64,000 nt of DNA from an uncultured Lachnospiraceae bacterium (lineage in GTDB: Bacteria; Bacillota; Clostridia; Lachnospirales; Lachnospiraceae): NCBI GenBank assembly GCA_947570615.1, contig CANOVJ010000007.1, forward strand, positions 1 to 64,000, written 5' to 3'. The notes below the pieces were generated by a model. The model was not told where the DNA came from and made no database searches. It worked only from the letters and a program-made list of their open reading frames with translations. Positions 1 through 64,000 of this stretch are shown piece after piece. How positions within the stretch are numbered: the stretch's first letter is position 1; every line of letters starts with the position of its first letter. Both the position numbers and the translations under genes were made by a program.

Positions 1-104
1 AATTCTTTTAAAATATAATTTGAAGTTACAGGATTTCCACTGTCCCAAATCACCTGCATAATTTCCAGTTCCGCCTCCCCTAATTTTTTTTGCGTATTTC
101 CCAT
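1..104 (-). CDS. BlaI/MecI/CopY-family repressor, N-terminal part (runs off the window)
   Basis: Only the first 34 codons lie in the window; the rest is beyond position 1. The start ATG is at 104-102 with a GGAGG Shine-Dalgarno at 114-118. The visible protein begins MGNTQKKLGEAELEIMQVIW and continues DSGNPVTS, the classic first helix of the BlaI/MecI winged-helix family. Members are dimeric repressors that often control a beta-lactamase or a membrane metallopeptidase sensor of the M56 (BlaR/MecR) type; whether such a partner follows here cannot be seen. Two tandem palindromes just upstream fit an autoregulated operator. The family call is firm; the target genes are unknown. Confidence 0.85.
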   Translation of the reverse strand, partial: MGNTQKKLGEAELEIMQVIWDSGNPVTSNYILKE

Positions 105-121
105 ATATTAATCCCTCCATT

Positions 122-155
122 TATACGAATGTATAATGAATTATACGATTGTATA
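122..155. promoter_or_regulatory. Tandem palindromic operator of the BlaI-type repressor
   Basis: Two near-identical palindromes, TATACGAATGTATA (122-135) and TATACGATTGTATA (142-155), lie exactly 20 bp apart, about two helical turns, directly upstream of the repressor start. The TAC-N4-GTA core resembles known BlaI/MecI/CopY operators. Autoregulation is inferred. Confidence 0.75.
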
Positions 156-704
156 TTGAGGCTGTCAAGAGCAATCTGATCCCCTTTTACGTTTTATCCT
201 GTAACGTTTGTAAATGTTTAAGTTTGGCCTTACTTAATGCTCCTGCCTATCCAATTCTGATAAGCTTTTGGGTACTGTACAGGTATTTCCTGCAGGACGA
301 CGTGGATTCAATGACCGGTCATTTTCCTCACGGCATTGCACATCTGGTGGCTGCTTATGAACTCAAGGAAGGTAGCGCCGAAGGAAATCCGGGTCTCAAC
401 TGCGTCATGAAGGACTCGGTTTTTTCGGGGAGAGAATAAAATTTCTTTCATTATATTGTTAAGATATTATAAAATCCATGTCGATATACATTATGAGGAA
501 CAGGCAGATAAAAAGCCGGCCTTACACCTTATTACAGGGACAGCGCTTTTTGTTACGATGGCCATGGTTTTTTTGCAGGCCATCTTGCAATCCTGAAATG
601 CAGGTGTTATAGTAATAATAACTATATAAATATTACGATGATATGATGTGTATATCAGGTGTAAGGACACGGAAGTCCATATTTTATTCAAAGGAGTGAT
701 GACA
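156..704. other. Intergenic region without a convincing gene
   Basis: This stretch lies between the divergent repressor and the FliD-like gene. An open frame at 149-439 on the plus strand has no ribosome binding site and begins inside the operator. Its second half, from about 280 on, has a more coding-like composition and might be a relic of a gene tail, but I recognise no family. The AT-rich part at 600-660 probably holds the promoter of the following gene. Confidence 0.4.
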
Positions 705-1901
705 ATGGGGATCAATATTAATGTAGGTAAGAAACAGGATTATTCTTATCTGTTTCAGAATTTATCGTCCGGAAGCAGCGCAAATCTGAATTTCCTGTCA
801 GATTATGCCAGCATCAAGAATGGCAGCTATGGCAAGCTCATGAAGAGCTACTATGGCACAGGGCAGAGCTCGAGTACGGCGTCGTCCGGTTCGAAGACCA
901 GAACCAGCAATGTTCTTGATAAAATTCTGGAAGAAAAGAAGAATCCGAAGGTTTCCAAAGAAGCCCAGGAGGCAAATGCCAGTCTGACAACGGGGCTTTC
1001 GAACCTGAAATCTTCTGTTTCAACGCTGCAGAGCAGCAAGACATACACCGATGCGGATGGCAGGAGCGCGGCAGATAAGACGGTTTCAGCAGTTAAGGCG
1101 TATGTGTCGAATTATAATGATGTGGTGAAGGCAGCGAAGAATTCCACGCTGGCAAACAAAACGGCCTATGTGGCGAATATGATGAGCAGCACGGCCGCCA
1201 ATGCGGATAAGCTGGCGGAGATCGGCGTTACGGTCAATGCCAATGGGACGCTGGATCTCAATGAGGCTACTCTGAAGGCGGCAGGCGTTTCCAAAGTACA
1301 GGATCTGTTTTCAGCTGACGATATTATGAGCTATGGCTCTACGATCGCGTCACGCGTGCAGTTTGCAGGCGTTTCGTCCAGTACCAGTGCCACTGAAGGT
1401 ACCGACACAGGCAGTACGGCCGCCACCGGAGCAGCCGGTCTTAAGGCAGACGGCAGAAAGCTTGCTTCGGATGAGTTATATGAGAAGATAAAGGATAAGA
1501 ACGGCGCATATCAATACGATGTTGAGAAGATTTTTGGTACGGCCAGAAGCTTTGTAAACAATTACAACAAGATGTTTGACGCCGCCGAATCCAGCACAAA
1601 TTCCGGCGCGCTGGCGAACCTGTCCTATATCAGGGAGAAGACGGCCCGCAGTGAGGACGCGCTTAAGCAGTTCGGGATCAGTGTGGATTACAAAGGCAGA
1701 ATGAAGATCGATGAAGACGTGTTCAAAAAATCGGATATGTCTCAGGTTCAGCGGTTTTTCAAAGACTATGGTTCTTCGGTTGCCACCAACGCGTCGCTTG
1801 TGGACTATTATATGACCACTCAGGCGAATGCGGCCAGCGGATATACGGCTGACGGGGGATATAACGTACAGGGAAGCGCCCGTTATACCGACATGATGTG
1901 A
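705..1901 (+). CDS. Protein with two FliD (flagellar cap)-like C-terminal modules
   Basis: 398 residues. The start ATG at 705 is chosen because AAGGAG at 691-696 is 8 bases upstream; earlier in-frame starts lack this. Two related modules are visible, residues about 132-219 and 283-370. Each begins with an NYN motif (YVSNYNDVV, FVNNYNKMF), then a helical Ala/Ser-rich stretch, then a strand motif (LAEIGVTVNANGTLDLNE and LKQFGISVDYKGRMKIDE). This is the pattern of the FliD C-terminal region (hook-associated protein 2). The N-terminus (MGININVGKKQDYSYLF) has no signal peptide and matches no family I know. No other flagellar gene is nearby, so it could be a flagellar accessory, a hook-cap-derived surface protein, or an orphan. 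A terminator follows at 1987. The link to FliD is by pattern only. Confidence 0.6.
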   Translation: MGININVGKKQDYSYLFQNLSSGSSANLNFLSDYASIKNGSYGKLMKSYYGTGQSSSTASSGSKTRTSNVLDKILEEKKNPKVSKEAQEANASLTTGLSNLKSSVSTLQSSKTYTDADGRSAADKTVSAVKAYVSNYNDVVKAAKNSTLANKTAYVANMMSSTAANADKLAEIGVTVNANGTLDLNEATLKAAGVSKVQDLFSADDIMSYGSTIASRVQFAGVSSSTSATEGTDTGSTAATGAAGLKADGRKLASDELYEKIKDKNGAYQYDVEKIFGTARSFVNNYNKMFDAAESSTNSGALANLSYIREKTARSEDALKQFGISVDYKGRMKIDEDVFKKSDMSQVQRFFKDYGSSVATNASLVDYYMTTQANAASGYTADGGYNVQGSARYTDMM

Positions 1902-1986
1902 TAGACTCTGGTAAGGCGGAAAGCGGGAAATAAGTGCCGTTTTGCCTTACAGACCAGCTTATTAAGAAAGAGGATGCATTTAATGT

Positions 1987-2026
1987 AAGTGCAGCAGGAA
2001 AGGATAATTCTGCTGCACTTATTTTT
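1987..2026 (+). terminator. Rho-independent terminator after the FliD-like gene
   Basis: Perfect 11-bp stem AAGTGCAGCAG (1987-1997) with CTGCTGCACTT (2010-2020), followed by ATTTTT. Confidence 0.85.
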
Positions 2027-2190
2027 GTGCGCGGGGGCCTGTGCAGAAAAGAGCACAACAGGTCAGGGCATTCACTGCACGCCTGAAATAAAATCAGAGA
2101 CAGATACCACAGTCCCGGCCAGAAAAGAAGGTTTTTCACAATGGCCGGAATCTTCCCGGGAAGGCTGATCCGGGACGGAAGGGGTAAAGG

Positions 2191-3652
2191 ATGAAAAGAC
2201 TGATTCGGGAGTACAGAGAGCTGTTACCGCTATTCTGGGCGGAGAGCCCGTGGCTGGTTATTCTTACGTTTGTGTCAGGGCTGGCGATGGGGATCATTCC
2301 GCCTTTTTCGGTATGGCTCAACGGCCGGGTTTTCGACATGGGGCTCTCCGTTGCGGCAAAGGAGACGCCATTCTGGCAGTATATCCCATATCTGGCGGCC
2401 TTTGTGGTTTCGGCCCTGCTCCCGGCAGCGGCGGGCGATCTGCTGCTGGAGCGCTGTGTAAGGCCCGGATGCCGCCTTGTTCTGCACAGGGAATATAAGG
2501 GCAGGATGCTTGAAAAGCTGAAAAGGATTCAATACGGATATCTGGAGCGGGAGGATTCCAGGGAGATTATCGACAAGGCATGCGACCGTGCGGAGGATGC
2601 GGCCCTTTTCCTTTTTCCCTCCGCCGTGTGCAGATTCCTTTCTGCCATGACAGCCAGCGCGGGGATGCTCTGGGCCCTTGGCCGGGTTCGGTGGCAGCTG
2701 GTTTTGCTGATTCTGCTCCCGTTTACGCTGGAGAGCGTGATCACGGCCCGTTCGGGCAGGCAGGTCAGTGATGAGATGGAACGGTACTGGAAAAAGGAGA
2801 AATCTTATACGGTTCTGGGGGATATGCTCCGCAGGCGGCAGTACCTGCAGGAAAATTACCTGATGGATGCCTCGGACCATCTGATAAAGACCTACGGGGA
2901 GAGGCTCAGCGGACGGAATCGGGAATATGAAGGCTTTTACCTTGGGAACCTGCGCAGAAACTGGAAAAAGACCTGCCTCACCAGGCTTTCCCGGCCGGCC
3001 TGTGCCCTGATGCTTCTTTCCTGCTACTGGAGCGGGGAGCTGAGCATCGGCATGCTGGTCTCCCTCACCATGACCATTTTTACAGGCCTGTTTGGGACAA
3101 ACGGGCTGGAGGGACTGGCCCGGACAGCGCGCGCCCTGGGGAAGTACCGAAACGCCTACGATTATTATGACCGGTATTTCGCCCTGCCGGAGGAGGCGTA
3201 CGGAAAGCAGAACCAGGTTCCGCAGGAGGCGTCCATAGAGTTTAAGGACGTCTGGTTTACATACCCCGGGGCACAGGAGCCTTAAGGATAAGGAAGATAC
3301 CCTGCTGGGGCGGGAGTTTGAGGGGGGAGCCGAGCTTTCCGGCGGGCAGTGGCAGAAACTGTCCATTGCAAGATCTGTCTACCGCGGCGGCGGGATGATG
3401 ATTCTGGACGAACCGGCAGGCAGCCTGGATCCGCTGGCGGAGACGGAAATTTTGCAGAAATACCTGTCTCTGGCGCAGGGGCGAACGGTCATCTTTGTGA
3501 CCCACCGGGTGGGGATGGCGGCCCTGGCGGACCGGATCGCGGTATTTTCCGGCGGGAGGATCGTGGAGGAGGGAAGTCATGAGGAGCTGCTTGCCAGGGA
3601 GGGAGATTATGCCAGGCTGTACCGGGAACAGGCAAAATGGTATGACCGATGA
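2191..3652 (+). pseudogene. ABC exporter (membrane domain plus ATPase) with internal deletion removing Walker A
   Basis: The first frame (2191-3285, 364 codons) encodes the six-helix type 1 membrane domain of an ABC exporter and the first strand of the ATPase domain (EFKDVWFTYPGAQEP), then stops. The ATPase resumes in another frame from 3281 and runs to 3652 with the signature motif (ELSGGQWQKLSIARS), Walker B (MMILDEP) and H-loop (VTHR). About 100 residues that should lie between, including Walker A and the Q-loop, are absent. The junction is at CAGGAGCCTTAAGGA near 3275-3290. Without Walker A it cannot bind ATP normally, so it is called a pseudogene; a separate truncated membrane protein could still be made. 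It resembles the two intact exporters at 9.6-13.3 kb and may once have been their relative. An assembly collapse is the alternative. Confidence 0.8.
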
Positions 3653-3656
3653 AAAG

Positions 3657-4445
3657 CTACGTCTGCCCGTCCTTAATATATTCCCTGGGAGTCATCTCCA
3701 TAAATTTCGAAAAAGCCCTGTTAAAGGTCCGCACGGAGGAAAAGCCGGAGGCAAAGGCGGCTTCGGTGATATCCGGGTTTTGCTGTAAAAGATTGCAGGC
3801 GTGCTCCACGCGCATACCGTTGATAAAGTCCGGAAAGCTGATTTTCATCCGGTCTTTGAAAAGGTGGGAAATGTAGTATTTGTTCAGATGCAGCTCGCGG
3901 GAGAGAATGTCAAGGCTCAGAGGCTCGGTGTAATGGCCGGAGCAGTAAATCAGGATATTTTTGATGCTGTCATAGCTGTTGAGGCTGGGAATAAGAGTCA
4001 TGAGGGGCAGAAGCTCGCACAAAAGGGCGAGCAGAAGCCCTCTGGCGGCCAGTCTGCCGTAGGGCTGGCCGCCGTTGTTCTGCGCCATGATTTTTTCCAG
4101 CAGAGCTTCTGTATCCTCTGGCAGTCGGTCGCGTCGTATGACAGGATGGGAGGGGACTTTATTCTGAAAGGTATCTTTCAGCTCTTTCCACAGATCATGG
4201 GAAAAAATCAGCAATTTTCCGTTGCATGGATGAATGTCATGGTAAAAATGGATCTGATTTGGAAACGCAAGGAACAGATCCCCTTTTTTAACCGGATGAT
4301 CCATGTAATCCACGGTAGCAATACTGGAACCGGCTGTGAGATAGATCAGCTCCAGATGAGTATGCAAGTGAGGGATGGGAGAAAGACCGTTTTCAATGTA
4401 TTCTGATGACAGGACATGCTTCCTGTTTTCAATGATGTATAACAC
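3657..4445 (-). CDS. AraC-family transcriptional regulator with cupin sensor domain
   Basis: 262 residues. The start is GTG at 4445-4443, supported by GGAGG at 4458-4454; the frame stays open further upstream but without a ribosome binding site. The N-terminal half is a cupin-like ligand-binding domain (HLHTHLELIYL, then KKGDLFLAFPNQIHFYHD), and the C-terminal ~100 residues hold the two helix-turn-helix motifs of the AraC family (LSRELHLNKYYISHLFK and ITEAAFASGFSSVRTFNRAF). It is divergent from the isomerase/oxidoreductase pair at 4649-6664, with about 200 bp between them, so it probably regulates those genes in response to a sugar. It ends 5 bp after the exporter pseudogene on the opposite strand. 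Confidence 0.85.
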   Translation of the reverse strand: MLYIIENRKHVLSSEYIENGLSPIPHLHTHLELIYLTAGSSIATVDYMDHPVKKGDLFLAFPNQIHFYHDIHPCNGKLLIFSHDLWKELKDTFQNKVPSHPVIRRDRLPEDTEALLEKIMAQNNGGQPYGRLAARGLLLALLCELLPLMTLIPSLNSYDSIKNILIYCSGHYTEPLSLDILSRELHLNKYYISHLFKDRMKISFPDFINGMRVEHACNLLQQNPDITEAAFASGFSSVRTFNRAFSKFMEMTPREYIKDGQT

Positions 4446-4648
4446 CGCGCGCACCTCCGACAGCAATAAATGACCAGAAGATAGTGGTTTATGACTGGAA
4501 TTATAAAGAAAAAGAGATAAAATGTAAATAACAGTTATCAAATCTGTGGGCGGGAGCCGCCCATTAAGCGGACGCCGGCGCGATTAACACCGGGGCGGTC
4601 TGCGGAGTGAGCTGTCCGTTGTTTGCAGAAAGAAAGGTGGAGTTAATT

Positions 4649-5473
4649 ATGTGGAAGGACAAGGTTGGATTGCAGTTGTTTTCTGTCCGGGATGAGCTTC
4701 AGAAGGATTTTGAAGGCACGCTGCGCAAGGTGAAGGAGATGGGCTACAGCGCCGTAGAATTTGCGGGATTATACGGCAATGCGCCCGGGGATGTGAAGAG
4801 AATGTGCGAGGAAATCGGTCTTGTACCGCTCTCGGCGCATGTGCCCTTTCAGGAGATGAAGGAGGATCCGGAAGGGGTTGTGGAGAGCTATAAGCAGGTG
4901 GGCTGCCAGTACATAGTGATTCCCTACCTGACAGAGGAATACAGACCTGGCGCGGAGAAGTTCGACGAGGTTCTGAAGTATGCGAAAATCGTGGGCGAGG
5001 TCTGTGCGCGTAAGGGGATGGTATTGCAGTATCACAACCACGACTTTGAGTTTGTGAAAATCGACGGCGAATACGCGCTGGACGTATTGTACAGGGAGGT
5101 TGGACCGGAGCTTTTGCAGACCCAGATCGATACCTGCTGGGTGAATGTGGCAGGGGAGAATCCGGCCGCTTATGTGAGGAAATATGCGGGCAGAATCCCT
5201 ACCGTTCATTTAAAGGATTTTACAGGCGAGAAGACAGAGAAGATGTATGATCTGATCGGCATTGAGGACGACAAAGAGAAAGGCAAAGCCTTTGAATTCC
5301 GTCCTGTGGGTAAGGGACGCCAGGATATTCCTGCGATTGTGGCGGCGGCCATTGAGAGCGGCGCAAAATGGCTGATCGTGGAGCAGGATGAGCCCAGTAT
5401 GGGACTGGACCGGATGGGCTGCGCGAGAGAGAGCGTAGAGTATCTGCTGGATGTTCTTAAGAGCTATTCATAA
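4649..5473 (+). CDS. Sugar phosphate isomerase/epimerase family protein (TIM barrel)
   Basis: 274 residues. The start ATG at 4649 follows AAAGGTGG at 4633-4640; the upstream in-frame extension is not needed by the family. The sequence has the xylose isomerase-like TIM-barrel pattern: KVGLQLFSVRDEL at the N-terminus, YSAVEFAG, then QYHNHDFEF near residue 128 and a final strand IVEQDEP near 245, which supply His/Glu metal ligands. Related enzymes isomerise or epimerise keto-inositols and sugars (IolE-, IolH-like). A cytosolic metal-dependent sugar enzyme is most likely; the substrate is unknown. It is the first gene of a pair with the oxidoreductase 24 bp downstream, and faces the AraC regulator. 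A GGGCGG-GAG-CCGCCC hairpin lies in the leader region at 4548-4562. Confidence 0.85.
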   Translation: MWKDKVGLQLFSVRDELQKDFEGTLRKVKEMGYSAVEFAGLYGNAPGDVKRMCEEIGLVPLSAHVPFQEMKEDPEGVVESYKQVGCQYIVIPYLTEEYRPGAEKFDEVLKYAKIVGEVCARKGMVLQYHNHDFEFVKIDGEYALDVLYREVGPELLQTQIDTCWVNVAGENPAAYVRKYAGRIPTVHLKDFTGEKTEKMYDLIGIEDDKEKGKAFEFRPVGKGRQDIPAIVAAAIESGAKWLIVEQDEPSMGLDRMGCARESVEYLLDVLKSYS

Positions 5474-5497
5474 AAATAAAAAAGGGAGCGAATAACT

Positions 5498-6664
5498 ATG
5501 GCAGCAAGTATTCAGGATCGTTTTAAGGAGAACACGGAGCAGACCGTGATCGATACCTCCAAGAAGGTAAGAGTCGGAATCATCGGTACCGGGTGGATTG
5601 CTGAGGCCCATCTGGCAAGCTATCGGAACCAGCCGGACGTGGAAATCGTGGCGGGTGCTGATCTGGTGGAGGGAAAGGCGGAGGCCTTTTTCAAACAGTT
5701 TGACATGGAGGGCGTGAAGTGCTACAGAAGTCACGCAGAGATGCTGGACGATGCGTCCCTTAATCTGGATGCGGTGAGCATCTGCACCTACAACAGGACC
5801 CATGCGGAGTGCGCCATCTACGCGCTGAAAAAGGGCATAAACGTGCTTCTTGAAAAGCCCATGTGCGTGACTCTGGAGGAAGCGGTGGAGATCTGCAAGG
5901 CGGAGAAGGAGAGCGGAAAGGTTCTCTCCATCGGATTCCAGCCCAGACTGGACGAGAACATGAAGATGATTAAGAAGATCGTGGAGAGCGGCAGGCTGGG
6001 GAAGATTTATTATATCCAGACCGGCGGCGGAAGAAGAAGAGGAATCCCTACCCCTTACGGTACCACCTTCATCGAGGATAAAACGGCGGGAATCGGCGCG
6101 CTGGGCGATATCGGCTGCTACTCCCTGGATATGGTGTTAAACGCCATCGGTTATCCGAAGCCTCTGACCGTATCCGGTTATAAGTCGGCATTTTTCGGAA
6201 CACGTCCGGATTATTATCCGACACATCCGGAGTACGCCGAGAAGTTCGAGGTGGACGATTTCGCCGCGGCGTTCATCCGTCTGGAGGGCGATATCATCCT
6301 TGATTTCCGTATCGCCTGGGCCATGAATCTGGACACCCCGGGAGATACCATCATTCTGGGAACCGAGGGCGGTCTTCGGATTCCCTCCACGGAGTGCTGG
6401 AATGGCAGCGTGGGCGGAGAGATGACCCTGTACCAGGAGATCTGCGGGGAGCAGACGCAGACGAAGATCCCCGTAATCGGAGACGGCACGGACTTTAACA
6501 AGCTGTTTGACCGCAAGATCCGTTCCTTCCTGGACGCCGTGAAGAATCACACCCCGGCGCCGGTGCCCTCCTCACAGATTATTTACAATCAGGCAATCAT
6601 TGACGGGATCTTCAAGTCCGCAGAGGCGGGACGGGAGATCGAGATCACGATTCCGGAATTTTAA
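5498..6664 (+). CDS. Gfo/Idh/MocA-family NAD(P)-dependent sugar oxidoreductase
   Basis: 388 residues, of normal length. An AAAGGGAGCG ribosome binding site precedes the ATG. After ~20 extra N-terminal residues comes the Rossmann fold (VGIIGTGWIAEAHL, residues about 25-39), then the conserved EKPM near 120 that contains the family's catalytic lysine, and the C-terminal sheet domain (GALGDIGCYSLDMVLNAIG near 200). Enzymes of this family oxidise or reduce sugars, inositols and their acids. Paired with the preceding TIM-barrel isomerase it suggests a short route in which a sugar is oxidised and epimerised, as in inositol or rare-sugar catabolism. No transporter or kinase is in the pair, so the substrate remains open. 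A terminator follows at 6714. Confidence 0.88.
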   Translation: MAASIQDRFKENTEQTVIDTSKKVRVGIIGTGWIAEAHLASYRNQPDVEIVAGADLVEGKAEAFFKQFDMEGVKCYRSHAEMLDDASLNLDAVSICTYNRTHAECAIYALKKGINVLLEKPMCVTLEEAVEICKAEKESGKVLSIGFQPRLDENMKMIKKIVESGRLGKIYYIQTGGGRRRGIPTPYGTTFIEDKTAGIGALGDIGCYSLDMVLNAIGYPKPLTVSGYKSAFFGTRPDYYPTHPEYAEKFEVDDFAAAFIRLEGDIILDFRIAWAMNLDTPGDTIILGTEGGLRIPSTECWNGSVGGEMTLYQEICGEQTQTKIPVIGDGTDFNKLFDRKIRSFLDAVKNHTPAPVPSSQIIYNQAIIDGIFKSAEAGREIEITIPEF

Positions 6665-6713
6665 TTTTTCAGGAGATTCAGAGAAATTCTTTATCGTGTA
6701 TTATAGGAGACTG

Positions 6714-6746
6714 AAAGGCGGAGAGCGCAGGGCTATCCGCCTTTTT
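6714..6746 (+). terminator. Rho-independent terminator after the isomerase/oxidoreductase pair
   Basis: Stem AAAGGCGGA (6714-6722) pairs with TCCGCCTTT (6736-6744), 13-base loop, further Ts after it. Confidence 0.8.
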
Positions 6747-6880
6747 CCGGTCAGTGTGGCGATTTTGTGCGGGAAGGTTATAAAGAAGGATTAATGAATT
6801 TCCTCAATCAGGCACTGATGTGTCTTCTGGCGGGAATCATAGCTGATCCCAACGGCGGGGACTGTTCTTGCACCTTCCCT

Positions 6881-7765
6881 TCACAATTTCTGACAGTATT
6901 CTTTTTCTCTGACCAGCTCTGCCACATAATCGAAATCAGAATCTTCCAGAGCGCATATGACGGACCTTGGATTATAAATGCGCCCACCGTCGCCGGTCTG
7001 ATATCCATTGTACCATTCACTGATTTCATCAAGCGTCAGCGCGGCCTGCTGGTTACATAAAACCGCCACCTCCTCTTGCGTAAAGCCGAAATATTTCTGG
7101 AAGGAGGGGTCATTGAGCATAGTATATTCTCTGAACATATTTAATGCGGAGCCTGTGCTGTATCTCTTAATTGGAAGGACTCCTGTCATATAGGCGAGGG
7201 CAACATAAGGTCTGTCCTTGAGAAGATCACGCAAAAATTCCAGAAAATCTCTCTGGCTCTCAGGATACAGCTCATGACTGAATATATAATCCCATTCGTC
7301 TATGACAAAGATGAATTCGTCGTTTGTGGCCGCCAACAGATCGGAGATCTTGCGAAATTCTCTGCCTTTGAGTTCGGGACAGGCTTCCAGGATATCATCT
7401 CTGAGCGTCTCTTTGATCAGACTGACATAGTCTTCATAGGAATTCCCGTTTTCGGGCAGGTTACTGAAACACATGTTTATCACATTATATCTGTTTAAAT
7501 GCACTGTATAATCGCTGTGCTGACTGATGCTGAGATTGTCAAAGACAGATCTGGCGTCATAAGCTTTGCAGTAATACGCCCCCGGCATATTTAATATGGA
7601 TGTTTTCCCGAACCGGCGGGGTTTGGTGATGCAGATATATTTGGAATTGGTTCCGACACGCCTGTTTATCGTCCTGATGATATCAGACTTATCGACAAAG
7701 TATTCACTGTTTACCAATTGCGTATATAATATCAGTGCAGAGTTTGTATTCAGATATACAGCCAT
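6881..7765 (-). pseudogene. AAA-ATPase-like protein truncated before its PD-(D/E)XK nuclease domain
   Basis: 294 codons. The N-terminal half is typical of the AAA-ATPase-like family that is usually joined to a DUF1703 PD-(D/E)XK nuclease: YFVDKSDII, then the Walker A variant KPRRFGKTSILNM near residues 49-61, Walker B FIFVIDEWD, and the conserved YNGYQTGDGGRIYNPRSV. Intact relatives are 500-580 residues; this one stops about 20 residues after the YNPRSV motif and has no nuclease domain. The last residues (from about DFDYVAEL) do not match the usual continuation, which suggests a deletion that joined two distant parts. The role of the family is not settled. It has no operon partner. A stand-alone short variant cannot be excluded. 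Confidence 0.65.
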
Positions 7766-8011
7766 GTCCGACGGCCAGTCCTTTCTGCTTCCCAGTTAAG
7801 CGTCTGCTGCCCTGTTTCGCCCTTGATATTATCCCTGTATTTTCTCTATTATAAAGCCTGATTTTGTCTGCCGCAAGAGGCATGTTTCAGAGGCTGTTGC
7901 GCTGATCCGCCTTTGATGATATTTCCCGAAAACAAAAAGTAGAAAAGCGAAAGAAAACAGGATATAATTTAAGAGCGAAGGCATGAAAAGAAATTGGAAA
8001 AGGAAAACAGC

Positions 8012-8710
8012 ATGAAATACAAAATAGCCATCTGCGACGACATGGAAACGGACAGAGCTCTCCTGTCCCGGCTGGCGAGGCGCTGGGCGGAGGGAGCGGG
8101 ACACAGTCTGCAGATCTCGGAATTTTCTTCTGCGGAGAACTTTCTGTTTCGATATGAGGAGGAGGGCGATTTTCAGATTCTGCTTCTGGACATTGAGATG
8201 GGCGTTATGGACGGGGTCGCCATGGCCCGCAGACTGCGGCGGGAGAATGACACGGTGCAGATCGTGTTCGTCACGGGATATTCGGATTATATCGCCGAGG
8301 GCTATGAGGTGGAGGCCCTTCATTATCTGCTCAAGCCCGTAAACGAGGAAAAGCTGTTCTGCGTTCTGGACAGAGCCGTGGAAAAGATCGGCAAAAATGA
8401 GCGGGTACTGAATCTGGAAAGCGGCGGAGGGCTGATCCGCATCCCAATTTATCAGATCCGTCATATCGACGTGCAGGGCAATTACGCTACCATCCACGCC
8501 AGGGAGGATTATGTGGTCCGGAAAACGCTGGGGGAGCTCTTGGACGCCTTGGACGAAAGGTTTTGCCGGGTGGGGCGCTCGGCGGTGGTGAATCTGTCCT
8601 GTATCTGCCGGGTGACCAGGAAGGATATTTACCTAAACGACGGTTCCGCGATCCCCCTGCCAAGGGGAGCGTATGAAAAGGTGAACCAGGCAATCATAAA
8701 TATGCAGTGA
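8012..8710 (+). CDS. LytTR-family response regulator
   Basis: 232 residues. ATG at 8012 is preferred over a TTG at 7994 because AAAAGGAAAA at 7997-8006 sits just upstream and the family starts at this point. The receiver domain begins MKYKIAICDD with the acidic pair D9/D10 and has the phospho-acceptor D60 in FQILLLDIEMGVMDG. A LytTR DNA-binding domain covers roughly residues 130-230 (YQIRHIDVQGNYATIHA, FCRVGRSAVVNL). This is the AgrA/VirR type that binds direct repeats upstream of peptide-export or signalling genes. Its stop overlaps the upstream open region of the kinase gene, so the two are one transcript. A TATAAT at 7963-7968 may be the -10 box. Likely targets are the ABC exporters just downstream. 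Confidence 0.9.
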   Translation: MKYKIAICDDMETDRALLSRLARRWAEGAGHSLQISEFSSAENFLFRYEEEGDFQILLLDIEMGVMDGVAMARRLRRENDTVQIVFVTGYSDYIAEGYEVEALHYLLKPVNEEKLFCVLDRAVEKIGKNERVLNLESGGGLIRIPIYQIRHIDVQGNYATIHAREDYVVRKTLGELLDALDERFCRVGRSAVVNLSCICRVTRKDIYLNDGSAIPLPRGAYEKVNQAIINMQ

Positions 8711-8787
8711 GGAGAAAAGGCAGGATTTGTCTCTGCGCCGCATACACAGATCTGATATGCGCAGAAAGAGAGTGGAAAGGGGAGCAT

Positions 8788-9462
8788 ATGGGAATTCTGG
8801 CCGGAAAAACTGACAGACAGATCGCCGTCTACCAGAGGGAGCTGATCGAGACCCACTATCAGGAGGTGGAGAATATGTACCGCCAGATCCGGGGATGGCG
8901 GCACGACTACCGCAATCACATCCAGATGATGAAGGCGCTGGCGGCCAACGACGATATGCGCGGGATCAGGGAGTATCTGGACAGGCTGGACACGGATTTA
9001 AATACGGTGGACACCGCGGTGAAAACCGGAAACCCCATGGCCGACGCCATTTTGAACAGCAAGATCTCTCTGGCAAGGTCGAAAAAGATCGCGGTCCGGG
9101 CGGACGCCCGGATTCCTGTGAGGCTGTCCATGTCGGAGCTGGATCTGTGCTGCATCATCGGGAATCTTTTTGACAACGCCATTGAGGCGAGCATGGCTCT
9201 TCCGGAGGAAAAGCGTATGATCCGGGTGTATATGGACATGAAAGGGACGCAGCTTTATATTTCCTTCACCAACTTTACCGCCGACAGGAAGCTGGCGAAG
9301 GTGGGAAAAAGGTTCCGCACCACCAAAGGGGAGGGTCACGGCTTTGGCCTTATGCGGATCGACAACATTGTTGAGCGCCTGAACGGCTATCTGAAACGGG
9401 CCAGCGAGGACGGCGCGTTCACCACGGAGATTTTAATACCGCAGACCGGAAACAGGATATAA
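8788..9462 (+). CDS. GHKL-type sensor histidine kinase without membrane domain
   Basis: 224 residues from ATG 8788 (AAAGGGGAG just upstream); an in-frame GTG at 8707, overlapping the regulator stop, would add 27 residues without a ribosome binding site. The phospho-acceptor region is WRHDYRNHIQ with H39, and the GHKL ATPase domain shows the N-box (CCIIGNLFDNAIEAS, about 120-135) and a glycine box (GHGFGLMRIDN, about 183-193). Kinases of the AgrC group usually carry 5-7 membrane helices before the histidine; here there is only a short helical stretch and no hydrophobic segment. The protein should be cytosolic and may sense an internal signal or a partner. A strong terminator follows, so the exporters downstream form a separate transcript. 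Confidence 0.88.
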   Translation: MGILAGKTDRQIAVYQRELIETHYQEVENMYRQIRGWRHDYRNHIQMMKALAANDDMRGIREYLDRLDTDLNTVDTAVKTGNPMADAILNSKISLARSKKIAVRADARIPVRLSMSELDLCCIIGNLFDNAIEASMALPEEKRMIRVYMDMKGTQLYISFTNFTADRKLAKVGKRFRTTKGEGHGFGLMRIDNIVERLNGYLKRASEDGAFTTEILIPQTGNRI

Positions 9463-9489
9463 GTGCAGTTCATCCCCCGATCTGAACGA

Positions 9490-9524
9490 TTCACCCCTGA
9501 AATGGCCACGGGGTGAATTTTTTT
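9490..9524 (+). terminator. Rho-independent terminator between kinase and exporter genes
   Basis: TTCACCCC (9490-9497) pairs with GGGGTGAA (9510-9517), followed by seven Ts. Confidence 0.92.
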
Positions 9525-9633
9525 GCTACAATAACCTGGCCTGCAAAACATAAATGGCGTCTGCTGAGATACAGGCGCGTGTCTGCGCGGCATCTGCGGG
9601 CCTGAAAAAGCCGTGCGGAAAAGGAGGAGAAGG

Positions 9634-11460
9634 TTGAAGGAGAAAAACAAACCAAAATACAACGTCTGGCAAAATATATGCTTCATGGTGGGGATGGCCT
9701 GGCGTCATGTGAAAAGCGTTCTCTGGCTGGCGCTGGCGTATGCGGCGCTCTGCGTGGGGCTCAACCTTGCGCAGCTTTTCATCGCGCCCATGGCGCTTGC
9801 AAAGGTGGAGCAGGCCGCGCCGCTGCCGGAGCTGCTGGGGACGATTCTGTTCTTCGCGCTGTTGCTGGTGGTGTTGAACGCCCTTCTGGGGTATGTAAAT
9901 GCGAATACACTGTTTGGGAGATGCGAGGTGCGCACGGAAATTGTGATGGATCTGAATGACAAGGCGTTCATGACATCCTATCCCAACAGCAGTGATCCGG
10001 AGGCGCTTAAGCTTCAGGAGAAAGCGATGATGGCCTGCGGGAGTAACATGGCGGCCACGGAGCATATCTGGACGACATTGTCGCGTTTGCTCGTAAATGT
10101 GGCAGGGTTCGGGATCTATCTGCTTCTGCTGGCGGATACGAACCTGTTCCTGCTTCTGGTGGTGGCGCTCACGGCACTGGCGGGATTTTTTGTCAGCAGC
10201 CGTATTAGCGGGTGGGGTTACCGCCACCGGGAACAGGAGGGGGAGTATCAGCGGAAAATGGAGTATATCCGTCAAAAGACCGAGTCGGTGGCGCTGGCAA
10301 AGGATATCCGGATATTCGGTCTGGCCTCCTGGCTGGATTCCGTTTATGAGAGCGTCCTGCGCTCCTATGAAGCGTTCGTTCTGCGCCGGGAGCGGTTCTA
10401 TGCCTGGTCCTGTGTGGTGGACGCATCTCTCGGCCTGTTGAGAAATGGTATTGCCTACGGATATCTGATCAGCCTGGCGCTGGCGGGAGAAATTTCCGCC
10501 TCTGGATTTTTGTTGTACTTTTCCGCATTCACCGGATTTTCCAACTGGATTACCGGCATTCTGGAGGAATGCGGCATGCTGTATCGGGAATGCCTGGATC
10601 TTTCCAACGTCCAGGAGTATCTGAATCTGCCGGAGCCCTTCCGGTTTGAGGGCGGGATGGATATCCCCCGGACGGACTGCTATGAACTGAAGCTGGAGAA
10701 TGTCACCTTCCGCTATCCCCGCACGGACAGAGAGATCGTCCGGAATCTGAACCTGACTCTCCATCCAGGGGAAAAGCTTGCTGTTGTGGGCCTGAACGGT
10801 GCGGGAAAGACCACGCTGGTAAAGCTCCTGTGCGGGTTTTATGACCCGGATGAAGGGCGGGTTCTGCTAAACGGCATCGATATCCGGGAGTTTAACAGGC
10901 GGGAATATTACAGGCTCTTCTCCGCAGTGTTTCAGGAATACTCCGCGCTGGATATTACCATCGCTCAGACAGTGGCTCAGGCCGTCTCGGATATTGATAT
11001 GGAGCGGGTGGTGGAGAGCCTGGAAAAGGCCGGGCTCGCGGAGAAGATAAGAGCGCTTCCCGGGGGCATGGATACCCATCTGGGCAAAAAAGTGTATGAG
11101 GATGGCGTGGAGCTCTCAGGCGGCCAGAACCAGCGCCTGATGCTGGCCAGAGCGCTGTACAGGGACGGTCCGTTCCTGATTCTGGACGAGCCCACGGCGG
11201 CGCTGGACCCGCTGGCGGAGCAGGATATCTATATGAGGTACAATGAGATGACTGCCGGAAGGTCTGCGGTGTTCATCTCTCACCGGCTTGCTTCCACGCG
11301 CTTCTGCGACCGGATCCTTTTCCTGAAGGATGGGAGGATCGCCGAGGAGGGAACCCATGAGGAGCTGCTTGCACGGAAAGACGGCTACGCCGCGCTGTTT
11401 GAGATGCAGGCGCGTTACTATCGGGAAGGGAGGGATTTCGATGAAAAAGAAATCGGATAA
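9634..11460 (+). CDS. ABC exporter half-transporter, membrane plus ATPase domains (subunit 1)
   Basis: 608 residues. The start is TTG at 9634, set by AGGAGG at 9622-9627; the frame is open further upstream without support. Six membrane helices in the first ~320 residues are followed by an ATPase domain with Walker A (GLNGAGKTTL, near 387), signature ELSGGQNQR (near 495), Walker B FLILDEPTAALDP (near 515) and H-loop ISHRLAS. All catalytic motifs are present. The gene overlaps the next exporter gene by 20 bp, so the two should form a heterodimeric exporter, as for peptides or drugs. There is no peptidase C39 domain, so it would not process leader peptides itself. The LytTR/GHKL pair just upstream probably controls it. 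The substrate is unknown. Confidence 0.9.
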   Translation: MKEKNKPKYNVWQNICFMVGMAWRHVKSVLWLALAYAALCVGLNLAQLFIAPMALAKVEQAAPLPELLGTILFFALLLVVLNALLGYVNANTLFGRCEVRTEIVMDLNDKAFMTSYPNSSDPEALKLQEKAMMACGSNMAATEHIWTTLSRLLVNVAGFGIYLLLLADTNLFLLLVVALTALAGFFVSSRISGWGYRHREQEGEYQRKMEYIRQKTESVALAKDIRIFGLASWLDSVYESVLRSYEAFVLRRERFYAWSCVVDASLGLLRNGIAYGYLISLALAGEISASGFLLYFSAFTGFSNWITGILEECGMLYRECLDLSNVQEYLNLPEPFRFEGGMDIPRTDCYELKLENVTFRYPRTDREIVRNLNLTLHPGEKLAVVGLNGAGKTTLVKLLCGFYDPDEGRVLLNGIDIREFNRREYYRLFSAVFQEYSALDITIAQTVAQAVSDIDMERVVESLEKAGLAEKIRALPGGMDTHLGKKVYEDGVELSGGQNQRLMLARALYRDGPFLILDEPTAALDPLAEQDIYMRYNEMTAGRSAVFISHRLASTRFCDRILFLKDGRIAEEGTHEELLARKDGYAALFEMQARYYREGRDFDEKEIG

Positions 11461-13327
11461 TATCAGAGAAGATCAGGCTACCTTACGGGAGACCTTACAG
11501 AGCCACTATCGGGCCTGTCAGGAGATGCGCCGCTACTGCCCCGGGGTTTTTCTGAGCACGGCTCTCCATTCGGCGATCAGCGCGCTGGCTCCCTGTGTGA
11601 ACGTGTATCTCGCCGCCCGGATCATCAATGAGCTGGCCGGGCAGAAAAGACGGGAGGTGTTGGGGGCACTGGTTCTGGCGGCACTTGGAAGCGCGGTGGC
11701 GCTGACGGTCCTCACAGGACTTCTCCTTCGTCTGAAAGAGTATATGTACAGTAAATGGGATGCGCGTAAGGAGCATATTTTCGCGGATAAAATGCTGTCC
11801 CTGGATTTTGTGGATGTGGATACGGGGAGAAGCCATGATCTCCTTTCCCAGATCCGCCAGAACAGGAACTGGGGAAACTGGGGGCTTCAGGTGTTGATTT
11901 CCTGTTTTGCGGATCTGATCCGGGGACTGGCAGGCGCCCTTGGGGCCATGGCTCTGACGATCAGCCTCTTTACGATGCCTGTGCCTGAATCGGCAGGGAG
12001 GTTTACGGTTCTGAACCATCCGGCATTTCTGCTTGGGCTGATCGTGATTCTGTCATTGGCCACCGGACTGGGGCCTGTGTGTCACAATAAGGCCGAGGGG
12101 TACTGGACTCGTTTTGCGGAGCAGGCCAAGTTGGGAAACCGGATCTATGGGGCTTTTCTGGGCCTGTTCATCGATCGCTCCAGGGCTATGGATCAGCGTA
12201 TGTATAACCAGCAGATTATCGCCCGGCATTACCTGGAATCGGAGAATGGATACAAATCCACGGGCCCTATGGCGGCCTGGGGCAGAGGCCCGATCGGGGC
12301 ATGGGAGATGCTGGGGGCGTCGATCAGTGCCGTCATGACAGGCGCGGTCTATGTGTTTGTCTGCCTGAAGGCCTGGGCCGGCGCGTTCGGTGTGGGCTCC
12401 GTTACCCAGTATGTGGGGGCTGTCACCGCCCTGGCGCAAAATATTTCCCTTCTTATTCAGACAATGGGAACGATGAAAGCCAATACGGTTTTTCTGCGCA
12501 CCACCTACGCCTTTCTGGATATCCCGGGCGCCATGTATCAGGGGAGCCTGTCCACCGAGAAGCGTGCGGACAGGGAGTACGAGGTGGAGTTTAAGGATGT
12601 TTCCTTCCGCTATCCGGGTTCGGAGAGCTGGGCCCTGCGCCATGTGAACATGAAATTTAAGGTGGGCCGGAAGATGGCGGTGGTGGGAGAGAACGGCAGC
12701 GGCAAGACCACCTTTATCAAGCTTCTGTGCCGCCTCTATGATCCTCAGGAGGGGGAGATTCTGTTAAACGGCATCGATATCCGTAAGTACGACTATCGGG
12801 ACTATATGGATATATTCGCGGTGGTATTTCAGGATTTCCAGCTCATCGCTCAGCCCCTGGGAGAAAATGTGGCCGGAAGCCGGGAATACGACAGGGACAG
12901 GGCAGAGAAGGCCCTCATCGACGCGGGCTTCGGGGAGCGTCTTGCGGCCATGCCTCATGGGCTGGACACCATGCTCTACAAGGATTTTCTGGAGGACGGA
13001 GTGGAGGTGTCCGGCGGGGAGGCCCAGAAGATCGCCATCGCCAGGGCGTTGTACCGCAACGCCCCCTTTATCATACTGGATGAGCCCACGGCGGCGCTGG
13101 ATCCCGTGGCGGAGGCGGAGATCTACAGCAAATTTAATGATATCGTGGGGGACAAGACGGCCATCTACATCAGCCACCGCCTTTCTTCGTGCAAGTTCTG
13201 CGACGAGATCAGCGTGTTCCATCAGGGACAGGTGATCCAGCAGGGGAGCCACGAGGAGCTGCTGACGGATGAGGAGGGGAAGTATTACGCGTTCTGGAAT
13301 GCGCAGGCCCGGTATTATACGGGGTAA
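11441..13327 (+). CDS. ABC exporter half-transporter, membrane plus ATPase domains (subunit 2)
   Basis: 628 residues. ATG at 11441 lies inside the end of the preceding exporter gene, with GGGAGGG just before it, so translation is probably coupled. The membrane domain covers about residues 1-370. The ATPase domain has Walker A (GENGSGKTTF, near 417), Walker B FIILDEPTAALDP (near 543) and ISHRLSS. The signature motif reads EVSGGEAQK instead of LSGGQ, a change not found in subunit 1; one composite ATP site of the pair may therefore be weaker, as in other heterodimeric exporters, although the catalytic glutamate is kept in both. It ends about 100 bp before the broken AAA-ATPase gene and is not obviously linked to it. 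Confidence 0.9.
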   Translation: MKKKSDNIREDQATLRETLQSHYRACQEMRRYCPGVFLSTALHSAISALAPCVNVYLAARIINELAGQKRREVLGALVLAALGSAVALTVLTGLLLRLKEYMYSKWDARKEHIFADKMLSLDFVDVDTGRSHDLLSQIRQNRNWGNWGLQVLISCFADLIRGLAGALGAMALTISLFTMPVPESAGRFTVLNHPAFLLGLIVILSLATGLGPVCHNKAEGYWTRFAEQAKLGNRIYGAFLGLFIDRSRAMDQRMYNQQIIARHYLESENGYKSTGPMAAWGRGPIGAWEMLGASISAVMTGAVYVFVCLKAWAGAFGVGSVTQYVGAVTALAQNISLLIQTMGTMKANTVFLRTTYAFLDIPGAMYQGSLSTEKRADREYEVEFKDVSFRYPGSESWALRHVNMKFKVGRKMAVVGENGSGKTTFIKLLCRLYDPQEGEILLNGIDIRKYDYRDYMDIFAVVFQDFQLIAQPLGENVAGSREYDRDRAEKALIDAGFGERLAAMPHGLDTMLYKDFLEDGVEVSGGEAQKIAIARALYRNAPFIILDEPTAALDPVAEAEIYSKFNDIVGDKTAIYISHRLSSCKFCDEISVFHQGQVIQQGSHEELLTDEEGKYYAFWNAQARYYTG

Positions 13328-13432
13328 AGGGAAAAAGATTTCCTGATAAGGATGACACTGCCGGGATGGTTTGCTATAATTATTTTTACCGGTAATGGGG
13401 CAACGCGTAAGCAGCCGGAGGAGGTATCTGTC

Positions 13433-15125
13433 ATGGGAAGACCAGTCGCAATTGGGGTACAGAGCTTTGAAAAGATGATCGCTAACGGCTATTTTTACGT
13501 GGACAAAACCGGCTTTATCAGAGACTGGTGGGAAAACGGGGACGACGTGACGCTGATCGCCCGGCCCAGGCGTTTCGGGAAAACGCTGACCATGGATATG
13601 GTAGAGCGCTTCTTTTCCGTGCAGTATGCGGGAAAGGGAGAGATATTTGAAGGGCTGGCCATATGGCAGGATGAAAAATACCGTAATATGCAGGGAACCC
13701 GACCGGTGATCAGCCTTTCCTTTTCGACGGTGAAGGAGGCGGATTATCCGTCCGCGGTGCTTCGGATCTGCCAGCTGATCACGGACCTGTACCGCAGGTC
13801 GGGATTTTTGCTGAAAGGGGATCTTCTCTCCGGGGAGGAACAGGAGGACTTCCGCAGGGTATCCATGGATATGCCGGAGGTGGTGGCCACCATGGCCATT
13901 CACAAGCTCTCAGAATATCTCTCGCGCTGTTACGGAAGCAGAGTGATCATTTTGCTGGATGAGTATGATACGCCGTTGCAGGAAGCCTGGGTGAAAGGAT
14001 ACCGGAAGGAGCTCACGGAGTTTATCAGAAAGCTCTTTAACGCCACCTTCAAAACCAATCCGTTCCTGGAGCGGGCAATTATGACAGGAATCACCAGGGT
14101 CAGTAAGGAGTCCATTTTTTCAGATCTCAATAATATAGAAGTCGTTACTACAACCTCGGAGAAGTACGAGGATGCTTTGGGTTTACGCAGAAGGAGGTTT
14201 GGGAGGCCCTTTCCGAGTATGGCCTGGGAGGGATGAAGCAGAAGGTAAAGGACTGGTACGACGGGTTTACCTTTGGAAGGCAGCGTGATATCTACAACCC
14301 CTGGTTCATCCTGAATTACCTGGAGAAGCGCCGGTTCGCGGCCTGGTGGGCCAATACCAGCAGCAACAGCATGGTGGATAAGCTGATCCGGGAGGGGGAC
14401 AAAAATATTAAGATGAGTATGGAGGGACTCCTGAGCGGAGAGACCCTGCGGACCCAGATCGATGAGCTGATCATATTTGAGCAGCTGGGACAGAAAAACA
14501 GCGCAATCTGGAGCCTTCTTCTGGCGGCCGGTTATCTGAGGGTGGAGGAATATATTTTTGACGATTCGGATGGAAAAGAACGGTACAGCCTGGCGTTGAC
14601 CAACCGGGAGGTTCGTCTGATGTTCGGCAGGATGATCGAGGGTGGTTTTCCGAAAGCAGCGCGGCATACAATGATTTTATCAGGGCGTTGCTCTGTGGGG
14701 ATACGGATGCCATGAACACGTATATGAACGACGTGGTCTTCGAGATGTTCAGCTATTTTGACACGGGAAAAAATCCCGCACGGCCGGATCCGGAGCGTTT
14801 TTATCATGGGCTTGTGCTGGGACTGATGGTAGATCTGGCGGACCGGTATATCATAACCTCCAACCGGGAAAGCGGATTCGGCAGATATGATATTTTTCTG
14901 GAACCCCGCCGGGAGGTGGATATGGCGTTTATCATGGGGTTTAAGGTTCACAATCCCAAAAGGGAGAAGGGGCTGGAGGAGACGGTAAGGGCGGCCCTTG
15001 AACAGATCGGGGCGAAAGGATATGTCTCTGCGCTTAAGACCAGAGGAATCCTGCCCGGCCGAATCCGGAAATATGGATTTGCCTTTGCGGGAAAACAGGT
15101 CCTGATCGGACAGGCGGGCCAGTGA
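13433..15125 (+). pseudogene. AAA-ATPase-like/DUF1703 PD-(D/E)XK protein with two frameshifts
   Basis: The three open frames 13433-14236, 14233-14715 and 14688-15125 read as one protein of about 560 residues if two single bases are restored. The first lesion is at the T run 14176-14178, where DAFGFT would be expected but the frame is lost. The second is at about 14641-14643, where GWFSESS is expected. Seen in order are YFVDKTGFI, the Walker A variant RPRRFGKTLTMDM, Walker B VIILLDEYDTPLQ, WYDGFTFG and YNP, and then the nuclease-like domain GRYDIFLEPR, FKVHNPKREKGLEETVRAALEQI and RKYGFAFAGKQVLI. In the nuclease domain the usual acidic residue before FKV (IEFKV in relatives) is glycine (MGFKV), a further sign of decay. 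The start ATG has a strong GGAGGAGG site. Function of the family is unsettled. Confidence 0.85.
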
Positions 15126-15165
15126 AGGGCAAGAGAGGGTGATATCTTCTGGAAAGGAAGATGGG

Positions 15166-16179
15166 ATGGCGAAAAAAGTAACGCTGGCGGACATTGCCGC
15201 CAGAGCAGGCGTCAGCAGCGTAGCGGTGTACAAGGCACTGGCGGACAAGCCCGGCGTCAGCGATGCCCTGCGGGGACAGATCCGGGAGCTTGCCGCGCAG
15301 ATGGGCTATGTGAGTGCGGCGGCCAGGAAGGCGGAGGCGGACGCCAGAACCGGAAATATCGGTATCGTGGTGCCGGAACAGTATTATGGGTACTCACTCT
15401 CCTTTTACGGACAGCTCCATGAAAAGGTGGTGAAGGCCTTATACCGGAGCGACTATTTCGGGATGCTGGAGGTTCTGACCCCGGAGGGCGAAAAAAATCT
15501 GAGCCTGCCGAGGCTGATGCAGGACGGGAAGGTGGACGGAATAATTTTTCTTGGGCAGATTGGGGAGGCGTATATCGGCTTCCTGGCATCCCAGGAGCAG
15601 CTTCCGATCTTTTTCCTGGACACCTGCGTTCCCCTGGCCAGCCTCGACACGGTGATCTCCGACGGCTATTACGGGACGTACCTTCTGACCGATTACCTGA
15701 TCAGGCAGGGGCACCGCAGGATTGGCTTTGTGGGGAGGGTGGACGCCACCAGCAGCATTGCGGACCGCTACTGGGGATACCGCAGGGCCCTGCGGGAAAA
15801 CCGGATCGCCTTTGAGCCGTCCTGGGAGATTCCCGACCGGGATGAGAAAGGGAACCTGTTTCAGGATATTTCCGGCCAGGGGGAGGGGATGGAGGCGTTT
15901 GTCTGCAACTGTGATTTCACCGCGGACATTCTGATCCGAAGTCTGGAGGCAAAGGGTTTGCGGGTTCCGGAGGATATTTCTGTGGTGGGAGTGGACGATT
16001 TCCTGCCCCAGGGGATGGACAATGACAGGATTACCACTTACCGGGTGGATATGGAGCGGATGGCGGAGCTTTGTGTGCGGTCCCTGATCCGGAAGATAAA
16101 CGGCAAAAAATATACCGGAGGGATCCAGATCGTAAGCGGAGAAATCGTTTATAAGAAATCTGTGGCAAAGAGAAACTGA
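15166..16179 (+). CDS. LacI-family transcriptional regulator
   Basis: 337 residues. ATG at 15166 is preceded by GGAAAGGAAG; a GTG at 15139 is possible but unsupported. The N-terminal helix-turn-helix is typical (VTLADIAARAGVSSVAVYKAL, residues about 4-24, with the hinge after GYV), followed by a periplasmic-binding-protein-like sugar domain that ends MAELCVRSLIRKINGKKY. It is followed by a terminator and then the GH130 phosphorylase gene, whose upstream region has a perfect 15-bp palindrome, so it probably represses or activates that gene in response to a manno-sugar. The palindrome lacks the usual central CG of LacI operators, so the pairing is an inference. Confidence 0.9.
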   Translation: MAKKVTLADIAARAGVSSVAVYKALADKPGVSDALRGQIRELAAQMGYVSAAARKAEADARTGNIGIVVPEQYYGYSLSFYGQLHEKVVKALYRSDYFGMLEVLTPEGEKNLSLPRLMQDGKVDGIIFLGQIGEAYIGFLASQEQLPIFFLDTCVPLASLDTVISDGYYGTYLLTDYLIRQGHRRIGFVGRVDATSSIADRYWGYRRALRENRIAFEPSWEIPDRDEKGNLFQDISGQGEGMEAFVCNCDFTADILIRSLEAKGLRVPEDISVVGVDDFLPQGMDNDRITTYRVDMERMAELCVRSLIRKINGKKYTGGIQIVSGEIVYKKSVAKRN

Positions 16180-16196
16180 GGGGATATGATTTGTGG

Positions 16197-16225
16197 GAAG
16201 CCGGCCGTATGGCCGGCTTTTTTTG
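16197..16225 (+). terminator. Rho-independent terminator after the LacI gene
   Basis: AGCCGGCC (16199-16206), GTAT loop, GGCCGGCT (16211-16218), then a run of Ts. Confidence 0.92.
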
Positions 16226-16271
16226 GTTAAAATAATAAAAATATATTGATTAATTTAATTTAGAATGTTAG

Positions 16272-16286
16272 TTGTTAATTTAACAA
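16272..16286. promoter_or_regulatory. Perfect palindrome upstream of the GH130 gene, candidate operator
   Basis: TTGTTAATTTAACAA is a perfect inverted repeat with one central base, 29 bp before the GH130 start, in a very AT-rich promoter region (16226-16300). It is the natural binding-site candidate for the LacI-type regulator encoded next door. Confidence 0.55.
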
Positions 16287-16314
16287 TAAAATTAATTGCA
16301 AATGGAGGGTTATC

Positions 16315-17337
16315 ATGAGTAAGGTACAGATTTACGGGATCACCACGGACAGGGTGCCCTGGCAGGAAAAGCCGCAGGGGCTGCAGGACGCGCCGGTATG
16401 GAGATACAGCGAAAATCCCATCATCGGCCGCAATCCGGCCAGGGGCGTAGCGCGGATCTTCAACAGCGCGGTGATGCCTTATGAGGACGGCTTCATCGGC
16501 GTGTTCCGGGGGGAACAGACCAACGGGATTCCTTATATTTATCTGGGAAGGAGCAGGGACGCCATCCACTGGGAGTTCGACCAGGAAAAGATCCCCTTTC
16601 AGGATGAGGAAGGCAATGATTTCATGCCTGTCTACGCCTACGACCCAAGGCTTGTGAAGGTGGAGGACACCTGCTATATCATGTGGTGTCAGGATTTCTA
16701 CGGGGCCTCCATCGGCCTTGCCAGGACCAGGGATTTTAAGACCTTTACCCGGATGGAGAATCCCTTCCTGCCCTTTAACCGGAACGCAGTTCTCTTTCCC
16801 AGAAAGATCAACGGGAATTTTGTGATGCTCTCCCGGCCCAGCGACAGCGGCCACACGCCCTTTGGGGATATTTTCCTTTCGGAGAGCCCGGATCTGGTTT
16901 ACTGGGGAAAGCATCGTCATGTGATGGGCAAGAGCAGCGAGTGGTGGGAGAGCGTGAAGATCGGCGGAGGCGCGGCCCCCATCGAGACCAGCGAGGGATG
17001 GCTCCTTTTCTACCACGGAGTGACGGGCACCTGCAACGGCTTTGTATACAGCATCGGCGGGGCCATACTGGACATTGACAATCCCTCCATTGTGAAATAC
17101 CGCTGTGAAAATTTCCTGCTGACGCCCCAGGAATGGTACGAGGAGAGAGGATTTGTACCCAACGTGGCCTTCCCCTGCGCCACCATGCAGGACGCCGCCA
17201 CCGGCAGGATCGCCATCTATTACGGCTGTGCGGACACCTATGTGGGACTGGCCTTTACCCAGGCGGACGAAATTGTGGAGTATATCAAGGCCCACAGCGT
17301 GGTGAGAGAGTCGGATGCGGAGATCGGCAGGAGATAA
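16315..17337 (+). CDS. Glycoside hydrolase family 130 protein (beta-1,4-mannosyl phosphorylase type)
   Basis: 340 residues, of normal length, with GGAGGG before the ATG. The five-bladed propeller family GH130 is recognised from NPIIGRNPARGVARIFNSAV, VYAYDPRLVKVED (D110 in the position of the catalytic acid), GASIGLARTRDFKTF, and GGGAAPIETSEGWLLFYHG. GH130 enzymes cleave beta-mannosides with phosphate, giving mannose 1-phosphate; the sequence looks closest to the beta-1,4-mannooligosaccharide phosphorylase group, but mannosylglucose phosphorylase cannot be excluded by eye. There is no signal peptide, so it acts on imported oligosaccharides in the cytosol. No mannan transporter or epimerase adjoins it; only the LacI regulator does. 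Confidence 0.88.
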   Translation: MSKVQIYGITTDRVPWQEKPQGLQDAPVWRYSENPIIGRNPARGVARIFNSAVMPYEDGFIGVFRGEQTNGIPYIYLGRSRDAIHWEFDQEKIPFQDEEGNDFMPVYAYDPRLVKVEDTCYIMWCQDFYGASIGLARTRDFKTFTRMENPFLPFNRNAVLFPRKINGNFVMLSRPSDSGHTPFGDIFLSESPDLVYWGKHRHVMGKSSEWWESVKIGGGAAPIETSEGWLLFYHGVTGTCNGFVYSIGGAILDIDNPSIVKYRCENFLLTPQEWYEERGFVPNVAFPCATMQDAATGRIAIYYGCADTYVGLAFTQADEIVEYIKAHSVVRESDAEIGRR

Positions 17338-17530
17338 ACGGGATTTGGGAAAGGCAAAGGTATTGCAATGCTTGCAAATGATATGAGAGAACATATTTAA
17401 GGGATAACGGATAAAAACATGCGGTTGACAGGAAAAATTGTTTGCCACAGGGCTTTCTCTCTGAAAGGCCATCGGCTGAATTCAGGGAAACCTGCAGAGA
17501 GCCAAAGGGCGGCGGAATGGGAGAGAGTGG

Positions 17531-17560
17531 TTGACAGGATACGGGGCGGGCAAGTACAAT
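17531..17560 (+). promoter_or_regulatory. Sigma-A-type promoter in the 17338-17643 gap
   Basis: TTGACA (17531-17536), 18-bp spacer, TACAAT (17555-17560), 84 bp before the ATPase gene. The rest of this ~300-bp gap holds no gene; a second TTGACA near 17434 has no good -10 partner. Confidence 0.7.
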
Positions 17561-17643
17561 GAACGTAACGCCACACAGAAAAGAGAGCGGGATGCAATCC
17601 TGACGGAAGATATCCTGAAGACCGCCTGAAAACGAGGAAAAGT

Positions 17644-19233
17644 ATGAGCAGAATCTTTAACGTAAGCGCCGACTGCAGGCCCGGACTGCATTATATGGTA
17701 AATATCGATAAACGGCTGCGGGAAATAAAGGCCATGGTAGACCGGGGGGATTACTTTGCCATTAACCGCGCCAGACAGTACGGAAAAACAACGACGCTGA
17801 AGGCGCTGGAGCGTTTTCTGCGGGACGAATATGCGGTGCTCAGCCTTGATTTCCAGCGACTGAGCCATAAGGATTTTGAGAGCGAGGGATTTTTTATAAA
17901 AGCGATAGCAAGAGAGATCCTGAAAAAGCCCGGACTGAACCAGATTATGCCAGACAGTGTCAGGGGGCGGTTTGAAGAGCTTGTGCAAAGCAGCGACCGG
18001 GACGGGAGGCTGGCTGATCTCTCCGGTATATTCTGTAAGTGGTGTCAGGAGTCGGCAAGGCCGGTGGTTTTGATGATCGACGAGGTTGACAGTGCGACAA
18101 ACAATCAGGTTTTTCTGGATTTTCTCTCCCAGCTCCGGGGCAGCTATATCGGAAGGGACGAGACGGCGACTTTTCGGTCGGTTATTCTCGCAGGGGTTTA
18201 TGATGTCAAAAATCTGAAAAGCCGGTTTGTGGCGGAGGATGAACACAGGGTAAACAGCCCCTGGAATATCGCCGCAGACTTTCTGGTGGATATGAGCTTT
18301 TCCGTAAAAGACATAGCGGGGATGCTTGCGGACTATGAAGCGGACTATGACACGGGGATGGATATTCAGGCCATTTCCCGGCTGATTTATGACTATACCT
18401 CCGGTTATCCCTTTCTGGTGTCGCGGATCTGCAAGCTCACCGACGAGCGGATAGCGGGCAGTGAGCAGTATCCTGACAGGCGCATGGCCTGGACCAGGGA
18501 GGGAATTTTGGAGGCGATTAAGAGCCTGCTTGCCGAAAAAAATACGCTGTTTGAATCCCTTGTGGGGAAGCTGACGGATTATCCCGGACTCCGCGCACTG
18601 CTTTACTCGCTTCTGTTTACGGGAAGCACGATTCCTTACAATCCGCTGAACCGGTCTCTGGAGGTGGCGGAGATGTTTGGCTTCATCAAAAATTCCATGG
18701 GCACGGCGGTTATATCCAACAGGATCTTTGAAACGGTTCTGTATAATCTCTTTCTCGGGGACGAGATGCTGGACAATGAGATATATAAGACGGCGGTGCG
18801 GAACAGAAACCGGTATATTGAGAATGGACGTCTGAATATGGATCTGGTGCTGGAAAAGTTCGTGGTGCATTTTGGCGATCTGTATGGGCAGCAGAGGGAG
18901 GCTTTTCTGGAGGAGGCAGGGCGGAGGTATTTTCTGCTTTACTTAAAGCCGATTATCAATGGAGTGGGCAATTATTATATCGAAGCCCGGACCAGGGATA
19001 TGGAGCGCACGGATGTGATCGTGGATTACTGCGGGGAACAGTTTGTGGTAGAGCTCAAGATCTGGCGGGGAAACGCCTACAATGAAAGAGGAGAAAGGCA
19101 GCTGCTGGAGTATCTGGATTACTATCATTTAGAAAAAGGATACCTGTTGAGCTTTAATTTTAATAAAAAGAAGCAGACAGGGATAAAAACAATTCGACTT
19201 GGAGAAAGGACAATTACTGAGGCGGTGGTCTGA
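17644..19233 (+). CDS. AAA-like ATPase with C-terminal PD-(D/E)XK nuclease-like domain
   Basis: 529 residues, intact. The N-terminus shows a Walker A variant NRARQYGKTTTL (41-52), in which the first glycine of the usual motif is replaced, and Walker B PVVLMIDEVD near 140. A helical middle includes the conserved-looking YTSGYPFLVSRICKL. The end has a nuclease-like core: RTDVIVDYCGEQFVVELKIW near 455-474, with the D and ExK residues in place, then QLLEYLDYY. It belongs to the same broad class as the broken genes at 6881 and 13433 but to a different subfamily (ARQYGKTT rather than RPRRFGKT). Such proteins are abundant in gut Clostridia and Bacteroidetes; DNA-related, defence or mobile-element roles have been suggested but not shown. 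It is a single gene with its own promoter. Confidence 0.8.
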   Translation: MSRIFNVSADCRPGLHYMVNIDKRLREIKAMVDRGDYFAINRARQYGKTTTLKALERFLRDEYAVLSLDFQRLSHKDFESEGFFIKAIAREILKKPGLNQIMPDSVRGRFEELVQSSDRDGRLADLSGIFCKWCQESARPVVLMIDEVDSATNNQVFLDFLSQLRGSYIGRDETATFRSVILAGVYDVKNLKSRFVAEDEHRVNSPWNIAADFLVDMSFSVKDIAGMLADYEADYDTGMDIQAISRLIYDYTSGYPFLVSRICKLTDERIAGSEQYPDRRMAWTREGILEAIKSLLAEKNTLFESLVGKLTDYPGLRALLYSLLFTGSTIPYNPLNRSLEVAEMFGFIKNSMGTAVISNRIFETVLYNLFLGDEMLDNEIYKTAVRNRNRYIENGRLNMDLVLEKFVVHFGDLYGQQREAFLEEAGRRYFLLYLKPIINGVGNYYIEARTRDMERTDVIVDYCGEQFVVELKIWRGNAYNERGERQLLEYLDYYHLEKGYLLSFNFNKKKQTGIKTIRLGERTITEAVV

Positions 19234-19259
19234 AAATCCATGGCGGGAACCTTATATCC

Positions 19260-19300
19260 GGGAAAAGGCACATGATACTGCGTGTGCCTTTTCCCATTTT
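19260..19300. terminator. Bidirectional terminator between convergent genes
   Basis: Perfect 13-bp stem GGGAAAAGGCACA (19260-19272) with TGTGCCTTTTCCC (19283-19295). It serves the ATPase gene (+, ATTTT follows) and nudC (-). Confidence 0.85.
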
Positions 19301-19317
19301 ACACGGAACGCCATCCC

Positions 19318-20205
19318 TCAGACCTCTCCCCTCTTAAACCGCAGGATCATCTCCCGGGTGAGGCTGACGTGATCATCCTCAAGGGTAATCTCGTCCCTGG
19401 AAAACCACCCGGCCTCCGCCAGCTCCCCGGTGTCCAGGGTGATCCGGTCACAGCCGTCCAGGTCGCAGAAAAATCCCATCAGAAGGCTTCCGGAAAAGGC
19501 CCAGGGCTGGCTCCTGTAATAGCGAAGGTTTCTGACCCTGAGCCCGACCTCCTCCATCACCTCCCGCCTTACGGTATCCTCCACATTTTCCCCGATCTCC
19601 ACGAATCCGGCGATCAGAGCGTAGTTGGCACAGGGACGGCCCGCGTATCTGCTCATCAGGATTTTGTCCCCGTTTAAAATGCCCACGATGACGGCGGGGG
19701 AGATGCGGGGATAAACCATATTGCGGCACCGGGGGCAGAAAAGCATCCGCTCCCTGTGATCTGCCTCCATGGGATGGCCGCAGCGTCCGCAGAACCGGTT
19801 GGTCTGATACCATCCGAAAAGATGATGGGCGGTGATTCCCGCAAAGGCGGTGTGCCGGGACATGGCCGTGCGGAAAATGCGCACATCTTCCCAGGCGTAA
19901 CCGGGAAGCGCGGCGGGCATGTTTTCCCCGGTCAGGGCGTCTTCTGTCCTGGGGGACGAGGGGAGAGCGGCCGGGAAAGCCAGAAAATATCTGCGCGCAT
20001 CGATGGAAAAGAGATAATAAAAGGACGGGCCTGCTTCGGAAGCTCTGAAGCTTTTCAGCTCTCCAAGGACAGGAAATCGCAGCCGGCCGCCCTCAAATCT
20101 TACCAGCGCCGTATTTCTGTGGAAAATCAGAATGCAGTCATCCGGTTCGGGCTGGATGTCGTGGTATTCGTTGTGGTAAACTCTGGGGAAAATATCCTGT
20201 ATCAT
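19318..20205 (-). CDS. nudC: NAD(+) diphosphatase (NudC-type Nudix hydrolase)
   Basis: 295 residues from ATG at 20205 (start MIQDIFPRVYHNEY); a TTG 54 bases upstream is open but unlikely. The order of domains is that of NudC: an N-terminal domain, a zinc ribbon with paired cysteines (CGRCGHPME and FCPRCRN, near 135-160), and the Nudix domain with the box GFVEIGENVEDTVRREV followed by MEEVGL, near 200-222, and an SQPWAF motif that is diagnostic of NADH pyrophosphatases. The enzyme hydrolyses NAD(H) to NMN(H) and AMP and in some bacteria removes NAD caps from RNA. It is a monocistronic gene convergent with the upstream ATPase gene. Confidence 0.93.
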   Translation of the reverse strand: MIQDIFPRVYHNEYHDIQPEPDDCILIFHRNTALVRFEGGRLRFPVLGELKSFRASEAGPSFYYLFSIDARRYFLAFPAALPSSPRTEDALTGENMPAALPGYAWEDVRIFRTAMSRHTAFAGITAHHLFGWYQTNRFCGRCGHPMEADHRERMLFCPRCRNMVYPRISPAVIVGILNGDKILMSRYAGRPCANYALIAGFVEIGENVEDTVRREVMEEVGLRVRNLRYYRSQPWAFSGSLLMGFFCDLDGCDRITLDTGELAEAGWFSRDEITLEDDHVSLTREMILRFKRGEV

Positions 20206-20392
20206 CTGGGTAAATCGTTCCTTTCCTTCTTTCGCGAGTCTGCTTTTTCTCTGTTGCAATATATGTGTTGTAAAACCTGTATTTTATCTGCGCATCCTCC
20301 TTTTTCACGGCCCTGCGCACAGCGGGCAGAGTGACGTCCCGGCCGGGTCTGCCAGAAACCATGCTTTCGGCAAAGGAAAATTCCGACAAAGG

Positions 20393-20426
20393 AAAAGGCA
20401 TATGCCGCAGAGAGCATGTGCCTTTT
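20393..20426 (-). terminator. Terminator of the minus-strand sugar transporter operon
   Basis: AAAAGGCA plus TATGC (20393-20405) pairs with GCATG plus TGCCTTTT (20414-20426), one G-T pair. On the minus strand a T-rich tail follows. The stem resembles the one at 19260. Confidence 0.65.
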
Positions 20427-20460
20427 GTGTTAAAAGTATGATTCCACAGGTACGGTTATA

Positions 20461-21594
20461 TCAGATCTTCCACAGGTGTTCCGGCCCCCGCACCTTTCCT
20501 TCCGAATCGGTAAAGGAGAGGCGGATTTCTTCGTTTTGTAAAACAAAGGCCGCTCCCACGAAGCTGTCCTCTTTCCTTTCGTGCAGATAAAGAGGGTCGG
20601 CTCCCACTACCACAGGGCAGGGCTGTCCCAGATGATCCATTTCGCCGCCGGGCTCATAGACCGCCGTCTCGTGGATATGGCCGCACAGCATCAGATTCGG
20701 ATGAATCTGTTCCTTCAGAATGGCGGCCCATTCGCTGTAGATTTCCTTTTCGATGCCGAATGGCGGCTCGAGCTGTCTGGTGAAGGGATTGTGGACGATC
20801 ACAAACCGATAGCGCACGCTCTCCTCATTATATTCCATATCCCTGTTTTCCGCCACCCTTTTTAAGAAAGCGGTTTCCTCCTGGCGGTATGCGTGGAACC
20901 AGATTGTTCCGTCCGTGCCGCCGTACTCCGGATGATCGTCTGGTTTGTCCTCTCCGCAGTCCAGCACTACGCCCCAGATCGGACCCAGGCGGAAGGTGTA
21001 ATAGGTCCTCTCCCCGTCCAGAGGAATGTATTCTCCCAGATGCTCCGCAAAAGTACCCCGGCAGTCGTGATTGCCTCTGGCAAATACGATGGGGATATTC
21101 CCGCCGGTGATGCCCTCCGCGAGCTTATAGATGGTCAGAATATGTTCCGCGCTCCCTCCGTCCTCGGGAAGGTCTCCGTTCATCACCAGAAGATCCGGCC
21201 TGCCGGAGGCGTTCGCCGCACGCACGGCGGGCTCCCAGTGGCTGTGTACATCCGCGATATGATAAATTCTGACACTCTCCTGGTCGTTTCTGACCGGATG
21301 GAAGAGGAAGCGCGTCTTTTGTGTCTCCTCCATTTGAGGAAAGTAGGGGGAGCGTTCGATAAATACGCGGGAGATCACGGTGTATTCTCCGGCCTCATCC
21401 AGCGCCTCCATGGGGATGCGCACCCGGTGTACCTTTACATCCGAGCGCATAATTCCCTGCCAGGAATCGGCGAAGACCCTTTCGCCCACCTGGATCCATA
21501 TAAGACACGCTTTCCTGACCGGGACCATGATCTCATACGCTCGTCCCACGGCAAATACCGCGGGACTGGTTTCAAGTATCGTATTGGTTTCCAT
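20461..21594 (-). CDS. Calcineurin-like metallophosphoesterase
   Basis: 377 residues. After a ~110-residue N-terminal beta-rich domain comes a metallophosphoesterase domain with the full motif set: IADVHSHWEP, LLVMNGDLPED, VFARGNHDCRG, FVIVHNP and LMLCGHIHETA. These are the DxH, GDxx, GNHD and GHxH metal ligands of a two-metal phosphoesterase. There is no signal peptide or membrane segment, so it is cytosolic. It is the last gene of the minus-strand sugar ABC operon, 22 bp after the second permease, so it may act on a phosphorylated form of the imported compound; the substrate is unknown. The N-terminal domain may be an immunoglobulin-like or lectin-like module, as in other multi-domain phosphoesterases. 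Confidence 0.85.
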   Translation of the reverse strand: METNTILETSPAVFAVGRAYEIMVPVRKACLIWIQVGERVFADSWQGIMRSDVKVHRVRIPMEALDEAGEYTVISRVFIERSPYFPQMEETQKTRFLFHPVRNDQESVRIYHIADVHSHWEPAVRAANASGRPDLLVMNGDLPEDGGSAEHILTIYKLAEGITGGNIPIVFARGNHDCRGTFAEHLGEYIPLDGERTYYTFRLGPIWGVVLDCGEDKPDDHPEYGGTDGTIWFHAYRQEETAFLKRVAENRDMEYNEESVRYRFVIVHNPFTRQLEPPFGIEKEIYSEWAAILKEQIHPNLMLCGHIHETAVYEPGGEMDHLGQPCPVVVGADPLYLHERKEDSFVGAAFVLQNEEIRLSFTDSEGKVRGPEHLWKI

Positions 21595-21616
21595 TTTCTT
21601 ATAATTCCTCTTTTCT

Positions 21617-22534
21617 TTATCCCTTTACTGCTCCTATCATAACACCTTTTACAAAATATTTCTGCACAAAAGGATAGACGATCAGGACTGGTACGGTGGA
21701 GATGATTACCATGGAGTATTTGGAGATCTCCTTCACCAGAATCGAGTCGGCGGTGGACACGCCCATCACGTCCACGGCCACATCCAGATTCTGTCCTTCC
21801 ACCAGCGTCTCCCGCAGGATCATCTGCAGAGGATACAGGCTGCGGTTGGACTCCAGATAAACCATGGCGTTGTACCACTCGCCCCAGCGGCCTACCGCGT
21901 AGAACAGGGTAATGGTGGCAAGGGAGGCCTTGGAAAGAGGAAGGATAATCTTCCACAGGATCGTCAGATCCCCTGCCCCGTCCATCTCGGCCGATTCAAC
22001 CAGGCTCTCGGGGATGCCCTCGAAGCCGGTGCGAAGGATGATCAGGTTGTAGACGCTGATACATCCGGGAAGCAGAATGGACCAGATGGTTCCGGTCATT
22101 CCCATGTTTTTGATAGTCAGATAGGTGGGGATCATGCCGCCGCCAAAGTACATGGTAAAGATCATAAGGAGCATAATGGGCTTGCGCAGCATGAATTTCC
22201 GGGACATGGTGTACGCACCCAGGATGGTCAGAGTCATGTTGATCAGGGTACCTGCCACAAGGTAGAACATGGTCATCCCGTACCCTCTCCAGAAGGTCCG
22301 CATGGTCATCACGGACTTGTAACCGATGATGGAAAAGCCCGCGGGTTTGAACAGAAGCCCCTTCTTGATGGCAAACTGGATGGGATCGCTGAAGGATGCA
22401 AAGAGCACGTACAGCATGGGATAAAGCGTGATGACGGCAAGAAAGGTCATAACGACGTAAATGACGCCCACCAGAATCCGGTCTGAGAGCGATTCACGCA
22501 TTTTGTGTCTGATGATATTTTTGTTTTTCGCCAT
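21617..22534 (-). CDS. Carbohydrate ABC transporter permease (YcjP/LplC type)
   Basis: 305 residues with six predicted membrane helices. The EAA loop reads ESAEMDGAGDLTILWKIILP, the contact site for the shared ATPase, which is not encoded here and is presumably a MsmX-like protein elsewhere, as usual for these systems in Firmicutes. The C-terminal PFVQKYFVKGVMIGAVKG is characteristic of the LplC/YcjP group that imports oligosaccharides or other complex glycans. It lies 10 bp after the first permease and directly before the phosphoesterase gene, in one operon. Confidence 0.92.
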   Translation of the reverse strand: MAKNKNIIRHKMRESLSDRILVGVIYVVMTFLAVITLYPMLYVLFASFSDPIQFAIKKGLLFKPAGFSIIGYKSVMTMRTFWRGYGMTMFYLVAGTLINMTLTILGAYTMSRKFMLRKPIMLLMIFTMYFGGGMIPTYLTIKNMGMTGTIWSILLPGCISVYNLIILRTGFEGIPESLVESAEMDGAGDLTILWKIILPLSKASLATITLFYAVGRWGEWYNAMVYLESNRSLYPLQMILRETLVEGQNLDVAVDVMGVSTADSILVKEISKYSMVIISTVPVLIVYPFVQKYFVKGVMIGAVKG

Positions 22535-22544
22535 TGTTTCCTCC

Positions 22545-23465
22545 TTACCACAGACTGCTCTCTGTGAACTTCTTGCTCAGCGAGTTGGCGACGGTCAGAA
22601 GCAGCAGATTGACAACGGAATTGAACATGCCGACCGCCGTACTGTTGCTGTAGTTCATCTCCACGAAGCCCTGACGGTATACATAGGTGGAAATGATGTC
22701 GGAAGTATTGTAGGTAATAGGGGTCTGAAGCAGGAAAGCCTTCTCCCAGCCCACGCTCATAATACGGCCGCACTGCATGATCAGAAGGATCATGATGGTG
22801 GGAATCAGCTCCGGCAGAGTGATCTTGAACATCATCTGCCAGCGGCTGGCGCCGTCGATCCGGGCTGCCTCGTACTGTTCCGCGTCGATACTCGAAATGG
22901 CCGCGAAATAAATAATGGAGTTCCAGCCGAAGGTCTGCCAGATTTCCGAGATGATATAGATCGCCCGGAAGCATTTTTCATCCGTGATCAGCGCTCCCGT
23001 GTGGGAGGAGATCGTATTGACCATGGTGGTAATGAAACCCTCCGTATTTGTGAACTGGATGATCAGACTGCAGATGATCACCATGGTGATAAAGTGGGGC
23101 AGGTAGGTGATGGTCTGGACTACCTTCTTAAAGCGCAGATTTTTTACTTCATTCAGTAAGATAGCAAAAAAGATGGGGAAGGGAAAACCGAAAACCAGCG
23201 TTCCGAAGCTGAGCCAAAGTGTGTTCTTTACAATACGCCAGAAAAAGGGCGACTGGAAAAAGTTGATGAAATTCTTAAGGCCCACCCAGTCGGAACCCCA
23301 GATTCCTTTTCTCGGTTTGTAGTTTTCAAAAGCGATGAGCAGCCCCGCCATGGGACGGTAACAGAAAAGGACAAAATAGATGAGCACGGGAATCAGCATG
23401 ATATAGATTGCGGCATGCTTGCGAAGATCCTTCCTGAAAGCCGTCAGAAAATTTTTAAACTTCAT
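22545..23465 (-). CDS. Carbohydrate ABC transporter permease (LplB/YcjO type)
   Basis: 306 residues. ATG at 23465 follows GGAGG with a 6-base gap; a GTG two codons upstream is less likely. Six membrane helices, with the N-terminal KHAAIYIMLIPVLIYFVLF and the conserved GLKNFINFFQSPFFW typical of LplB. The EAA loop is EAARIDGASRWQMMFKITLP. It forms the membrane channel with the next gene. A hairpin with a U-tract lies between the binding-protein gene and this one, so permease expression may be lower than that of the binding protein. Confidence 0.92.
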   Translation of the reverse strand: MKFKNFLTAFRKDLRKHAAIYIMLIPVLIYFVLFCYRPMAGLLIAFENYKPRKGIWGSDWVGLKNFINFFQSPFFWRIVKNTLWLSFGTLVFGFPFPIFFAILLNEVKNLRFKKVVQTITYLPHFITMVIICSLIIQFTNTEGFITTMVNTISSHTGALITDEKCFRAIYIISEIWQTFGWNSIIYFAAISSIDAEQYEAARIDGASRWQMMFKITLPELIPTIMILLIMQCGRIMSVGWEKAFLLQTPITYNTSDIISTYVYRQGFVEMNYSNSTAVGMFNSVVNLLLLTVANSLSKKFTESSLW

Positions 23466-23490
23466 ATCCACCCTCCAATAGTTGTTTTTT

Positions 23491-23527
23491 AAAAAGATTG
23501 GGAGAGTCCTTACTGGGGCTCTCCCAA
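23491..23527 (-). terminator. Intra-operon terminator/attenuator after the binding-protein gene
   Basis: On the minus strand TTGGGAGAG (23527-23519) pairs with CTCTCCCAA (23506-23498), followed by TCTTTTT. It sits between the binding-protein and permease genes, where partial termination usually sets an excess of binding protein. Confidence 0.8.
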
Positions 23528-23600
23528 CCAGGTTACCACGATAGCCAGGTGACCTGTATCCGCTTTATGTCAGTATTTACCAGGATGTCGTGCGCAGATA

Positions 23601-25325
23601 TCAGTTACGTGCATCATAGCGGTCATAAGCCGCCTGATAGTCGGCAATCAGAGTCTCGACGCCGAGGGTTTTTAAGGTTTCGCGGTAAGTCTCGTAATTG
23701 TCAAAGGATTCTGCGCCGGTGATGAATTTCGCTACCATCTCGTCCACGTAGGTGTCGATGTCGGACTTGTAGGCTGCGATGTCCTCCGATTCCTCTGTGG
23801 TGAGTGTTGCGCCGTCAGGATAAATCCAGTCGTACCCATCGTCGATCAGCACGTCGATACACTGAGGCTGAACACCGTTGCAGTATTTATAATTCTTGAT
23901 GTAGTCGATATCATAGTCGGAGGCGGTGGACATCTCATAGATACGGGCCCCAAGCCTTACCTCGTCGGAAAGCTCCTTGGACAGGGTGGTGATGATCTTC
24001 GCGCCGTCCTCGTTTACGGTATAACCCTTATCCTCGATACCATACTCCAGCAGATCGGAGATCACGTCGGTGTAGAGGGCATCCAGGAAATATACGCAGG
24101 CTTCCGGATTGGTGGCGTCTGCGGTGATGTACTTGTAAAGGGCCAGACCACGGTTGGTCACCATCAGATGGATGGGATCGCCCTCGTTGAGCACGGGCAG
24201 GTCCGCCGCAACCAGAGCCTTGTCAGGATTGGACTCCTCCACCGGCAGATAATAGGAAGGCGTGTAATCCCAGGTGTGGTTGGCGATAGCGCCGGCTTCG
24301 TCATTGGCCATCTGAGACCAGGAATCGCTTCTGGACTGAGACTGGAAGTCAGGGCAGAGCAGACCGGCGGTATACCACTCGTTCATCTTCTTTAAGTAAT
24401 CCTCGTAAGCGGGAGCGTAAGGGCCGTACTGCACCACGCCGTCCTCCACATAATAACCGTTGGCGTCTACGCCGTAGGCGGAGGAGAAAGCGTTTCTGGT
24501 CTGCCAGTAGTTCCCCTCATTGTCCACAACCAGGGGATATTTCACACCGTTCTCCTTCATGGCGGTGAGCATCTCGGTCCAGTCGTCGATGGTGACGGGA
24601 ACATCCAGCCCCGTATCTTCCAGATAATCCTTGCGGATCATGATGCCGAACATGGTGGTACAGGATTCCTCACTGCCGCTGACCATGGCGCCCAGGCGGA
24701 TGATGCGGCCTTCGTCGTCATATGCGTCTTTGCCCAGGTAAGGGTCGTTGAGGATCTTTTCCATAAAATAAGGCGTGTTGGTCTCGTTGATCAGATCGGT
24801 ATAGTCGTACAGCACCTCGTCCGCGTAGGCTGCCGCCACGCCGCCCTGGTAATAGTTGTCGATGCCGCCGTACATTATAATATCGGGAAGCTTGTCGCCT
24901 GCCATCATCAGGGAGAATCCTTCCGCGTCCTGCCCGATGGCGGGATGGGTAAATTCCAGATGTACGTTCATCAGCTCTTCCATCTTCTGAACAACTTCCC
25001 ACTGGCTGTAGTTGTCCGCAATGTCCGTATAATCTCCATTAAAAGGAATCCAGATGGTGATGGTCTCTCCCTTTAAATCAGGGATTCCGTTTTCATCTCT
25101 TTCAAACAGTGCCTCCGTTGCTCCGGTGTCTGCGCTCTCCTCCCCGGAGTCGGCGGCCTGCGTTGTGTCTTCCTCGCTGTTGGCTTCTGTATCCTGTGCA
25201 GTGTCCGTATCGGCAGATGCCCCGGTATCCGCACCTGAATCAGAAGAAGAACCATCCCCCCCGCAGGCTGCCAGGCTGATGGTCATGGCTGCAGCCAGCA
25301 GCAATGCTACTACTTTTCTCTTCAT
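23601..25325 (-). CDS. Extracellular solute-binding lipoprotein of a sugar ABC transporter (LipO type)
   Basis: 574 residues. ATG at 25325 is 7 bases after AGGAG; an ATG six codons upstream is unlikely. It has a lipoprotein signal (MKRKVVALLLAAAMTISLAAC, lipid-modified C21), then a ~45-residue Asp/Ser/Thr/Glu-rich linker, then a large family 1-type binding domain (GETITIWIPFNGDY, FSLMMAGDKLPDIIMYGG). At ~575 residues it matches the large binding proteins that go with LplB/YcjP permeases for complex oligosaccharides. First gene of the operon; the regulator at 25541-27442 is just upstream in the same direction and is the probable controller. The ligand cannot be read from sequence. Confidence 0.92.
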   Translation of the reverse strand: MKRKVVALLLAAAMTISLAACGGDGSSSDSGADTGASADTDTAQDTEANSEEDTTQAADSGEESADTGATEALFERDENGIPDLKGETITIWIPFNGDYTDIADNYSQWEVVQKMEELMNVHLEFTHPAIGQDAEGFSLMMAGDKLPDIIMYGGIDNYYQGGVAAAYADEVLYDYTDLINETNTPYFMEKILNDPYLGKDAYDDEGRIIRLGAMVSGSEESCTTMFGIMIRKDYLEDTGLDVPVTIDDWTEMLTAMKENGVKYPLVVDNEGNYWQTRNAFSSAYGVDANGYYVEDGVVQYGPYAPAYEDYLKKMNEWYTAGLLCPDFQSQSRSDSWSQMANDEAGAIANHTWDYTPSYYLPVEESNPDKALVAADLPVLNEGDPIHLMVTNRGLALYKYITADATNPEACVYFLDALYTDVISDLLEYGIEDKGYTVNEDGAKIITTLSKELSDEVRLGARIYEMSTASDYDIDYIKNYKYCNGVQPQCIDVLIDDGYDWIYPDGATLTTEESEDIAAYKSDIDTYVDEMVAKFITGAESFDNYETYRETLKTLGVETLIADYQAAYDRYDARN

Positions 25326-25540
25326 AAATTTCTCCTTCCACATTTGTGTGTTGTCGGGTTGTAACTAGCTAGCGAATTTATCATACGCCCTTTTGTTCAA
25401 AATGTATATTATGATTTTGTTGACCAAACAAAAACGATGCAAATATGTGACTGATTCCCTTTACATCGCCTTTGGCTTTGGCATATATTACATTCTGTTT
25501 CTGCCTGCTTTGCCCCGACAGGCATGAAGGGACTGCGGCG

Positions 25541-27442
25541 TTATTCCCTGACGGCAGCTTCCTGAATATTGTCCCGGTACTGCCCCGGCGTGATTCCCTC
25601 AATCTTCTTGAATACCCGGATCAGGGTGGCCTGATTGCCAAAGCCCGTGATATCCACCGCAACCTGCAGCTTCATGTCCGGCCTTCTGGCCAGCTCCTTT
25701 TTCAGCTCATTGATCCGGTAGTGGTGAATATAGTCCAGAAGACCGGTTCCAATTTGTTGTTTGAACAAACTGGAAAGATAGGAACGGCTGACGCCAAGCT
25801 GGGTGGCAATAATATCCGTGGAAAGATTCCGGTTGCTGAACTGGGTTTTGATGATCTCAAGGCATTGACGGACGCATTCGGCCATTTCTTCTGCGGGATG
25901 ATCGGATTTTACTTCCGGGGAGAGCTCTTTCAAAAGCCTGGCGTAGGCTTCCGGGAGCTCCTCGAGGCGGCAGAAGCCGCTCTCACGGCAGCAGTAGTCG
26001 GGAAGGTCAAAGCCGAGCAGGATCTGCCTGATGCTCTCCGCGGTCTCTTTTGTCAGCGTATCCTTTTCTACGGTCTCGTCCCCCAGATTGAGGATACAGA
26101 CATATCTTCCCTCATCTGCCAGGGTAAAGACCTGGCACCCGTCCGGAATCCAGAAGGAGACCTCTGTGCGGATGATCTCCTCCAGCTCTTCTTTTTGCGC
26201 CTTTCCTCCATGCTCCGCCAACAGATCGTCCGCCTCGGGCGCCTCATAAAACAGAAGCAGCTTAAAGAGCTCTCCGGGCATGTGGATATCATATACGTCC
26301 ATGGTTTTGCGGATGCTTTCCCTGTCCGCAATAGCGCCCAGAAGAACATTTTTCATGTAGAGATTCTGACAGGCCAGACGGTAACGGTCTGACTGTTCAT
26401 TGATCTGGTGATAATCCTTCTGATAGGAGTCCACATACCCCATAATCCGGTCATACTCGTTTCCGGCGAATGCCGCCGTTTTTTCCTGTTCTCCGCCCAG
26501 CGCTTTTGCAATACCCCGGAGCTTTTCGGAATGATATCTGGAAAAATACAGAGCCAGAAGGGCACAGCTCACAATGCAGAAGATCAGCTCCACACCGGCC
26601 AGGGAGAAGGTGTCAAAATAGGTTCCGATGGCCGATACATTTTTTTCCAGATAAAACAGCTTCAGCCCCTGTACGCCGGGGGAGAGCAGATGCAGGCTGG
26701 TCGTATCCTCCTTTGAAGCGCTGTACTGATTAAACAGGTGGCGGTAATCCTCCTGCGGATCCTCGTCCCCCACACAGAAAAAGAGATCCTCGTCCGTACC
26801 GAGGAGGCAGCAGTCCCCTTCCGTGAGATACAGGCCGATTCTCTGTTTCAGATAATTCTGATTCATTTCCACCCAGAGCTGGGCGGACTGCTCCGCCCCC
26901 GTATTGGAGGTGATGGACCTGACATAAAAGAGCTCCGGATCGGTCCCCTGCGGTGTTCTGACCAGGATCCATCTGTTGCTGTGGGCTTCTCCAAAGAGCT
27001 TCTCAATGGAATCCTGATATTTGGGGTAGAGATCCCTGAGATAGTTCCCTGTGGGGCTGCTTCTTCTGTTGGAGATAATCCGGTCGTGCTGGGGAAAATA
27101 GACAAAATAATTGTCTGACGCCCCCTGCTCTGCGTTGGCAAAGCTGTTTAAATAGGTAAGGATCTCGAACTCCTCCTGACTGTCGCGCCTTTGGGCGAAG
27201 CTGTAGGAACGAATCTGCGAATTGCTGACGACGCGGTATCCCATCATATGGACATCCATGTAAGCCAGATTTACGACCTTTTCAATCTCGGCCTGCTCCT
27301 GCGCACGCCTTTTGTCGATCTGACGGTTGATATAGGATACGGAATTATGCAGGTAGATGAAGGAGAGTGTAACGGGAAAAATAATAAGGATTATGGAAGT
27401 GAGCAGGAAAAAGGCGAAGGCGCTCAGATTGTTTTTTCTCAT
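25541..27442 (-). CDS. Membrane-anchored AraC-family regulator with extracellular sensor domain
   Basis: 633 residues. The start is ATG 27442 with CAGGAG 6 bases before; a TTG further upstream is open. Two membrane helices (about residues 6-28 and 273-298) enclose an extracellular domain of ~240 residues with the look of a dCACHE-type sensor (YFVYFPQHDRIISN). The cytosolic part has a helical linker and an AraC helix-turn-helix domain at the end (ATQLGVSRSYLSSLFKQ, AVDITGFGNQATLIRVFKK). It fuses in one chain the sensing and DNA-binding roles that the YesM/YesN pair shares between two proteins. It precedes the sugar ABC operon on the same strand, with a 215-bp gap that should hold the operon promoter, so it is the likely activator. 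Confidence 0.88.
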   Translation of the reverse strand: MRKNNLSAFAFFLLTSIILIIFPVTLSFIYLHNSVSYINRQIDKRRAQEQAEIEKVVNLAYMDVHMMGYRVVSNSQIRSYSFAQRRDSQEEFEILTYLNSFANAEQGASDNYFVYFPQHDRIISNRRSSPTGNYLRDLYPKYQDSIEKLFGEAHSNRWILVRTPQGTDPELFYVRSITSNTGAEQSAQLWVEMNQNYLKQRIGLYLTEGDCCLLGTDEDLFFCVGDEDPQEDYRHLFNQYSASKEDTTSLHLLSPGVQGLKLFYLEKNVSAIGTYFDTFSLAGVELIFCIVSCALLALYFSRYHSEKLRGIAKALGGEQEKTAAFAGNEYDRIMGYVDSYQKDYHQINEQSDRYRLACQNLYMKNVLLGAIADRESIRKTMDVYDIHMPGELFKLLLFYEAPEADDLLAEHGGKAQKEELEEIIRTEVSFWIPDGCQVFTLADEGRYVCILNLGDETVEKDTLTKETAESIRQILLGFDLPDYCCRESGFCRLEELPEAYARLLKELSPEVKSDHPAEEMAECVRQCLEIIKTQFSNRNLSTDIIATQLGVSRSYLSSLFKQQIGTGLLDYIHHYRINELKKELARRPDMKLQVAVDITGFGNQATLIRVFKKIEGITPGQYRDNIQEAAVRE

Positions 27443-27710
27443 ACGGGGCTCCTGTTTTATCGGCTTGTTTTTATCGAACAATTTTCTAAAATAATATAAT
27501 ATAAGTTTAACATATAAGAGGCGAATAATCTACGCTGCTTTTCACACATTTGTCATTTCTGGACTGCGCCCGCGGCGGATCTGTAAAAATGTGCCAAATT
27601 CAGCCGCTCTTACGCCCGACGGAAAGTAAAGGTGGAAGGGAAGGGATTTCTGTGATAGAATGAAGCCTGTCAGGGCATCGATCCCTGAAAAAGAAAGGAT
27701 ATGTCGGCTT

Positions 27711-28721
27711 ATGAAGTGGATGAAATTTAAGATAAAGACAGTCACAGAGGCGGAGGATATCATTATAAGTGCCCTGTATGATATCGGTCTCGAGGGGGCT
27801 CAGATTGAGGATAAGGTTCCCCTCACTGCGCTGGAAAAGGAGCAGATGTTTGTGGATATTCTGCCCCAGGGCCCGCAGGACGACGGGATCGCGTACCTGA
27901 GCTTCTTTGTGGAGGAGGCCGGGGAGGAAGCGCCGGATTGCGAATGCCGGAAGCTTATTCTGAACGGGGAGACGGTTACGGACCAGGAGATCCTGGAAGG
28001 CATTGAGAGGGAGCTTGAGGAGCTGCGCGCCTTTATGGAGATCGGGGAGGGCAGCGTCACGGTGGAGGAGACGGAGGATCTGGACTGGATCAACAACTGG
28101 AAACAGTATTTTCATCAGTTTACCATAGACGATGTGCTGGTGATCCCGTCCTGGGAGGAGGTGCAGACGCAGGATCAGGATAAGATGGTTCTGCACATCG
28201 ATCCGGGCACGGCATTCGGAACCGGGATGCATGACACCACACAGCTCTGCATCCGGGCGCTGCGCAGGTTTGTCACGCCCCGGACTGAGCTTTTGGATGT
28301 GGGAACCGGAAGCGGGATCCTGGCCATCCTGGCGCTCATGTTCGGGGCCAGGGGCGCGGTGGGGACGGATCTGGACCCCTGTGCCGTGGATGCGGTGCGC
28401 CAGAATAAGCAGGCCAACAATATTCCCGGGGACGCTTTCCGGCTTCTCATCGGAAACATCATCACTGAGAAGGAGATTCAGGATGAGGTGGGGTACGAAC
28501 GCTACGATATCGTGACGGCCAATATCCTGGCGCCGGTGCTGACAGCGCTCACTCCGGTGATCGTCCATCATCTGAAAAAGGGCGGGATCTATATCACCTC
28601 CGGGATCATCGACGATAAGGAACAGACCGTAGTGGAAGCCATAAAGGCGGCGGGCCTGTCAGTGCTGGAGATAAACCGGCAGGGGGAATGGGTCAGCGTG
28701 GTGGCCAGGAAGGACGACTGA
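27711..28721 (+). CDS. prmA: Ribosomal protein L11 methyltransferase
   Basis: 336 residues from ATG 27711, which matches the family start (MKWMKFKIKTVTEAEDII); AAAGGA lies 11 bases upstream. The N-terminal substrate-binding domain has DILPQGPQDDGIAYLSFFVEE, and the methyltransferase domain has the SAM motif LLDVGTGSGILAILAL near 195 and the conserved VTANILAPVL. PrmA trimethylates lysines of ribosomal protein L11. The order prmA-rsmE-cysteine desulfurase-thiI is common in Lachnospiraceae and forms one operon here. Confidence 0.93.
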   Translation: MKWMKFKIKTVTEAEDIIISALYDIGLEGAQIEDKVPLTALEKEQMFVDILPQGPQDDGIAYLSFFVEEAGEEAPDCECRKLILNGETVTDQEILEGIERELEELRAFMEIGEGSVTVEETEDLDWINNWKQYFHQFTIDDVLVIPSWEEVQTQDQDKMVLHIDPGTAFGTGMHDTTQLCIRALRRFVTPRTELLDVGTGSGILAILALMFGARGAVGTDLDPCAVDAVRQNKQANNIPGDAFRLLIGNIITEKEIQDEVGYERYDIVTANILAPVLTALTPVIVHHLKKGGIYITSGIIDDKEQTVVEAIKAAGLSVLEINRQGEWVSVVARKDD

Positions 28722-28774
28722 CGGGCTGAGCGGCAGAGAAAATAAACATATAATATAAGGAAGTAAGACAGACA

Positions 28775-29527
28775 ATGTACCAGTTTTTTGCAGAGCCCTC
28801 TCAGATTCAGGGGGACAGGATCCTCATAACGGGAAAAGACGTCAATCATATAAAGAATGTGCTTCGGATGAAGCCGGGGGAGGAAATCTCCGTCAGAACC
28901 GGCTGCGACGGGAGAGAGTACCGCTGCGGCATCGAGGAGCTTAAGGAGGATGAGATCGTCTGTCAGCTTCGGTTTATAAAGGAGGAGGGGCTGGAGCTTC
29001 TCTCAAAGATCTATCTGTTCCAGGGACTTCCCAAGGGAGATAAGATGGAGCTGATCGTACAGAAGGCAGTGGAGCTGGGAGTATATGAGATTATCCCCGT
29101 GGCCTCCAGGCGCGCGGTGGTGAAGCTGGACGAGAAGAAGGCAAAGACCAGAGTGGCAAGGTGGCAGGGGATTGCCCAGGCGGCCGCCCAGCAGAGCAGG
29201 AGAGGGATCATTCCGCAGGTGCGGGAGGTCATGAGCTTTACCCGGGCGGTAGAGTACAGCGCCCGGGCGGGGGTGCGCCTGTTTCCCTACGAGCTGGCGG
29301 GTGAGAAGGGCGCCGATATGGCAGGGACCAGAGAGATTATCAGCGCCTTAAAGCCGGGAGAGGATCTGGCGGTATTTATCGGGCCGGAAGGCGGTTTTGA
29401 TGCGGCGGAGGCTTCTCTGGCCGTGGAGGATGGCCTGATCCCGATCACCCTGGGCAGGCGGATCCTGCGGACGGAGACGGCGGGGCTTGCGGTTCTTTCC
29501 ATATTGATGTACCATCTCGAGCAATGA
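28775..29527 (+). CDS. rsmE: 16S rRNA (uracil(1498)-N(3))-methyltransferase
   Basis: 250 residues, normal length. An N-terminal PUA-like domain (MYQFFAEPSQI, VNHIKNVLRMKPGEEI) is followed by a SPOUT methyltransferase domain. The trefoil-knot motifs are at the end: VFIGPEGGFDAAEA near 200 and LGRRILRTETAGLAVLSIL near 228. It methylates U1498 of 16S rRNA at N3. It lies 53 bp after prmA and belongs to the same transcript. Confidence 0.95.
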   Translation: MYQFFAEPSQIQGDRILITGKDVNHIKNVLRMKPGEEISVRTGCDGREYRCGIEELKEDEIVCQLRFIKEEGLELLSKIYLFQGLPKGDKMELIVQKAVELGVYEIIPVASRRAVVKLDEKKAKTRVARWQGIAQAAAQQSRRGIIPQVREVMSFTRAVEYSARAGVRLFPYELAGEKGADMAGTREIISALKPGEDLAVFIGPEGGFDAAEASLAVEDGLIPITLGRRILRTETAGLAVLSILMYHLEQ

Positions 29528-29636
29528 TCATATAATAGATAGCAGGACAGTGTTTCGGGAGATGCGGCGGATATTGCCGGATTTTCCGGAATCAGGGATA
29601 AGAACGAATACTCTGTTCGGAAAGGCCAGTGAAATT

Positions 29637-30791
29637 ATGGAGGTATATTTAGATAATTCGGCAACCACCAGAAGCTTTGACGAGGTAGCTGCCCTGATGA
29701 CCCAGATTATGTGTGAAGACTACGGAAATCCCTCAAGTCTCCATAGAAAGGGCGTTCAGGCAGAGAAGTATATCCGTTATGCCAGGGATGTGATTGCCAG
29801 AAACCTTAAGGTTGACGAAAAGGAAATCATTTTTACATCGGGAGGAACGGAGGCGGATAATCTTGCCATCAGAGGCTGCGCCATGGCCAACTGCAGAAGC
29901 GGCCGCCATCTGATCACCACGCAGATCGAGCACCCCGCAGTGCTGCAGACCATGAAGCATCTGGAGGAGGAGGGCTTTCGGGTCACTTATCTTCCGGTGG
30001 ATGGAAAAGGCTGTATCCGCCTGGAGGATCTGGAGAGGGCGATCACGGGAGAGACCATACTGGTTTCCATCATGCATACCAACAATGAAGTAGGCTCTCT
30101 CCAGCCGGTAGCGGAGGCGGGGGCGTTGATAAAAGGGATGAACCCGGGGATCCTGTTCCATGTTGACGCGGTACAGGGCTATGGCAAATACAGAATCCAT
30201 CCCCGGAAGATGAAGATCGACCTGCTCTCGGTGAGCGGCCACAAAATCCACGGGCCCAAGGGAAGCGGTTTTCTGTATGCGGGAGATAAGGTGAAGATCA
30301 GGCCCATCCTTTTCGGGGGAGGCCAGCAGGGAAATCTGCGCTCGGGCACAGAGAACGTTCCCGCCATCGCGGGCCTTGCCAGAGCGGTGGAAATGGTCTA
30401 CGCCGATCTGGACGGGGAGGTTTCCCGGCTTTACCAGATCAAAAAGGCTTTTGTGGAGGGAATCCGGAGGCTGGAGGGCGTGGTCCTGAACGGACACGAG
30501 GATGAGAGCGGCGCGCCTCATATTGTCAGCGCCTCCATAAAGGGCGTGCGCAGCGAGGTTCTGCTCCATGCGCTGGAGGATAAGAGGATCTATGTCTCAG
30601 CCGGAAGCGCCTGCGCGGCCCGAAAGCCCCAACCCTCCGCCACGCTGCGGGCCATGGGGATTCCCGGCGATCTGCTGGGCTCCACGATCCGTTTCAGCTT
30701 TTCGGTGTTCACCACCATGGAGGAAATCGACTATACTTTGCAGACAATGTATGATATAATTCCCATGCTCAGAAAATACACAAGGCGCTGA
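29637..30791 (+). CDS. Cysteine desulfurase (NifS/IscS-like)
   Basis: 384 residues from ATG 29637 (MEVYLDNSATT, the family start); an upstream GTG at 29550 is open but not conserved. The PLP lysine is in SVSGHKIHGPKGSG near 202, and the persulfide cysteine in SAGSACAARKPQPSA near 326. The enzyme takes sulfur from cysteine; since thiI follows directly, the likely job is to supply sulfur for 4-thiouridine in tRNA (the NifZ/ThiI pairing in Bacillus), although Fe-S assembly is possible. The loop around the catalytic cysteine is the short SACAARKPQPSA type rather than the long flexible loop of class I IscS. Confidence 0.92.
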   Translation: MEVYLDNSATTRSFDEVAALMTQIMCEDYGNPSSLHRKGVQAEKYIRYARDVIARNLKVDEKEIIFTSGGTEADNLAIRGCAMANCRSGRHLITTQIEHPAVLQTMKHLEEEGFRVTYLPVDGKGCIRLEDLERAITGETILVSIMHTNNEVGSLQPVAEAGALIKGMNPGILFHVDAVQGYGKYRIHPRKMKIDLLSVSGHKIHGPKGSGFLYAGDKVKIRPILFGGGQQGNLRSGTENVPAIAGLARAVEMVYADLDGEVSRLYQIKKAFVEGIRRLEGVVLNGHEDESGAPHIVSASIKGVRSEVLLHALEDKRIYVSAGSACAARKPQPSATLRAMGIPGDLLGSTIRFSFSVFTTMEEIDYTLQTMYDIIPMLRKYTRR

Positions 30792-30818
30792 GGCCGGGGG
30801 CGTACGGCGCGAAAATGT

Positions 30819-30850
30819 CAGGAAACGTCATGGGCGCATGGCGTTTCCTG
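30819..30850 (+). repeat. Long hairpin between the desulfurase gene and thiI
   Basis: CAGGAAACG (30819-30827) pairs perfectly with CGTTTCCTG (30842-30850). Between them CATG-GGCG-CATG forms an inner stem. No U-tract follows, so it is not a normal terminator; it may affect processing or expression of thiI. Confidence 0.55.
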
Positions 30851-30887
30851 TGTGGAGAGGCCGCGGGAGCGGAAGAAAAGAGGAACC

Positions 30888-32078
30888 ATGTTTACAGCAT
30901 TTCTGATCAAGTACGCGGAAATTGGCGTAAAAGGAAAAAACAGATATTTATTTGAGGAGGCCCTTGTACGGCAGATCAAATACGCGCTCAAACGGTGCGA
31001 GGGAGAGTTTAAGGTTACCTGGAGGGACGGGCGGATCTATGTCCACGCCCTCTCGGAGTTTGACTATGAGGAGACCGTGGACAACTTAAAAACGGTGTTC
31101 GGAATTTCCTCCATCTGCCCGGTGGTTCAGACGCAGGATGAGGGATTTGAAAAGCTGGCCCGGGATCTTGTAAATTATGTGGACAGGCATTATGAGGATA
31201 AGAATCTCACCTTTAAGGTACACACCAGAAGGGCCAGGAAGAACTATCCCATGAACTCCATGGAGGTGAACCGGGAGCTTGGGGGCGCCGTACTGGACGC
31301 CTTCCCGCAGATGAGCGTGGATGTGCATACCCCGCAGGTGATGCTGAATGTGGAAATCCGGGAAAAGATTTATATCTACTCTACAGAGATTCCGGGGCCT
31401 GGCGGTATGCCGGTGGGCAGCAACGGAAAGGCCATGCTGCTGCTGTCCGGGGGGATCGACTCTCCTGTGGCGGGCTATATGATTGCCAGACGGGGGGTTA
31501 AGATCGACGCGGTTTATTTCCATGCGCCGCCGTACACCAGCGACCGGGCCAGGGACAAGGTGATCGATCTGGCGCGGCGGGTTTCCCGCTATGCGGGGCC
31601 GGTCTATCTGCATGTGATCAACTTCACGGATATTCAGCTTTATATCTATGAGAAATGCCCCCACGAGGAGCTGACCATCATCATGCGCAGATACATGATG
31701 CGTATTGCGGAGAGGATTGCTGTGGAGAACGAGTGCCTCGGACTGATCACGGGGGAGAGCATCGGTCAGGTGGCCTCCCAGACGGTGCAGTCTCTGGCGG
31801 TGACCAACGAGGTTTGCTCCCTGCCGGTATTCAGGCCGCTGATCGGCTTTGACAAGATGGAGATTGTGGAGCTCTCGGAACGGATCGGAACCTACGAGAC
31901 CTCGATTCTGCCCTATGAGGACTGCTGTACCATCTTTGTGGCCGAACATCCGGTGACCAAACCCAGTCTGAAAATCATCAGAAGGCATGAGCAGAATCTG
32001 GAGGAAAAGATCAATACACTTGTGCAGAAGGCGCTGGATACGGATGAGATGATCATTGTCAGGTGGGACCGGCCCTGA
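30888..32078 (+). CDS. thiI: tRNA 4-thiouridine synthetase ThiI (no rhodanese domain)
   Basis: 396 residues. ATG 30888 is preceded by AAGAGGAACC. An N-terminal ferredoxin-like/THUMP region (FLIKYAEIGVKGKNRYLFE; THUMP near 60-165) is followed by the PP-loop ATPase motif LLSGGIDSPVAGY near 187 and the conserved GESIGQVASQTVQSL. At ~396 residues it is the short Bacillus type without the C-terminal rhodanese domain of E. coli ThiI, and so depends on a partner desulfurase, here encoded just upstream. It makes s4U8 in tRNA and may serve thiamine synthesis. Confidence 0.95.
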   Translation: MFTAFLIKYAEIGVKGKNRYLFEEALVRQIKYALKRCEGEFKVTWRDGRIYVHALSEFDYEETVDNLKTVFGISSICPVVQTQDEGFEKLARDLVNYVDRHYEDKNLTFKVHTRRARKNYPMNSMEVNRELGGAVLDAFPQMSVDVHTPQVMLNVEIREKIYIYSTEIPGPGGMPVGSNGKAMLLLSGGIDSPVAGYMIARRGVKIDAVYFHAPPYTSDRARDKVIDLARRVSRYAGPVYLHVINFTDIQLYIYEKCPHEELTIIMRRYMMRIAERIAVENECLGLITGESIGQVASQTVQSLAVTNEVCSLPVFRPLIGFDKMEIVELSERIGTYETSILPYEDCCTIFVAEHPVTKPSLKIIRRHEQNLEEKINTLVQKALDTDEMIIVRWDRP

Positions 32079-32130
32079 TGCGCTGCAACCGTGGGGCGCG
32101 CCGCACAGACGGCCGTCTTCCCTGCGCCGC

Positions 32131-32160
32131 GCAAAAAAGAGTTGGCCGGGGCCAACTCTT
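32131..32160 (-). terminator. Rho-independent terminator of the HPr-like gene
   Basis: Perfect 11-bp stem AAGAGTTGGCC (32137-32147) with GGCCAACTCTT (32150-32160). The U-tract (TTTTTT) is on the minus strand, so it ends the minus-strand HPr-like transcript; thiI reads into it from the other side. Confidence 0.85.
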
Positions 32161-32191
32161 AATGTGCGAAGTATTGAAAACAGGTTATCCA

Positions 32192-32422
32192 TTAAATCAC
32201 GTAAGGCGTTAACGCTTCGAGAACCTCATCGATGTTATCCTCCGCATGGATATTCAGGTCGATGGGTTTGGATAAATCCAGGCTGAATATTCCCATGATG
32301 GACTTGGCGTCGATCACGTATCTTCCGGATACCAGGTCGAAATCATAATCAAATTTGGTAATATCGTTAACGAAAGATTTAACCTTATCAATTGAATTTA
32401 ATGAAATCTGAACGGTTTTCAT
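32192..32422 (-). CDS. HPr-like (Crh-like) protein lacking the active-site histidine
   Basis: 76 residues. ATG 32422 has a full AAGGAGG site; the longer open frame upstream is not real. The fold is that of HPr of the PTS: a beta-alpha-beta start, then VSGRYVIDAKSIMGIFSLDL, which matches the Ser46 region of HPr (KSIMG, S41 here), then NIHAEDNIDEVLEAL. The N-terminal loop that in HPr carries His15 (GLHARPA) is replaced by SIDKVKS, with no histidine. It therefore cannot carry phosphate from enzyme I but could still be modified at the serine by HPr kinase, as for Crh in Bacillus. That role is an inference. It is a single minus-strand gene between plus-strand core genes, with its own terminator. 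Confidence 0.85.
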   Translation of the reverse strand: MKTVQISLNSIDKVKSFVNDITKFDYDFDLVSGRYVIDAKSIMGIFSLDLSKPIDLNIHAEDNIDEVLEALTPYVI

Positions 32423-32568
32423 TGGAATCACCTCCTTGGAGTCAGTTTGTTTCTGTACCTTAATAGTAAAGGGTTGCAACTGAAAAGTCAATGCCAAAAC
32501 GGGACAAAGTCTCTGCAAAGCGCTGTAAGGCGTCCGCAAAATGCTTAAAAGAAACGGGTAAAAAAGGG

Positions 32569-33990
32569 ATGACGGACAAAAAAAGTATTGCGTTTCATAA
32601 TCTGGGCTGTAAGGTAAACGGATATGAGATGGAATTTATGCAACAGACATGTAGAAAAAAGGGATATCGTATCGTTCCATTTGATGAAAAAGCGGATGTC
32701 TATGTCATCAACACCTGTACAGTGACGAATATAGCGGACAGAAAGAGCAGACAGATGATCCGTAGGGCCAGGGCGGGGAACCCGCAGGCTGTGGTGGTGG
32801 CGGTGGGCTGTTATGTGCAGGCGCAGGGGGAGGATGCTCTTAAGGAGCTGAGTATTGACCTCGCCATTGGCAATAACAGGAAAGGGGATCTGCTCCCTTT
32901 GCTGGAGGAATACCTGGAGCGGAGAGACCGTCCCTGCGCACAGGAGGAAATCTCCGGGCAGGAAAACCACGTTTCACAGGAGCGGGGCGCAGGCGATGAG
33001 ACGGACAGGCCCAGGCAGGCGGCTGTTTTGGATATCGCCCATACCGGCGAATATGAAGAGATGGAGCTGGAGAGCACCGGGGAGCACACCAGGGCCTTTG
33101 TCAAGGTGCAGGACGGCTGTAATCAGTTCTGCTCCTACTGTATAATTCCCCATGTGAGAGGGCGCATCCGCAGCCGGAGGATGGAGGACGCCGTCAGGGA
33201 GGTGCAGGGGCTTGTACAGAAGGGGTACCGGGAGGTGGTTCTGACCGGAATCCATCTGAGCTCCTACGGAATGAGCGCAGGGCAGGATTTTTCCCACAGC
33301 AGGCTCCTGGAGCTGCTGACACGGATCAGCGGACAGACAGGTATTGAGCGGATCCGTCTGGGATCTCTGGAGCCCCGCATTATCACCCGCGAGTTTGTGC
33401 GGGGACTTAAGGAATGCGAAGCGCTCTGCCCTCACTTCCATCTTTCCCTGCAGAGCGGGTGCGACAGTGTACTTAAGCGGATGAATAGAAAATACACAGC
33501 GGAGGAATACTATGAAAAGGTGTGTATGCTCAGGGAGGCCTTCGACGACCCGGCCATCACCACGGACGTGATCGTGGGATTTCCCGGGGAGAGCTGCGGG
33601 GAGTTTGAAAGAACCCGGGATTTCCTTGGCAGAGTGGGTTTTTATGAGATGCATGTGTTCAAATATTCCAGGAGAGCGGGGACGGCGGCGGAGGCCATGG
33701 AAGGGCAGATCCCCGAGCCGGAAAAGGCTTTGCGAAGCGGCGAGCTGATCTCGCTGGGGCAGGAGATGTCCCTCAGATACCGTCAGGCCCATTTACATAA
33801 GAAAGCGGAGGTTCTCTTCGAGGAGAGAAGGGTTATAGGCAGGGAGACTTATCAGACCGGCTTTACCAGGGAATATATCCGCGTGGCGGTGAAGGACGAC
33901 GTTCTCTCCGGGGAGAATCTGGCGGGGCAGATCCGGGAGGGAGAGCCCTGGGCGCAGCTTACGCCGGATATTTTGCTGTTTCACTTGTAA
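32569..33990 (+). CDS. mtaB: tRNA t6A37 methylthiotransferase
   Basis: 473 residues from ATG 32569; the ribosome binding site is weak (only AAAGGG directly before it) and the frame is open to 32491, so the start is less certain. The N-terminal UPF0004 domain has the three cluster cysteines (NLGCKVNGYE, NTCTVT, AVGCYVQ). The radical SAM motif CNQFCSYC lies near 184, and the end is a TRAM domain. The YCIIPHVRGRIRS sequence is that of the MtaB group rather than MiaB or RimO. It adds a methylthio group to t6A at tRNA position 37 using two 4Fe-4S clusters. An insertion of ~45 Glu/Arg-rich residues lies between the first two domains. Confidence 0.93.
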   Translation: MTDKKSIAFHNLGCKVNGYEMEFMQQTCRKKGYRIVPFDEKADVYVINTCTVTNIADRKSRQMIRRARAGNPQAVVVAVGCYVQAQGEDALKELSIDLAIGNNRKGDLLPLLEEYLERRDRPCAQEEISGQENHVSQERGAGDETDRPRQAAVLDIAHTGEYEEMELESTGEHTRAFVKVQDGCNQFCSYCIIPHVRGRIRSRRMEDAVREVQGLVQKGYREVVLTGIHLSSYGMSAGQDFSHSRLLELLTRISGQTGIERIRLGSLEPRIITREFVRGLKECEALCPHFHLSLQSGCDSVLKRMNRKYTAEEYYEKVCMLREAFDDPAITTDVIVGFPGESCGEFERTRDFLGRVGFYEMHVFKYSRRAGTAAEAMEGQIPEPEKALRSGELISLGQEMSLRYRQAHLHKKAEVLFEERRVIGRETYQTGFTREYIRVAVKDDVLSGENLAGQIREGEPWAQLTPDILLFHL

Positions 33991-33993
33991 TTA

Positions 33994-34022
33994 TTGAATT
34001 TTATGGCAAAATAGAGTAAGAT
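33994..34022 (+). promoter_or_regulatory. Promoter of the ireB-ruvX cluster
   Basis: TTGAAT (33994-33999), 17-bp spacer, TAAGAT (34017-34022), 33 bp before ireB. Confidence 0.6.
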
Positions 34023-34055
34023 AAAGCTAATGAGTGTTGCGGAGAGGTGCCATTT

Positions 34056-34319
34056 ATGCAGGATTTGGGGAATACACAGTTTTTCAGGGTAGAAACAGAC
34101 AATACGAGCGTGAAGGAAATACTTGCGGAAGTATATGCGGCGTTGACGGAGAAGGGCTACAATCCTGTGAACCAGATCGTAGGGTATATTATGTCCGGGG
34201 ATCCCACTTACATTACCAGCTACAAAAATGCCAGGAGCCTGATTATGAGGGTAGAGAGGGACGAGCTGGTGGAGGAGCTTCTGACGGAATATATCAGGAA
34301 CAACAGGTGGAAGAAATAA
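34056..34319 (+). CDS. ireB: IreB-family regulatory phosphoprotein (UPF0297)
   Basis: 87 residues. ATG 34056 is 8 bases after GGAGAGG; a GTG three codons upstream is less likely. The sequence [20 protein letters not shown], then [20 protein letters not shown], is diagnostic of UPF0297/IreB. In Enterococcus IreB is phosphorylated by the PASTA-domain Ser/Thr kinase IreK and acts in cell-wall stress and cephalosporin resistance. It is always found beside ruvX and DUF1292, as here. The kinase is not in the window. Confidence 0.93.
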
Positions 34320-34352
34320 GCGCCTTCGACGAAAAGGAGCACGGATATTAAT

Positions 34353-34793
34353 ATGCGGATTATGGGTCTGGACTTTGGCTCGAAGACGGTAGGGGTAGCG
34401 ATCAGCGACCCGCTTCTTCTGACGGCACAGGGGATTGAAATTATCAGGAGAAAAGAAGAAAACAAGCTGAGGCAGACGCTGGCAAGGATTGAGGCGCTGA
34501 TAGAGGAGTACCAGGTGGAAGAAATCGTCCTGGGGCTGCCCAAAAATATGAACGATACCCTGGGAGAGAGGGTGGAGAAGACTCTGGAGTTTCGGGAGAA
34601 GCTGGAGCGGCGGACCGGCCTGTGCGTACATACCTGGGATGAGCGTCTGACTACGGTGGCGGCCGACAGGGCCATGATGGAGGCGGGAATACGCAGAGAA
34701 AACCGCAGGGATTATGTGGATAAGATTGCGGCGACGCTGATTTTGCAGGGATTTTTGGATTTAAGAAGGATGAAGTGCTGTGGAAAAGATTAA
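34353..34793 (+). CDS. ruvX: RuvX/YqgF-family putative pre-16S rRNA nuclease or Holliday junction resolvase
   Basis: 146 residues, normal length. RNase H-like fold with [19 protein letters not shown] at the start (catalytic D6), [32 protein letters not shown], and the final [16 protein letters not shown], which carries the last acidic residues. E. coli YqgF acts in 16S rRNA 5' end maturation; a resolvase role is also proposed. It ends 14 bases inside the next gene. Confidence 0.95.
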
Positions 34794-35043
34794 ATTTATG
34801 CTGGATACACAGGAGAGCGTGGAGTTCTATGTCCTGGAACAGACGAAGCTGGGGGGAAGTCAGTATATACTGGTGACAGATACCCGGGAAGGCGACGGGG
34901 AGGCGCTGATCCTGAAGGAAATTTCAGGGCAGGGCCAGAAGGAAAGCGTCTATGAGGTGGTGGAGGATGATGCGGAGCTGGCGGCGATGGCCGGCGTTTT
35001 TGAGAACCTCCTGGAGGATATTGAACTCACGCAGGATCAGTGA
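34780..35043 (+). CDS. DUF1292 family protein (YrzB-like)
   Basis: 87 residues. The GTG start at 34780 lies inside the end of ruvX, preceded by AAGAAGGA, so translation is likely coupled. The sequence ([34 protein letters not shown]) is that of DUF1292, which always lies between ruvX and mltG in Firmicutes (yrzB in Bacillus). It is a small acidic protein of unknown function, probably cytosolic. Confidence 0.9.
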
Positions 35044-35093
35044 ATCAGGCAAAGATGGCAGCTTCAGGAAAACGGAATTTGGAGGTAATTTGC

Positions 35094-36767
35094 TTGAAAA
35101 AAATTGAACAGAAAAGAAGCTCGGCCCTTAAGGTGATCCCCCTGGGAGGCCTCGAGCAGATTGGTATGAACATTACTGCCTTTGAGTACGAAGACAGTAT
35201 TATTGTCGTGGACTGCGGTCTCTCCTTTCCGGAGGACGACATGCTGGGGATCGATCTGGTGATCCCGGACGTAACTTATCTGAAAAATAACATCGATAAG
35301 GTAAAGGGATTCGTCATCACCCATGGACATGAGGATCACATCGGGGCGCTGCCCTATGTGCTGCGGGATATCAACGCGCCCGTTTACGCCACCAGGCTGA
35401 CCATGGGGATTATCGAGAACAAGTTAAAGGAGCACAACCTGATCAACAATACCAGACGCAAAGTGGTCAAATTTGGACAGTCCATCAATCTGGGGCAGTT
35501 TCGGGTTGAGTTCATCAAGACGAACCACAGTATCGTGGATGCGGCGGCGCTGGCCATCTATTCCCCGGCGGGAATCGTGGTGAATACGGGAGACTTTAAG
35601 GTGGATTATACGCCGGTGTTCGGAGACGCCATCGACCTGCAGCGTCTTGCGGAGATCGGAAAAAAGGGCGTGCTGGCGCTGATGTGCGATTCCACCAACG
35701 CAGAGCGGCCGGGATTTACCCCTTCTGAGCGGACGGTTGGAAGAACCTTCGACATGCTTTTTCAGGAGCATAAGAATACAAGAATTATCATTGCCACCTT
35801 TGCCTCCAATGTGGACAGGGTGCAGCAGATCATCAATTCCGCCTACAAGTTCGGGCGAAAGGTGGTGGTGGAGGGGCGCAGTATGGTCAATATCATCGAG
35901 ACCGCCACCAGTCTGGAGTGCCTGAACATTCCGGAGAATACGCTGATCGATACCGAACAGCTCAAAAATTATCCCGATGAAAAGACGGTGATCATCACCA
36001 CTGGAAGCCAGGGAGAGAGTATGGCGGCCTTAAGCCGTATGGCTGAGGACAACCACAGGAAGATCTCCATCGGCCCCGGCGATACGGTCATCTTCTCCTC
36101 CCATCCCATTCCGGGAAACGAGAAGGCGGTCACCAACGTGATCAACGAGCTTCTGCTCAAGGGGGCGGACGTGATTTTCCAGGATGTGCATGTGTCGGGA
36201 CATGCCTGTCAGGAGGAGATCAAGCTGATCTATACGCTGGTGCGTCCGAAATATGCCATCCCGGTCCATGGGGAATTCAAACATTTGAAGGCCCAGGCCA
36301 AGATTGCCAGGGAGCTGGGTTTTGCAAAGGAAAACATCTTTATTCTTCAGTCCGGGGAGGTGCTGGAGCTGACCCAGGAGAAAGCCCAGGTGACCGGAAA
36401 GGTGCCGGTGGGAGACATTCTGGTGGATGGTCTTGGCGTGGGAGACGTTGGAAATATTGTGCTGCGTGACAGGCAGCATCTTGCCGAGGACGGTATCATT
36501 ATCGTGGTGCTGGGGCTTGACAGTGCCACCGACGAGCTGGTCAGCGGCCCGGATATCGTATCGAGAGGCTTTGTGTATGTGCGGGAGTCGGACGAGCTGA
36601 TGGACGAGGCCCGCAGCGTGATCGGCGAGGCGGTGGAAGGATGCCTGGACAGGGGGGTCAGCGACTGGGGCAAGCTCAAGAGCTCCATCAAGGATTCTCT
36701 GGGCGAGTTCGTCTGGAAAAAGACCAAGAGACGCCCCATGATTCTGCCGATCATAATGGAGATTTAG
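35094..36767 (+). CDS. rnj: Ribonuclease J
   Basis: 557 residues. The start is TTG at 35094, fixed by GGAGGT at 35081-35086; the frame is open to 35040 but without support. The metallo-beta-lactamase/beta-CASP nuclease is recognised from VIPLGGLEQIGMN, the metal-binding HGHEDHIGALPY near 76-87, DSTNAERPGFT, and the beta-CASP HVSGHACQEEIKL. The protein is a 5'-3' exonuclease and endonuclease of mRNA decay and rRNA maturation. It sits between DUF1292 and the MltG-like gene, a position not found in the Bacillus version of this cluster. Confidence 0.95.
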   Translation: MKKIEQKRSSALKVIPLGGLEQIGMNITAFEYEDSIIVVDCGLSFPEDDMLGIDLVIPDVTYLKNNIDKVKGFVITHGHEDHIGALPYVLRDINAPVYATRLTMGIIENKLKEHNLINNTRRKVVKFGQSINLGQFRVEFIKTNHSIVDAAALAIYSPAGIVVNTGDFKVDYTPVFGDAIDLQRLAEIGKKGVLALMCDSTNAERPGFTPSERTVGRTFDMLFQEHKNTRIIIATFASNVDRVQQIINSAYKFGRKVVVEGRSMVNIIETATSLECLNIPENTLIDTEQLKNYPDEKTVIITTGSQGESMAALSRMAEDNHRKISIGPGDTVIFSSHPIPGNEKAVTNVINELLLKGADVIFQDVHVSGHACQEEIKLIYTLVRPKYAIPVHGEFKHLKAQAKIARELGFAKENIFILQSGEVLELTQEKAQVTGKVPVGDILVDGLGVGDVGNIVLRDRQHLAEDGIIIVVLGLDSATDELVSGPDIVSRGFVYVRESDELMDEARSVIGEAVEGCLDRGVSDWGKLKSSIKDSLGEFVWKKTKRRPMILPIIMEI

Positions 36768-36845
36768 GAGGACGCCTGAAGGCTGCTTTGGGGGTGCGCC
36801 CTGCGGCGCAGTCCGGAGCGTACAGAAGGGAGATACAGGATTTAC

Positions 36846-37265
36846 ATGAATGCCAGGTATTTAGTAGCTGCAATGATAGAAACCATCATCAAGATAGCGG
36901 TCCTCGCCGCCGTGGTGGTGTTCGTGTTCCGGGGAGCCACCCAGGCCTACGATTTCGGGTACCGGGTGTTTGCGGACGAGCCCGTGTCAGTCTCGGGGGG
37001 CAGGACCATTACGGTGGGAATCTCGGAGAACGCTTCCGTTAAGGAGATCGCCGAGATGCTGGAGGAAAAGGGTCTGATCGAGGATTCCAGGCTGTTTGTG
37101 GTGCAGGAGTTTTTGTCCGCTTATCATAAGGAAATCCTTCCCGGGATTTACGATCTGAGCACGGATATGACCGCAGAGCAGATGCTGGAGGTGATGTCCA
37201 CCCCTGCCCAGGAGGGCGGGGAGCAGCAGGACACACAGAGCGGGGACGGGGATCAGGGATCGTGA
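36846..37265 (+). CDS. Short MltG/YceG-like membrane protein without catalytic domain
   Basis: 139 residues. One membrane helix (about 10-30) is followed by an extracellular part with SVSGGRTITVGISENASVKEIAEMLEEKGLIEDSRLF and LPGIYDLSTDMTAEQMLEVM. This matches the LysM-like first domain of MltG, the endolytic transglycosylase that ends glycan-strand synthesis. Normal MltG is over 330 residues; the catalytic domain, including its conserved glutamate, is absent and the protein ends in a Gln/Asp/Gly tail. The locus order (ruvX, DUF1292, then this gene, then the O-methyltransferase) is that of yrrL in Bacillus, so it is a reduced orthologue. It probably acts without enzymatic activity, or a full MltG lies elsewhere. 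The stop overlaps the next start. Confidence 0.85.
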   Translation: MNARYLVAAMIETIIKIAVLAAVVVFVFRGATQAYDFGYRVFADEPVSVSGGRTITVGISENASVKEIAEMLEEKGLIEDSRLFVVQEFLSAYHKEILPGIYDLSTDMTAEQMLEVMSTPAQEGGEQQDTQSGDGDQGS

Positions 37266-37903
37266 TTACGCAGGAGAGAATCAGCGCATTTATTAATTCC
37301 TTTGACGCCGGGAATACGCCCCTTCTGGATGAGATTGAGCGCTATGCCGGGCAGAACGCCGTGCCGGTGATCCGGCAGGAGATGCAGAGCCTGTTGCGGC
37401 TTTTGCTGGTCATGAAAGCGCCCCGGCGGATTCTGGAGGTGGGGACGGCCATCGGATTTTCAGCTCTTTTTATGAGCGAGTATGCTCCGAAGGACTGTCA
37501 GATCACCACCATCGAAAAATACGAAAAAAGGATCCCCCAGGCTCTCGAGAATTTCAGGAGGGCGGGGAAGGAGGAGGCAATCACCCTGCTTAAGGGGGAT
37601 GCCTCCGATATTTTGAAGGAGCTTTCCGGCCCCTACGATCTGATTTTCATGGATGCGGCCAAGGGGCAGTATATCTGTTTCCTGCCGGAGGTTTTGCGGC
37701 TTCTGCCGACGGGGGGAGTGCTGGTCTCCGACAATGTGTTAAAGGGCGGGGATATCATGGAATCCCGCTTCGCGGTGACAAGACGCGACCGCACCATTCA
37801 CAGCAGGATGCGGGAGTACCTCTATGCGCTCAAGCACAATCCGCTGCTGGAGAGCGCGATTCTGCCAGTGGGGGATGGGGCGGCGGTGAGCGTGAAAAAA
37901 TGA
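37262..37903 (+). CDS. trmR: tRNA 5-hydroxyuridine methyltransferase (TrmR/YrrM-like O-methyltransferase)
   Basis: 213 residues. The GTG at 37262 overlaps the stop of the MltG-like gene (GTGA). It is a class I O-methyltransferase with ILEVGTAIGFSALFMSEY as the SAM motif, YDLIFMDAAKGQY with the metal-binding acidic residues, and GGVLVSDNVLKGG. The position beside a U32 gene in the ruvX cluster matches B. subtilis YrrM (TrmR), which methylates 5-hydroxyuridine at tRNA position 34 to 5-methoxyuridine. The general fold is certain; the tRNA role comes from context. Confidence 0.88.
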   Translation: MITQERISAFINSFDAGNTPLLDEIERYAGQNAVPVIRQEMQSLLRLLLVMKAPRRILEVGTAIGFSALFMSEYAPKDCQITTIEKYEKRIPQALENFRRAGKEEAITLLKGDASDILKELSGPYDLIFMDAAKGQYICFLPEVLRLLPTGGVLVSDNVLKGGDIMESRFAVTRRDRTIHSRMREYLYALKHNPLLESAILPVGDGAAVSVKK

Positions 37904-37934
37904 TACGCCCGCTAAAGCGGGCAGGAAGGTTATG

Positions 37935-39170
37935 ATGAAAAAACCGGAACTGTTGATACCTGCCAGCTCGCTGGAGGTCTTAAAGACGGCGGTGCTGTTC
38001 GGGGCGGACGCCGTTTATATCGGCGGGGAAGCCTTCGGGCTGCGGGCCAAAGCGAAGAATTTTTCCCCGCAGGAGATGCGTGAGGGAATCGCCTTTGCCC
38101 ATGAGCGCGGAGCAAGAGTGCATGTGACGGCCAATATCCTGGCCCATAATAAGGATCTTGCCGGGGCGGAGCAGTATTTCGGGGAGCTTCGGGAGCTGGG
38201 GCCGGATGCGCTGATCATTGCGGATCCGGGCATGTTCATGCTGGCGCGCAGGATCTGTCCGGAAATCGATATCCACATTTCCACCCAGGCCAACAATACC
38301 AATTACATGACCTGGCAGTTCTGGCATGAGCTGGGCGCCAGAAGGGTGGTCTGCGCCAGAGAGCTCTCCCTCGGAGAAATCCGACAGATCCGGGAGAGGA
38401 TTCCGGCGGACATGGAGATCGAGGGCTTTGTGCACGGCTCCATGTGCATCTCCTACTCCGGGAGATGTCTTCTGAGCAGCTACTTTACCGGCAGGGACGC
38501 CAACCAGGGCTCCTGTACGCACCCCTGCCGCTGGAAATACGCGGTGATGGAGGAGAGCCGGCCGGGGGAGTATCTGCCGGTTTATGAGAACGAAAGGGGT
38601 ACCTTTATTTTTAATTCAAAGGACCTGTGCATGATAGAGCATGTGCCGGAGCTGGTGGAAGCGGGAATCGACAGCTTTAAGATCGAGGGACGGATGAAGA
38701 CGGCCCTCTATGTGGCCACGGTGGCCAGGACCTGGCGCAGGGCCATCGACGATTATTCTGAGTCGGAGGAAAAGTACCGGGCCGGTATGGAATGGTACAG
38801 GCAGGAGATCGAAAAGAGCGTCCACCGGCAGTTTTCCACCGGGTTTTATTTTGGAAGGCCGGACGAAACCGCCCAGATTTATGACAGTAGCACCTATGTC
38901 AACGAGTACGTTTATCTGGGAATGGCCCAGGAGGTGTCAGGGGACGGGCGGATCCGCATCGAACAGAAAAATAAATTCTGCGTGGGGGACGGGATCGAGA
39001 TTATGAAGCCTGACGGGAGAAACGTGCCTGTGCGGGTGCTCTCCCTGACCAATCAGGAGGGTGAGCAGGTGGAGAGCGCGCCCCACGCCAGGGAGAGTTT
39101 GTGGGTGGAATTAAGCGGACAGGCTGATCAGTATGATCTGCTCAGAGCCCCAAAAGCGGCCCGGGGATAG
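37935..39170 (+). CDS. Peptidase U32 family protein, TrhP-like tRNA hydroxylation protein
   Basis: 411 residues from ATG 37935 (the ATG one codon earlier is too near AGGAAGG). It begins KKPELLIPASSLEVLKTAVLFGADAVYIGG and has the U32 signature EGFVHGSMCISYSGRCLLSS plus CTHPCRWKY, whose cysteines may hold an Fe-S cluster. Bacterial relatives TrhP (YrrN/YrrO) are needed for prephenate-dependent hydroxylation of U34 in tRNA; the adjacent trmR would then methylate the product. Thus two successive steps in wobble uridine modification appear to be coded side by side. Only one U32 gene is present here, where Bacillus has two. Confidence 0.9.
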   Translation: MKKPELLIPASSLEVLKTAVLFGADAVYIGGEAFGLRAKAKNFSPQEMREGIAFAHERGARVHVTANILAHNKDLAGAEQYFGELRELGPDALIIADPGMFMLARRICPEIDIHISTQANNTNYMTWQFWHELGARRVVCARELSLGEIRQIRERIPADMEIEGFVHGSMCISYSGRCLLSSYFTGRDANQGSCTHPCRWKYAVMEESRPGEYLPVYENERGTFIFNSKDLCMIEHVPELVEAGIDSFKIEGRMKTALYVATVARTWRRAIDDYSESEEKYRAGMEWYRQEIEKSVHRQFSTGFYFGRPDETAQIYDSSTYVNEYVYLGMAQEVSGDGRIRIEQKNKFCVGDGIEIMKPDGRNVPVRVLSLTNQEGEQVESAPHARESLWVELSGQADQYDLLRAPKAARG

Positions 39171-39298
39171 CGGCCGGACAGCCGGAAATTCTCCGGAAGG
39201 GGAGGATTGTCCATCCGGCAGGCTTTGTTCAACCTGTCGGACGGAGCCGGATAAGCGAAATCCTTTTTCGGTAATTCTCATAAAATTGTAAAAAAGTG

Positions 39299-39327
39299 TT
39301 GCAATTAAGAAAGATATGGAGTATCTT
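39299..39327 (+). promoter_or_regulatory. Promoter of glutamine synthetase III
   Basis: TTGCAA (39299-39304), 17-bp spacer, TATCTT (39322-39327). It gives a leader of about 210 bases that contains the first copy of the two-hairpin element. The rest of the 39171-39544 gap has only a CCGGCAGG/CCTGTCGG hairpin near 39213-39240. Confidence 0.5.
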
Positions 39328-39398
39328 GATAAAAGAAAACAGAATGATATTTTTTATGAACGAAGATGTTCCAAATTTTTTTGGAGCATTCTTTTTTT

Positions 39399-39486
39399 GC
39401 ACAGGGGCGCACAGGGGAAACAGTTGCTGTGCAACGTGCGCCCCGCGCGGCGAGCCCGGGGAGAAGAGCGCCCCTGGCTCGATCAT
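39399..39486 (+). repeat. Two-hairpin dispersed element, copy 1 (glnN leader)
   Basis: Hairpin 1 has an outer stem GGGGCGCAC (39404-39412) with GTGCGCCCC (39436-39444), a 10-base purine-rich bulge (AGGGGAAACA) and an inner stem GTTGC/GCAAC. Hairpin 2 pairs GAGCC-GGGG (39452-39461) with CCCC-GGCTC (39471-39480), one mismatch. The element follows a T-run (39391-39398) next to a weak TCCAAA/TTTGGA hairpin. Copies 2 and 3 are at 46129 and 49435. Confidence 0.8.
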
Positions 39487-39544
39487 GCAGGGGAGCACAG
39501 AGGAAGCGGTGCTGAGGAGTTTATGGAAAGGAAAGGGTGAGAAA

Positions 39545-41656
39545 ATGAGTGAAGTGATCAATGTGGAGGAGATTTTTGCCAGTAAGGTATTTACGCGCGC
39601 GACCATGAGGGAGCGGCTTCCCAAAAATGTCTATAAGGAAGTCCTTCGGGTGATGGATAAGGGCGGGGAGCTGACGCCTGCCGCCGCGGATGTGGTGGCG
39701 AAGGCCATGAAGGATTGGGCGGTGGAAAACGGCGCTACCCATTATACTCACTGGTTCCAGCCGCTGACGGGGATTACCGCGGAAAAGCACGATTCCTTTG
39801 TATCCCTTCCGGATGAGAGCGGAAGGATGATCATGGACTTTTCGGGGAAGGAGCTGATCAAGGGAGAACCGGACGCCTCTTCCTTCCCTTCGGGGGGGCT
39901 TCGGGCAACCTTTGAGGCAAGAGGATATACCGCGTGGGATATCACCTCTCCCGCCTTTTTGAAGGAGGATGCCACCGGAGTGATCCTGTGCATTCCCACC
40001 GCGTTCTGCTCCTACAAGGGAGAGGCGCTGGACAAAAAAACTCCCCTGCTCCGTTCCATGGAGGTGGTCAGCGAGCAGGCGCTGCGGATTGTCCGGCTCT
40101 TTGGCAATACGACGGCGACCAGGGTGGTTCCCAGCGTGGGGCCCGAGCAGGAATATTTCCTGGTGGACAGAGAAAAATACTTAAAGAGGCCGGATCTGGT
40201 CTTTACCGGACGGACGCTCTTTGGCGCGCCCGCGCCTAAAGGGCAGGAGCTGGAGGATCACTATTTCGGAACCATCCGTGAGCGGGTGGGGGCTTATATG
40301 AGGGATCTGAACATCGAGCTCTGGAAGCTGGGCGTTACCGCCAAGACCCAGCACAATGAGGTGGCGCCGGCCCAGCACGAGCTTGCCACCATCTATGAGA
40401 TGGCCAATACCGCGGTGGATCACAATCAGCTTGTGATGGAGACCATGAAGAAGGTAGCGGGACGCCACGGGCTGACCTGCCTGCTTCACGAGAAGCCCTT
40501 TGCCGGGGTAAACGGATCCGGAAAGCATAACAACTGGTCGCTGACCACGGACAACGGCATAAATATGCTGGATCCCGGAGATACCCCCAATGAAAACATC
40601 CAGTTTCTGCTGGTTCTGGCCTGTATCATCAAGGCGGTGGATAAACACGCGGATCTGCTCCGCCAGAGCGCGTCGGATGTGGGGAACGACCACAGGCTGG
40701 GCGCAAACGAGGCGCCCCCTGCCATTATCTCCATTTTCCTGGGGGAACAGCTCGAGGATGTGGTGCGTCAGCTGGTGGAAACCGGGGAGGCGGCGCATCT
40801 GCTGGAGGGAGGAAAGCTGGAGACAGGCGTTTCCACTCTGCCCGATTTCGCCAGGGACGCCACGGACCGGAACAGAACCTCGCCCTTTGCCTTTACCGGG
40901 AACAAATTTGAATTCCGTATGGTGGGCTCCGCGGACTCCATCGCAAGCCCCAATACCATCTTAAACGCGATCGTGGCGGAGGCCTTCTGCGAGGCCGCGG
41001 ATGTGCTGGAGACGGCGGAGGATTTTGATATCGCGGTGCATGACCTGATCAAGGAGTATCTCACCGAGCATCAGAGGATTATCTTCAACGGCAACGGCTA
41101 TTCTGACGAGTGGGTAGCGGAGGCCCACAGGAGAGGGCTTCCCAACATCAGGTCCATGATAGAGGCGGTGGGAACTCTGACCACGGACAAATCCGTAAAG
41201 CTCTTTGAGAAGTTCGGTATCTTTACCAGGGCGGAGCTGGAGTCACGGGCGGAGGTGCTCTATGAGACCTATGTGAAGACGATCAACATCGAAGCCCTCA
41301 CCATGATCGAGATGGCCTCGAAGCAGATCATCCCCGCAGTGGTGAAATATACCAGATCCCTGGCGGACACGGTGATTGCCGTGCGGGATGCCGGAGCGGA
41401 CGCCTCCGCTCAGGCACAGATCCTTCAGGCAGTTTCCGAAAAGCTCTGTGCCATGAAAGCGGCTCTTGGAAAACTGGAGGAGGTGGAGGATAAAGCGGGA
41501 ACGATCGCCAACGCCAGAGAGCAGGCTTTTTATTACAGGGATGAAGTAAAGCCGGCCATGGACGCGCTCAGAGCCCCTGCCGACGAGGCGGAGATGCTGG
41601 TGGACAAAAAGGTATGGCCGTTGCCCACCTATGGGGATCTGATCTTCGAGGTGTAG
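39545..41656 (+). CDS. glnN: Glutamine synthetase type III
   Basis: 703 residues. ATG 39545 follows AAAGGGTGAG; the frame is open far upstream through the repeat element, but this is the family start (MSEVINVEEIFASKVF). Typical type III features are GATHYTHWFQPLTGITAEKHDSF, SFPSGGLRATFEARGYTAWD, VGPEQEYFLV, NEVAPAQHELA and KHNNWSLTT, with glutamate and ATP sites. GlnN makes glutamine from glutamate and ammonia as a hexamer or dodecamer and is the main ammonia-assimilating enzyme in many gut anaerobes. It is monocistronic; a GAGAGGAA/TTCCTCTC hairpin with an inner TGTCG/CGACA stem (41674-41708) lies just downstream. Confidence 0.96.
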   Translation: MSEVINVEEIFASKVFTRATMRERLPKNVYKEVLRVMDKGGELTPAAADVVAKAMKDWAVENGATHYTHWFQPLTGITAEKHDSFVSLPDESGRMIMDFSGKELIKGEPDASSFPSGGLRATFEARGYTAWDITSPAFLKEDATGVILCIPTAFCSYKGEALDKKTPLLRSMEVVSEQALRIVRLFGNTTATRVVPSVGPEQEYFLVDREKYLKRPDLVFTGRTLFGAPAPKGQELEDHYFGTIRERVGAYMRDLNIELWKLGVTAKTQHNEVAPAQHELATIYEMANTAVDHNQLVMETMKKVAGRHGLTCLLHEKPFAGVNGSGKHNNWSLTTDNGINMLDPGDTPNENIQFLLVLACIIKAVDKHADLLRQSASDVGNDHRLGANEAPPAIISIFLGEQLEDVVRQLVETGEAAHLLEGGKLETGVSTLPDFARDATDRNRTSPFAFTGNKFEFRMVGSADSIASPNTILNAIVAEAFCEAADVLETAEDFDIAVHDLIKEYLTEHQRIIFNGNGYSDEWVAEAHRRGLPNIRSMIEAVGTLTTDKSVKLFEKFGIFTRAELESRAEVLYETYVKTINIEALTMIEMASKQIIPAVVKYTRSLADTVIAVRDAGADASAQAQILQAVSEKLCAMKAALGKLEEVEDKAGTIANAREQAFYYRDEVKPAMDALRAPADEAEMLVDKKVWPLPTYGDLIFEV

Positions 41657-41699
41657 GATTCTGACCGGATTTGGAGAGGAAGTGTCGGCTGCAGCGACA

Positions 41700-41976
41700 A
41701 TTCCTCTCTGACCATTTCCTTATGGAAAACGGCACACACACAATACCAGTCAGCACAGGAACGATAATCATCAGATATGGCGATCAGATATATTTTCCAA
41801 AGATATGAAACGTATACGTCCGGAAAATATCGGTTGCACTTCCCGCTAACGGAATTAGGCTCAACGCTTTCTGCAACCCGAAAGGAAGATACGGATCGAT
41901 TACAGCCGAAGATATCAGCATGACAATTCCAGCATATCCCACCCGGTTCTTTCTATAATAAATGTATGGGCCGAGC
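41700..41976 (-). pseudogene. Relic of an ABC-2-type permease C-terminus
   Basis: Reading the minus strand from 41976 gives a membrane-protein tail: YIYYRKNRVGYAGIVMLISS, then AVIDPYLPFGLQKALSLIPL and DIFRTYTFHIFGKYI, a stop codon (TGA), and then in the same frame SPYLMIIVPVLTGIVCVPFS and IRKW. This is the last two membrane segments of an ABC-2-type permease like those of bacteriocin-immunity transporters. No start or earlier part remains. The relic lies next to the SdpR/SdpI locus, which is also linked to antimicrobial-peptide immunity. Confidence 0.65.
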
Positions 41977-41990
41977 GCCGCCCTTCCGGT

Positions 41991-42101
41991 TTATAATATT
42001 CCCCACAGACTCCCTCGCCGCCGTTTGGAGCCGAAAAAGCCCCGGTGTTTGACATCCGCGGGGGTATGCGGGGCGGGGATCAGCGTCACGTCCCTTGCCA
42101 T
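41991..42101 (-). CDS. Small open frame of 36 residues with strong ribosome binding site
   Basis: ATG at 42101-42099 is preceded on the minus strand by GGGAGGG at a good distance. The protein, MARDVTLIPAPHTPADVKHR followed by a Phe/Gly/Lys/Arg-rich end, matches no family I know. It has no membrane segment. It is divergent from sdpR and in frame with the permease relic, so it may be the remnant of a chopped gene. Included because the start signals are good. Confidence 0.25.
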   Translation of the reverse strand: MARDVTLIPAPHTPADVKHRGFFGSKRRRGSLWGIL

Positions 42102-42168
42102 TTCACTTCCCTCCCCTCAATTTTTGTGTTTATATGGGCATCCCTTCCTCCGGCTTTTTCTTTTATAA

Positions 42169-42226
42169 AAGTATTTAAAAATATTTTGAAATACTTGTTG
42201 ACTCCAAAAGCGAATGTCACTATAAT
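42169..42226 (+). promoter_or_regulatory. Promoter and operator of the sdpR-sdpI locus
   Basis: TTGACT (42198-42203), 17-bp spacer, TATAAT (42221-42226). Directly upstream an inverted repeat AAGTATTT (42169-42176) and AAATACTT (42189-42196) with 12 bp between is a good ArsR-type operator. Confidence 0.8.
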
Positions 42227-42265
42227 GCTGTTTAAAGAAAATTTGAAACAGGAGGACGAGAATGA

Positions 42266-42532
42266 TTGGCAGTAAGTGAAGTATTGGCAGCTTTGGCTGA
42301 TGAAACCCGTAGAAAGATTTTGCAAAAATTAAAGGAGGGCAGAATCAATTCCGGTGATTTGGCAAATGCACTGAATATGTCACCACAGGCATTATCTTAT
42401 CATTTGTCAAAGCTGAAAAAGGCAGACCTGATTTATGAAACAAAATACAAAAATTTTATTTATTATGAGCTGAACTTATCTATTCTGGACGAAGCAGTCA
42501 TGTGGATAAACAATTTACGGGGCGGTCAGTAA
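42266..42532 (+). CDS. ArsR-family autorepressor, SdpR-like
   Basis: 88 residues. The start is TTG at 42266, 10 bases after AGGAGG; the ATG at 42263 is in another frame and stops at once. The winged helix has ALADETRRKILQKLKEGRIN, then SGDLANALNMSPQALSYHLS and KFIYYEL-type wing residues (NFIYYELNLS). There are no metal-binding cysteines, which fits the SdpR branch. In Bacillus SdpR represses itself and the immunity gene sdpI, and SdpI holds it at the membrane when toxin is present. The stop overlaps the start of the broken sdpI-like gene. The region is richer in AT than the core genes. Confidence 0.85.
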   Translation: MAVSEVLAALADETRRKILQKLKEGRINSGDLANALNMSPQALSYHLSKLKKADLIYETKYKNFIYYELNLSILDEAVMWINNLRGGQ

Positions 42533-43268
42533 TGAAAGTGAAAAAAACTGTGTTTTATGGGCTTATGTTTCTGCCACTGATAAGTGCTTTAATTGCGTTA
42601 CAGTTTTTGCCGGAGCAAATCCCTGCTCATTATGGTTTAAACAATCAGGTAACACGCTGGGGCAGTTAATACAGTTCTCTTATTGTTCCCATTGTTACAG
42701 CCATGCTGGGCTGCTTTTTTCAGGGAATAGCAAAGGGTGCCGCAAAACATGAAGAAAATGGAAACAATAATGAGAATGTATGTATTGTTGCCGGTATTGT
42801 TACGCTTATTATTTTTAATGCTATGACCGGGTACATTTTATACGCCGGTTTTAATAAGATTGAAAACCTGTCATCCGGAAAATTTGATGTTAATCAGTTA
42901 TTGTTTGGAATTTCAGGTGTCGCCATGATTATCACAGGGAATATAATGCCAAAGTTAAGAATGAACGCGCTCACCGGACTGAAAACCAGGTGGAGCATGA
43001 AGAATGAAACGACATGGAAAAAAGCCAGCGTTTTGGTGGAATCTCCTGCATGATCGCAGGTATTGCCATAGTTATGATATGCTTCTTTGTTCAGGGTATT
43101 TACTGCTTTCTGTCTGCGTTGGGAGTAATTGCAATTCTTCTGGTGACTGACGTTTTTTATACTTACAAGATAGCCCATTTCCGGCAACACCCGGTATGCC
43201 GAAATCCCCTGTTTACGGGTTTTGTGGGCTTTCCGTGTCCGTATCTGCCAGGGAAGGGGAAGCTCTGA
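42532..43268 (+). pseudogene. SdpI-family immunity/membrane protein, broken by nonsense and frameshift
   Basis: The frame begins at ATG 42532 (TAATG overlap with sdpR). It reads KKTVFYGLMFLPLISALIAL, then HYGLNNQVTRWGS and a TAA at 42667-42669 where a lysine is usual. The same frame continues to 43053 with NIMPKLRMNALTGLKTRWSM. At the A run 43018-43023 one A appears lost: KKSQRFGGISCMIAG continues in the next frame to a TGA at 43266. The final residues after FYTYKIA are unlike the family end. Three defects make a functional protein unlikely. SdpI proteins give immunity to the SDP cannibalism toxin and signal to SdpR; here the repressor is intact and the sensor is broken. Confidence 0.85.
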
Positions 43269-43350
43269 CAAAATATGACAGTATCCCCCGTGCTTCAACT
43301 GCATCCAGATACAAAGAATGCATCTTTTGACAAAACTTAAAGCTTTACTT

Positions 43351-44715
43351 TCAGTTTGTATTTACTTCAGCGGCAAAAATTTTGCTGCATAATTCTGTAT
43401 ATTCATCATATGAAATTTCAGCATCATTCAATGTATATTTCATGCCGGCCTCCGCATTATTGAAATCGGCAGGTTCCTCGCCGAAATTCATCTCTGCTGT
43501 CAGGTTATCAGCTCCTTCAAATTTTTCCATATGGTAAAATTCAAATCCTGCACTCGACCTGTTGCTATACATAATCCATACAGCTCCGTTATAATAAGTA
43601 TACGAAAGCGTGAGGGCAGTGCCGCCTGGCGCCGCAAACTCATATACTTTGTTATCACGCGCATCAAGATATATACCGCCATAAGGACCATTAATGATCA
43701 GTTCATTTTCACCATCATTGTCAAGATCGACTTTCTCTCCGACAGAATATGAGTTCCATTCTTCAGAGTCCCTGTTTAAATCAGTAATATAAAATGTCGA
43801 ATCTGTGGAGTCGGATGCACTTATTGAGCCACTTATGAATAAATCCAACAGTTCTTCTGCTGTCGCTTCCGAATCTGCATTTTCAACCGCATGTACACTG
43901 TCCTCCTGCTGATTTGCAGAGACATCCGATGATTTATAAAACCTGAATTCATTTATGCCTGCAAAATCAGTCCATTCCTGACCCAAAATGGTTACTGTTG
44001 CGATATCTTCATCCAATGTGATAACTCCATTCACTTTATCATCGCCATCACCAGGACCTGATGCTGTAAACGCTAATCCGTCTTCCGTTTCCATTCCGAT
44101 ACCGTCATCTAATAAGAACAACCTGTACAGATCTATCTGAATCCGATAGGTTCCATCATTGTTTTTCTTTATTTCCAATGCCGGCTCATTTACATCATAA
44201 TCATTATATACGCCCTCATACTCATATACGTCAGCCACCGTTTCCGTTATCTTTGTGGCATGATATAAAAATTCAGCCTCTTTAAATGAAGATTTCCCAT
44301 AATATACACCTATTCCATCTGTGCTGTATTCAAGAATATAATAACTGAAAACAGCCTCTCCATCAGAAAATGTCTGTTCAGGATACTTTATATAGATTCT
44401 GTTATCTTCCGTGGTTTCTATATTAGATGAATCGGCTAAGAAACGGTAAGAAGATTCTGATTCATAATCGGAAATGTCATAGCCATGGGATGTCTTTTTA
44501 ATCGATAATTTGCCGGTTCCATAATCCGATAAATAACTATATTCTCCCGTCAGGCTTTCCAACACATCATCTTTACTTTCCACCGTATCGTCACTGATTT
44601 GGGCGGCGCCTGTCACGTCTGCCGGATTCTCTTCCGGATTTTCAGCCTGCCCGCATGCCGAAAGTACAGACATAACTATTCCCATCGCCATCATCATTTT
44701 TATTTTTTTCATCAT
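43351..44715 (-). CDS. Lipoprotein of unknown function
   Basis: 454 residues. The lipoprotein signal is MMKKIKMMMAMGIVMSVLSAC with C21, after a GAGGAAA ribosome binding site. The mature protein is acidic and beta-rich: a first domain of about 200 residues (LTGEYSYLSDYGTGKLSIKK, YEYEGVYNDYDVNEPALEIK), an Asp/Ser/Glu-rich linker, and a second domain with an EF-hand-like Asp-rich loop (VGEKVDLDNDGENELIINGP) of the kind that binds calcium. I recognise no family. The gene is clearly AT-richer than its neighbours, which suggests recent acquisition. It stands alone. Confidence 0.8.
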   Translation of the reverse strand: MMKKIKMMMAMGIVMSVLSACGQAENPEENPADVTGAAQISDDTVESKDDVLESLTGEYSYLSDYGTGKLSIKKTSHGYDISDYESESSYRFLADSSNIETTEDNRIYIKYPEQTFSDGEAVFSYYILEYSTDGIGVYYGKSSFKEAEFLYHATKITETVADVYEYEGVYNDYDVNEPALEIKKNNDGTYRIQIDLYRLFLLDDGIGMETEDGLAFTASGPGDGDDKVNGVITLDEDIATVTILGQEWTDFAGINEFRFYKSSDVSANQQEDSVHAVENADSEATAEELLDLFISGSISASDSTDSTFYITDLNRDSEEWNSYSVGEKVDLDNDGENELIINGPYGGIYLDARDNKVYEFAAPGGTALTLSYTYYNGAVWIMYSNRSSAGFEFYHMEKFEGADNLTAEMNFGEEPADFNNAEAGMKYTLNDAEISYDEYTELCSKIFAAEVNTN

Positions 44716-45021
44716 TCATTTTCCTCATTTCTGCACTGCATCCCCAGACCATCACGAAAACCCGATACTTACATGCAAAACTAAAGCACCGACCAATCGC
44801 CCCTTTATCAGCGATATCTAAAAACACGAAAACGCAGGGTTCCCCAACCATTCCGGTGAACCCCACAAAACCTTAATAATCCCAATACAAAGCAACGCTT
44901 TCTATTTACTTTAAACCATTCCTCAATACTTTTGCCTGCGAGTACCCAGATTCCCATGGCATCAATTCAAGATTGCCGCCTGTACAGCGTGTACCCTGCG
45001 CTGATCCGGATCCTGGACGGC
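44716..45021. other. Intergenic region, no gene seen
   Basis: Between two minus-strand genes. It should contain the promoter of the lipoprotein gene. A weak GGGTTC/GAACCC stem near 44838-44864 is the only structure noted. Confidence 0.4.
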
Positions 45022-45693
45022 TCAGTCCACCTTAACCTCCAAATAGCCAAGGAGCTTGCTCATGTCATACTCGGAGATGACTCCCAGATTGGAGTCGTAA
45101 AACTTTCCGTCATAGTGTACCAGGTAGTGGCAGTAAAGCCCCATTTTTTCCATCATGATACAGCATTTGGGCAGTGTGGCCTCCTGACCTTCCGTGTATA
45201 CAATAATATCACTGTGGTCGATACCGTAATAATTCAGCGCCGAGATCACCCGTCCCATGGTTCCCTGCCATTCCCGGCAGTCCATCACGCTGATTACCTC
45301 CGCGATGGTGACGCCGGCCAGCATGGCCACACAGGTCTGGCCGCAGAGTCCGTCCTCCGGCTGAATGATAATGTCGAGCCCGTCGATTTTCCGAATCGGA
45401 TTTTCAAAGCTGTAGGGACTGTTCTGATTCACGTGGATCAGGCTTTTGGTGATATGAAGCAGTATTTTATGGACTTTGGAGATGTCCATATGGGAGACGT
45501 CCTCCTCCTGCAGATGGATCTTGTAGATCCCCTTTGTCTCGGGGAGAAGGGTGCAGGCAACGATCTTATTGTCCAGAACCAGCTCGCCCTCAATCTCGCC
45601 CCGCTGTCTGCAGACCTCCCATACGTTGAAGGGGATACGGATGGTGTAAATGTCCCCCTCCTTTTCGATTTTTCCACTGAAAAAATACCTCAT
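45022..45693 (-). CDS. Fusion of DUF1905-like barrel and C39-like cysteine peptidase domain
   Basis: 223 residues. ATG 45693 follows GGAGG with an ATTTTT spacer; the open frame upstream is not needed. The first ~65 residues (FFSGKIEKEGDIYTIRIPFN, RGEIEGELVLDNKIVACTLL) resemble the small beta-barrel DUF1905. From about residue 105 the pattern changes to a papain-like fold of the C39/BtrH type: EDGLCGQTCVAMLAGV with C121 as nucleophile, and HYDGKFYDSNLGV with H193 and D200 as the other catalytic residues. No signal peptide and no transporter are present, so this is not a leader peptidase of a normal bacteriocin exporter. The substrate is unknown. Both domain calls are by pattern. Confidence 0.65.
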   Translation of the reverse strand: MRYFFSGKIEKEGDIYTIRIPFNVWEVCRQRGEIEGELVLDNKIVACTLLPETKGIYKIHLQEEDVSHMDISKVHKILLHITKSLIHVNQNSPYSFENPIRKIDGLDIIIQPEDGLCGQTCVAMLAGVTIAEVISVMDCREWQGTMGRVISALNYYGIDHSDIIVYTEGQEATLPKCCIMMEKMGLYCHYLVHYDGKFYDSNLGVISEYDMSKLLGYLEVKVD

Positions 45694-45968
45694 AAAAATC
45701 CTCCATTCTTGCCCGCCTCTGAACCGGGGACAGTGATATAATATTTTGATCAGATTCATTCGTTCCGTTCGGATCTTTGGAAATTGCAGCGCAGGAGAGG
45801 ATTCCTGCTATAAATAAAAATACCAGATTTCTTCCGGCTTGAAAACATATTTTTGCTCCAAATGTATAAAAAATATGTGAAATTTGAAGAAATATTAAAT
45901 GTTAAAAAAATAACAGGTCTGGAGAAATATTGTATTTAAAAAGAAACAATTTTTTGGCAAAAAAATAC

Positions 45969-45997
45969 TTGTCAGAAACAGAATTTTCGGATATAAT
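45969..45997 (+). promoter_or_regulatory. Promoter of tRNA-Gln
   Basis: TTGTCA (45969-45974), 17-bp spacer, TATAAT (45992-45997), 18 bp before the tRNA. The region 45770-45965 upstream is AT-rich and holds no gene. Confidence 0.8.
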
Positions 45998-46015
45998 AGC
46001 AAACGTGATCAAGAT

Positions 46016-46087
46016 TGGGCTATCGCCAAACGGTAAGGCAACGGACTCTGACTCCGTCATTTCAAGGTTCGAATCCTTGTAGCCCAG
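46016..46087 (+). tRNA. tRNA-Gln (anticodon CTG)
   Basis: 72 bases, full cloverleaf. Acceptor TGGGCTA pairs with TAGCCCA, anticodon stem ACGGA with TCCGT around loop CTCTGAC (anticodon CTG at 46048-46050), and T arm CAAGG-TTCGAAT-CCTTG. CCA is not encoded. Its own promoter and terminator flank it. It reads CAG codons. A decayed partial copy lies at 47179-47237. Confidence 0.95.
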
Positions 46088-46095
46088 CGAATGTG

Positions 46096-46127
46096 ACCCG
46101 GCAGAGAAAATCTGCCGGGTTTTCTTA
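46096..46127 (+). terminator. Rho-independent terminator after tRNA-Gln
   Basis: ACCCGGCAGA (46096-46105), GAAAA loop, TCTGCCGGGT (46111-46120), TTTCTT. Confidence 0.92.
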
Positions 46128-46128
46128 T

Positions 46129-46211
46129 GTGCAGGGGCGCAAAAGGGAATTTGCTGTTGTTGCAGCGTGTGCCCCGCGGCGAGTAGAGGGGAAATTTCCT
46201 CTGCCGATTAC
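46129..46211 (+). repeat. Two-hairpin dispersed element, copy 2 (after tRNA-Gln)
   Basis: Hairpin 1: GGGGCGCA (46134-46141) with TGTGCCCC (46068-type wobble, 46168-46175), purine-rich bulge AAAGGGAATTT, inner stem GCTGT/GCAGC (46153-46157, 46162-46166). Hairpin 2: GTAGAGG (46183-46189) with CCTCTGC (46198-46204). It begins right after the T-rich end of the tRNA terminator. The stems differ in sequence from copies 1 and 3 but still pair. Confidence 0.78.
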
Positions 46212-46284
46212 CTGAAAATGCGGTGTTTATGCGGACCTGGCGGACAGGTCAATTTGAAAATTCTAAACAGGCAGATTTGGTTTC

Positions 46285-46313
46285 TTGTAATCAGAGTGTA
46301 AGCTGTATATAAT
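46285..46313 (+). promoter_or_regulatory. Promoter of the broken Rpn-type gene
   Basis: TTGTAA (46285-46290), 17-bp spacer, TATAAT (46308-46313), 21 bp before the start codon. Confidence 0.65.
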
Positions 46314-46334
46314 AATTACAGAGGGAGAAAGCGC

Positions 46335-47059
46335 ATGAAATTCCTGAATAAGCAGGACGGAAACGAGGAAGAGCGGGTTTCCGATACGAATTTTAAAATC
46401 GTGGGAAGGGAAACGAAGAAGTACCACTGGGAATGCCAGAGCAGTACGGACAGCAGTATGCTTGTCAGGTTTTTGAGTATGATACACAGATCGCTCTGGA
46501 TGAGGGAGAGATAAAAGGGCGGGTTCTCACAGCCACCCTGCCGCATTCAGCGGCATTGTTTTTAAGATGTGACAGGTCAACGCCGGACAGCCTGAGAATA
46601 GAAATTGTGACGCCGGGAGGCAGTGTCGGCTATGATATTCCGGTGATGAAATCTCAGAGCTACAGTATCGACGAAATTTTCGAAAAAGGGCTTTTATTTC
46701 TGATACCGTTTTATATCTTTTTGCATGAAAGCCGGTTTAAAGAGTATGATAAGGATGCGGATAAGCTACGGGCTTTAAAGGATGAATACGGGGATATCAT
46801 GGGCAGGCCAGAAGGCCTGCTGGATGCGGGGCAAATCAGCGAATATACGAAATGTACGCTGATCGATATGTCCAATAAGGTATTAGAGCATATTGCCCGG
46901 AAATATGAAAATGTCAGGGAAGGAGTGAAATCAGTTATGGGAGGAAGAGTACTTGATTATGAGGCCAAGAGGATAAAGAACGAAGGAAAGCTGGAAGGAA
47001 GGCTGGAAGGAAATTTGGCTAACGATGAAATGATAACAGATCTCTATATGAAGAACTGA
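46335..47059 (+). pseudogene. Rpn-type (PD-(D/E)XK transposase-like) protein, truncated and frameshifted
   Basis: A GAGGGAGAAA site precedes ATG 46335. The first frame gives ~46 codons ending KKYHWECQSS and LVRF, then loses register at the T run 46470-46474: one more T would give RFFEYDTQIALDEGEIKG, as continued in the frame that ends at 47059. The core (YHWECQ, FEYDTQIAL, FLIPFYIFLHE) is that of the Rpn/YhgA-like family of recombination-promoting nucleases. The usual first ~80 residues are missing, including much of the nuclease core. The end has the GKLEGRLEGNLA repeats that are common in the family. Promoter and start signals are intact, so a short product may be made. Confidence 0.7.
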
Positions 47060-47104
47060 AAAATAAAATTCTTTTGGAATTACTGCTAATGTTGAAGCGA
47101 TAGG

Positions 47105-47146
47105 ACCGGGACGTCCTCTGGATAAGGTATGGCGTTCCGGTTTTTT
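47105..47146 (+). terminator. Terminator after the broken Rpn-type gene
   Basis: ACCGGGACG (47105-47113) pairs with CGTTCCGGT (47133-47141) with one G-T pair, then a T-run to 47146. Confidence 0.75.
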
Positions 47147-47178
47147 ACAGGTGCCGGGTGAGACTTCCCTATAAATAA

Positions 47179-47237
47179 TGATCAGATGACAGGGCCCTGA
47201 CCCCGTCATTTGAGGGTTCGAATTGTTGTAACCCGGC
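47179..47237 (+). pseudogene. Relic of a tRNA-Gln gene (3' part)
   Basis: From the anticodon (CTG kept at 47197-47199) to the acceptor end the sequence matches the intact tRNA-Gln at about 35 of 42 positions: CCCGTCATTTGAGGGTTCGA and TTGTAACCCGG. Just upstream TGATCAGAT matches the TGATCAAGAT before the real tRNA, so the acceptor 5' strand and D arm were deleted. It cannot fold as a tRNA. It has its own terminator downstream, which points to a duplicated tRNA gene rather than a pure attachment site. Confidence 0.75.
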
Positions 47238-47246
47238 GAATAAATC

Positions 47247-47272
47247 CGATGGATTGGTTCCATCGTTTTTTT
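47247..47272 (+). terminator. Terminator after the tRNA relic
   Basis: CGATGGA (47247-47253) pairs with TCCATCG (47259-47265), then seven Ts. Confidence 0.8.
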
Positions 47273-47413
47273 GATTGAGACGGGCTATACTTTAGAATTA
47301 TTAAACAATAAAAACTTGAATGCAACAATTTCTATGGAAAAGCAATTTTTATGTAAATGAGATTTTCCAGCAAAAGGCATATGCAGAAAGATGGTTGAAG
47401 AAAAGGGCATTTA

Positions 47414-47441
47414 TTGAAATTATTGTGAGGACGTGTATAAT
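47414..47441 (+). promoter_or_regulatory. Promoter upstream of the RlmA-type gene
   Basis: TTGAAA (47414-47419), 16-bp spacer, TATAAT (47436-47441). The stretch 47273-47602 holds no gene otherwise. Confidence 0.65.
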
Positions 47442-47602
47442 AAACAGTAAGAGAGCGGATTGATAAGGATGAACTGGAGAAGAAAACAGGGGCTGTTTTT
47501 ATAGTGGCTTCAATCCCGATTCTGTTTTGTATTTTTCACATGGAAGTTGTTTGGAGCAGTGAGGAGCGCAGTAAGACTTTACACATAAAGGAAACACCGA
47601 AA

Positions 47603-48412
47603 ATGATCTTAACGGAATATCTGAAATGCCCCATATGTTCGTCCCCTTTTGTGCTGAGCGGAGATGAAAAAAGCCTCGTCTGCGGCCGCGGCCATAATTT
47701 CGATCTGGCCCGGCAGGGATATGTGAATCTCTGCGGCGGTTCCATGGGAAAGCTTTATGAACAAAAGGAGCTTTTCCAGGCAAGGAGGAACGTCTACGAG
47801 GCGGGATTTTTCAGAGGGGTGGAGGAGGCGGCCGGAGCCCTTTTGAAGGAGCTTTTTCCCGGGAACGGGGCGGTGGTCGTGGAGGCCGGATGCGGGGAGG
47901 GCTCGTTTCTGTCCCGTATGGAGCGGGACAATCCGGGGAACCGCTATATTGGTCTGGATATATCAAAGAACGCGGTCAGGATGGCGGCCCGGGGAAACCC
48001 CAGGATCAGCTGGCTTGTTGCGGATATCTGTAAAATCCCCATAAAGGACGGATGCATCGATTGTATTATTGACATGCTCACGCCGGCGAATTATACTGAA
48101 TTCAACCGGATTTTAAAACCGGGGGCGTACATAATGAAAATTATCCCCGGCGACTCTTATCTGAGGGAGCTGCGCCGGAATCTGGGGCTGGGCCGGTATG
48201 AAAACAAAGGGGTGGACAGCTTCTTTTCCGGTCAGTTTGAGTTGCTTGACCGCAGGCAGATCACGTATGTTTTTGACTGTGAGCCCTCCATTTCGGAGGA
48301 TATCTATGTTATGACGCCAATGTCAGAAAAGCGCGAAGAGGAGAGCCTTCGGAAAAGGGTGGATTCGGTTACCATGGATCTGACACTGATGGTGGGGAAA
48401 GTCCGGAAGTAA
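47603..48412 (+). CDS. RlmA-type 23S rRNA (guanine-N1)-methyltransferase
   Basis: 269 residues from ATG 47603 (AAAGGA upstream); the longer open frame from 47504 is unlikely. The N-terminal zinc finger (C9, C12, C27, H31 in LKCPICSSPF and VCGRGHNFDLARQGYVNLC) is diagnostic of the RlmA family, as is the Rossmann motif VVEAGCGEGSFLSRM and the later DMLTPANYTEFNRILKPG. The family methylates G745 or G748 of 23S rRNA; in Gram-positives RlmA(II)/TlrB changes sensitivity to tylosin and telithromycin. It is a single gene, 35 bp before the SGNH hydrolase gene, which may be cotranscribed. Confidence 0.88.
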   Translation: MILTEYLKCPICSSPFVLSGDEKSLVCGRGHNFDLARQGYVNLCGGSMGKLYEQKELFQARRNVYEAGFFRGVEEAAGALLKELFPGNGAVVVEAGCGEGSFLSRMERDNPGNRYIGLDISKNAVRMAARGNPRISWLVADICKIPIKDGCIDCIIDMLTPANYTEFNRILKPGAYIMKIIPGDSYLRELRRNLGLGRYENKGVDSFFSGQFELLDRRQITYVFDCEPSISEDIYVMTPMSEKREEESLRKRVDSVTMDLTLMVGKVRK

Positions 48413-48447
48413 GCTTCCAGACGCTCTGTTGGAGCAGGAGTATAAAA

Positions 48448-48990
48448 ATGAGAGTATTATTTATTGGAAACAGTCACACTTTCTATAATGATATGCCGCA
48501 TCTGTTTGCACAGATCTGCCGTGAAAAGGGGAGGGATGTGGAGGTGACCATGCTGACCCATGGAGGAAAGGGCTGGGACTTCCACGTGGAGGAGCCGGAG
48601 GTAAGGTTTAATATCTTCTATGGAGGATATGACGCGGTGGTTCTTCAGCACACGGCCCATCCCATGGGGGATCCGGAAGTGATGAACCGGTGTGGCAGGA
48701 CGCTGATCGAATGGGTCAGGCAGGCTGGCGCGCGTCCGATCCTGTATATGACCTGGACTGCCAGGGCGGACGGGGAAGCGGCGCAGGCGGGTATGAGCGG
48801 CGCTTACAGGAGATTACAGCAGGAGACCGGATGCGAGATGGCCCCGGTAGGAGAGAACTGGTGGAAGTATCACAGGGAGCATCCCGATGAGGAAATGTAC
48901 GCGGAGGATGGAGAGCACGCCTCGCTGACCGGTTCGAGACTGGCGGCGGCCACCATCGCGGAGGTTTATCTGGGAGGGCTCCGGGACTGA
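48448..48990 (+). CDS. Small SGNH/GDSL-like hydrolase
   Basis: 180 residues, preceded by GGAGCAGGAG. The start RVLFIGNSHTFYNDM has GNSH in place of GDS, with S9 as the likely nucleophile; LTHGGKGWDFH supplies the glycine block, and EDGEHASLTGSRLAA near 155-170 gives the Asp and His of the triad. No signal peptide, so cytosolic. Such enzymes deacetylate sugars or cleave esters; the closest look is to the DUF4886-like group. A weak terminator (49074-49093) follows. Substrate unknown. Confidence 0.8.
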   Translation: MRVLFIGNSHTFYNDMPHLFAQICREKGRDVEVTMLTHGGKGWDFHVEEPEVRFNIFYGGYDAVVLQHTAHPMGDPEVMNRCGRTLIEWVRQAGARPILYMTWTARADGEAAQAGMSGAYRRLQQETGCEMAPVGENWWKYHREHPDEEMYAEDGEHASLTGSRLAAATIAEVYLGGLRD

Positions 48991-49073
48991 TTATACAGAG
49001 AAATGCAGTTGAAACATAGAGAGCGGCTTTACCCCCCTCAGGGGGAGCGCAGTACGGCGGAGATGGAACTGGC

Positions 49074-49093
49074 ACCGCTGCGCCGCGGTTTTT
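49074..49093 (+). terminator. Weak terminator after the SGNH hydrolase gene
   Basis: ACCGC (49074-49078) with GCGGT (49085-49089), followed by TTTT; the stem is short. Confidence 0.4.
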
Positions 49094-49139
49094 GAGAAAC
49101 CCCAGGTTTTTCATGGGAAGCCTCTCTTTATCATAGGAA

Positions 49140-49431
49140 AAGGCGATGAAGGGAAGAGTAGACGGTCTGTGCTTTGACAGAGACCCCGGGCTGGTGAAAA
49201 CGGGGAAAGCGGCAGGGCGATCGAATATGGCCCCGGAGCCGCGTACCGAAAGCAGAGATGCTCAGGCTACGACGGGTTCACCCGTTACAGTGACAGGCTA
49301 TCGGCAGATCATTTCCTGCCCGTAGTTTACGAGGCTCCTGCTGCGAGGCATGAGTGAATTTGGGGTGGTATCACGAAGCGCAAGGCTCTCGTCCCTGAAA
49401 AGAAATTTTCAGAGAGGAGGGTCTTCTTTTT
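49140..49431 (+). promoter_or_regulatory. T-box riboswitch (Met specifier) of the metG leader
   Basis: The leader has the T-box parts in order: GAAGGGAAGAGTAGAC at the base of stem I, AGAGA-type bulge and the distal loop GGCTGGTGAAAACGG (49189-49204), an ATG specifier in CGAATATGGCC (ATG at 49227-49229), the T-box box GGGGTGGTATCACGAAGCG (49362-49380) and a terminator (CTGAAAA/TTTTCAG inner stem, 49395-49412, then TCTTCTTTTTT). Uncharged tRNA-Met would bind it and allow read-through into metG. The downstream gene is MetRS, which fits the ATG specifier. Confidence 0.88.
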
Positions 49432-49434
49432 TAT

Positions 49435-49520
49435 GCGCAGGGGCGCACAGAGGAATCTGTTGCATACGCAACGTGCGCCCCGCGCGGCGGGCAGGGAGAA
49501 AAGCATTCCCTGCCTGATCA
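49435..49520 (+). repeat. Two-hairpin dispersed element, copy 3 (metG leader)
   Basis: Hairpin 1: GGGGCGCAC (49440-49448) with GTGCGCCCC (49473-49481), bulge AGAGGAATCT, inner stem GTTGC/GCAAC with loop ATAC. Hairpin 2: GGCAGGGA (49490-49497) with TCCCTGCC (49507-49514). It starts directly after the T-run of the T-box terminator, so it lies only in read-through metG mRNA. Confidence 0.8.
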
Positions 49521-49677
49521 GTCGATTGCAGCGTTGGAAAATATCACACCGGAACACCCCGGAACCAGGACACCACACAGATCACGCGGACAAAAGCGCT
49601 CCTGGCGATGCGCAGAGGGTAAGCCGCGGCAGGCAATGCGGAAGGGATTTCGGAGGGGCTCGGAAATGGAGGATGAA

Positions 49678-51306
49678 ATGAAAAAATATATTTTAGTTGC
49701 GGGAGCGTGGCCCTACGCCAACGGGTCGCTCCATATTGGTCATGTGGCGGGGCTTTTACCGGGAGATGTGCTGGCACGCTACCACAGGGCAAAGGGGGAT
49801 CGGGTCTGTTATGTTTCAGGAAGCGACTGCCACGGAACGCCTGTCGCCATCAGGGCGAAAAGGGAGAATTGTTCTCCTCAGGAGATCAGCGACCGTTATC
49901 ACGAGGAGTTTAAGGCGTGCTTTGACTGGCTGGGATTCAGCTACGATCTGTACTCAAAAACATCCTCCCGGGAGCACGTGCGGTTCGTGCAGAGGTTCCA
50001 CGAAAGGCTCTATAAGAGCCCGTATGTGTATGAAAAAGAGGTTCCGCAGGCATACTGCGAGCACTGTAACAGCTTTCTGGCGGACCGCTTTGTTACCGGA
50101 AAGTGTCCGGTCTGTAAGGAAGCGGCCAGAGGAGACCAGTGCGACGTCTGCGGGGAGGTGTTAGAGCCGGAAAACCTTCTGGAACCGGTGTGCGCCCTCT
50201 GCGGGCAAAATATTTCTTTTAGAAGCGCCAGACATCTCTACCTTGCCGTATCCAGGCTGGAGAGGGAGCTTCGCGCATTTGTGGAGAGTCATGACAACTG
50301 GCGCAGGAACGCAATCGCCGTTTCCCGCCGGTATATTGAGGAGGGCCTGCGGGACCGGGCGCTGACCAGAGACCTGGACTGGGGGATCGATGTGCCCGCA
50401 GAGGGGTATGAGGGAAAGAAAATTTATATCTGGGCGGAAAATGTGCTGGGATATCTCTCCCTTGGCGGGCTTGTCTGCCAGGAACGGGGATGGGATTTTG
50501 AAGAGCTGTGGGGGGAGACGGCCAGACATTATTATGTCCATGGAAAGGACAATATTCCCTTTCACACCATCATTCTTCCCGCACTGCTTCTTGCACATGG
50601 ACAGGGCTGGCGCCTGCCGGACGATATCGTCTCCAGCGAGTACCTGACCCTGGAGGGAAAAAAGATTTCCACCAGCTTAAACTACGCCATATGGGTGAAG
50701 GATCTGGCAGGGAGGTATGAGCCGGATTCGCTGCGATATTATCTGATTTCAAACGGCGCGGAAAAGCGGGACGCGGACTTTTCCTGGCGGGGATTCATCG
50801 CCGGTCACAACAACGAGCTTCTGGGAGCCTGGGGGAATCTGGTCAACAGGACGCTGGCCTTTGTACAGAAATATCTGGATAACCGGGTGCCGGAGGGAGC
50901 GCCGGATCAGGAGAACCAGGAGAGAATTGCCGCCCTGTATGAAACAACAGGCGCCCTGATTGAAAAAGGGCGTTTTAAGGAGGCCGTCGACGGGATTTTT
51001 GCCCTTGTGCGCTATTCCAACAGATATTTCGACGAGGGCAGGCCATGGATTACCAGAGAGACAGACCCGGCCAGGTGCCGCGGGACGATTTATAACTGCG
51101 TGCAGCTCATTGCCAACCTGGCAGTGGCGCTGGAGCCGTTCCTGCCCTTTTCCTCCGGCGAGGCGCGCTCCTGGCTTGGTCTGGACAATACCTGGAGGGT
51201 AAAGACGGTCCCTGCCGGCCTCTTGCTGCCCCCAATCCGGATCCTGTTTCAGCGGATCGACAAAAAAACCATAGAGGAGGAAGAAAACAGGCTCCCCCGG
51301 ATATGA
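49678..51306 (+). CDS. metG: Methionyl-tRNA synthetase, compact form without C-terminal tRNA-binding domain
   Basis: 542 residues. ATG 49678 follows GGAGG; the frame is open to 49534 but this is the family start (MKKYILVAGAWPYANGSLHI). The HIGH motif is H19-H22; the KMSKS loop is EGKKISTS near 328. Between them are two zinc knuckles with four CxxC pairs (CEHC, CPVC, CDVC, CALC, about 127-180). Usual clostridial MetRS is ~640 residues with an EMAP-II-like C-terminal domain; that domain is absent. The two-knuckle, short form resembles the second MetRS found in some Firmicutes, which is less sensitive to MetRS inhibitors. Whether another metG exists in this genome cannot be seen. It is controlled by the T-box upstream. 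Confidence 0.92.
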   Translation: MKKYILVAGAWPYANGSLHIGHVAGLLPGDVLARYHRAKGDRVCYVSGSDCHGTPVAIRAKRENCSPQEISDRYHEEFKACFDWLGFSYDLYSKTSSREHVRFVQRFHERLYKSPYVYEKEVPQAYCEHCNSFLADRFVTGKCPVCKEAARGDQCDVCGEVLEPENLLEPVCALCGQNISFRSARHLYLAVSRLERELRAFVESHDNWRRNAIAVSRRYIEEGLRDRALTRDLDWGIDVPAEGYEGKKIYIWAENVLGYLSLGGLVCQERGWDFEELWGETARHYYVHGKDNIPFHTIILPALLLAHGQGWRLPDDIVSSEYLTLEGKKISTSLNYAIWVKDLAGRYEPDSLRYYLISNGAEKRDADFSWRGFIAGHNNELLGAWGNLVNRTLAFVQKYLDNRVPEGAPDQENQERIAALYETTGALIEKGRFKEAVDGIFALVRYSNRYFDEGRPWITRETDPARCRGTIYNCVQLIANLAVALEPFLPFSSGEARSWLGLDNTWRVKTVPAGLLLPPIRILFQRIDKKTIEEEENRLPRI

Positions 51307-51314
51307 TGACACTC

Positions 51315-51343
51315 TTGCTTTTTTGCCCTTTTTTCCTTATACT
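51315..51343 (+). promoter_or_regulatory. Promoter before the coiled-coil lipoprotein gene
   Basis: TTGCTT (51315-51320), 17-bp spacer, TATACT (51338-51343). Confidence 0.55.
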
Positions 51344-51375
51344 GAAAGAGGATGTATGGAAGAGAGGAAAAGGAT

Positions 51376-52047
51376 TTGAAAGCGATACAAAAACGACTGT
51401 TTACGGGCATCGCCGCCACGGCGGCGTGCCTTTGTCTGGCGGCCTGCCAGCCCTCCGATGAAAAGATTGCGCAGGCCCAGGAGAAATACGCGCAGCTTAC
51501 GCAGACGCATAACCAGGTGGTAGAGGCGCACACGAAGGTGGAGGACGATTCGCTGGACGAGGAGCTCGTCGCCCTGCAGGAAAAAACCAGGGAGATGGAG
51601 CGTTGTAATCTGGCGGAAATGAAGGACGACGAGATCGATGAGCTGATTCGGACCATGGATTCGCTGATTTCGGACTATGAGGAATATCGCGCCGCCCTCT
51701 CCGGTATAAAAGGGGAGGAGGAGGCCGCCGTGATCACATCCATCACTCTGGCCCTTGTAAACGAGACGGAATTTTCCTTTTCCGGTCTTAAGCTCTATGA
51801 AAAGGGGGACAACGGTACCCATGTGAATATTCTGGAGGAGCTGGAGACGTTCTCGCCGCAGCAGTCCCTGACCGGGCTGATCATACAGCGGGATGTGGAT
51901 CATACCCCGTGGATCCTCGTCCTGACAGATGAGGAGGGCGGGGAGTTTCAGACGGAGCTTCCGGTGGGGGAGTATCAGGAAGAGGGAGTCTCTCTGGCCG
52001 TTAGCTGGGACGGAGAACAGAATGAGATAACAGTTAATCCTTTATAA
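51376..52047 (+). CDS. Lipoprotein with coiled-coil N-terminal half
   Basis: 223 residues from TTG 51376 (GAGAGGAAAAGG just upstream); the ATG at 51352 has its purine-rich site too close and would put charged residues before the signal. The lipoprotein signal ends CLCLAACQPSDEK with C24. Residues about 30-105 are charged helix with heptad character (KIAQAQEKYAQLTQTHNQVV, DELIRTMDSLISDYEEY), followed by a beta-rich domain (SITLALVNETEFSFSGLKLY). No family recognised. It lies 43 bp before galK and may share its transcript. Confidence 0.75.
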   Translation: MKAIQKRLFTGIAATAACLCLAACQPSDEKIAQAQEKYAQLTQTHNQVVEAHTKVEDDSLDEELVALQEKTREMERCNLAEMKDDEIDELIRTMDSLISDYEEYRAALSGIKGEEEAAVITSITLALVNETEFSFSGLKLYEKGDNGTHVNILEELETFSPQQSLTGLIIQRDVDHTPWILVLTDEEGGEFQTELPVGEYQEEGVSLAVSWDGEQNEITVNPL

Positions 52048-52090
52048 CAAAAATACATCGCCGCATCCGCGGCGGAACAGGAGGCAGGAA

Positions 52091-53254
52091 ATGAAAGAAG
52101 CATTGTTAAAGAAGTTCGGGGAAGTGTATGGGGATGCGCAGGGCGTGAAGGTGTTCTTTGCGCCGGGCCGGGTGAACCTGATCGGGGAGCATACGGATTA
52201 CAACGGCGGGCATGTTTTTCCCTGCGCGCTTACCATCGGGACCTACGGGGTGGCAAGGGTGAGGGATGACCGGAAGCTGCGCTTTTATTCCATGAATTTC
52301 GACCATCTGGGAGTGATCGAGTCTGACCTGGACGATCTGACGCCCAGAAAGGAAGCGGGCTGGACCAACTACCCCAAGGGAGTGATGTGGGCCTTCGAAG
52401 AGAGAGGCATGAAGATTCCGAAGGGGATCGATATTCTTTTAAACGGGAATATCCCCAACGGCTCCGGGCTTTCCTCCTCCGCCTCCATAGAGGTACTGAT
52501 GGGGTATATTCTGCGGGACTTCTTTGGGTTTGAGGTGAGCAATCAGGATCTGGCGCTGATCGGCCAGTATTCTGAGAATAATTTTAACGGCGTAAACTGT
52601 GGGATCATGGATCAGTTTGCCATCGCCATGGGAAAGAAGGAGTGCGCAATTTTCCTGGATACGGCGGACCTCGCCTATACATATGCGCCGGTGAAACTGG
52701 ACGGCGCGAAAATTGTGATCGCCTGCAGCAACAAAAAGCGTGGGCTGGGGGATTCCAAGTATAACGAGAGAAGAAGCGAGTGCGAGACGGCCCTTGCGGA
52801 ATTGCAGAAGGTTGTGGACATCAGGGGGCTTGGGGACCTGACGAAGGAGCAGTTCGAGGCGCATAAGGATGCCATCAAGGATCCGGTGCGGGTGAGAAGG
52901 GCCAGACATGCGGTCTGCGAGAACCAGCGCACCATAAAGGCGGTGGAAGCCCTTAAGGCCAATGATATTGCACAGTTCGGCCAGATGATGAACGCCTCCC
53001 ACGTATCTTTGCGGGACGACTATGAGGTGACCGGGATCGAGCTGGATACGCTGGTCGAGGAGGCCTGGAAGGTGGACGGCGTGATCGGCTCCCGTATGAC
53101 CGGGGCAGGCTTTGGAGGCTGTACCGTGAGTCTGGTAAAGGACGAGGCCATCGACGGCTTTATTAAGCAGGTGGGAGACGCCTATCTTGCAAAAATTGGC
53201 TACAGCGCAGATTTTTATGTGGTTGAGGTGGGGGACGGCCCCGTCACGTTATAA
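52091..53254 (+). CDS. galK: Galactokinase
   Basis: 387 residues, AGGAGG before the ATG. GHMP kinase with the galactokinase signature FAPGRVNLIGEHTDYNGGHV near 22-41, the ATP loop NGSGLSSSASIEVL near 123, CGIMDQFAIAMGKK with the catalytic Asp, and GAGFGGCTVSLV near the end. It phosphorylates galactose to galactose 1-phosphate. The next gene is galT, 13 bp downstream, so the two are coupled. galE and galM are not in the window. Confidence 0.95.
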   Translation: MKEALLKKFGEVYGDAQGVKVFFAPGRVNLIGEHTDYNGGHVFPCALTIGTYGVARVRDDRKLRFYSMNFDHLGVIESDLDDLTPRKEAGWTNYPKGVMWAFEERGMKIPKGIDILLNGNIPNGSGLSSSASIEVLMGYILRDFFGFEVSNQDLALIGQYSENNFNGVNCGIMDQFAIAMGKKECAIFLDTADLAYTYAPVKLDGAKIVIACSNKKRGLGDSKYNERRSECETALAELQKVVDIRGLGDLTKEQFEAHKDAIKDPVRVRRARHAVCENQRTIKAVEALKANDIAQFGQMMNASHVSLRDDYEVTGIELDTLVEEAWKVDGVIGSRMTGAGFGGCTVSLVKDEAIDGFIKQVGDAYLAKIGYSADFYVVEVGDGPVTL

Positions 53255-53267
53255 GGAGCAGGGTTTG

Positions 53268-54809
53268 ATGGAAAGGGAAGCGGCGATGATACAGACAGAG
53301 ATCAGAAGACTGGCAGAGTACGGCGTAAGGACGGGCCTCGTGCCGAAGGAAGACAAAATTTATACCATCAACCGTCTGCTGGAGCTTTTCGGGCTGGATG
53401 AGCTGGAGGAGGTCAGCGCGGAGCAGGCGGCAGAGATCGAAAAAACGCAGACGGAGGATCTGGAGGAGATTCTGGGAAATCTCCTGGATTATGCCCGTGA
53501 AAAGGGGATCCTCAAGGAGGACGGCGTGGTGTACCGGGATCTTCTGGACACCAGGATCATGAGCGTTCTGATGCCCCGGCCCAGCGAGGTGATCAGGGAA
53601 TTTAAGGAGCTTTACGGGCAGGATCCCAGGAAGGCTACCGACTATTATTATAAGCTGAGCTGTGACTCCGACTATATCCGGCGTTACCGTATCAGAAAGG
53701 ATGTAAAATGGGTGACGCAGACCCAGTACGGGGAGCTGGATATCACCATCAATCTCTCCAAGCCGGAGAAGGATCCCAGAGCCATCGCCGCCGCCAAAAC
53801 GGCGAAGCAGTCCGGGTATCCCAAATGCCTTCTCTGCAAGGAGAATGAGGGCTATGCGGGCCGGGTGAACCATCCCGCCAGACAGAATCACAGGATCATT
53901 CCCGTGACCATTCAGGGGGATCAGTGGGGATTCCAGTATTCGCCCTATGTGTATTACAACGAGCACTGTATCGTTTTTAACGGACAGCACATCCCCATGA
54001 AGATCGACCGCGGGGCGTTCTGCAAGCTGTTTGATTTTGTAAAGCTGTTCCCTCATTACTTTGTGGGTTCCAACGCGGATCTCCCCATCGTGGGCGGATC
54101 CATCTTAAGCCACGACCATTTCCAGGGTGGCCACTATGAGTTTGCCATGGCGAAAGCGCCTGTGGAGAGGAACGTGGTGATCAGGGGATATGAGGATGTG
54201 GAGGCCGGGATCGTGAGATGGCCCATGTCCGTGATCCGGTTAAGAGCCCGGGATACGGAGCGGATCATTGATCTGGCGGAGCGGATTCTGGGACACTGGA
54301 GTGGCTATACGGATGAGGAGGCGTTTATTCTGGCCGAGACGGACGGGGAGCCTCACAACACAATCACCCCCATTGCCCGCAAAAAAGGAGAGTATTTTGA
54401 GCTGGATCTGGTGCTGAGAAACAACATTACCACACCGGAGCACCCTCTGGGGGTTTATCATCCCCATGCAAATCTGCATCACATTAAGAAGGAAAACATC
54501 GGCCTGATCGAGGTGATGGGTCTTGCGGTGCTTCCCGCCAGGTTAAAGGACGAGATGGAAGGACTTAAGAGGGCGATCCTTGAGGGAAAGGATCTGCGGG
54601 CGGATGAGACGCTGGCCAAGCATGCCGACTGGGTGAATGAATTTAAAGAAAATTATGAGACGATAGACGCCTCCAACATCGACGAGATCATCCGCAGGGA
54701 GATCGGGATCGTGTTTATGCAGGTGCTCACGGACGCGGGGGTTTACAAACGCACACCGCAGGGGCAGCAGGCCTTTGATCGGTTCATTGAGAGCCTGAAC
54801 GCGCAGTAG
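53268..54809 (+). CDS. galT: Galactose-1-phosphate uridylyltransferase, class II
   Basis: 513 residues from ATG 53268 (AAGGAG 9 bases upstream); an ATG at 53286 is a possible alternative. This is the long class II GalT of Firmicutes, not the ~350-residue E. coli type: KCLLCKENEGYAGRVNHPAR, then PYVYYNEHCIVFNGQHIPM, GSNADLPIVGGSILSHDHFQGGH with the conserved His cluster, and HPHANLHHIKKENIGLIEVM. It exchanges UMP between UDP-glucose and galactose 1-phosphate in the Leloir pathway. It ends 28 bp before the radical SAM gene. Confidence 0.93.
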   Translation: MEREAAMIQTEIRRLAEYGVRTGLVPKEDKIYTINRLLELFGLDELEEVSAEQAAEIEKTQTEDLEEILGNLLDYAREKGILKEDGVVYRDLLDTRIMSVLMPRPSEVIREFKELYGQDPRKATDYYYKLSCDSDYIRRYRIRKDVKWVTQTQYGELDITINLSKPEKDPRAIAAAKTAKQSGYPKCLLCKENEGYAGRVNHPARQNHRIIPVTIQGDQWGFQYSPYVYYNEHCIVFNGQHIPMKIDRGAFCKLFDFVKLFPHYFVGSNADLPIVGGSILSHDHFQGGHYEFAMAKAPVERNVVIRGYEDVEAGIVRWPMSVIRLRARDTERIIDLAERILGHWSGYTDEEAFILAETDGEPHNTITPIARKKGEYFELDLVLRNNITTPEHPLGVYHPHANLHHIKKENIGLIEVMGLAVLPARLKDEMEGLKRAILEGKDLRADETLAKHADWVNEFKENYETIDASNIDEIIRREIGIVFMQVLTDAGVYKRTPQGQQAFDRFIESLNAQ

Positions 54810-54837
54810 GTGCGCAATTGGGCGGGAGGAAGGTTTC

Positions 54838-56685
54838 ATGCAGTTTTTGCTGGCGGCGGTCAACGCGAAGTATATCCATTCCAACCCCGCAATTTACAGC
54901 CTGCGGGCCTTTGCGGGGGAGGAGCTGCAGCCCTTTATCCAGCTGGCGGAGTACACTGTCAATCACCGGATGGAGGAAATCCTGGGCGATCTGTACAGAA
55001 GAAATCCGGATGTGATCGGCTTCTCCTGCTATATCTGGAATATTGCGCCTGTTAAGGAGCTGCTTCTGGAAATTCCGAAGGTGCTGCCCGCCGCAAAGCT
55101 GTGGCTGGGCGGCCCGGAGGTCTCCTTCGAGGCGGAAAAGCTTCTGGCGGATTTTCCCATGGTGGAGGGGATCATGCTGGGAGAGGGGGAGGAGACCTTC
55201 CGGGAGCTCCTCGGGTATTATGTGGACAGGCAAAAGCGGGAGGAGAGAGGCGATGCCGCGCAGAGGCTGGAGGAAATTCCGGGACTTATGCTCCGCAGCG
55301 GGGCCACTGCCCGCAGAGAGCCGGTGGATATGGATCGGATTCCCTTTTTTTATGCCGGCCCGGGAGAATTTGAGAACAGAATCCTTTACTATGAGACAGG
55401 CAGGGGCTGTCCGTTCCGGTGCGGCTACTGCCTGTCCTCTGTTGATAAGAGCGTGCGTTTTCGCTCTCTGGACACGGTCAGGCGCGAGCTGCAGTTTTTT
55501 CTGGACAGAAGGGTTCCCCAGGTAAAGCTGATCGACAGAACCTTCAACTGTAACCGCCGCCGTGCCATGGAAATCTGGCGTTATCTCAGGGAACATGACA
55601 ATGGCGTCACAAATTTCCATTTTGAGGTCGCCGCCGATCTGATGGACGAGGAGGAGATCAGGCTTTTACAGAGCATGCGGCCGGGACTGATTCAGCTTGA
55701 GATCGGCGTACAGACAGCCAATGAGGATGTATTAAGAGAGATCGGGCGGAGTATGGGCGCGGCCGGAAAGGGAAGAAGACAGATGCAGGGGGAAACCCTG
55801 TGGAGAGATGCCGCAGGAGAACCGGTATCCGCAGAGGCCCAGGAGGATTCTGCCGCCCGCATCGGGCGCGTGGTTCACGCCCTGCACGAAGGAAGGAATA
55901 TCCACCTTCATCTGGATCTGATCGCGGGTCTTCCCCTGGAGACTTACGAGAGCTTTGGAAACTCCTTTAACCGGGTATACGCCATGAGACCCCATCAGCT
56001 CCAGCTGGGCTTTCTGAAGGTTCTGAAGGGGACGGCTGTCCGGGAAAATGCCGGGAAATACGGGATGGCTTACCAGGATCGTCCGCCCTATGAGGTTTTG
56101 TATACCAGGTGGATCACCTATGGAGAGATCCTGCGGCTGAAACAGGTGGAGGAGATGGTGGAGCTGTACTACAATTCCGGCCAGTTTACCCATACTCTGC
56201 CTGTGCTGGAGAGAGAGTTTTCTTCGCCCTTCGGGCTTTACGAAGAGCTGTCCGCTTTTTACGAGCGGAAGGGATATTTTGTTCAGACGCCGGCCCGGAG
56301 CCGCCGGTATCATGTGCTGCTGGAGTTTATCATGGAGAGAGCGCCAGGAAGGCAGGAGCTGTATAGAGAGCTTCTGACCTTTGACTATTATCTGCGTGAA
56401 AACGCCAGAAGCCGTCCTGACTTTGGACGGGATCTGACGCCGTACAGGGAGGAGATAAGCGGGTTCTACCGGCGGGAGGAGCGAGAGCCGGAGCTGCTTC
56501 GGGAGTACCGCGCTTATCACGCGAGACAGACCATGAGCATGACCCATATGGACGTCTTCTTTTATCCTGTCTGGGAGGAGCATGACCTGGTGCGCAGGGA
56601 CCGGCCGGGATTCGTTCTGTTTGACTATGGGAAAAGAGACGCTCTGACGAAAAACGCGGCCGTGCGTCTGGTGGAGGTAACCTGA
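54838..56685 (+). CDS. B12-binding-domain radical SAM protein (DUF4080)
   Basis: 615 residues, with GGGAGGAAGG before the ATG. The N-terminal ~150 residues form a B12-binding-like Rossmann domain (NAKYIHSNPAIYSLRAFA, KLWLGGPEVSFEAE, GEGEETF). The radical SAM motif is RGCPFRCGYC with C191, C195, C198, followed by DRTFNCNRRRAMEIW, FEVAADLMDEEEIRLL and HLDLIAGLPLE. The C-terminal DUF4080 domain follows. An extra loop of ~45 residues sits after EIGR (near 300-345). The family is widespread in Clostridia, with no assigned reaction; the usual His for lower B12 binding is not evident, so cobalamin use is uncertain. It probably shares the galK-galT transcript. Confidence 0.9.
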   Translation: MQFLLAAVNAKYIHSNPAIYSLRAFAGEELQPFIQLAEYTVNHRMEEILGDLYRRNPDVIGFSCYIWNIAPVKELLLEIPKVLPAAKLWLGGPEVSFEAEKLLADFPMVEGIMLGEGEETFRELLGYYVDRQKREERGDAAQRLEEIPGLMLRSGATARREPVDMDRIPFFYAGPGEFENRILYYETGRGCPFRCGYCLSSVDKSVRFRSLDTVRRELQFFLDRRVPQVKLIDRTFNCNRRRAMEIWRYLREHDNGVTNFHFEVAADLMDEEEIRLLQSMRPGLIQLEIGVQTANEDVLREIGRSMGAAGKGRRQMQGETLWRDAAGEPVSAEAQEDSAARIGRVVHALHEGRNIHLHLDLIAGLPLETYESFGNSFNRVYAMRPHQLQLGFLKVLKGTAVRENAGKYGMAYQDRPPYEVLYTRWITYGEILRLKQVEEMVELYYNSGQFTHTLPVLEREFSSPFGLYEELSAFYERKGYFVQTPARSRRYHVLLEFIMERAPGRQELYRELLTFDYYLRENARSRPDFGRDLTPYREEISGFYRREEREPELLREYRAYHARQTMSMTHMDVFFYPVWEEHDLVRRDRPGFVLFDYGKRDALTKNAAVRLVEVT

Positions 56686-56741
56686 AAGGGGGTCGGGCGA
56701 AGCCCGGCGGATTTTTGAGGATTAATCTGTGTCATGGAGGG

Positions 56742-57007
56742 ATGAGGATGAACGAGGAGACCTCCACGCTGCTTTCATTTGATGTGGTGAATCTGGACGG
56801 AAGTGTGCAGGAGGAGCTGCGGGAATCCATCAGGCGGGAATGATTGTGGATGAACAGCTGTGGCTGGATGCGCTGGTGACTCGCAACAATGTGGCCCATG
56901 CTTATAATCAGGCGGTGGCACTGGATATCGTGCGCCAGACCAGAGAAACCTATTATGGGATGTTCTGTGACCTGAAGGATGAGATAGACCGGAACTGGCG
57001 GCCCTGA
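56742..57007 (+). pseudogene. Relic of a HEPN/MNT toxin-antitoxin pair
   Basis: Two fragments lie end to end. The first (56742-56843, 33 codons, NEETSTLLSFDVVNLDGSVQ, then EELRESIRRE) is the tail of an MNT-type nucleotidyltransferase antitoxin. The second (56846-57007, 53 codons from a GTG) is the tail of an HI0074-like HEPN protein: WLDALVTRNNVAHAYNQAVA, with the HEPN ribonuclease motif R-N-x-x-x-H intact, then TYYGMF. The starts of both genes are gone, so the module was cut by a deletion. The relic suggests a past mobile or defence island here. Confidence 0.7.
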
Positions 57008-57074
57008 ATGTGAATATGCCAGGCAGAAAAGCCATATATTGTAAGAGACGAAAAAAGAATGCAGGATACAGCTT

Positions 57075-57611
57075 ATGGCGTCTGTTTTAACCAATATTTC
57101 CGATATCATCATACCCGTACTGATATTTTATATTATCGCTTACGGAATGGCCAGTAAGACAAACGTATACGAGGATTTTGTGAAGGGGGCCAGGGAGGGG
57201 CTTAAGACAGTGGTCGGCATCATGCCCACGCTGGTGGCGCTCATGACGGCTGTGGGGATACTGCGCGCCTCCGGATTTCTGACTTTTCTGGGAAATCTGG
57301 TGCGGCCTCTCACGGAGCGGATGGGATTTCCGGCGGAGCTCTTTCCCCTTACCTTTATCAAAATGTTCTCCTCCTCGGCCGCCACTTCCCTGGTGCTGGA
57401 CATATTTAAAAATTATGGCACCGACTCTCTGACCGGGCTGATCACCTCCATCATGATGAGCTGTACGGAGACGATCTTTTATACCATGAGCGTGTATTTT
57501 CTGGCGGCGAAGGTGACGAAGACAAGGTACACCCTGACAGGGGCTCTTTTATCGACCCTGGCGGGAATCGCGGCCAGCGTGGTGCTGGCGGGGATGATGT
57601 CGGGCGGCTAA
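57075..57611 (+). CDS. spmB: Spore maturation protein SpmB
   Basis: 178 residues with about five membrane helices. The Gate-domain pattern is typical: ISDIIIPVLIFYIIAYGMAS, VYEDFVKGAREGLKTVVGIM, PTLVALMTAVGILRASG, and SSSAATSLVLDIFKNYGTDS. SpmB helps dehydrate the spore core, normally with SpmA from a two-gene operon. Here spmA is not adjacent; a relic lies upstream instead. The ribosome binding site is weak (AGGATACAGCTT). Its stop overlaps the stop of the convergent TetR gene. It indicates a spore former. Confidence 0.9.
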   Translation: MASVLTNISDIIIPVLIFYIIAYGMASKTNVYEDFVKGAREGLKTVVGIMPTLVALMTAVGILRASGFLTFLGNLVRPLTERMGFPAELFPLTFIKMFSSSAATSLVLDIFKNYGTDSLTGLITSIMMSCTETIFYTMSVYFLAAKVTKTRYTLTGALLSTLAGIAASVVLAGMMSGG

Positions 57612-58204
57612 ATCTCCTGACTCCTGATCAACTCCCGTATCGCGTCAAACAGATAGGGCTTAAACGCCTCAATATCCGTGGGCTCACTGTAGAGAATCGA
57701 GCTGTAGCAGGTAGAGCTGACCAGTTCAACGATCATAAACAGGAGGATTTCGGGATTTTTGAATGCTCTGGGGGAATGCTCCAGAATCTTATAAATATTA
57801 TAAAAATCCACATCGGAATTTTCGCTGGAGGAGATCAGCTCATTTTTGAAGATCCCCCAGCTTAAATTTTTGGAGATAAAGCCCAGGAGGGACTTATCCT
57901 CCGTAAACTGTCCGATAATGTTGTCCGCCAGAAAGATGATCCGATCCTCCAGCTCCGTCAGGCCGGTCTGTGAGAGGGCGGCGTCCGCAACGGAAAAAAT
58001 GCGGCTGGCCTTGTGGGCGATGAGCTTGTTGCGGATATCATATTTATCCTTAAAATAGAGATAAAAGGTTCCCTTGGCCACCCCGGCCGCGTCCACGATG
58101 TTGTTTATGGTGGTCTTGTTGATCCCCTGCGTAGTGAACAGTTCGAAAGCAGTATTCAGAAGCGCTTCCCGCTTCTGTTTTTTATTTATATCGGTTTTTT
58201 TCAT
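57608..58204 (-). CDS. TetR-family repressor of the RND/MMPL exporter
   Basis: 198 residues from ATG 58204; a GTG four codons upstream is possible. The helix-turn-helix is INNIVDAAGVAKGTFYLYFK near 35-54, after KREALLNTAFELFTTQG. The ligand domain (residues 60-198) is helical and of the size usual for TetR members. It is divergent from the exporter gene, and two perfect palindromic sites occupy the shared intergenic region, so it represses both itself and the exporter until a ligand binds. The ligand is unknown; a lipophilic compound or antimicrobial is likely from the type of target. Confidence 0.9.
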   Translation of the reverse strand: MKKTDINKKQKREALLNTAFELFTTQGINKTTINNIVDAAGVAKGTFYLYFKDKYDIRNKLIAHKASRIFSVADAALSQTGLTELEDRIIFLADNIIGQFTEDKSLLGFISKNLSWGIFKNELISSSENSDVDFYNIYKILEHSPRAFKNPEILLFMIVELVSSTCYSSILYSEPTDIEAFKPYLFDAIRELIRSQEI

Positions 58205-58359
58205 AAAATTTCCCACACCTTATCAGAATCCGCGGGTATAGATCTGACCCATCCCGTTTTCAGGTTATCTACATTATAAAGAAAACTTTCGGAAAGTCAA
58301 ACCGGGTCCCGCAGGGAATTTATTAAAATTCATTTTATATTTATTTTATAATTTAGTAA

Positions 58360-58416
58360 TTGACCAATGGTCATTTTGGTGCCATAATGCATATTATAGA
58401 AAATGACCATTGGTCA
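58360..58416. promoter_or_regulatory. Promoter with two perfect TetR operators before the exporter
   Basis: TGACCAATGGTCA (58361-58373) and TGACCATTGGTCA (58404-58416) are the same 13-bp palindrome in opposite orientations, 43 bp apart. The first overlaps a -35 box TTGACC (58360-58365) that has CATAAT (58383-58388) at 17 bp; the second covers the region after the -10. A further half-site TGGTCA is at 58425-58430. A textbook repressor arrangement. Confidence 0.88.
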
Positions 58417-58456
58417 TAAAAAGATGGTCATGAGATAATTGCAGGAGGTGTAGATT

Positions 58457-60556
58457 ATGGAGAAATTTGGAAGAGCGGTTGTCAGGCTCAGGATCCCGAT
58501 CCTGATTCTTGGCCTGGCGCTTCTGGTCCCTTCCTTTCTGGGGTATGTGAACACCAGAGTCAACTACGATATTCTCTCTTATCTGCCAGAGAATATTGAA
58601 ACCATGGTGGGGCAGGATATTCTGGTTGACGAGTTCGGAACGGGAGCATTTTCCATGTTTGTGGTGGAGGGGATGGCTCCCAGGGAGGTCTCCAGGCTGA
58701 AGGAGGAAATCGAACAGGTGGAATATGTGGAGAAGGTTATCTGGTATGACTCCGTGATGGATCTCTCGGTTCCCATGGAGGTGATGCCCGATGAGCTCTA
58801 CGAGGCCTTTAACAGTGGGGACGCCACTATGATGGCCATTATTTTCAGCGAGACCACATCGGCTGACGGAACAATGGAGGCCATAGAAAACATCAGGAAG
58901 GTGGCGGATAAGAACTGCTTCTTAAGTGGAATGTCCGCGGTGGTCACCGACACGAAGAACCTCTCAGAGCGGGAAGCCCCCATTTATGTATGCATTGCGG
59001 TCCTGCTTTCCTGTCTGGTTTTATCACTTACCATGGACAGCTTTCTGATTCCCTTCCTGTTTCTGCTCAGCATAGGAATGGCGATCATCTATAACCTGGG
59101 GAGCAATGTCTTTATGGGGGAGATCTCCTACATCACCAAAGCGCTGAGCGCAGTGCTGCAGCTGGGGGTGACCATGGATTACTCCATTTTCCTCTGGCAC
59201 AGCTATCAGGACAAAAACCGCACCATACCGGACAAAAAGCAGGCCATGGCAGGAGCCATCGGCGAGACAATCACCTCTGTGGTGAGCAGCTCCATGACTA
59301 CGGTGGCGGGCTTTATTGCCCTGTGCTTTATGAGCTTCACCCTGGGAATGGACCTGGGGATCGTGATGGCAAAGGGAGTGGTGATCGGCGTAATCGCCTG
59401 TATCACGGTTCTGCCCTCCATGATTCTGATTTTTGACAAAGCCCTGAATAAGACCCACCATAAGGCGCTTCTGCCGGATTTGAACGGAATCGGCGCGTTT
59501 GTCACGAAGCATTACCGGATCTTCATCGGGGTGTTTGCGTTTCTTCTGCTTCCGGCGCTGTACGGCTACAAAAACACCGGGGTTTACTACAATCTGGATG
59601 AGACCCTTCCCAGAGACCTGCCCAGTATTGTGGCCAACGAGAAACTGAATGAGAAATTTGACATGAATGCTACCCACATGCTGCTGCTGGACGCGCAGCT
59701 TTCAGATAAGGATGTCAGGCATATGGCGCAGGAGATGAAGGAGGTGGAGGGCGTCAACTGGGTACTGGGGCTGAACGCGTTAAAGGGAGCGTCCATCCCG
59801 GAGGAGTTTATTCCCTCGGGCCTGACGCAGTCCCTGGAAAATGAAAACTGGCAGCTTCTCCTGATCGGATCTCAGTATAAGGTGGCTTCCCAGGAGGTAA
59901 ACGCCCAGTGTGAACGCTTAAGCGCGATCTGCAAAGCATGGGATGGAAAGGGAATGCTGGTGGGAGAAGCCCCCTGCACCAAAGACCTGATCGAGATCAC
60001 GGATAAGGACTTCGAGACGGTGAGCGTGGTCTCCATCGGTGTGATATTTCTCATCATCCTGCTGGTGTTCCGCTCCATCTCCCTGCCGGTGATTCTGGTG
60101 GCGGTGATCGAGATGGCGATCTTTGTAAATATGGGGATCCCGTACTATACGGGAACGGAGATTCCCTTTATCGCATCGGTGGTGATCGGCACGATCCAGC
60201 TCGGCGCAACCGTGGACTATGCGATCCTGATGACTACCAGATACCGGAAGGAGCGATTCGAAGGTGTGGATAAGAAGGAGGCGGTGACCATCGCCTGCCA
60301 GAGCAGCGTAAAATCCATTCTTGTCAGCGCGCTCTCCTTCTTTGCGGCGACCTTCGGAGTGGGTCTGTATTCCAACATCGACATGATCAGCTCTCTGTGT
60401 ACCCTGATGGCCAGAGGGGCCCTGATCAGTATGGTATCCGTGATCTTCATTCTTCCGTCCATGTTCATGGTGTTCGACGCGGTGATCATGAGAAGAGGGT
60501 TCAGAAACAGAAAAAATAAAAAACATGCAATCAGACAGGAGGCAGTTACGTTATGA
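58457..60556 (+). CDS. RND/MMPL-family exporter
   Basis: 699 residues, AGGAGGTG before the ATG. Two halves, each with one membrane helix, a large extracellular loop and five further helices: RIPILILGLALLVPSFLGYV at the start, then SVLQLGVTMDYSIFLWH-like (LSAVLQLGVTMDYSIFLWHS) and the second-half counterpart TIQLGATVDYAILMTTRYRK. These Asp/Tyr motifs are the proton-relay sites of the MMPL/HAE3 group. The ~700-residue length is normal. Substrates of relatives are lipids, hydrophobic compounds or pigments. The last bases (ATGA) overlap the start of the heptad-repeat gene, so the two proteins are made together. It is controlled by the divergent TetR gene. Confidence 0.92.
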   Translation: MEKFGRAVVRLRIPILILGLALLVPSFLGYVNTRVNYDILSYLPENIETMVGQDILVDEFGTGAFSMFVVEGMAPREVSRLKEEIEQVEYVEKVIWYDSVMDLSVPMEVMPDELYEAFNSGDATMMAIIFSETTSADGTMEAIENIRKVADKNCFLSGMSAVVTDTKNLSEREAPIYVCIAVLLSCLVLSLTMDSFLIPFLFLLSIGMAIIYNLGSNVFMGEISYITKALSAVLQLGVTMDYSIFLWHSYQDKNRTIPDKKQAMAGAIGETITSVVSSSMTTVAGFIALCFMSFTLGMDLGIVMAKGVVIGVIACITVLPSMILIFDKALNKTHHKALLPDLNGIGAFVTKHYRIFIGVFAFLLLPALYGYKNTGVYYNLDETLPRDLPSIVANEKLNEKFDMNATHMLLLDAQLSDKDVRHMAQEMKEVEGVNWVLGLNALKGASIPEEFIPSGLTQSLENENWQLLLIGSQYKVASQEVNAQCERLSAICKAWDGKGMLVGEAPCTKDLIEITDKDFETVSVVSIGVIFLIILLVFRSISLPVILVAVIEMAIFVNMGIPYYTGTEIPFIASVVIGTIQLGATVDYAILMTTRYRKERFEGVDKKEAVTIACQSSVKSILVSALSFFAATFGVGLYSNIDMISSLCTLMARGALISMVSVIFILPSMFMVFDAVIMRRGFRNRKNKKHAIRQEAVTL

Positions 60557-63276
60557 ATAAAAACAGCAGACTTGTAAAAGGAAAGAAAAGACAGGGCATA
60601 CAGAACCGGAGGGGGATGAAGGCCGTGTGCCTGGCGATGGCCGGCGCTCTGACCCTTACCGCCTGTGGAACCGGGAATGAGCAGGCGCAGGCATCGTCGG
60701 CGATCACGCCGGAGAATCAGGAACAGGTGTTGGAGCAGGTGCTTAACGCACAGATCAGTCCCTCCCACAGCAGCGAGGCAGGCAAGGAGGAGACGGTTTA
60801 TGTGCTGGCGGACGCCAGGGGCGGCGTCAGTCAGGTGATCGTCAGCGACTGGCTGAAGAATGCAGATGGCGGCAGCAGTCTTTCGGACTGTACGGATCTG
60901 ACGGATATTGAGAATGTAAAGGGCTATGAGACCTTTGAGAAGGACGGGGAGGGAAATCTTACCTGGAAGGCCCAGGGCGCGGACATCTATTACAGAGGCA
61001 GCTCGGATAAGGAGCTCCCTGTGGAGGTAAAGCTCTCCTATCAGCTCGACGGGAAGGATATTACGCCGGAGGAGCTGGCGGGAAAAAGCGGCCGCGTGAC
61101 CATCCGCATGGACTATATTAATAAGGAAACAAAGACAGTGGAGGTCGGCGGAAAAAAGCAGGAGATCAAAGTCCCCTTCGCCATGCTCTCGGGGATGGTG
61201 CTTCCTCAGGATACCTTTTCCAATATCGAGGTGAAAAACGCAAGGCTCCTGTCCGAGGGCAGTAACAGCGTGGTGGTGGGCATTGCGTTCCCGGGACTTA
61301 AGGAGAGTATCGATCTGGAGGATTTAAAGGACCGGATTGAGGAGGAAAAAAAGGAAGAGCTGGAGGAGATGGAGATTCCGGACTATATCGAGATCTCGGC
61401 GGATACGGAGAATTTCGAGCTGGGAATGACCATGACGGTGGCTATGAGCGATGTGCTCTCTCAGATTAACCTGACAGATTCCATCGACCTGTCGGAGCTG
61501 AACGATTCCATGGAGGAGCTGCAGGAGGCCTCGAACCAGTTAAAGGATGGGACCAGGGAGCTTAAGGACGGAAGCGGGCAGCTTAAGGACGGAACGGGAG
61601 AGCTCCTTTCGGGAACCGGCGAGCTGTGGGACGGTACGGCGGAGCTTAAGGACGGCACACAGGAGCTGTCCGATAAGTCGGCGCTGCTGGATGATGGAGC
61701 CAGATCTCTTGACGATGGGGCGTCGGCGCTTTTAAACGGCACATCGGAGCTCTTAAACGGCACCGTGCAGCTGCAGGACGGCGTGTCGGAGCTCGCCCAG
61801 GGGGCGGGAGCGCTGCAGGATGGCGGAGCGAAGCTGGCTGACGGGACGGGAAGCCTGGTGAGCGGCGCGAAGGAGCTGGATGCCGGGGCCGGCGCGCTGG
61901 TTGCGGGGCTTACGAGGGCCAGCACCGGAGCGCAGGATCTTCAGAAGGGGATTCACATGCTCCTGGAGCAGGTAAACGGATTGTGTCAGCTCTATGGGAT
62001 CCCCATACAGGGCGGCCAGTCTGCCGCCAGTGATACGGTAGATACTTATCTGGCGCAGCTGGAGACGCAGAGAGACCAGGCAATGGCCCAGGCCGCTCAG
62101 GCCCAGGAGGCCTACAACAGCGCGGAAAGCGCACTGGCCGCGGCCTGTGAGCCCGACAGCCAGAGCCTGGAGGTGGTAAGCGACCAGGGGACACAGATCA
62201 TCAGCGAGGAGGCTCAGATGGAGGTGCCGGTCAGCGCCACCACCGTTACCAGAACCATCACCCGGACCATCACCAGCGAACCGGCGCAGACAGAGGAAGG
62301 CGGCGAGGGAGAGCTGCAGGTGTCGGAGAGCGTTGAGGAGAGCGTGGATGAATCTACGGATTCCTGGACGGAGACGGTGTCCAAAACCGTGGAGGTGGAG
62401 GTACCTGTCTATTCCACCGAGACCGTAAATGTGGAGACGGTCAGTACCGATCAGGTGCAGAGCGCGCTGGCGGACTGCCGGCAGGCGGGGGAGCAGCTCT
62501 CGGCCTGCGAGGCGGCGGTGCAGTCATATGATGAACAGATCGACACGTTGCAGGCCCTGTCCGCGGCCCTTGCCTCAGACGAGGCGGCCAGAACGCAGAC
62601 ACAGGCACAGCAGCAGGCGGAGCTGGCGGCGAATTTACAGGCTCTGCAGCAGGCTCTCACCCAGCTCTCGGCGGGCATCGACGCGCTGGCGGGGGATCAG
62701 GGGCTCAGAGCGCTGAATACGGGAGCCAGCCAGCTCAAAGACGGAACTTCCTCGGCGGTTTCGGGGGCGCAGGAACTGAACAGCGGGGCCAATGCCCTGA
62801 AGCAGGGAATCGATACCTTAAACGACGGGGCCGGACGGCTTAAGGACGGAGCCGGGAGCCTTAAGGACGGCGCGTCGCAGCTTAAGAGCGGCACAGAGGA
62901 ATTAAAGAGCGGAACCGCACAGCTTCGGGACGGAACCGGACAGCTGGTGGAAGGCACAGGCGCTTTAAACGACGGTGCAGGGAAGCTTAAGGAGGGAGTC
63001 AGTACCTTAAGGGACGGCGTTCTGACTCTGGACGACGGCGTGGGGACGCTGGATGAGGGAGCTCTCGCTCTGATGGACGGCATGTTCGAATTTGACGAGG
63101 AAGGAATCAGCAGACTGACAGGCCTGTTCGGGGACGATGTGCAGGACGTGGTAGACAGACTGAAGGCGGTTTCCGACGCCGGAAAGGAGTACAATACCTT
63201 TACGAGGCTTCCGGAGGGAATGGACGGCAGTGTGAAATTCATTATTAAGACGGAGGCGGTTTCCAGAGAAGAGTAA
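60553..63276 (+). CDS. Heptad-repeat lipoprotein partner of the RND/MMPL exporter
   Basis: 907 residues; the ATG overlaps the exporter stop. A long basic start leads to a lipoprotein-like signal AVCLAMAGALTLTAC with C38. Residues ~50-310 form a beta-rich domain. Two blocks of xxxLxxG heptads follow, about 320-460 and 715-845 (QLKDGTRELKDGSGQLKDGT; LKDGAGSLKDGASQLKSGTE). They are split by ~250 residues: a coiled coil, a Thr/Val/Glu-rich segment (VTRTITRTITSEPAQTEEGG, TVSKTVEVEVPVYSTETVNV), and another coiled coil. Such repeats occur in YhgE/Pip and in partners of MMPL exporters and should form a long rod outside the membrane. There is no C-terminal membrane helix. It may bridge the exporter to the cell wall; that is inference. 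Confidence 0.85.
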   Translation: MNKNSRLVKGKKRQGIQNRRGMKAVCLAMAGALTLTACGTGNEQAQASSAITPENQEQVLEQVLNAQISPSHSSEAGKEETVYVLADARGGVSQVIVSDWLKNADGGSSLSDCTDLTDIENVKGYETFEKDGEGNLTWKAQGADIYYRGSSDKELPVEVKLSYQLDGKDITPEELAGKSGRVTIRMDYINKETKTVEVGGKKQEIKVPFAMLSGMVLPQDTFSNIEVKNARLLSEGSNSVVVGIAFPGLKESIDLEDLKDRIEEEKKEELEEMEIPDYIEISADTENFELGMTMTVAMSDVLSQINLTDSIDLSELNDSMEELQEASNQLKDGTRELKDGSGQLKDGTGELLSGTGELWDGTAELKDGTQELSDKSALLDDGARSLDDGASALLNGTSELLNGTVQLQDGVSELAQGAGALQDGGAKLADGTGSLVSGAKELDAGAGALVAGLTRASTGAQDLQKGIHMLLEQVNGLCQLYGIPIQGGQSAASDTVDTYLAQLETQRDQAMAQAAQAQEAYNSAESALAAACEPDSQSLEVVSDQGTQIISEEAQMEVPVSATTVTRTITRTITSEPAQTEEGGEGELQVSESVEESVDESTDSWTETVSKTVEVEVPVYSTETVNVETVSTDQVQSALADCRQAGEQLSACEAAVQSYDEQIDTLQALSAALASDEAARTQTQAQQQAELAANLQALQQALTQLSAGIDALAGDQGLRALNTGASQLKDGTSSAVSGAQELNSGANALKQGIDTLNDGAGRLKDGAGSLKDGASQLKSGTEELKSGTAQLRDGTGQLVEGTGALNDGAGKLKEGVSTLRDGVLTLDDGVGTLDEGALALMDGMFEFDEEGISRLTGLFGDDVQDVVDRLKAVSDAGKEYNTFTRLPEGMDGSVKFIIKTEAVSREE

Positions 63277-63303
63277 AGACAGAAACGGGCGGCCATATAA
63301 TGC

Positions 63304-63337
63304 AGCGGCGGCGGGAAGATGGATTCCCGCCGCCGCT
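63304..63337 (+). terminator. Terminator-like hairpin after the exporter operon
   Basis: Perfect 14-bp stem AGCGGCGGCGGGAA (63304-63317) with TTCCCGCCGCCGCT (63324-63337). The U-tract is weak (GATCTTT). Confidence 0.7.
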
Positions 63338-63505
63338 GATCTTTCCGGTATTTTCGGGGCGGGTGGAAAAAGGGCAGGCCCGTGTTCAGGGATTTCCGAA
63401 AAATAAGAAACAGGTTGCATCCGCCCATTTTAAGAGGTAAAGTAGACTCAGGTAATTGTGGAATTACGAAAACATCAGTACAGGAAAGGTTAAAGGGTAA
63501 GGAGT

Positions 63506-64000
63506 ATGGCGGTTTTAACACTTAAGGTTCTGAATCAGGAGGGAAAGACGATCTGTGCAGACAGCGGAGAGGGGGCCTGCTCTCTGGTCTGCGAGGCACA
63601 GTATCAGGAGGGAGATGTGATCGTGCTCGAGTCCTCGGAGAAAAATATCCATGTGTGGATGCAGGTGGACGACGCCATGGGTCCGGCGTTTTGTTATATC
63701 ACGGGGAATGTTTCTTACAGGATTCCCTTTGGGGAAAAGCGGATCAGCTATTCTCCCAAAGTGTTCTCAGGGGACCGGCATTACTTATATGCGAGAGTGG
63801 CGCGCCCGGACGAGATCACGGCGTACCGTAATCTTGCCCTGAACGTATGCGATCAGCATGGCGACACCCACTGCTATCCTCATGCCTTTGCCAATGTGGA
63901 GACCAGAGGAGAGGCGGTGTTCGCCGCCCGCAATGCCATCGACGGCGTGTGCGAGAACCGCTCCCACGGCGCGTGGCCCTATCAGTCCTGGGGGATCAAC
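63506..64000 (+). CDS. Unrecognised protein, N-terminal part (runs off the window)
   Basis: 165 codons from ATG 63506, with AAGGAG upstream, open to the window end. It begins MAVLTLKVLNQEGKTICADS and then reads EGDVIVLESSEKNIHVWMQV, HYLYARVARPDEITAYRNLA and NVETRGEAVFAARNAIDGVC. There is no signal peptide. The last part (NAIDGVCENRSHGAWPYQSW) resembles the start of a discoidin-like, F5/8 type C carbohydrate-binding fold, which in Clostridia often opens with N-x-x-D-G. I do not know the family. It may act in glycan binding or as part of a heparinase/lyase-like protein; the rest is outside the window. Confidence 0.7.
   Translation, partial: MAVLTLKVLNQEGKTICADSGEGACSLVCEAQYQEGDVIVLESSEKNIHVWMQVDDAMGPAFCYITGNVSYRIPFGEKRISYSPKVFSGDRHYLYARVARPDEITAYRNLALNVCDQHGDTHCYPHAFANVETRGEAVFAARNAIDGVCENRSHGAWPYQSWGIN

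Follow-up and report, generated by a model that had tools for sequence, protein, structure and literature searches.

Short two-hairpin DNA repeats behind intrinsic terminators in Lachnospiraceae look more like small mobile DNA than regulatory RNA

Three copies of the element and their host sites

The window, a stretch of 64,000 nucleotides from the genome of an uncultured Lachnospiraceae bacterium (assembly GCA_947570615.1, contig CANOVJ010000007.1, positions 1 to 64,000), holds three copies of a short element made of two hairpins. The first copy is located in the leader of glnN, a gene for type III glutamine synthetase, the second after a tRNA-Gln, and the third in the metG leader, directly after its T-box. 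The earlier note on this DNA had described three copies with one order of parts, each behind a U-tract; both points were borne out, and a hairpin with a T-tract stands directly 5' of every copy:

39366..39398, + strand: host site of copy 1 in the glnN leader, a terminator-like hairpin followed by a T-tract; T-tract start 39392
39399..39484, + strand: element copy 1, hairpin 1 then hairpin 2 (model R1, 78.4 bits; 3' end GATC); hairpin 1 outer stem GGGGCGCAC/GTGCGCCCC, inner stem GTTGC/GCAAC; hairpin 2 GAGCC.GGGG
39487..39510, + strand: probable remnant of a second unit (GCAGGGGAGCACAGAGGAAGCGGT); direct repeat D16; blast piece 39487-39505, E 0.19
46016..46088, + strand: tRNA-Gln (CTG), 5' of copy 2
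46097..46127, + strand: host site of copy 2, the terminator hairpin with T-tract that follows tRNA-Gln; T-tract start 46120
46129..46209, + strand: element copy 2 (model R1, 66.9 bits; 3' end GATT); inner stem GCTGT/GCAGC; hairpin 2 GTAGAGG/CCTCTGC
49137..49399, + strand: metG T-box leader (RF00230, 80.0 bits, E 1.6e-17 over the genome; the Rfam gathering score, 93, is higher)
49389..49434 (approximate limits), + strand: host site of copy 3, covering the T-box terminator region with its T-tract; T-tract start 49422
49435..49519, + strand: element copy 3 (model R1, 104.6 bits; 3' end GATC); inner stem GTTGC/GCAAC; hairpin 2 GGCAGGGA/TCCCTGCC

The unit is approximately 85 bp long, starts with GCGCAG, ends with GATT, and consists of two different hairpins in a fixed order. 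In hairpin 1, the outer stem measures 9 bp, an A is bulged out at the foot of the hairpin, and RGGAA sits in an asymmetric internal loop. The inner-stem swap (GTTGC/GCAAC against GCTGT/GCAGC) and the three different stems of hairpin 2, both pointed out previously, are present in the sequence. The fold z values of copies 1, 2, and 3 are -3.28, -3.55, and -7.31, and each copy beats all 200 dinucleotide shuffles. No terminal inverted repeats were seen, the ends GCGCAG and CGATT not being inverted repeats, and no target-site duplication was found at element-free sites in the distant species compared. The ends can be placed only to within 1-3 nt, as the species that supply the element-free sites are approximately 74% identical and have loosely aligned downstream flanks. 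At locus L159 of the congener G002, a similar hairpin stands 5' of the element, as at the glnN-leader host site of copy 1.

Copy number, base pairing, and strand signature

Three copies alone are thin evidence, and the covariation is supplied by larger sets of copies. The genome that holds the window (G000), a gut bacterium like the other hosts, has 71 matches at E<=0.01, each unit of an array being counted. Matches occur in 21 of 35 congeners and in none of the other 14, so that copy number among congeners ranges from 0 to at least 71. The congeners G028 and G013 have at least 37 and at least 33 matches, and 43 of 250 Lachnospiraceae genomes, G000 included, have some. For the counts of sites, matches below 40 bits were dropped and 157 of 174 were kept. 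The searches of Rfam and of related genomes that the earlier note had proposed thus gave many genomic copies and no Rfam family. At gathering score, Rfam 15 had no family on the element; the window scan returned tRNA only, and further scans returned only T-box, SAM, and S10 leaders. At E up to 2, scans of 11 loci gave five sub-threshold matches, none on a unit and one on a palindrome beside the element of locus L243. No known REP or MITE family was matched. With copy 3 as the query, plasmids and phages gave no match at E<=0.01, and one pattern searched in viral contigs gave none. In 14 metG-bearing contig loci (15 were retrieved, two from one contig), the only match had an E of 0.24.

The pairing of the family is real. 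Among 21 copies from G000, double changes occur at 14 of 28 pairs, and the covariation score is 0.322; shuffles give 0.180 and slid controls do not exceed 0.115, both being controls that take no account of a tree. In an alignment of 149 distinct copies, fitted to the model, 95.4% of cells pair, and compensated changes are seen at 26 of 28 pairs. Compensatory changes, first noticed in the window, are found in both sets. On the transcribed strand, deviations to G.U clearly outnumber those to A.C in the genome's own tRNA stems (13:1), but no such clear excess is seen in the element. Over all 28 pairs, the ratio is 151:119, and it becomes 114:111 once the innermost pair of hairpin 2, with 37:8 by itself, is left out. 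Hairpin 2 alone leans to G.U (88:50, or 51:42 minus that pair). The earlier reading of the conserved structure as selection on an RNA fold, possibly of a regulatory RNA, is not supported, given this strand count, the widely varying copy number, and first units that are not tied to the shared site.

Position behind terminators and occupancy of sites

An intrinsic terminator lies directly 5' of the first unit, in the same orientation, at 52 of 60 sites in G000 and at 66 of 83 in G002, where three of 86 clusters were left out of the count because the flank was too short. On the antisense side, the corresponding counts are 2/60 and 0/83, and mononucleotide shuffles give 10/300 and 21/415. By the rule used, 8 of 60 and 17 of 83 first units have no terminator. 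Because the element is placed behind the terminator, it lies outside the terminated transcripts. The junction is conserved at the nucleotide level; most of 118 first units read TTTTTAT before it and GCGCA after it, with T at -1 in 117, A at -2 in 103, and T at -3 to -7 in 97-109. Some element-free sites lack the AT that stands before the junction. The best-scoring unit is the first one in 10 of 11 arrays, and the lower scores of later units are partly built in because the model was made from first units. Arrays are commoner than these 11, since matches were reported as non-overlapping, which drops any second unit overlapping a first one.

Attenuator leaders are frequent hosts in two species. 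T-box leaders carry the element in 8 of 13 cases in G000 and 8 of 10 in G002, and the single SAM leader of each genome carries it as well. In G000, T-box sites are occupied more often than tRNA sites (8/13 vs 2/27, p 0.0006). Of three TPP riboswitches, one has an element behind it; for the remaining two, T-run and start region overlap. T-box leaders are element-free in G028 (0/9) and G013 (0/4), despite the many matches in both genomes. The idea that the most-used terminators are hit most, which came from stable RNA genes at G002 loci, was dropped because those loci had been chosen for their elements and the tRNAs of G000 carry only the two. The earlier remark that the copies lie near amino-acid or nitrogen genes stands as far as T-box leaders account for it, 10 of 60 first units in G000 following a T-box-like motif. 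It does not extend to the other flanking genes: the 105 flanking ORFs belong to mixed families, and neither a transposase nor a recurrent gene family was found among the best-represented 25 of 135 flanking families.

Sites are shared between species, and their first units are unlike each other. On loci chosen for holding elements, 10 of 14 mappable sites of G000 are also occupied in G002, a species approximately 74% identical. At these shared sites, similarity places the first unit of the G002 ortholog between 3rd and 67th among 96; first units are no closer here than units in general. One pair of identical units was found at two G002 loci. Element-free sites were observed: the element is absent from the metG T-box (L292) and the leuA T-box of G002, from the ileS T-box of G000 (leuA and ileS were named by eye), and from four further orthologous loci. 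The L166 site carries a remnant. Some leaders are thus free of the element while their orthologs carry it.

Known repeats, rival explanations, and meaning

Group IIC introns insert behind terminator hairpins in the sense orientation. The element resembles them in this placement but is only approximately 85 nt long; no group II intron was matched in the Rfam scans (window; 11 loci at E up to 2), and no reverse transcriptase (RVT_1) was matched in G000. IS200/IS605-derived non-autonomous elements have hairpin ends and a short left-side motif and are not known to make a duplication. The likeness to such elements (PMC6006769) covers the hairpin ends, the short left-side motif seen in most first units, and the lack of a visible duplication. 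In contrast, hairpin 1 starts at the junction itself, and no Y1 transposase (Y1_Tnp, PF01797) was matched in the draft assemblies of G000, G002, and G013, the last 59% complete. The element also differs from a MITE, having no terminal inverted repeats and, in the comparison of distant species, no visible target-site duplication.

REP/BIME sequences with their RAYT transposases (GTAG and CGTC families), as described in PMC3733652, are similar in being short dispersed palindromes with many copies, clusters, and subfamily stems that differ by compensation; CGTC REPs without a dedicated transposase are also described there. A REP, however, is one palindrome of 20-40 bp that carries GTAG or CGTC as an unpaired tag, whereas the element has two different hairpins, keeps one orientation, is locked to the terminator T-tract, lives in Lachnospiraceae, and is found without a RAYT-type (Y1) match in the three genomes above. 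In the element, GTAG is confined to the stem of hairpin 2 in certain copies and never forms an unpaired tag. Words beginning with Firmicutes or Clostridi are absent from the main text of the REP/RAYT paper (PMC3733652). The BOX repeats of Streptococcus pneumoniae (PMC3049150) are likewise modular, form variable arrays with many copies, and have stable predicted folds. This likeness is one of description and not of sequence or of the boxA, boxB, and boxC modules, and the account of BOX in that source, as far as it is drawn on here, mentions no terminator-locked junction or orientation. SPRITE repeats of the same species are dispersed, enriched near the 3' ends of genes, and linked to termination (PMC3049150). 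They are themselves terminator-like, with a long stem and a U-rich tract, whereas the element sits behind a terminator and has no T-tract after hairpin 2, which ends in GATT.

We consider it probable that the element is a REP/BOX-like non-autonomous mobile repeat that targets terminator T-tracts. An enzyme would recognize a folded single strand by its shape and place it immediately 3' of an intrinsic terminator's T-tract, in the same direction as the terminator. The inserted unit would restore an identical junction, so later units would enter at the same point and push older ones downstream, giving short polar arrays. Copies would then move as a folded DNA strand and not as RNA, and the hairpin with its T-tract would be the target, not merely the place where insertions survive. 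Against this reading count the missing Y1_Tnp matches in G000, G002, and G013 and RVT_1 match in G000, the absence of a transposase among the best-represented flanking families, the first units without a terminator, and the alternative that shared sites are old insertions overwritten by conversion. The earlier suggestion of a small mobile element that targets terminators is thus well supported as to position and copy number; movement itself was not seen. An autonomous version, with a gene between the hairpins, was sought through stray copies of hairpin 2, and the search gave arrays and solo hairpin-2 palindromes but no split element.

Single-strand transposition in trans by a HUH (Y1) enzyme, as in IS200/IS605-derived elements or REP/RAYT, with hairpin 1 as the left end and hairpin 2 as the right end, would fit the single orientation, the hairpin ends, the short motif 5' of the left end, and the lack of a visible duplication. 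Distant relatives with sharp ends (at TTGAC, with starts mostly at TTTAAC) also occur in G162, a genome with 6 Y1 matches, and a resemblance to IS605-type targets points the same way. This route is doubtful, since the presence of Y1_Tnp does not track the element: it is found in 3 of 7 genomes with at least five matches (G000 counted) vs 6 of 14 congeners with none, and in other genera in 6 of 12 genomes with at least five matches vs 10 of 16 without. Very unlikely is an RNA-mediated insertion, whether like a group IIC intron or by a reverse transcriptase that joins element RNA to terminated 3' ends. The sense-oriented position at such ends agrees with it, as do 5'-truncated, 3'-intact copies among the distant relatives, but RVT_1 does not track the element either (4/7 genomes with at least five matches vs 9/14 congeners with none), and tRNA terminators are not favored in G000.

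A post-terminator element that serves the cell (an insulator, a gyrase or nucleoid-protein site, or a 5' stabilizer of read-through mRNA), perhaps derived from mobile DNA and now kept at certain terminators, would explain why the same terminators are occupied in two such divergent species and why T-box leaders are enriched in G000 and G002, where SAM leaders carry the element at 2 of 2. It is unlikely, given that the type of first unit is not tied to the shared site, that 14 of 35 congeners have no match, and that G028 and G013 do not share the T-box enrichment. More unlikely still is a cis-regulatory or trans-acting RNA with a selected fold, acting in leaders that are read through, for example those of metG and glnN. 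The strong covariation, the lean of hairpin 2 to G.U, the occupied T-box and SAM leaders of G000 and G002, and the excess of T-box over tRNA sites in G000 speak for it. Against it stand the near balance of G.U and A.C over the whole element, the congeners without a match, the empty T-boxes of G028 and G013 (0/13), the element-free leaders beside element-bearing orthologs, and the 50 of 60 first units in G000 that do not follow a T-box-like motif.

The mobile repeat may, more tentatively, represent a new class that uses the terminator (hairpin and T-tract) as a landing site, with one orientation, repeated entry at the same point, and an enzyme other than a Y1 HUH transposase or a reverse transcriptase, and that in some species prefers attenuator leaders (T-box, SAM). 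Dispersed hairpin repeats are common; a repeat tied with nucleotide precision and in one orientation to intrinsic terminators across many genera of a gut-bacterial family would point to terminator-sensing transposition. A repeat family can covary strongly without this alone showing a functional RNA, and the count of G.U against A.C offers a cheap check. If the reading is true, each insertion in an attenuator leader edits the leader of a regulated gene. The family is a system for asking how repeats pick their targets, what keeps the stems complementary when there is no RNA-strand bias, and whether amino-acid regulation changes when the element enters a T-box leader.

Architecture, abundance and relatives of the repeat

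The three copies of the two-hairpin element were confirmed where the earlier note had placed them in the window, and each folds better than every one of 200 shuffles:
39399-39484, copy 1, in the glnN leader
46129-46209, copy 2, after tRNA-Gln
49435-49519, copy 3, in the metG leader

The unit is ordered GCGCAG, hairpin 1, GCGG, hairpin 2 and GATT or GATC. Hairpin 1 is made up of a GCGC/GCGC foot with a bulged A, an outer stem of 9 bp, an asymmetric internal loop whose 5' side carries RGGAA, and an inner stem of 5 bp with a loop of usually 4 nt; hairpin 2 has a stem of about 10 bp. The stems fall into subfamilies (GGGGCGCAC, GGCCCGCAT, GGCCCACAC, GCCCCATGC and ACGGGCACCC types), and some copies, in the own genome for example at loci L014, L017, L019 and L029, hold an extra CCGGCGCGCCGG palindrome within the internal loop.

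The window's own genome (G000) is a draft of 4.05 Mb in 112 contigs, 94.8% complete. A blast search with copy 3 gave 45 matches there at E<=10, and a covariance model made from 21 own-genome copies gave 71 at E<=0.01, a number that rises to 86 at E<=1 (150 scored of 2744 candidates). Searching related genomes with such a model, as the earlier note had proposed, brought up more copies. Among 60 genomes (own, 35 congeners and 24 of other families; up to 71 candidates scored in each genome, with stricter filters), 23 had matches at E<=0.01, namely the own genome, 21 congeners and one outsider; 14 of the 35 congeners had none. The congener G002 held at least 71, a lower bound since all scored candidates matched, followed by G028 (37), G013 (33), G005 (17), G025 (14), G006 (9) and the others (0-4). 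In a family-wide survey with 17 candidates scored per genome, 43 of 250 genomes, the own one counted, matched at E<=0.001, part of them through a looser, possibly related type. The repeat was not found described in the literature, in searches limited to open-licence papers.

The looser type, found in G162, G169 and others, shares the hairpin-1 core (GCGC, bulged A, RGGAA-like loop) and has an extra hairpin upstream. These three-hairpin relatives lie at L277-L284 (G162), L285-L288 (G169), L236, L237, L240, L241, L243, L245 and L248, with CGCTCCGCGAGG or similar between the upstream palindrome and hairpin 1, and some are 5'-truncated. In G162 they end in TTGAC and start mostly with TTTAAC or similar, again with some 5' truncations; near-identical copies and sharp ends suggest recent activity. 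In appearance these distant relatives are IS200/IS605-like, and they may share descent with the window's type; G162 has 6 Y1 matches. In two genera (L244, L245) a gene identified by eye as rpsT (S20) has a related element after its terminator, possibly a recurrent site.

Solo hairpin-2 palindromes (e.g., AATCGGGCAGGGG...CCCCTGCCCGATT) that lack hairpin 1 and do not follow a T-tract make up a second form of the repeat that is REP-like:
L174, 1916-1944
L183, 11308-11336
L200, 17857-17892
L216, 10002-10032
L219, 9707-9736
L127, 18497-18526

A similar solo palindrome at L147, 841-872, does come after TTTTAT. The window also holds, at 61528-62966, two 21-nt repeat arrays about 1 kb apart (7 residues per unit if coding).

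Position at terminators and in leaders

A terminator, taken as a hairpin plus T-tract ending within 6 nt of the first (most upstream) unit of a cluster, directly precedes 52 of 60 clusters in G000 and 66 of 83 in G002, where 3 of 86 were left out for lack of flank. On the opposite side of the same elements, in antisense, the counts were 2/60 and 0/83, and mononucleotide shuffles gave 10/300 and 21/415. Among the remaining first units, several follow a T-tract without a hairpin that satisfies the rule; others lie behind an older unit. The junction joins TTTTTAT to GCGCA: among 118 first units that score 60 bits or more and whose start can be recognised, T occupies position -1 in 117, A position -2 in 103, and T positions -3 to -7 in 97-109. 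Within arrays it is CGATT that precedes the unit start, which places the T-tract outside the unit. Both flanking ORFs are co-oriented with the element at 24 of 60 clusters in G000 and 48 of 86 in G002.

The Rfam T-box model gave 13 leaders for G000 and 10 for G002, and an element (E<=0.05) lies behind eight in each, one of those in G002 being only half an element and one 65 nt further on; remnants were seen by eye in two more G000 T-box leaders. Behind tRNAs of G000 the figure is 2/27 (T-box vs. tRNA, p = 0.0006). The single SAM leader of each species has an element, as does one of two TPP leaders in G002 and 0/1 in G000. Elsewhere, T-boxes carry it in 4/12 (G232), 2/5 (G189), 0/9 (G028) and 0/4 (G013) cases. 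Two species thus show a clear preference, two other genera a weaker one and two element-rich congeners none; either target choice or tolerance may lie behind it. The glnN leader (window 39250-39398), which has no Rfam match, shows by eye an additional small hairpin ahead of its terminator, a site common to G002, and may act as a separate kind of attenuator.

Covariation and strand signature

In the 21-copy alignment, 96.7% of paired cells pair and both sides have changed in 14 of 28 pairs. Its covariation score is 0.322 against 0.180 for shuffles (0/500 reach 0.322) and at most 0.115 for slid controls; the count of further pair types did not exceed that of shuffles (27 vs. 26.7). Among 149 distinct copies, whose model-fitted alignment leans towards structure, both-side changes reach 26/28 pairs and the score 0.386 vs. 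0.185.

If an RNA were selected on the element strand, G.U would be tolerated and A.C would not. The 150 best copies gave G.U:A.C deviations of 151:119, of which 37:8 come from one pair, the innermost of hairpin 2 beside the loop; without it the count is 114:111 (p 0.89). Hairpin 1 gave 46:57 (outer stem) and 17:12 (inner stem), hairpin 2 88:50, or 51:42 minus the innermost pair. Counted over both hairpins, G.U is the more frequent deviation at 15 pairs and A.C at 12. The 75 top-scoring copies gave 49:41 and the 21-copy alignment alone 21:13. As a control, 27 own tRNAs gave 13:1 in their acceptor and T stems, which had been located with a simple rule biased towards pairing. The copies carry no clear RNA-strand signature of the kind expected for the regulatory RNA that the earlier note had considered. 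Individual copies thus decay about equally on both strands, as would be expected from a DNA hairpin or from hairpin-correcting mutation alike. In our reading, the shape is needed in founders, for moving or being copied, and not in resident copies.

Site sharing and probable mobility

G000 and G002 have a mean identity of 74% (119 blocks >400 bp). Fourteen of the 60 own clusters had both flanks in the G002 loci compared, with an element at the G002 site in 10 and none in 4, one of which holds a remnant on reading; in reverse, 10/16 sites were shared. Since these loci were picked for holding elements, the counts do not give genome-wide rates; even so, the exact match of site calls for an explanation. 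At most shared sites the terminator is recognisably the same, and the orthologous first unit ranks 3, 35, 22, 38, 51, 42, 23, 67, 32 and 23 of 96 in similarity seen from G000. L123, L185, L209 and L197 lack the element where L208, L143, L164 and L129 are full, with loose alignment of the downstream flanks. T-boxes of metG and leuA in G002 and of ileS in G000 are element-free (leuA and ileS named by eye).

Similarity of the G000 unit at L197/L129 is higher with the second G002 unit (0.76) than with the first (0.70). Inspection by eye places the second G002 unit of L209/L164 with the type of the G000 first unit. From these likenesses, newer units may have older, inherited ones behind them. Of 11 scored arrays, 10 have their highest score in the first unit (means of 91 bits for first and 61 for later units), a difference partly built in by construction. 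The pattern is consistent with repeated entry at one and the same junction. Recent copying or conversion is suggested by one pair of identical units at two different G002 loci. At L297 (G002 C31) a T-box leader is followed by at least three similar tandem units joined by ATTATAGG, unlike the mixed arrays elsewhere, which makes tandem duplication a further possibility.

Of the candidate mobilisers, neither Y1_Tnp nor RVT_1 tracked the elements. Y1_Tnp had no match in the drafts of G000, G002 and G013 (G000 94.8%, G013 59% complete), and occurred in 3/7 genomes with at least five elements (own counted) vs. 6/14 element-free congeners; in other genera the figures were 6/12 and 10/16 (picked genomes without). 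RVT_1 was absent from G000 and found in 4/7 vs. 9/14. Beside the own elements, no transposase recurred among 105 of 111 flanking ORFs (best-represented 25 of 135 families).

Between the earlier note's two alternatives, a regulatory RNA is not demonstrated, and the terminator-tied mobile element is the probable one. The repeat family is real, abundant, structured and tied to terminators, and it is probably mobile.
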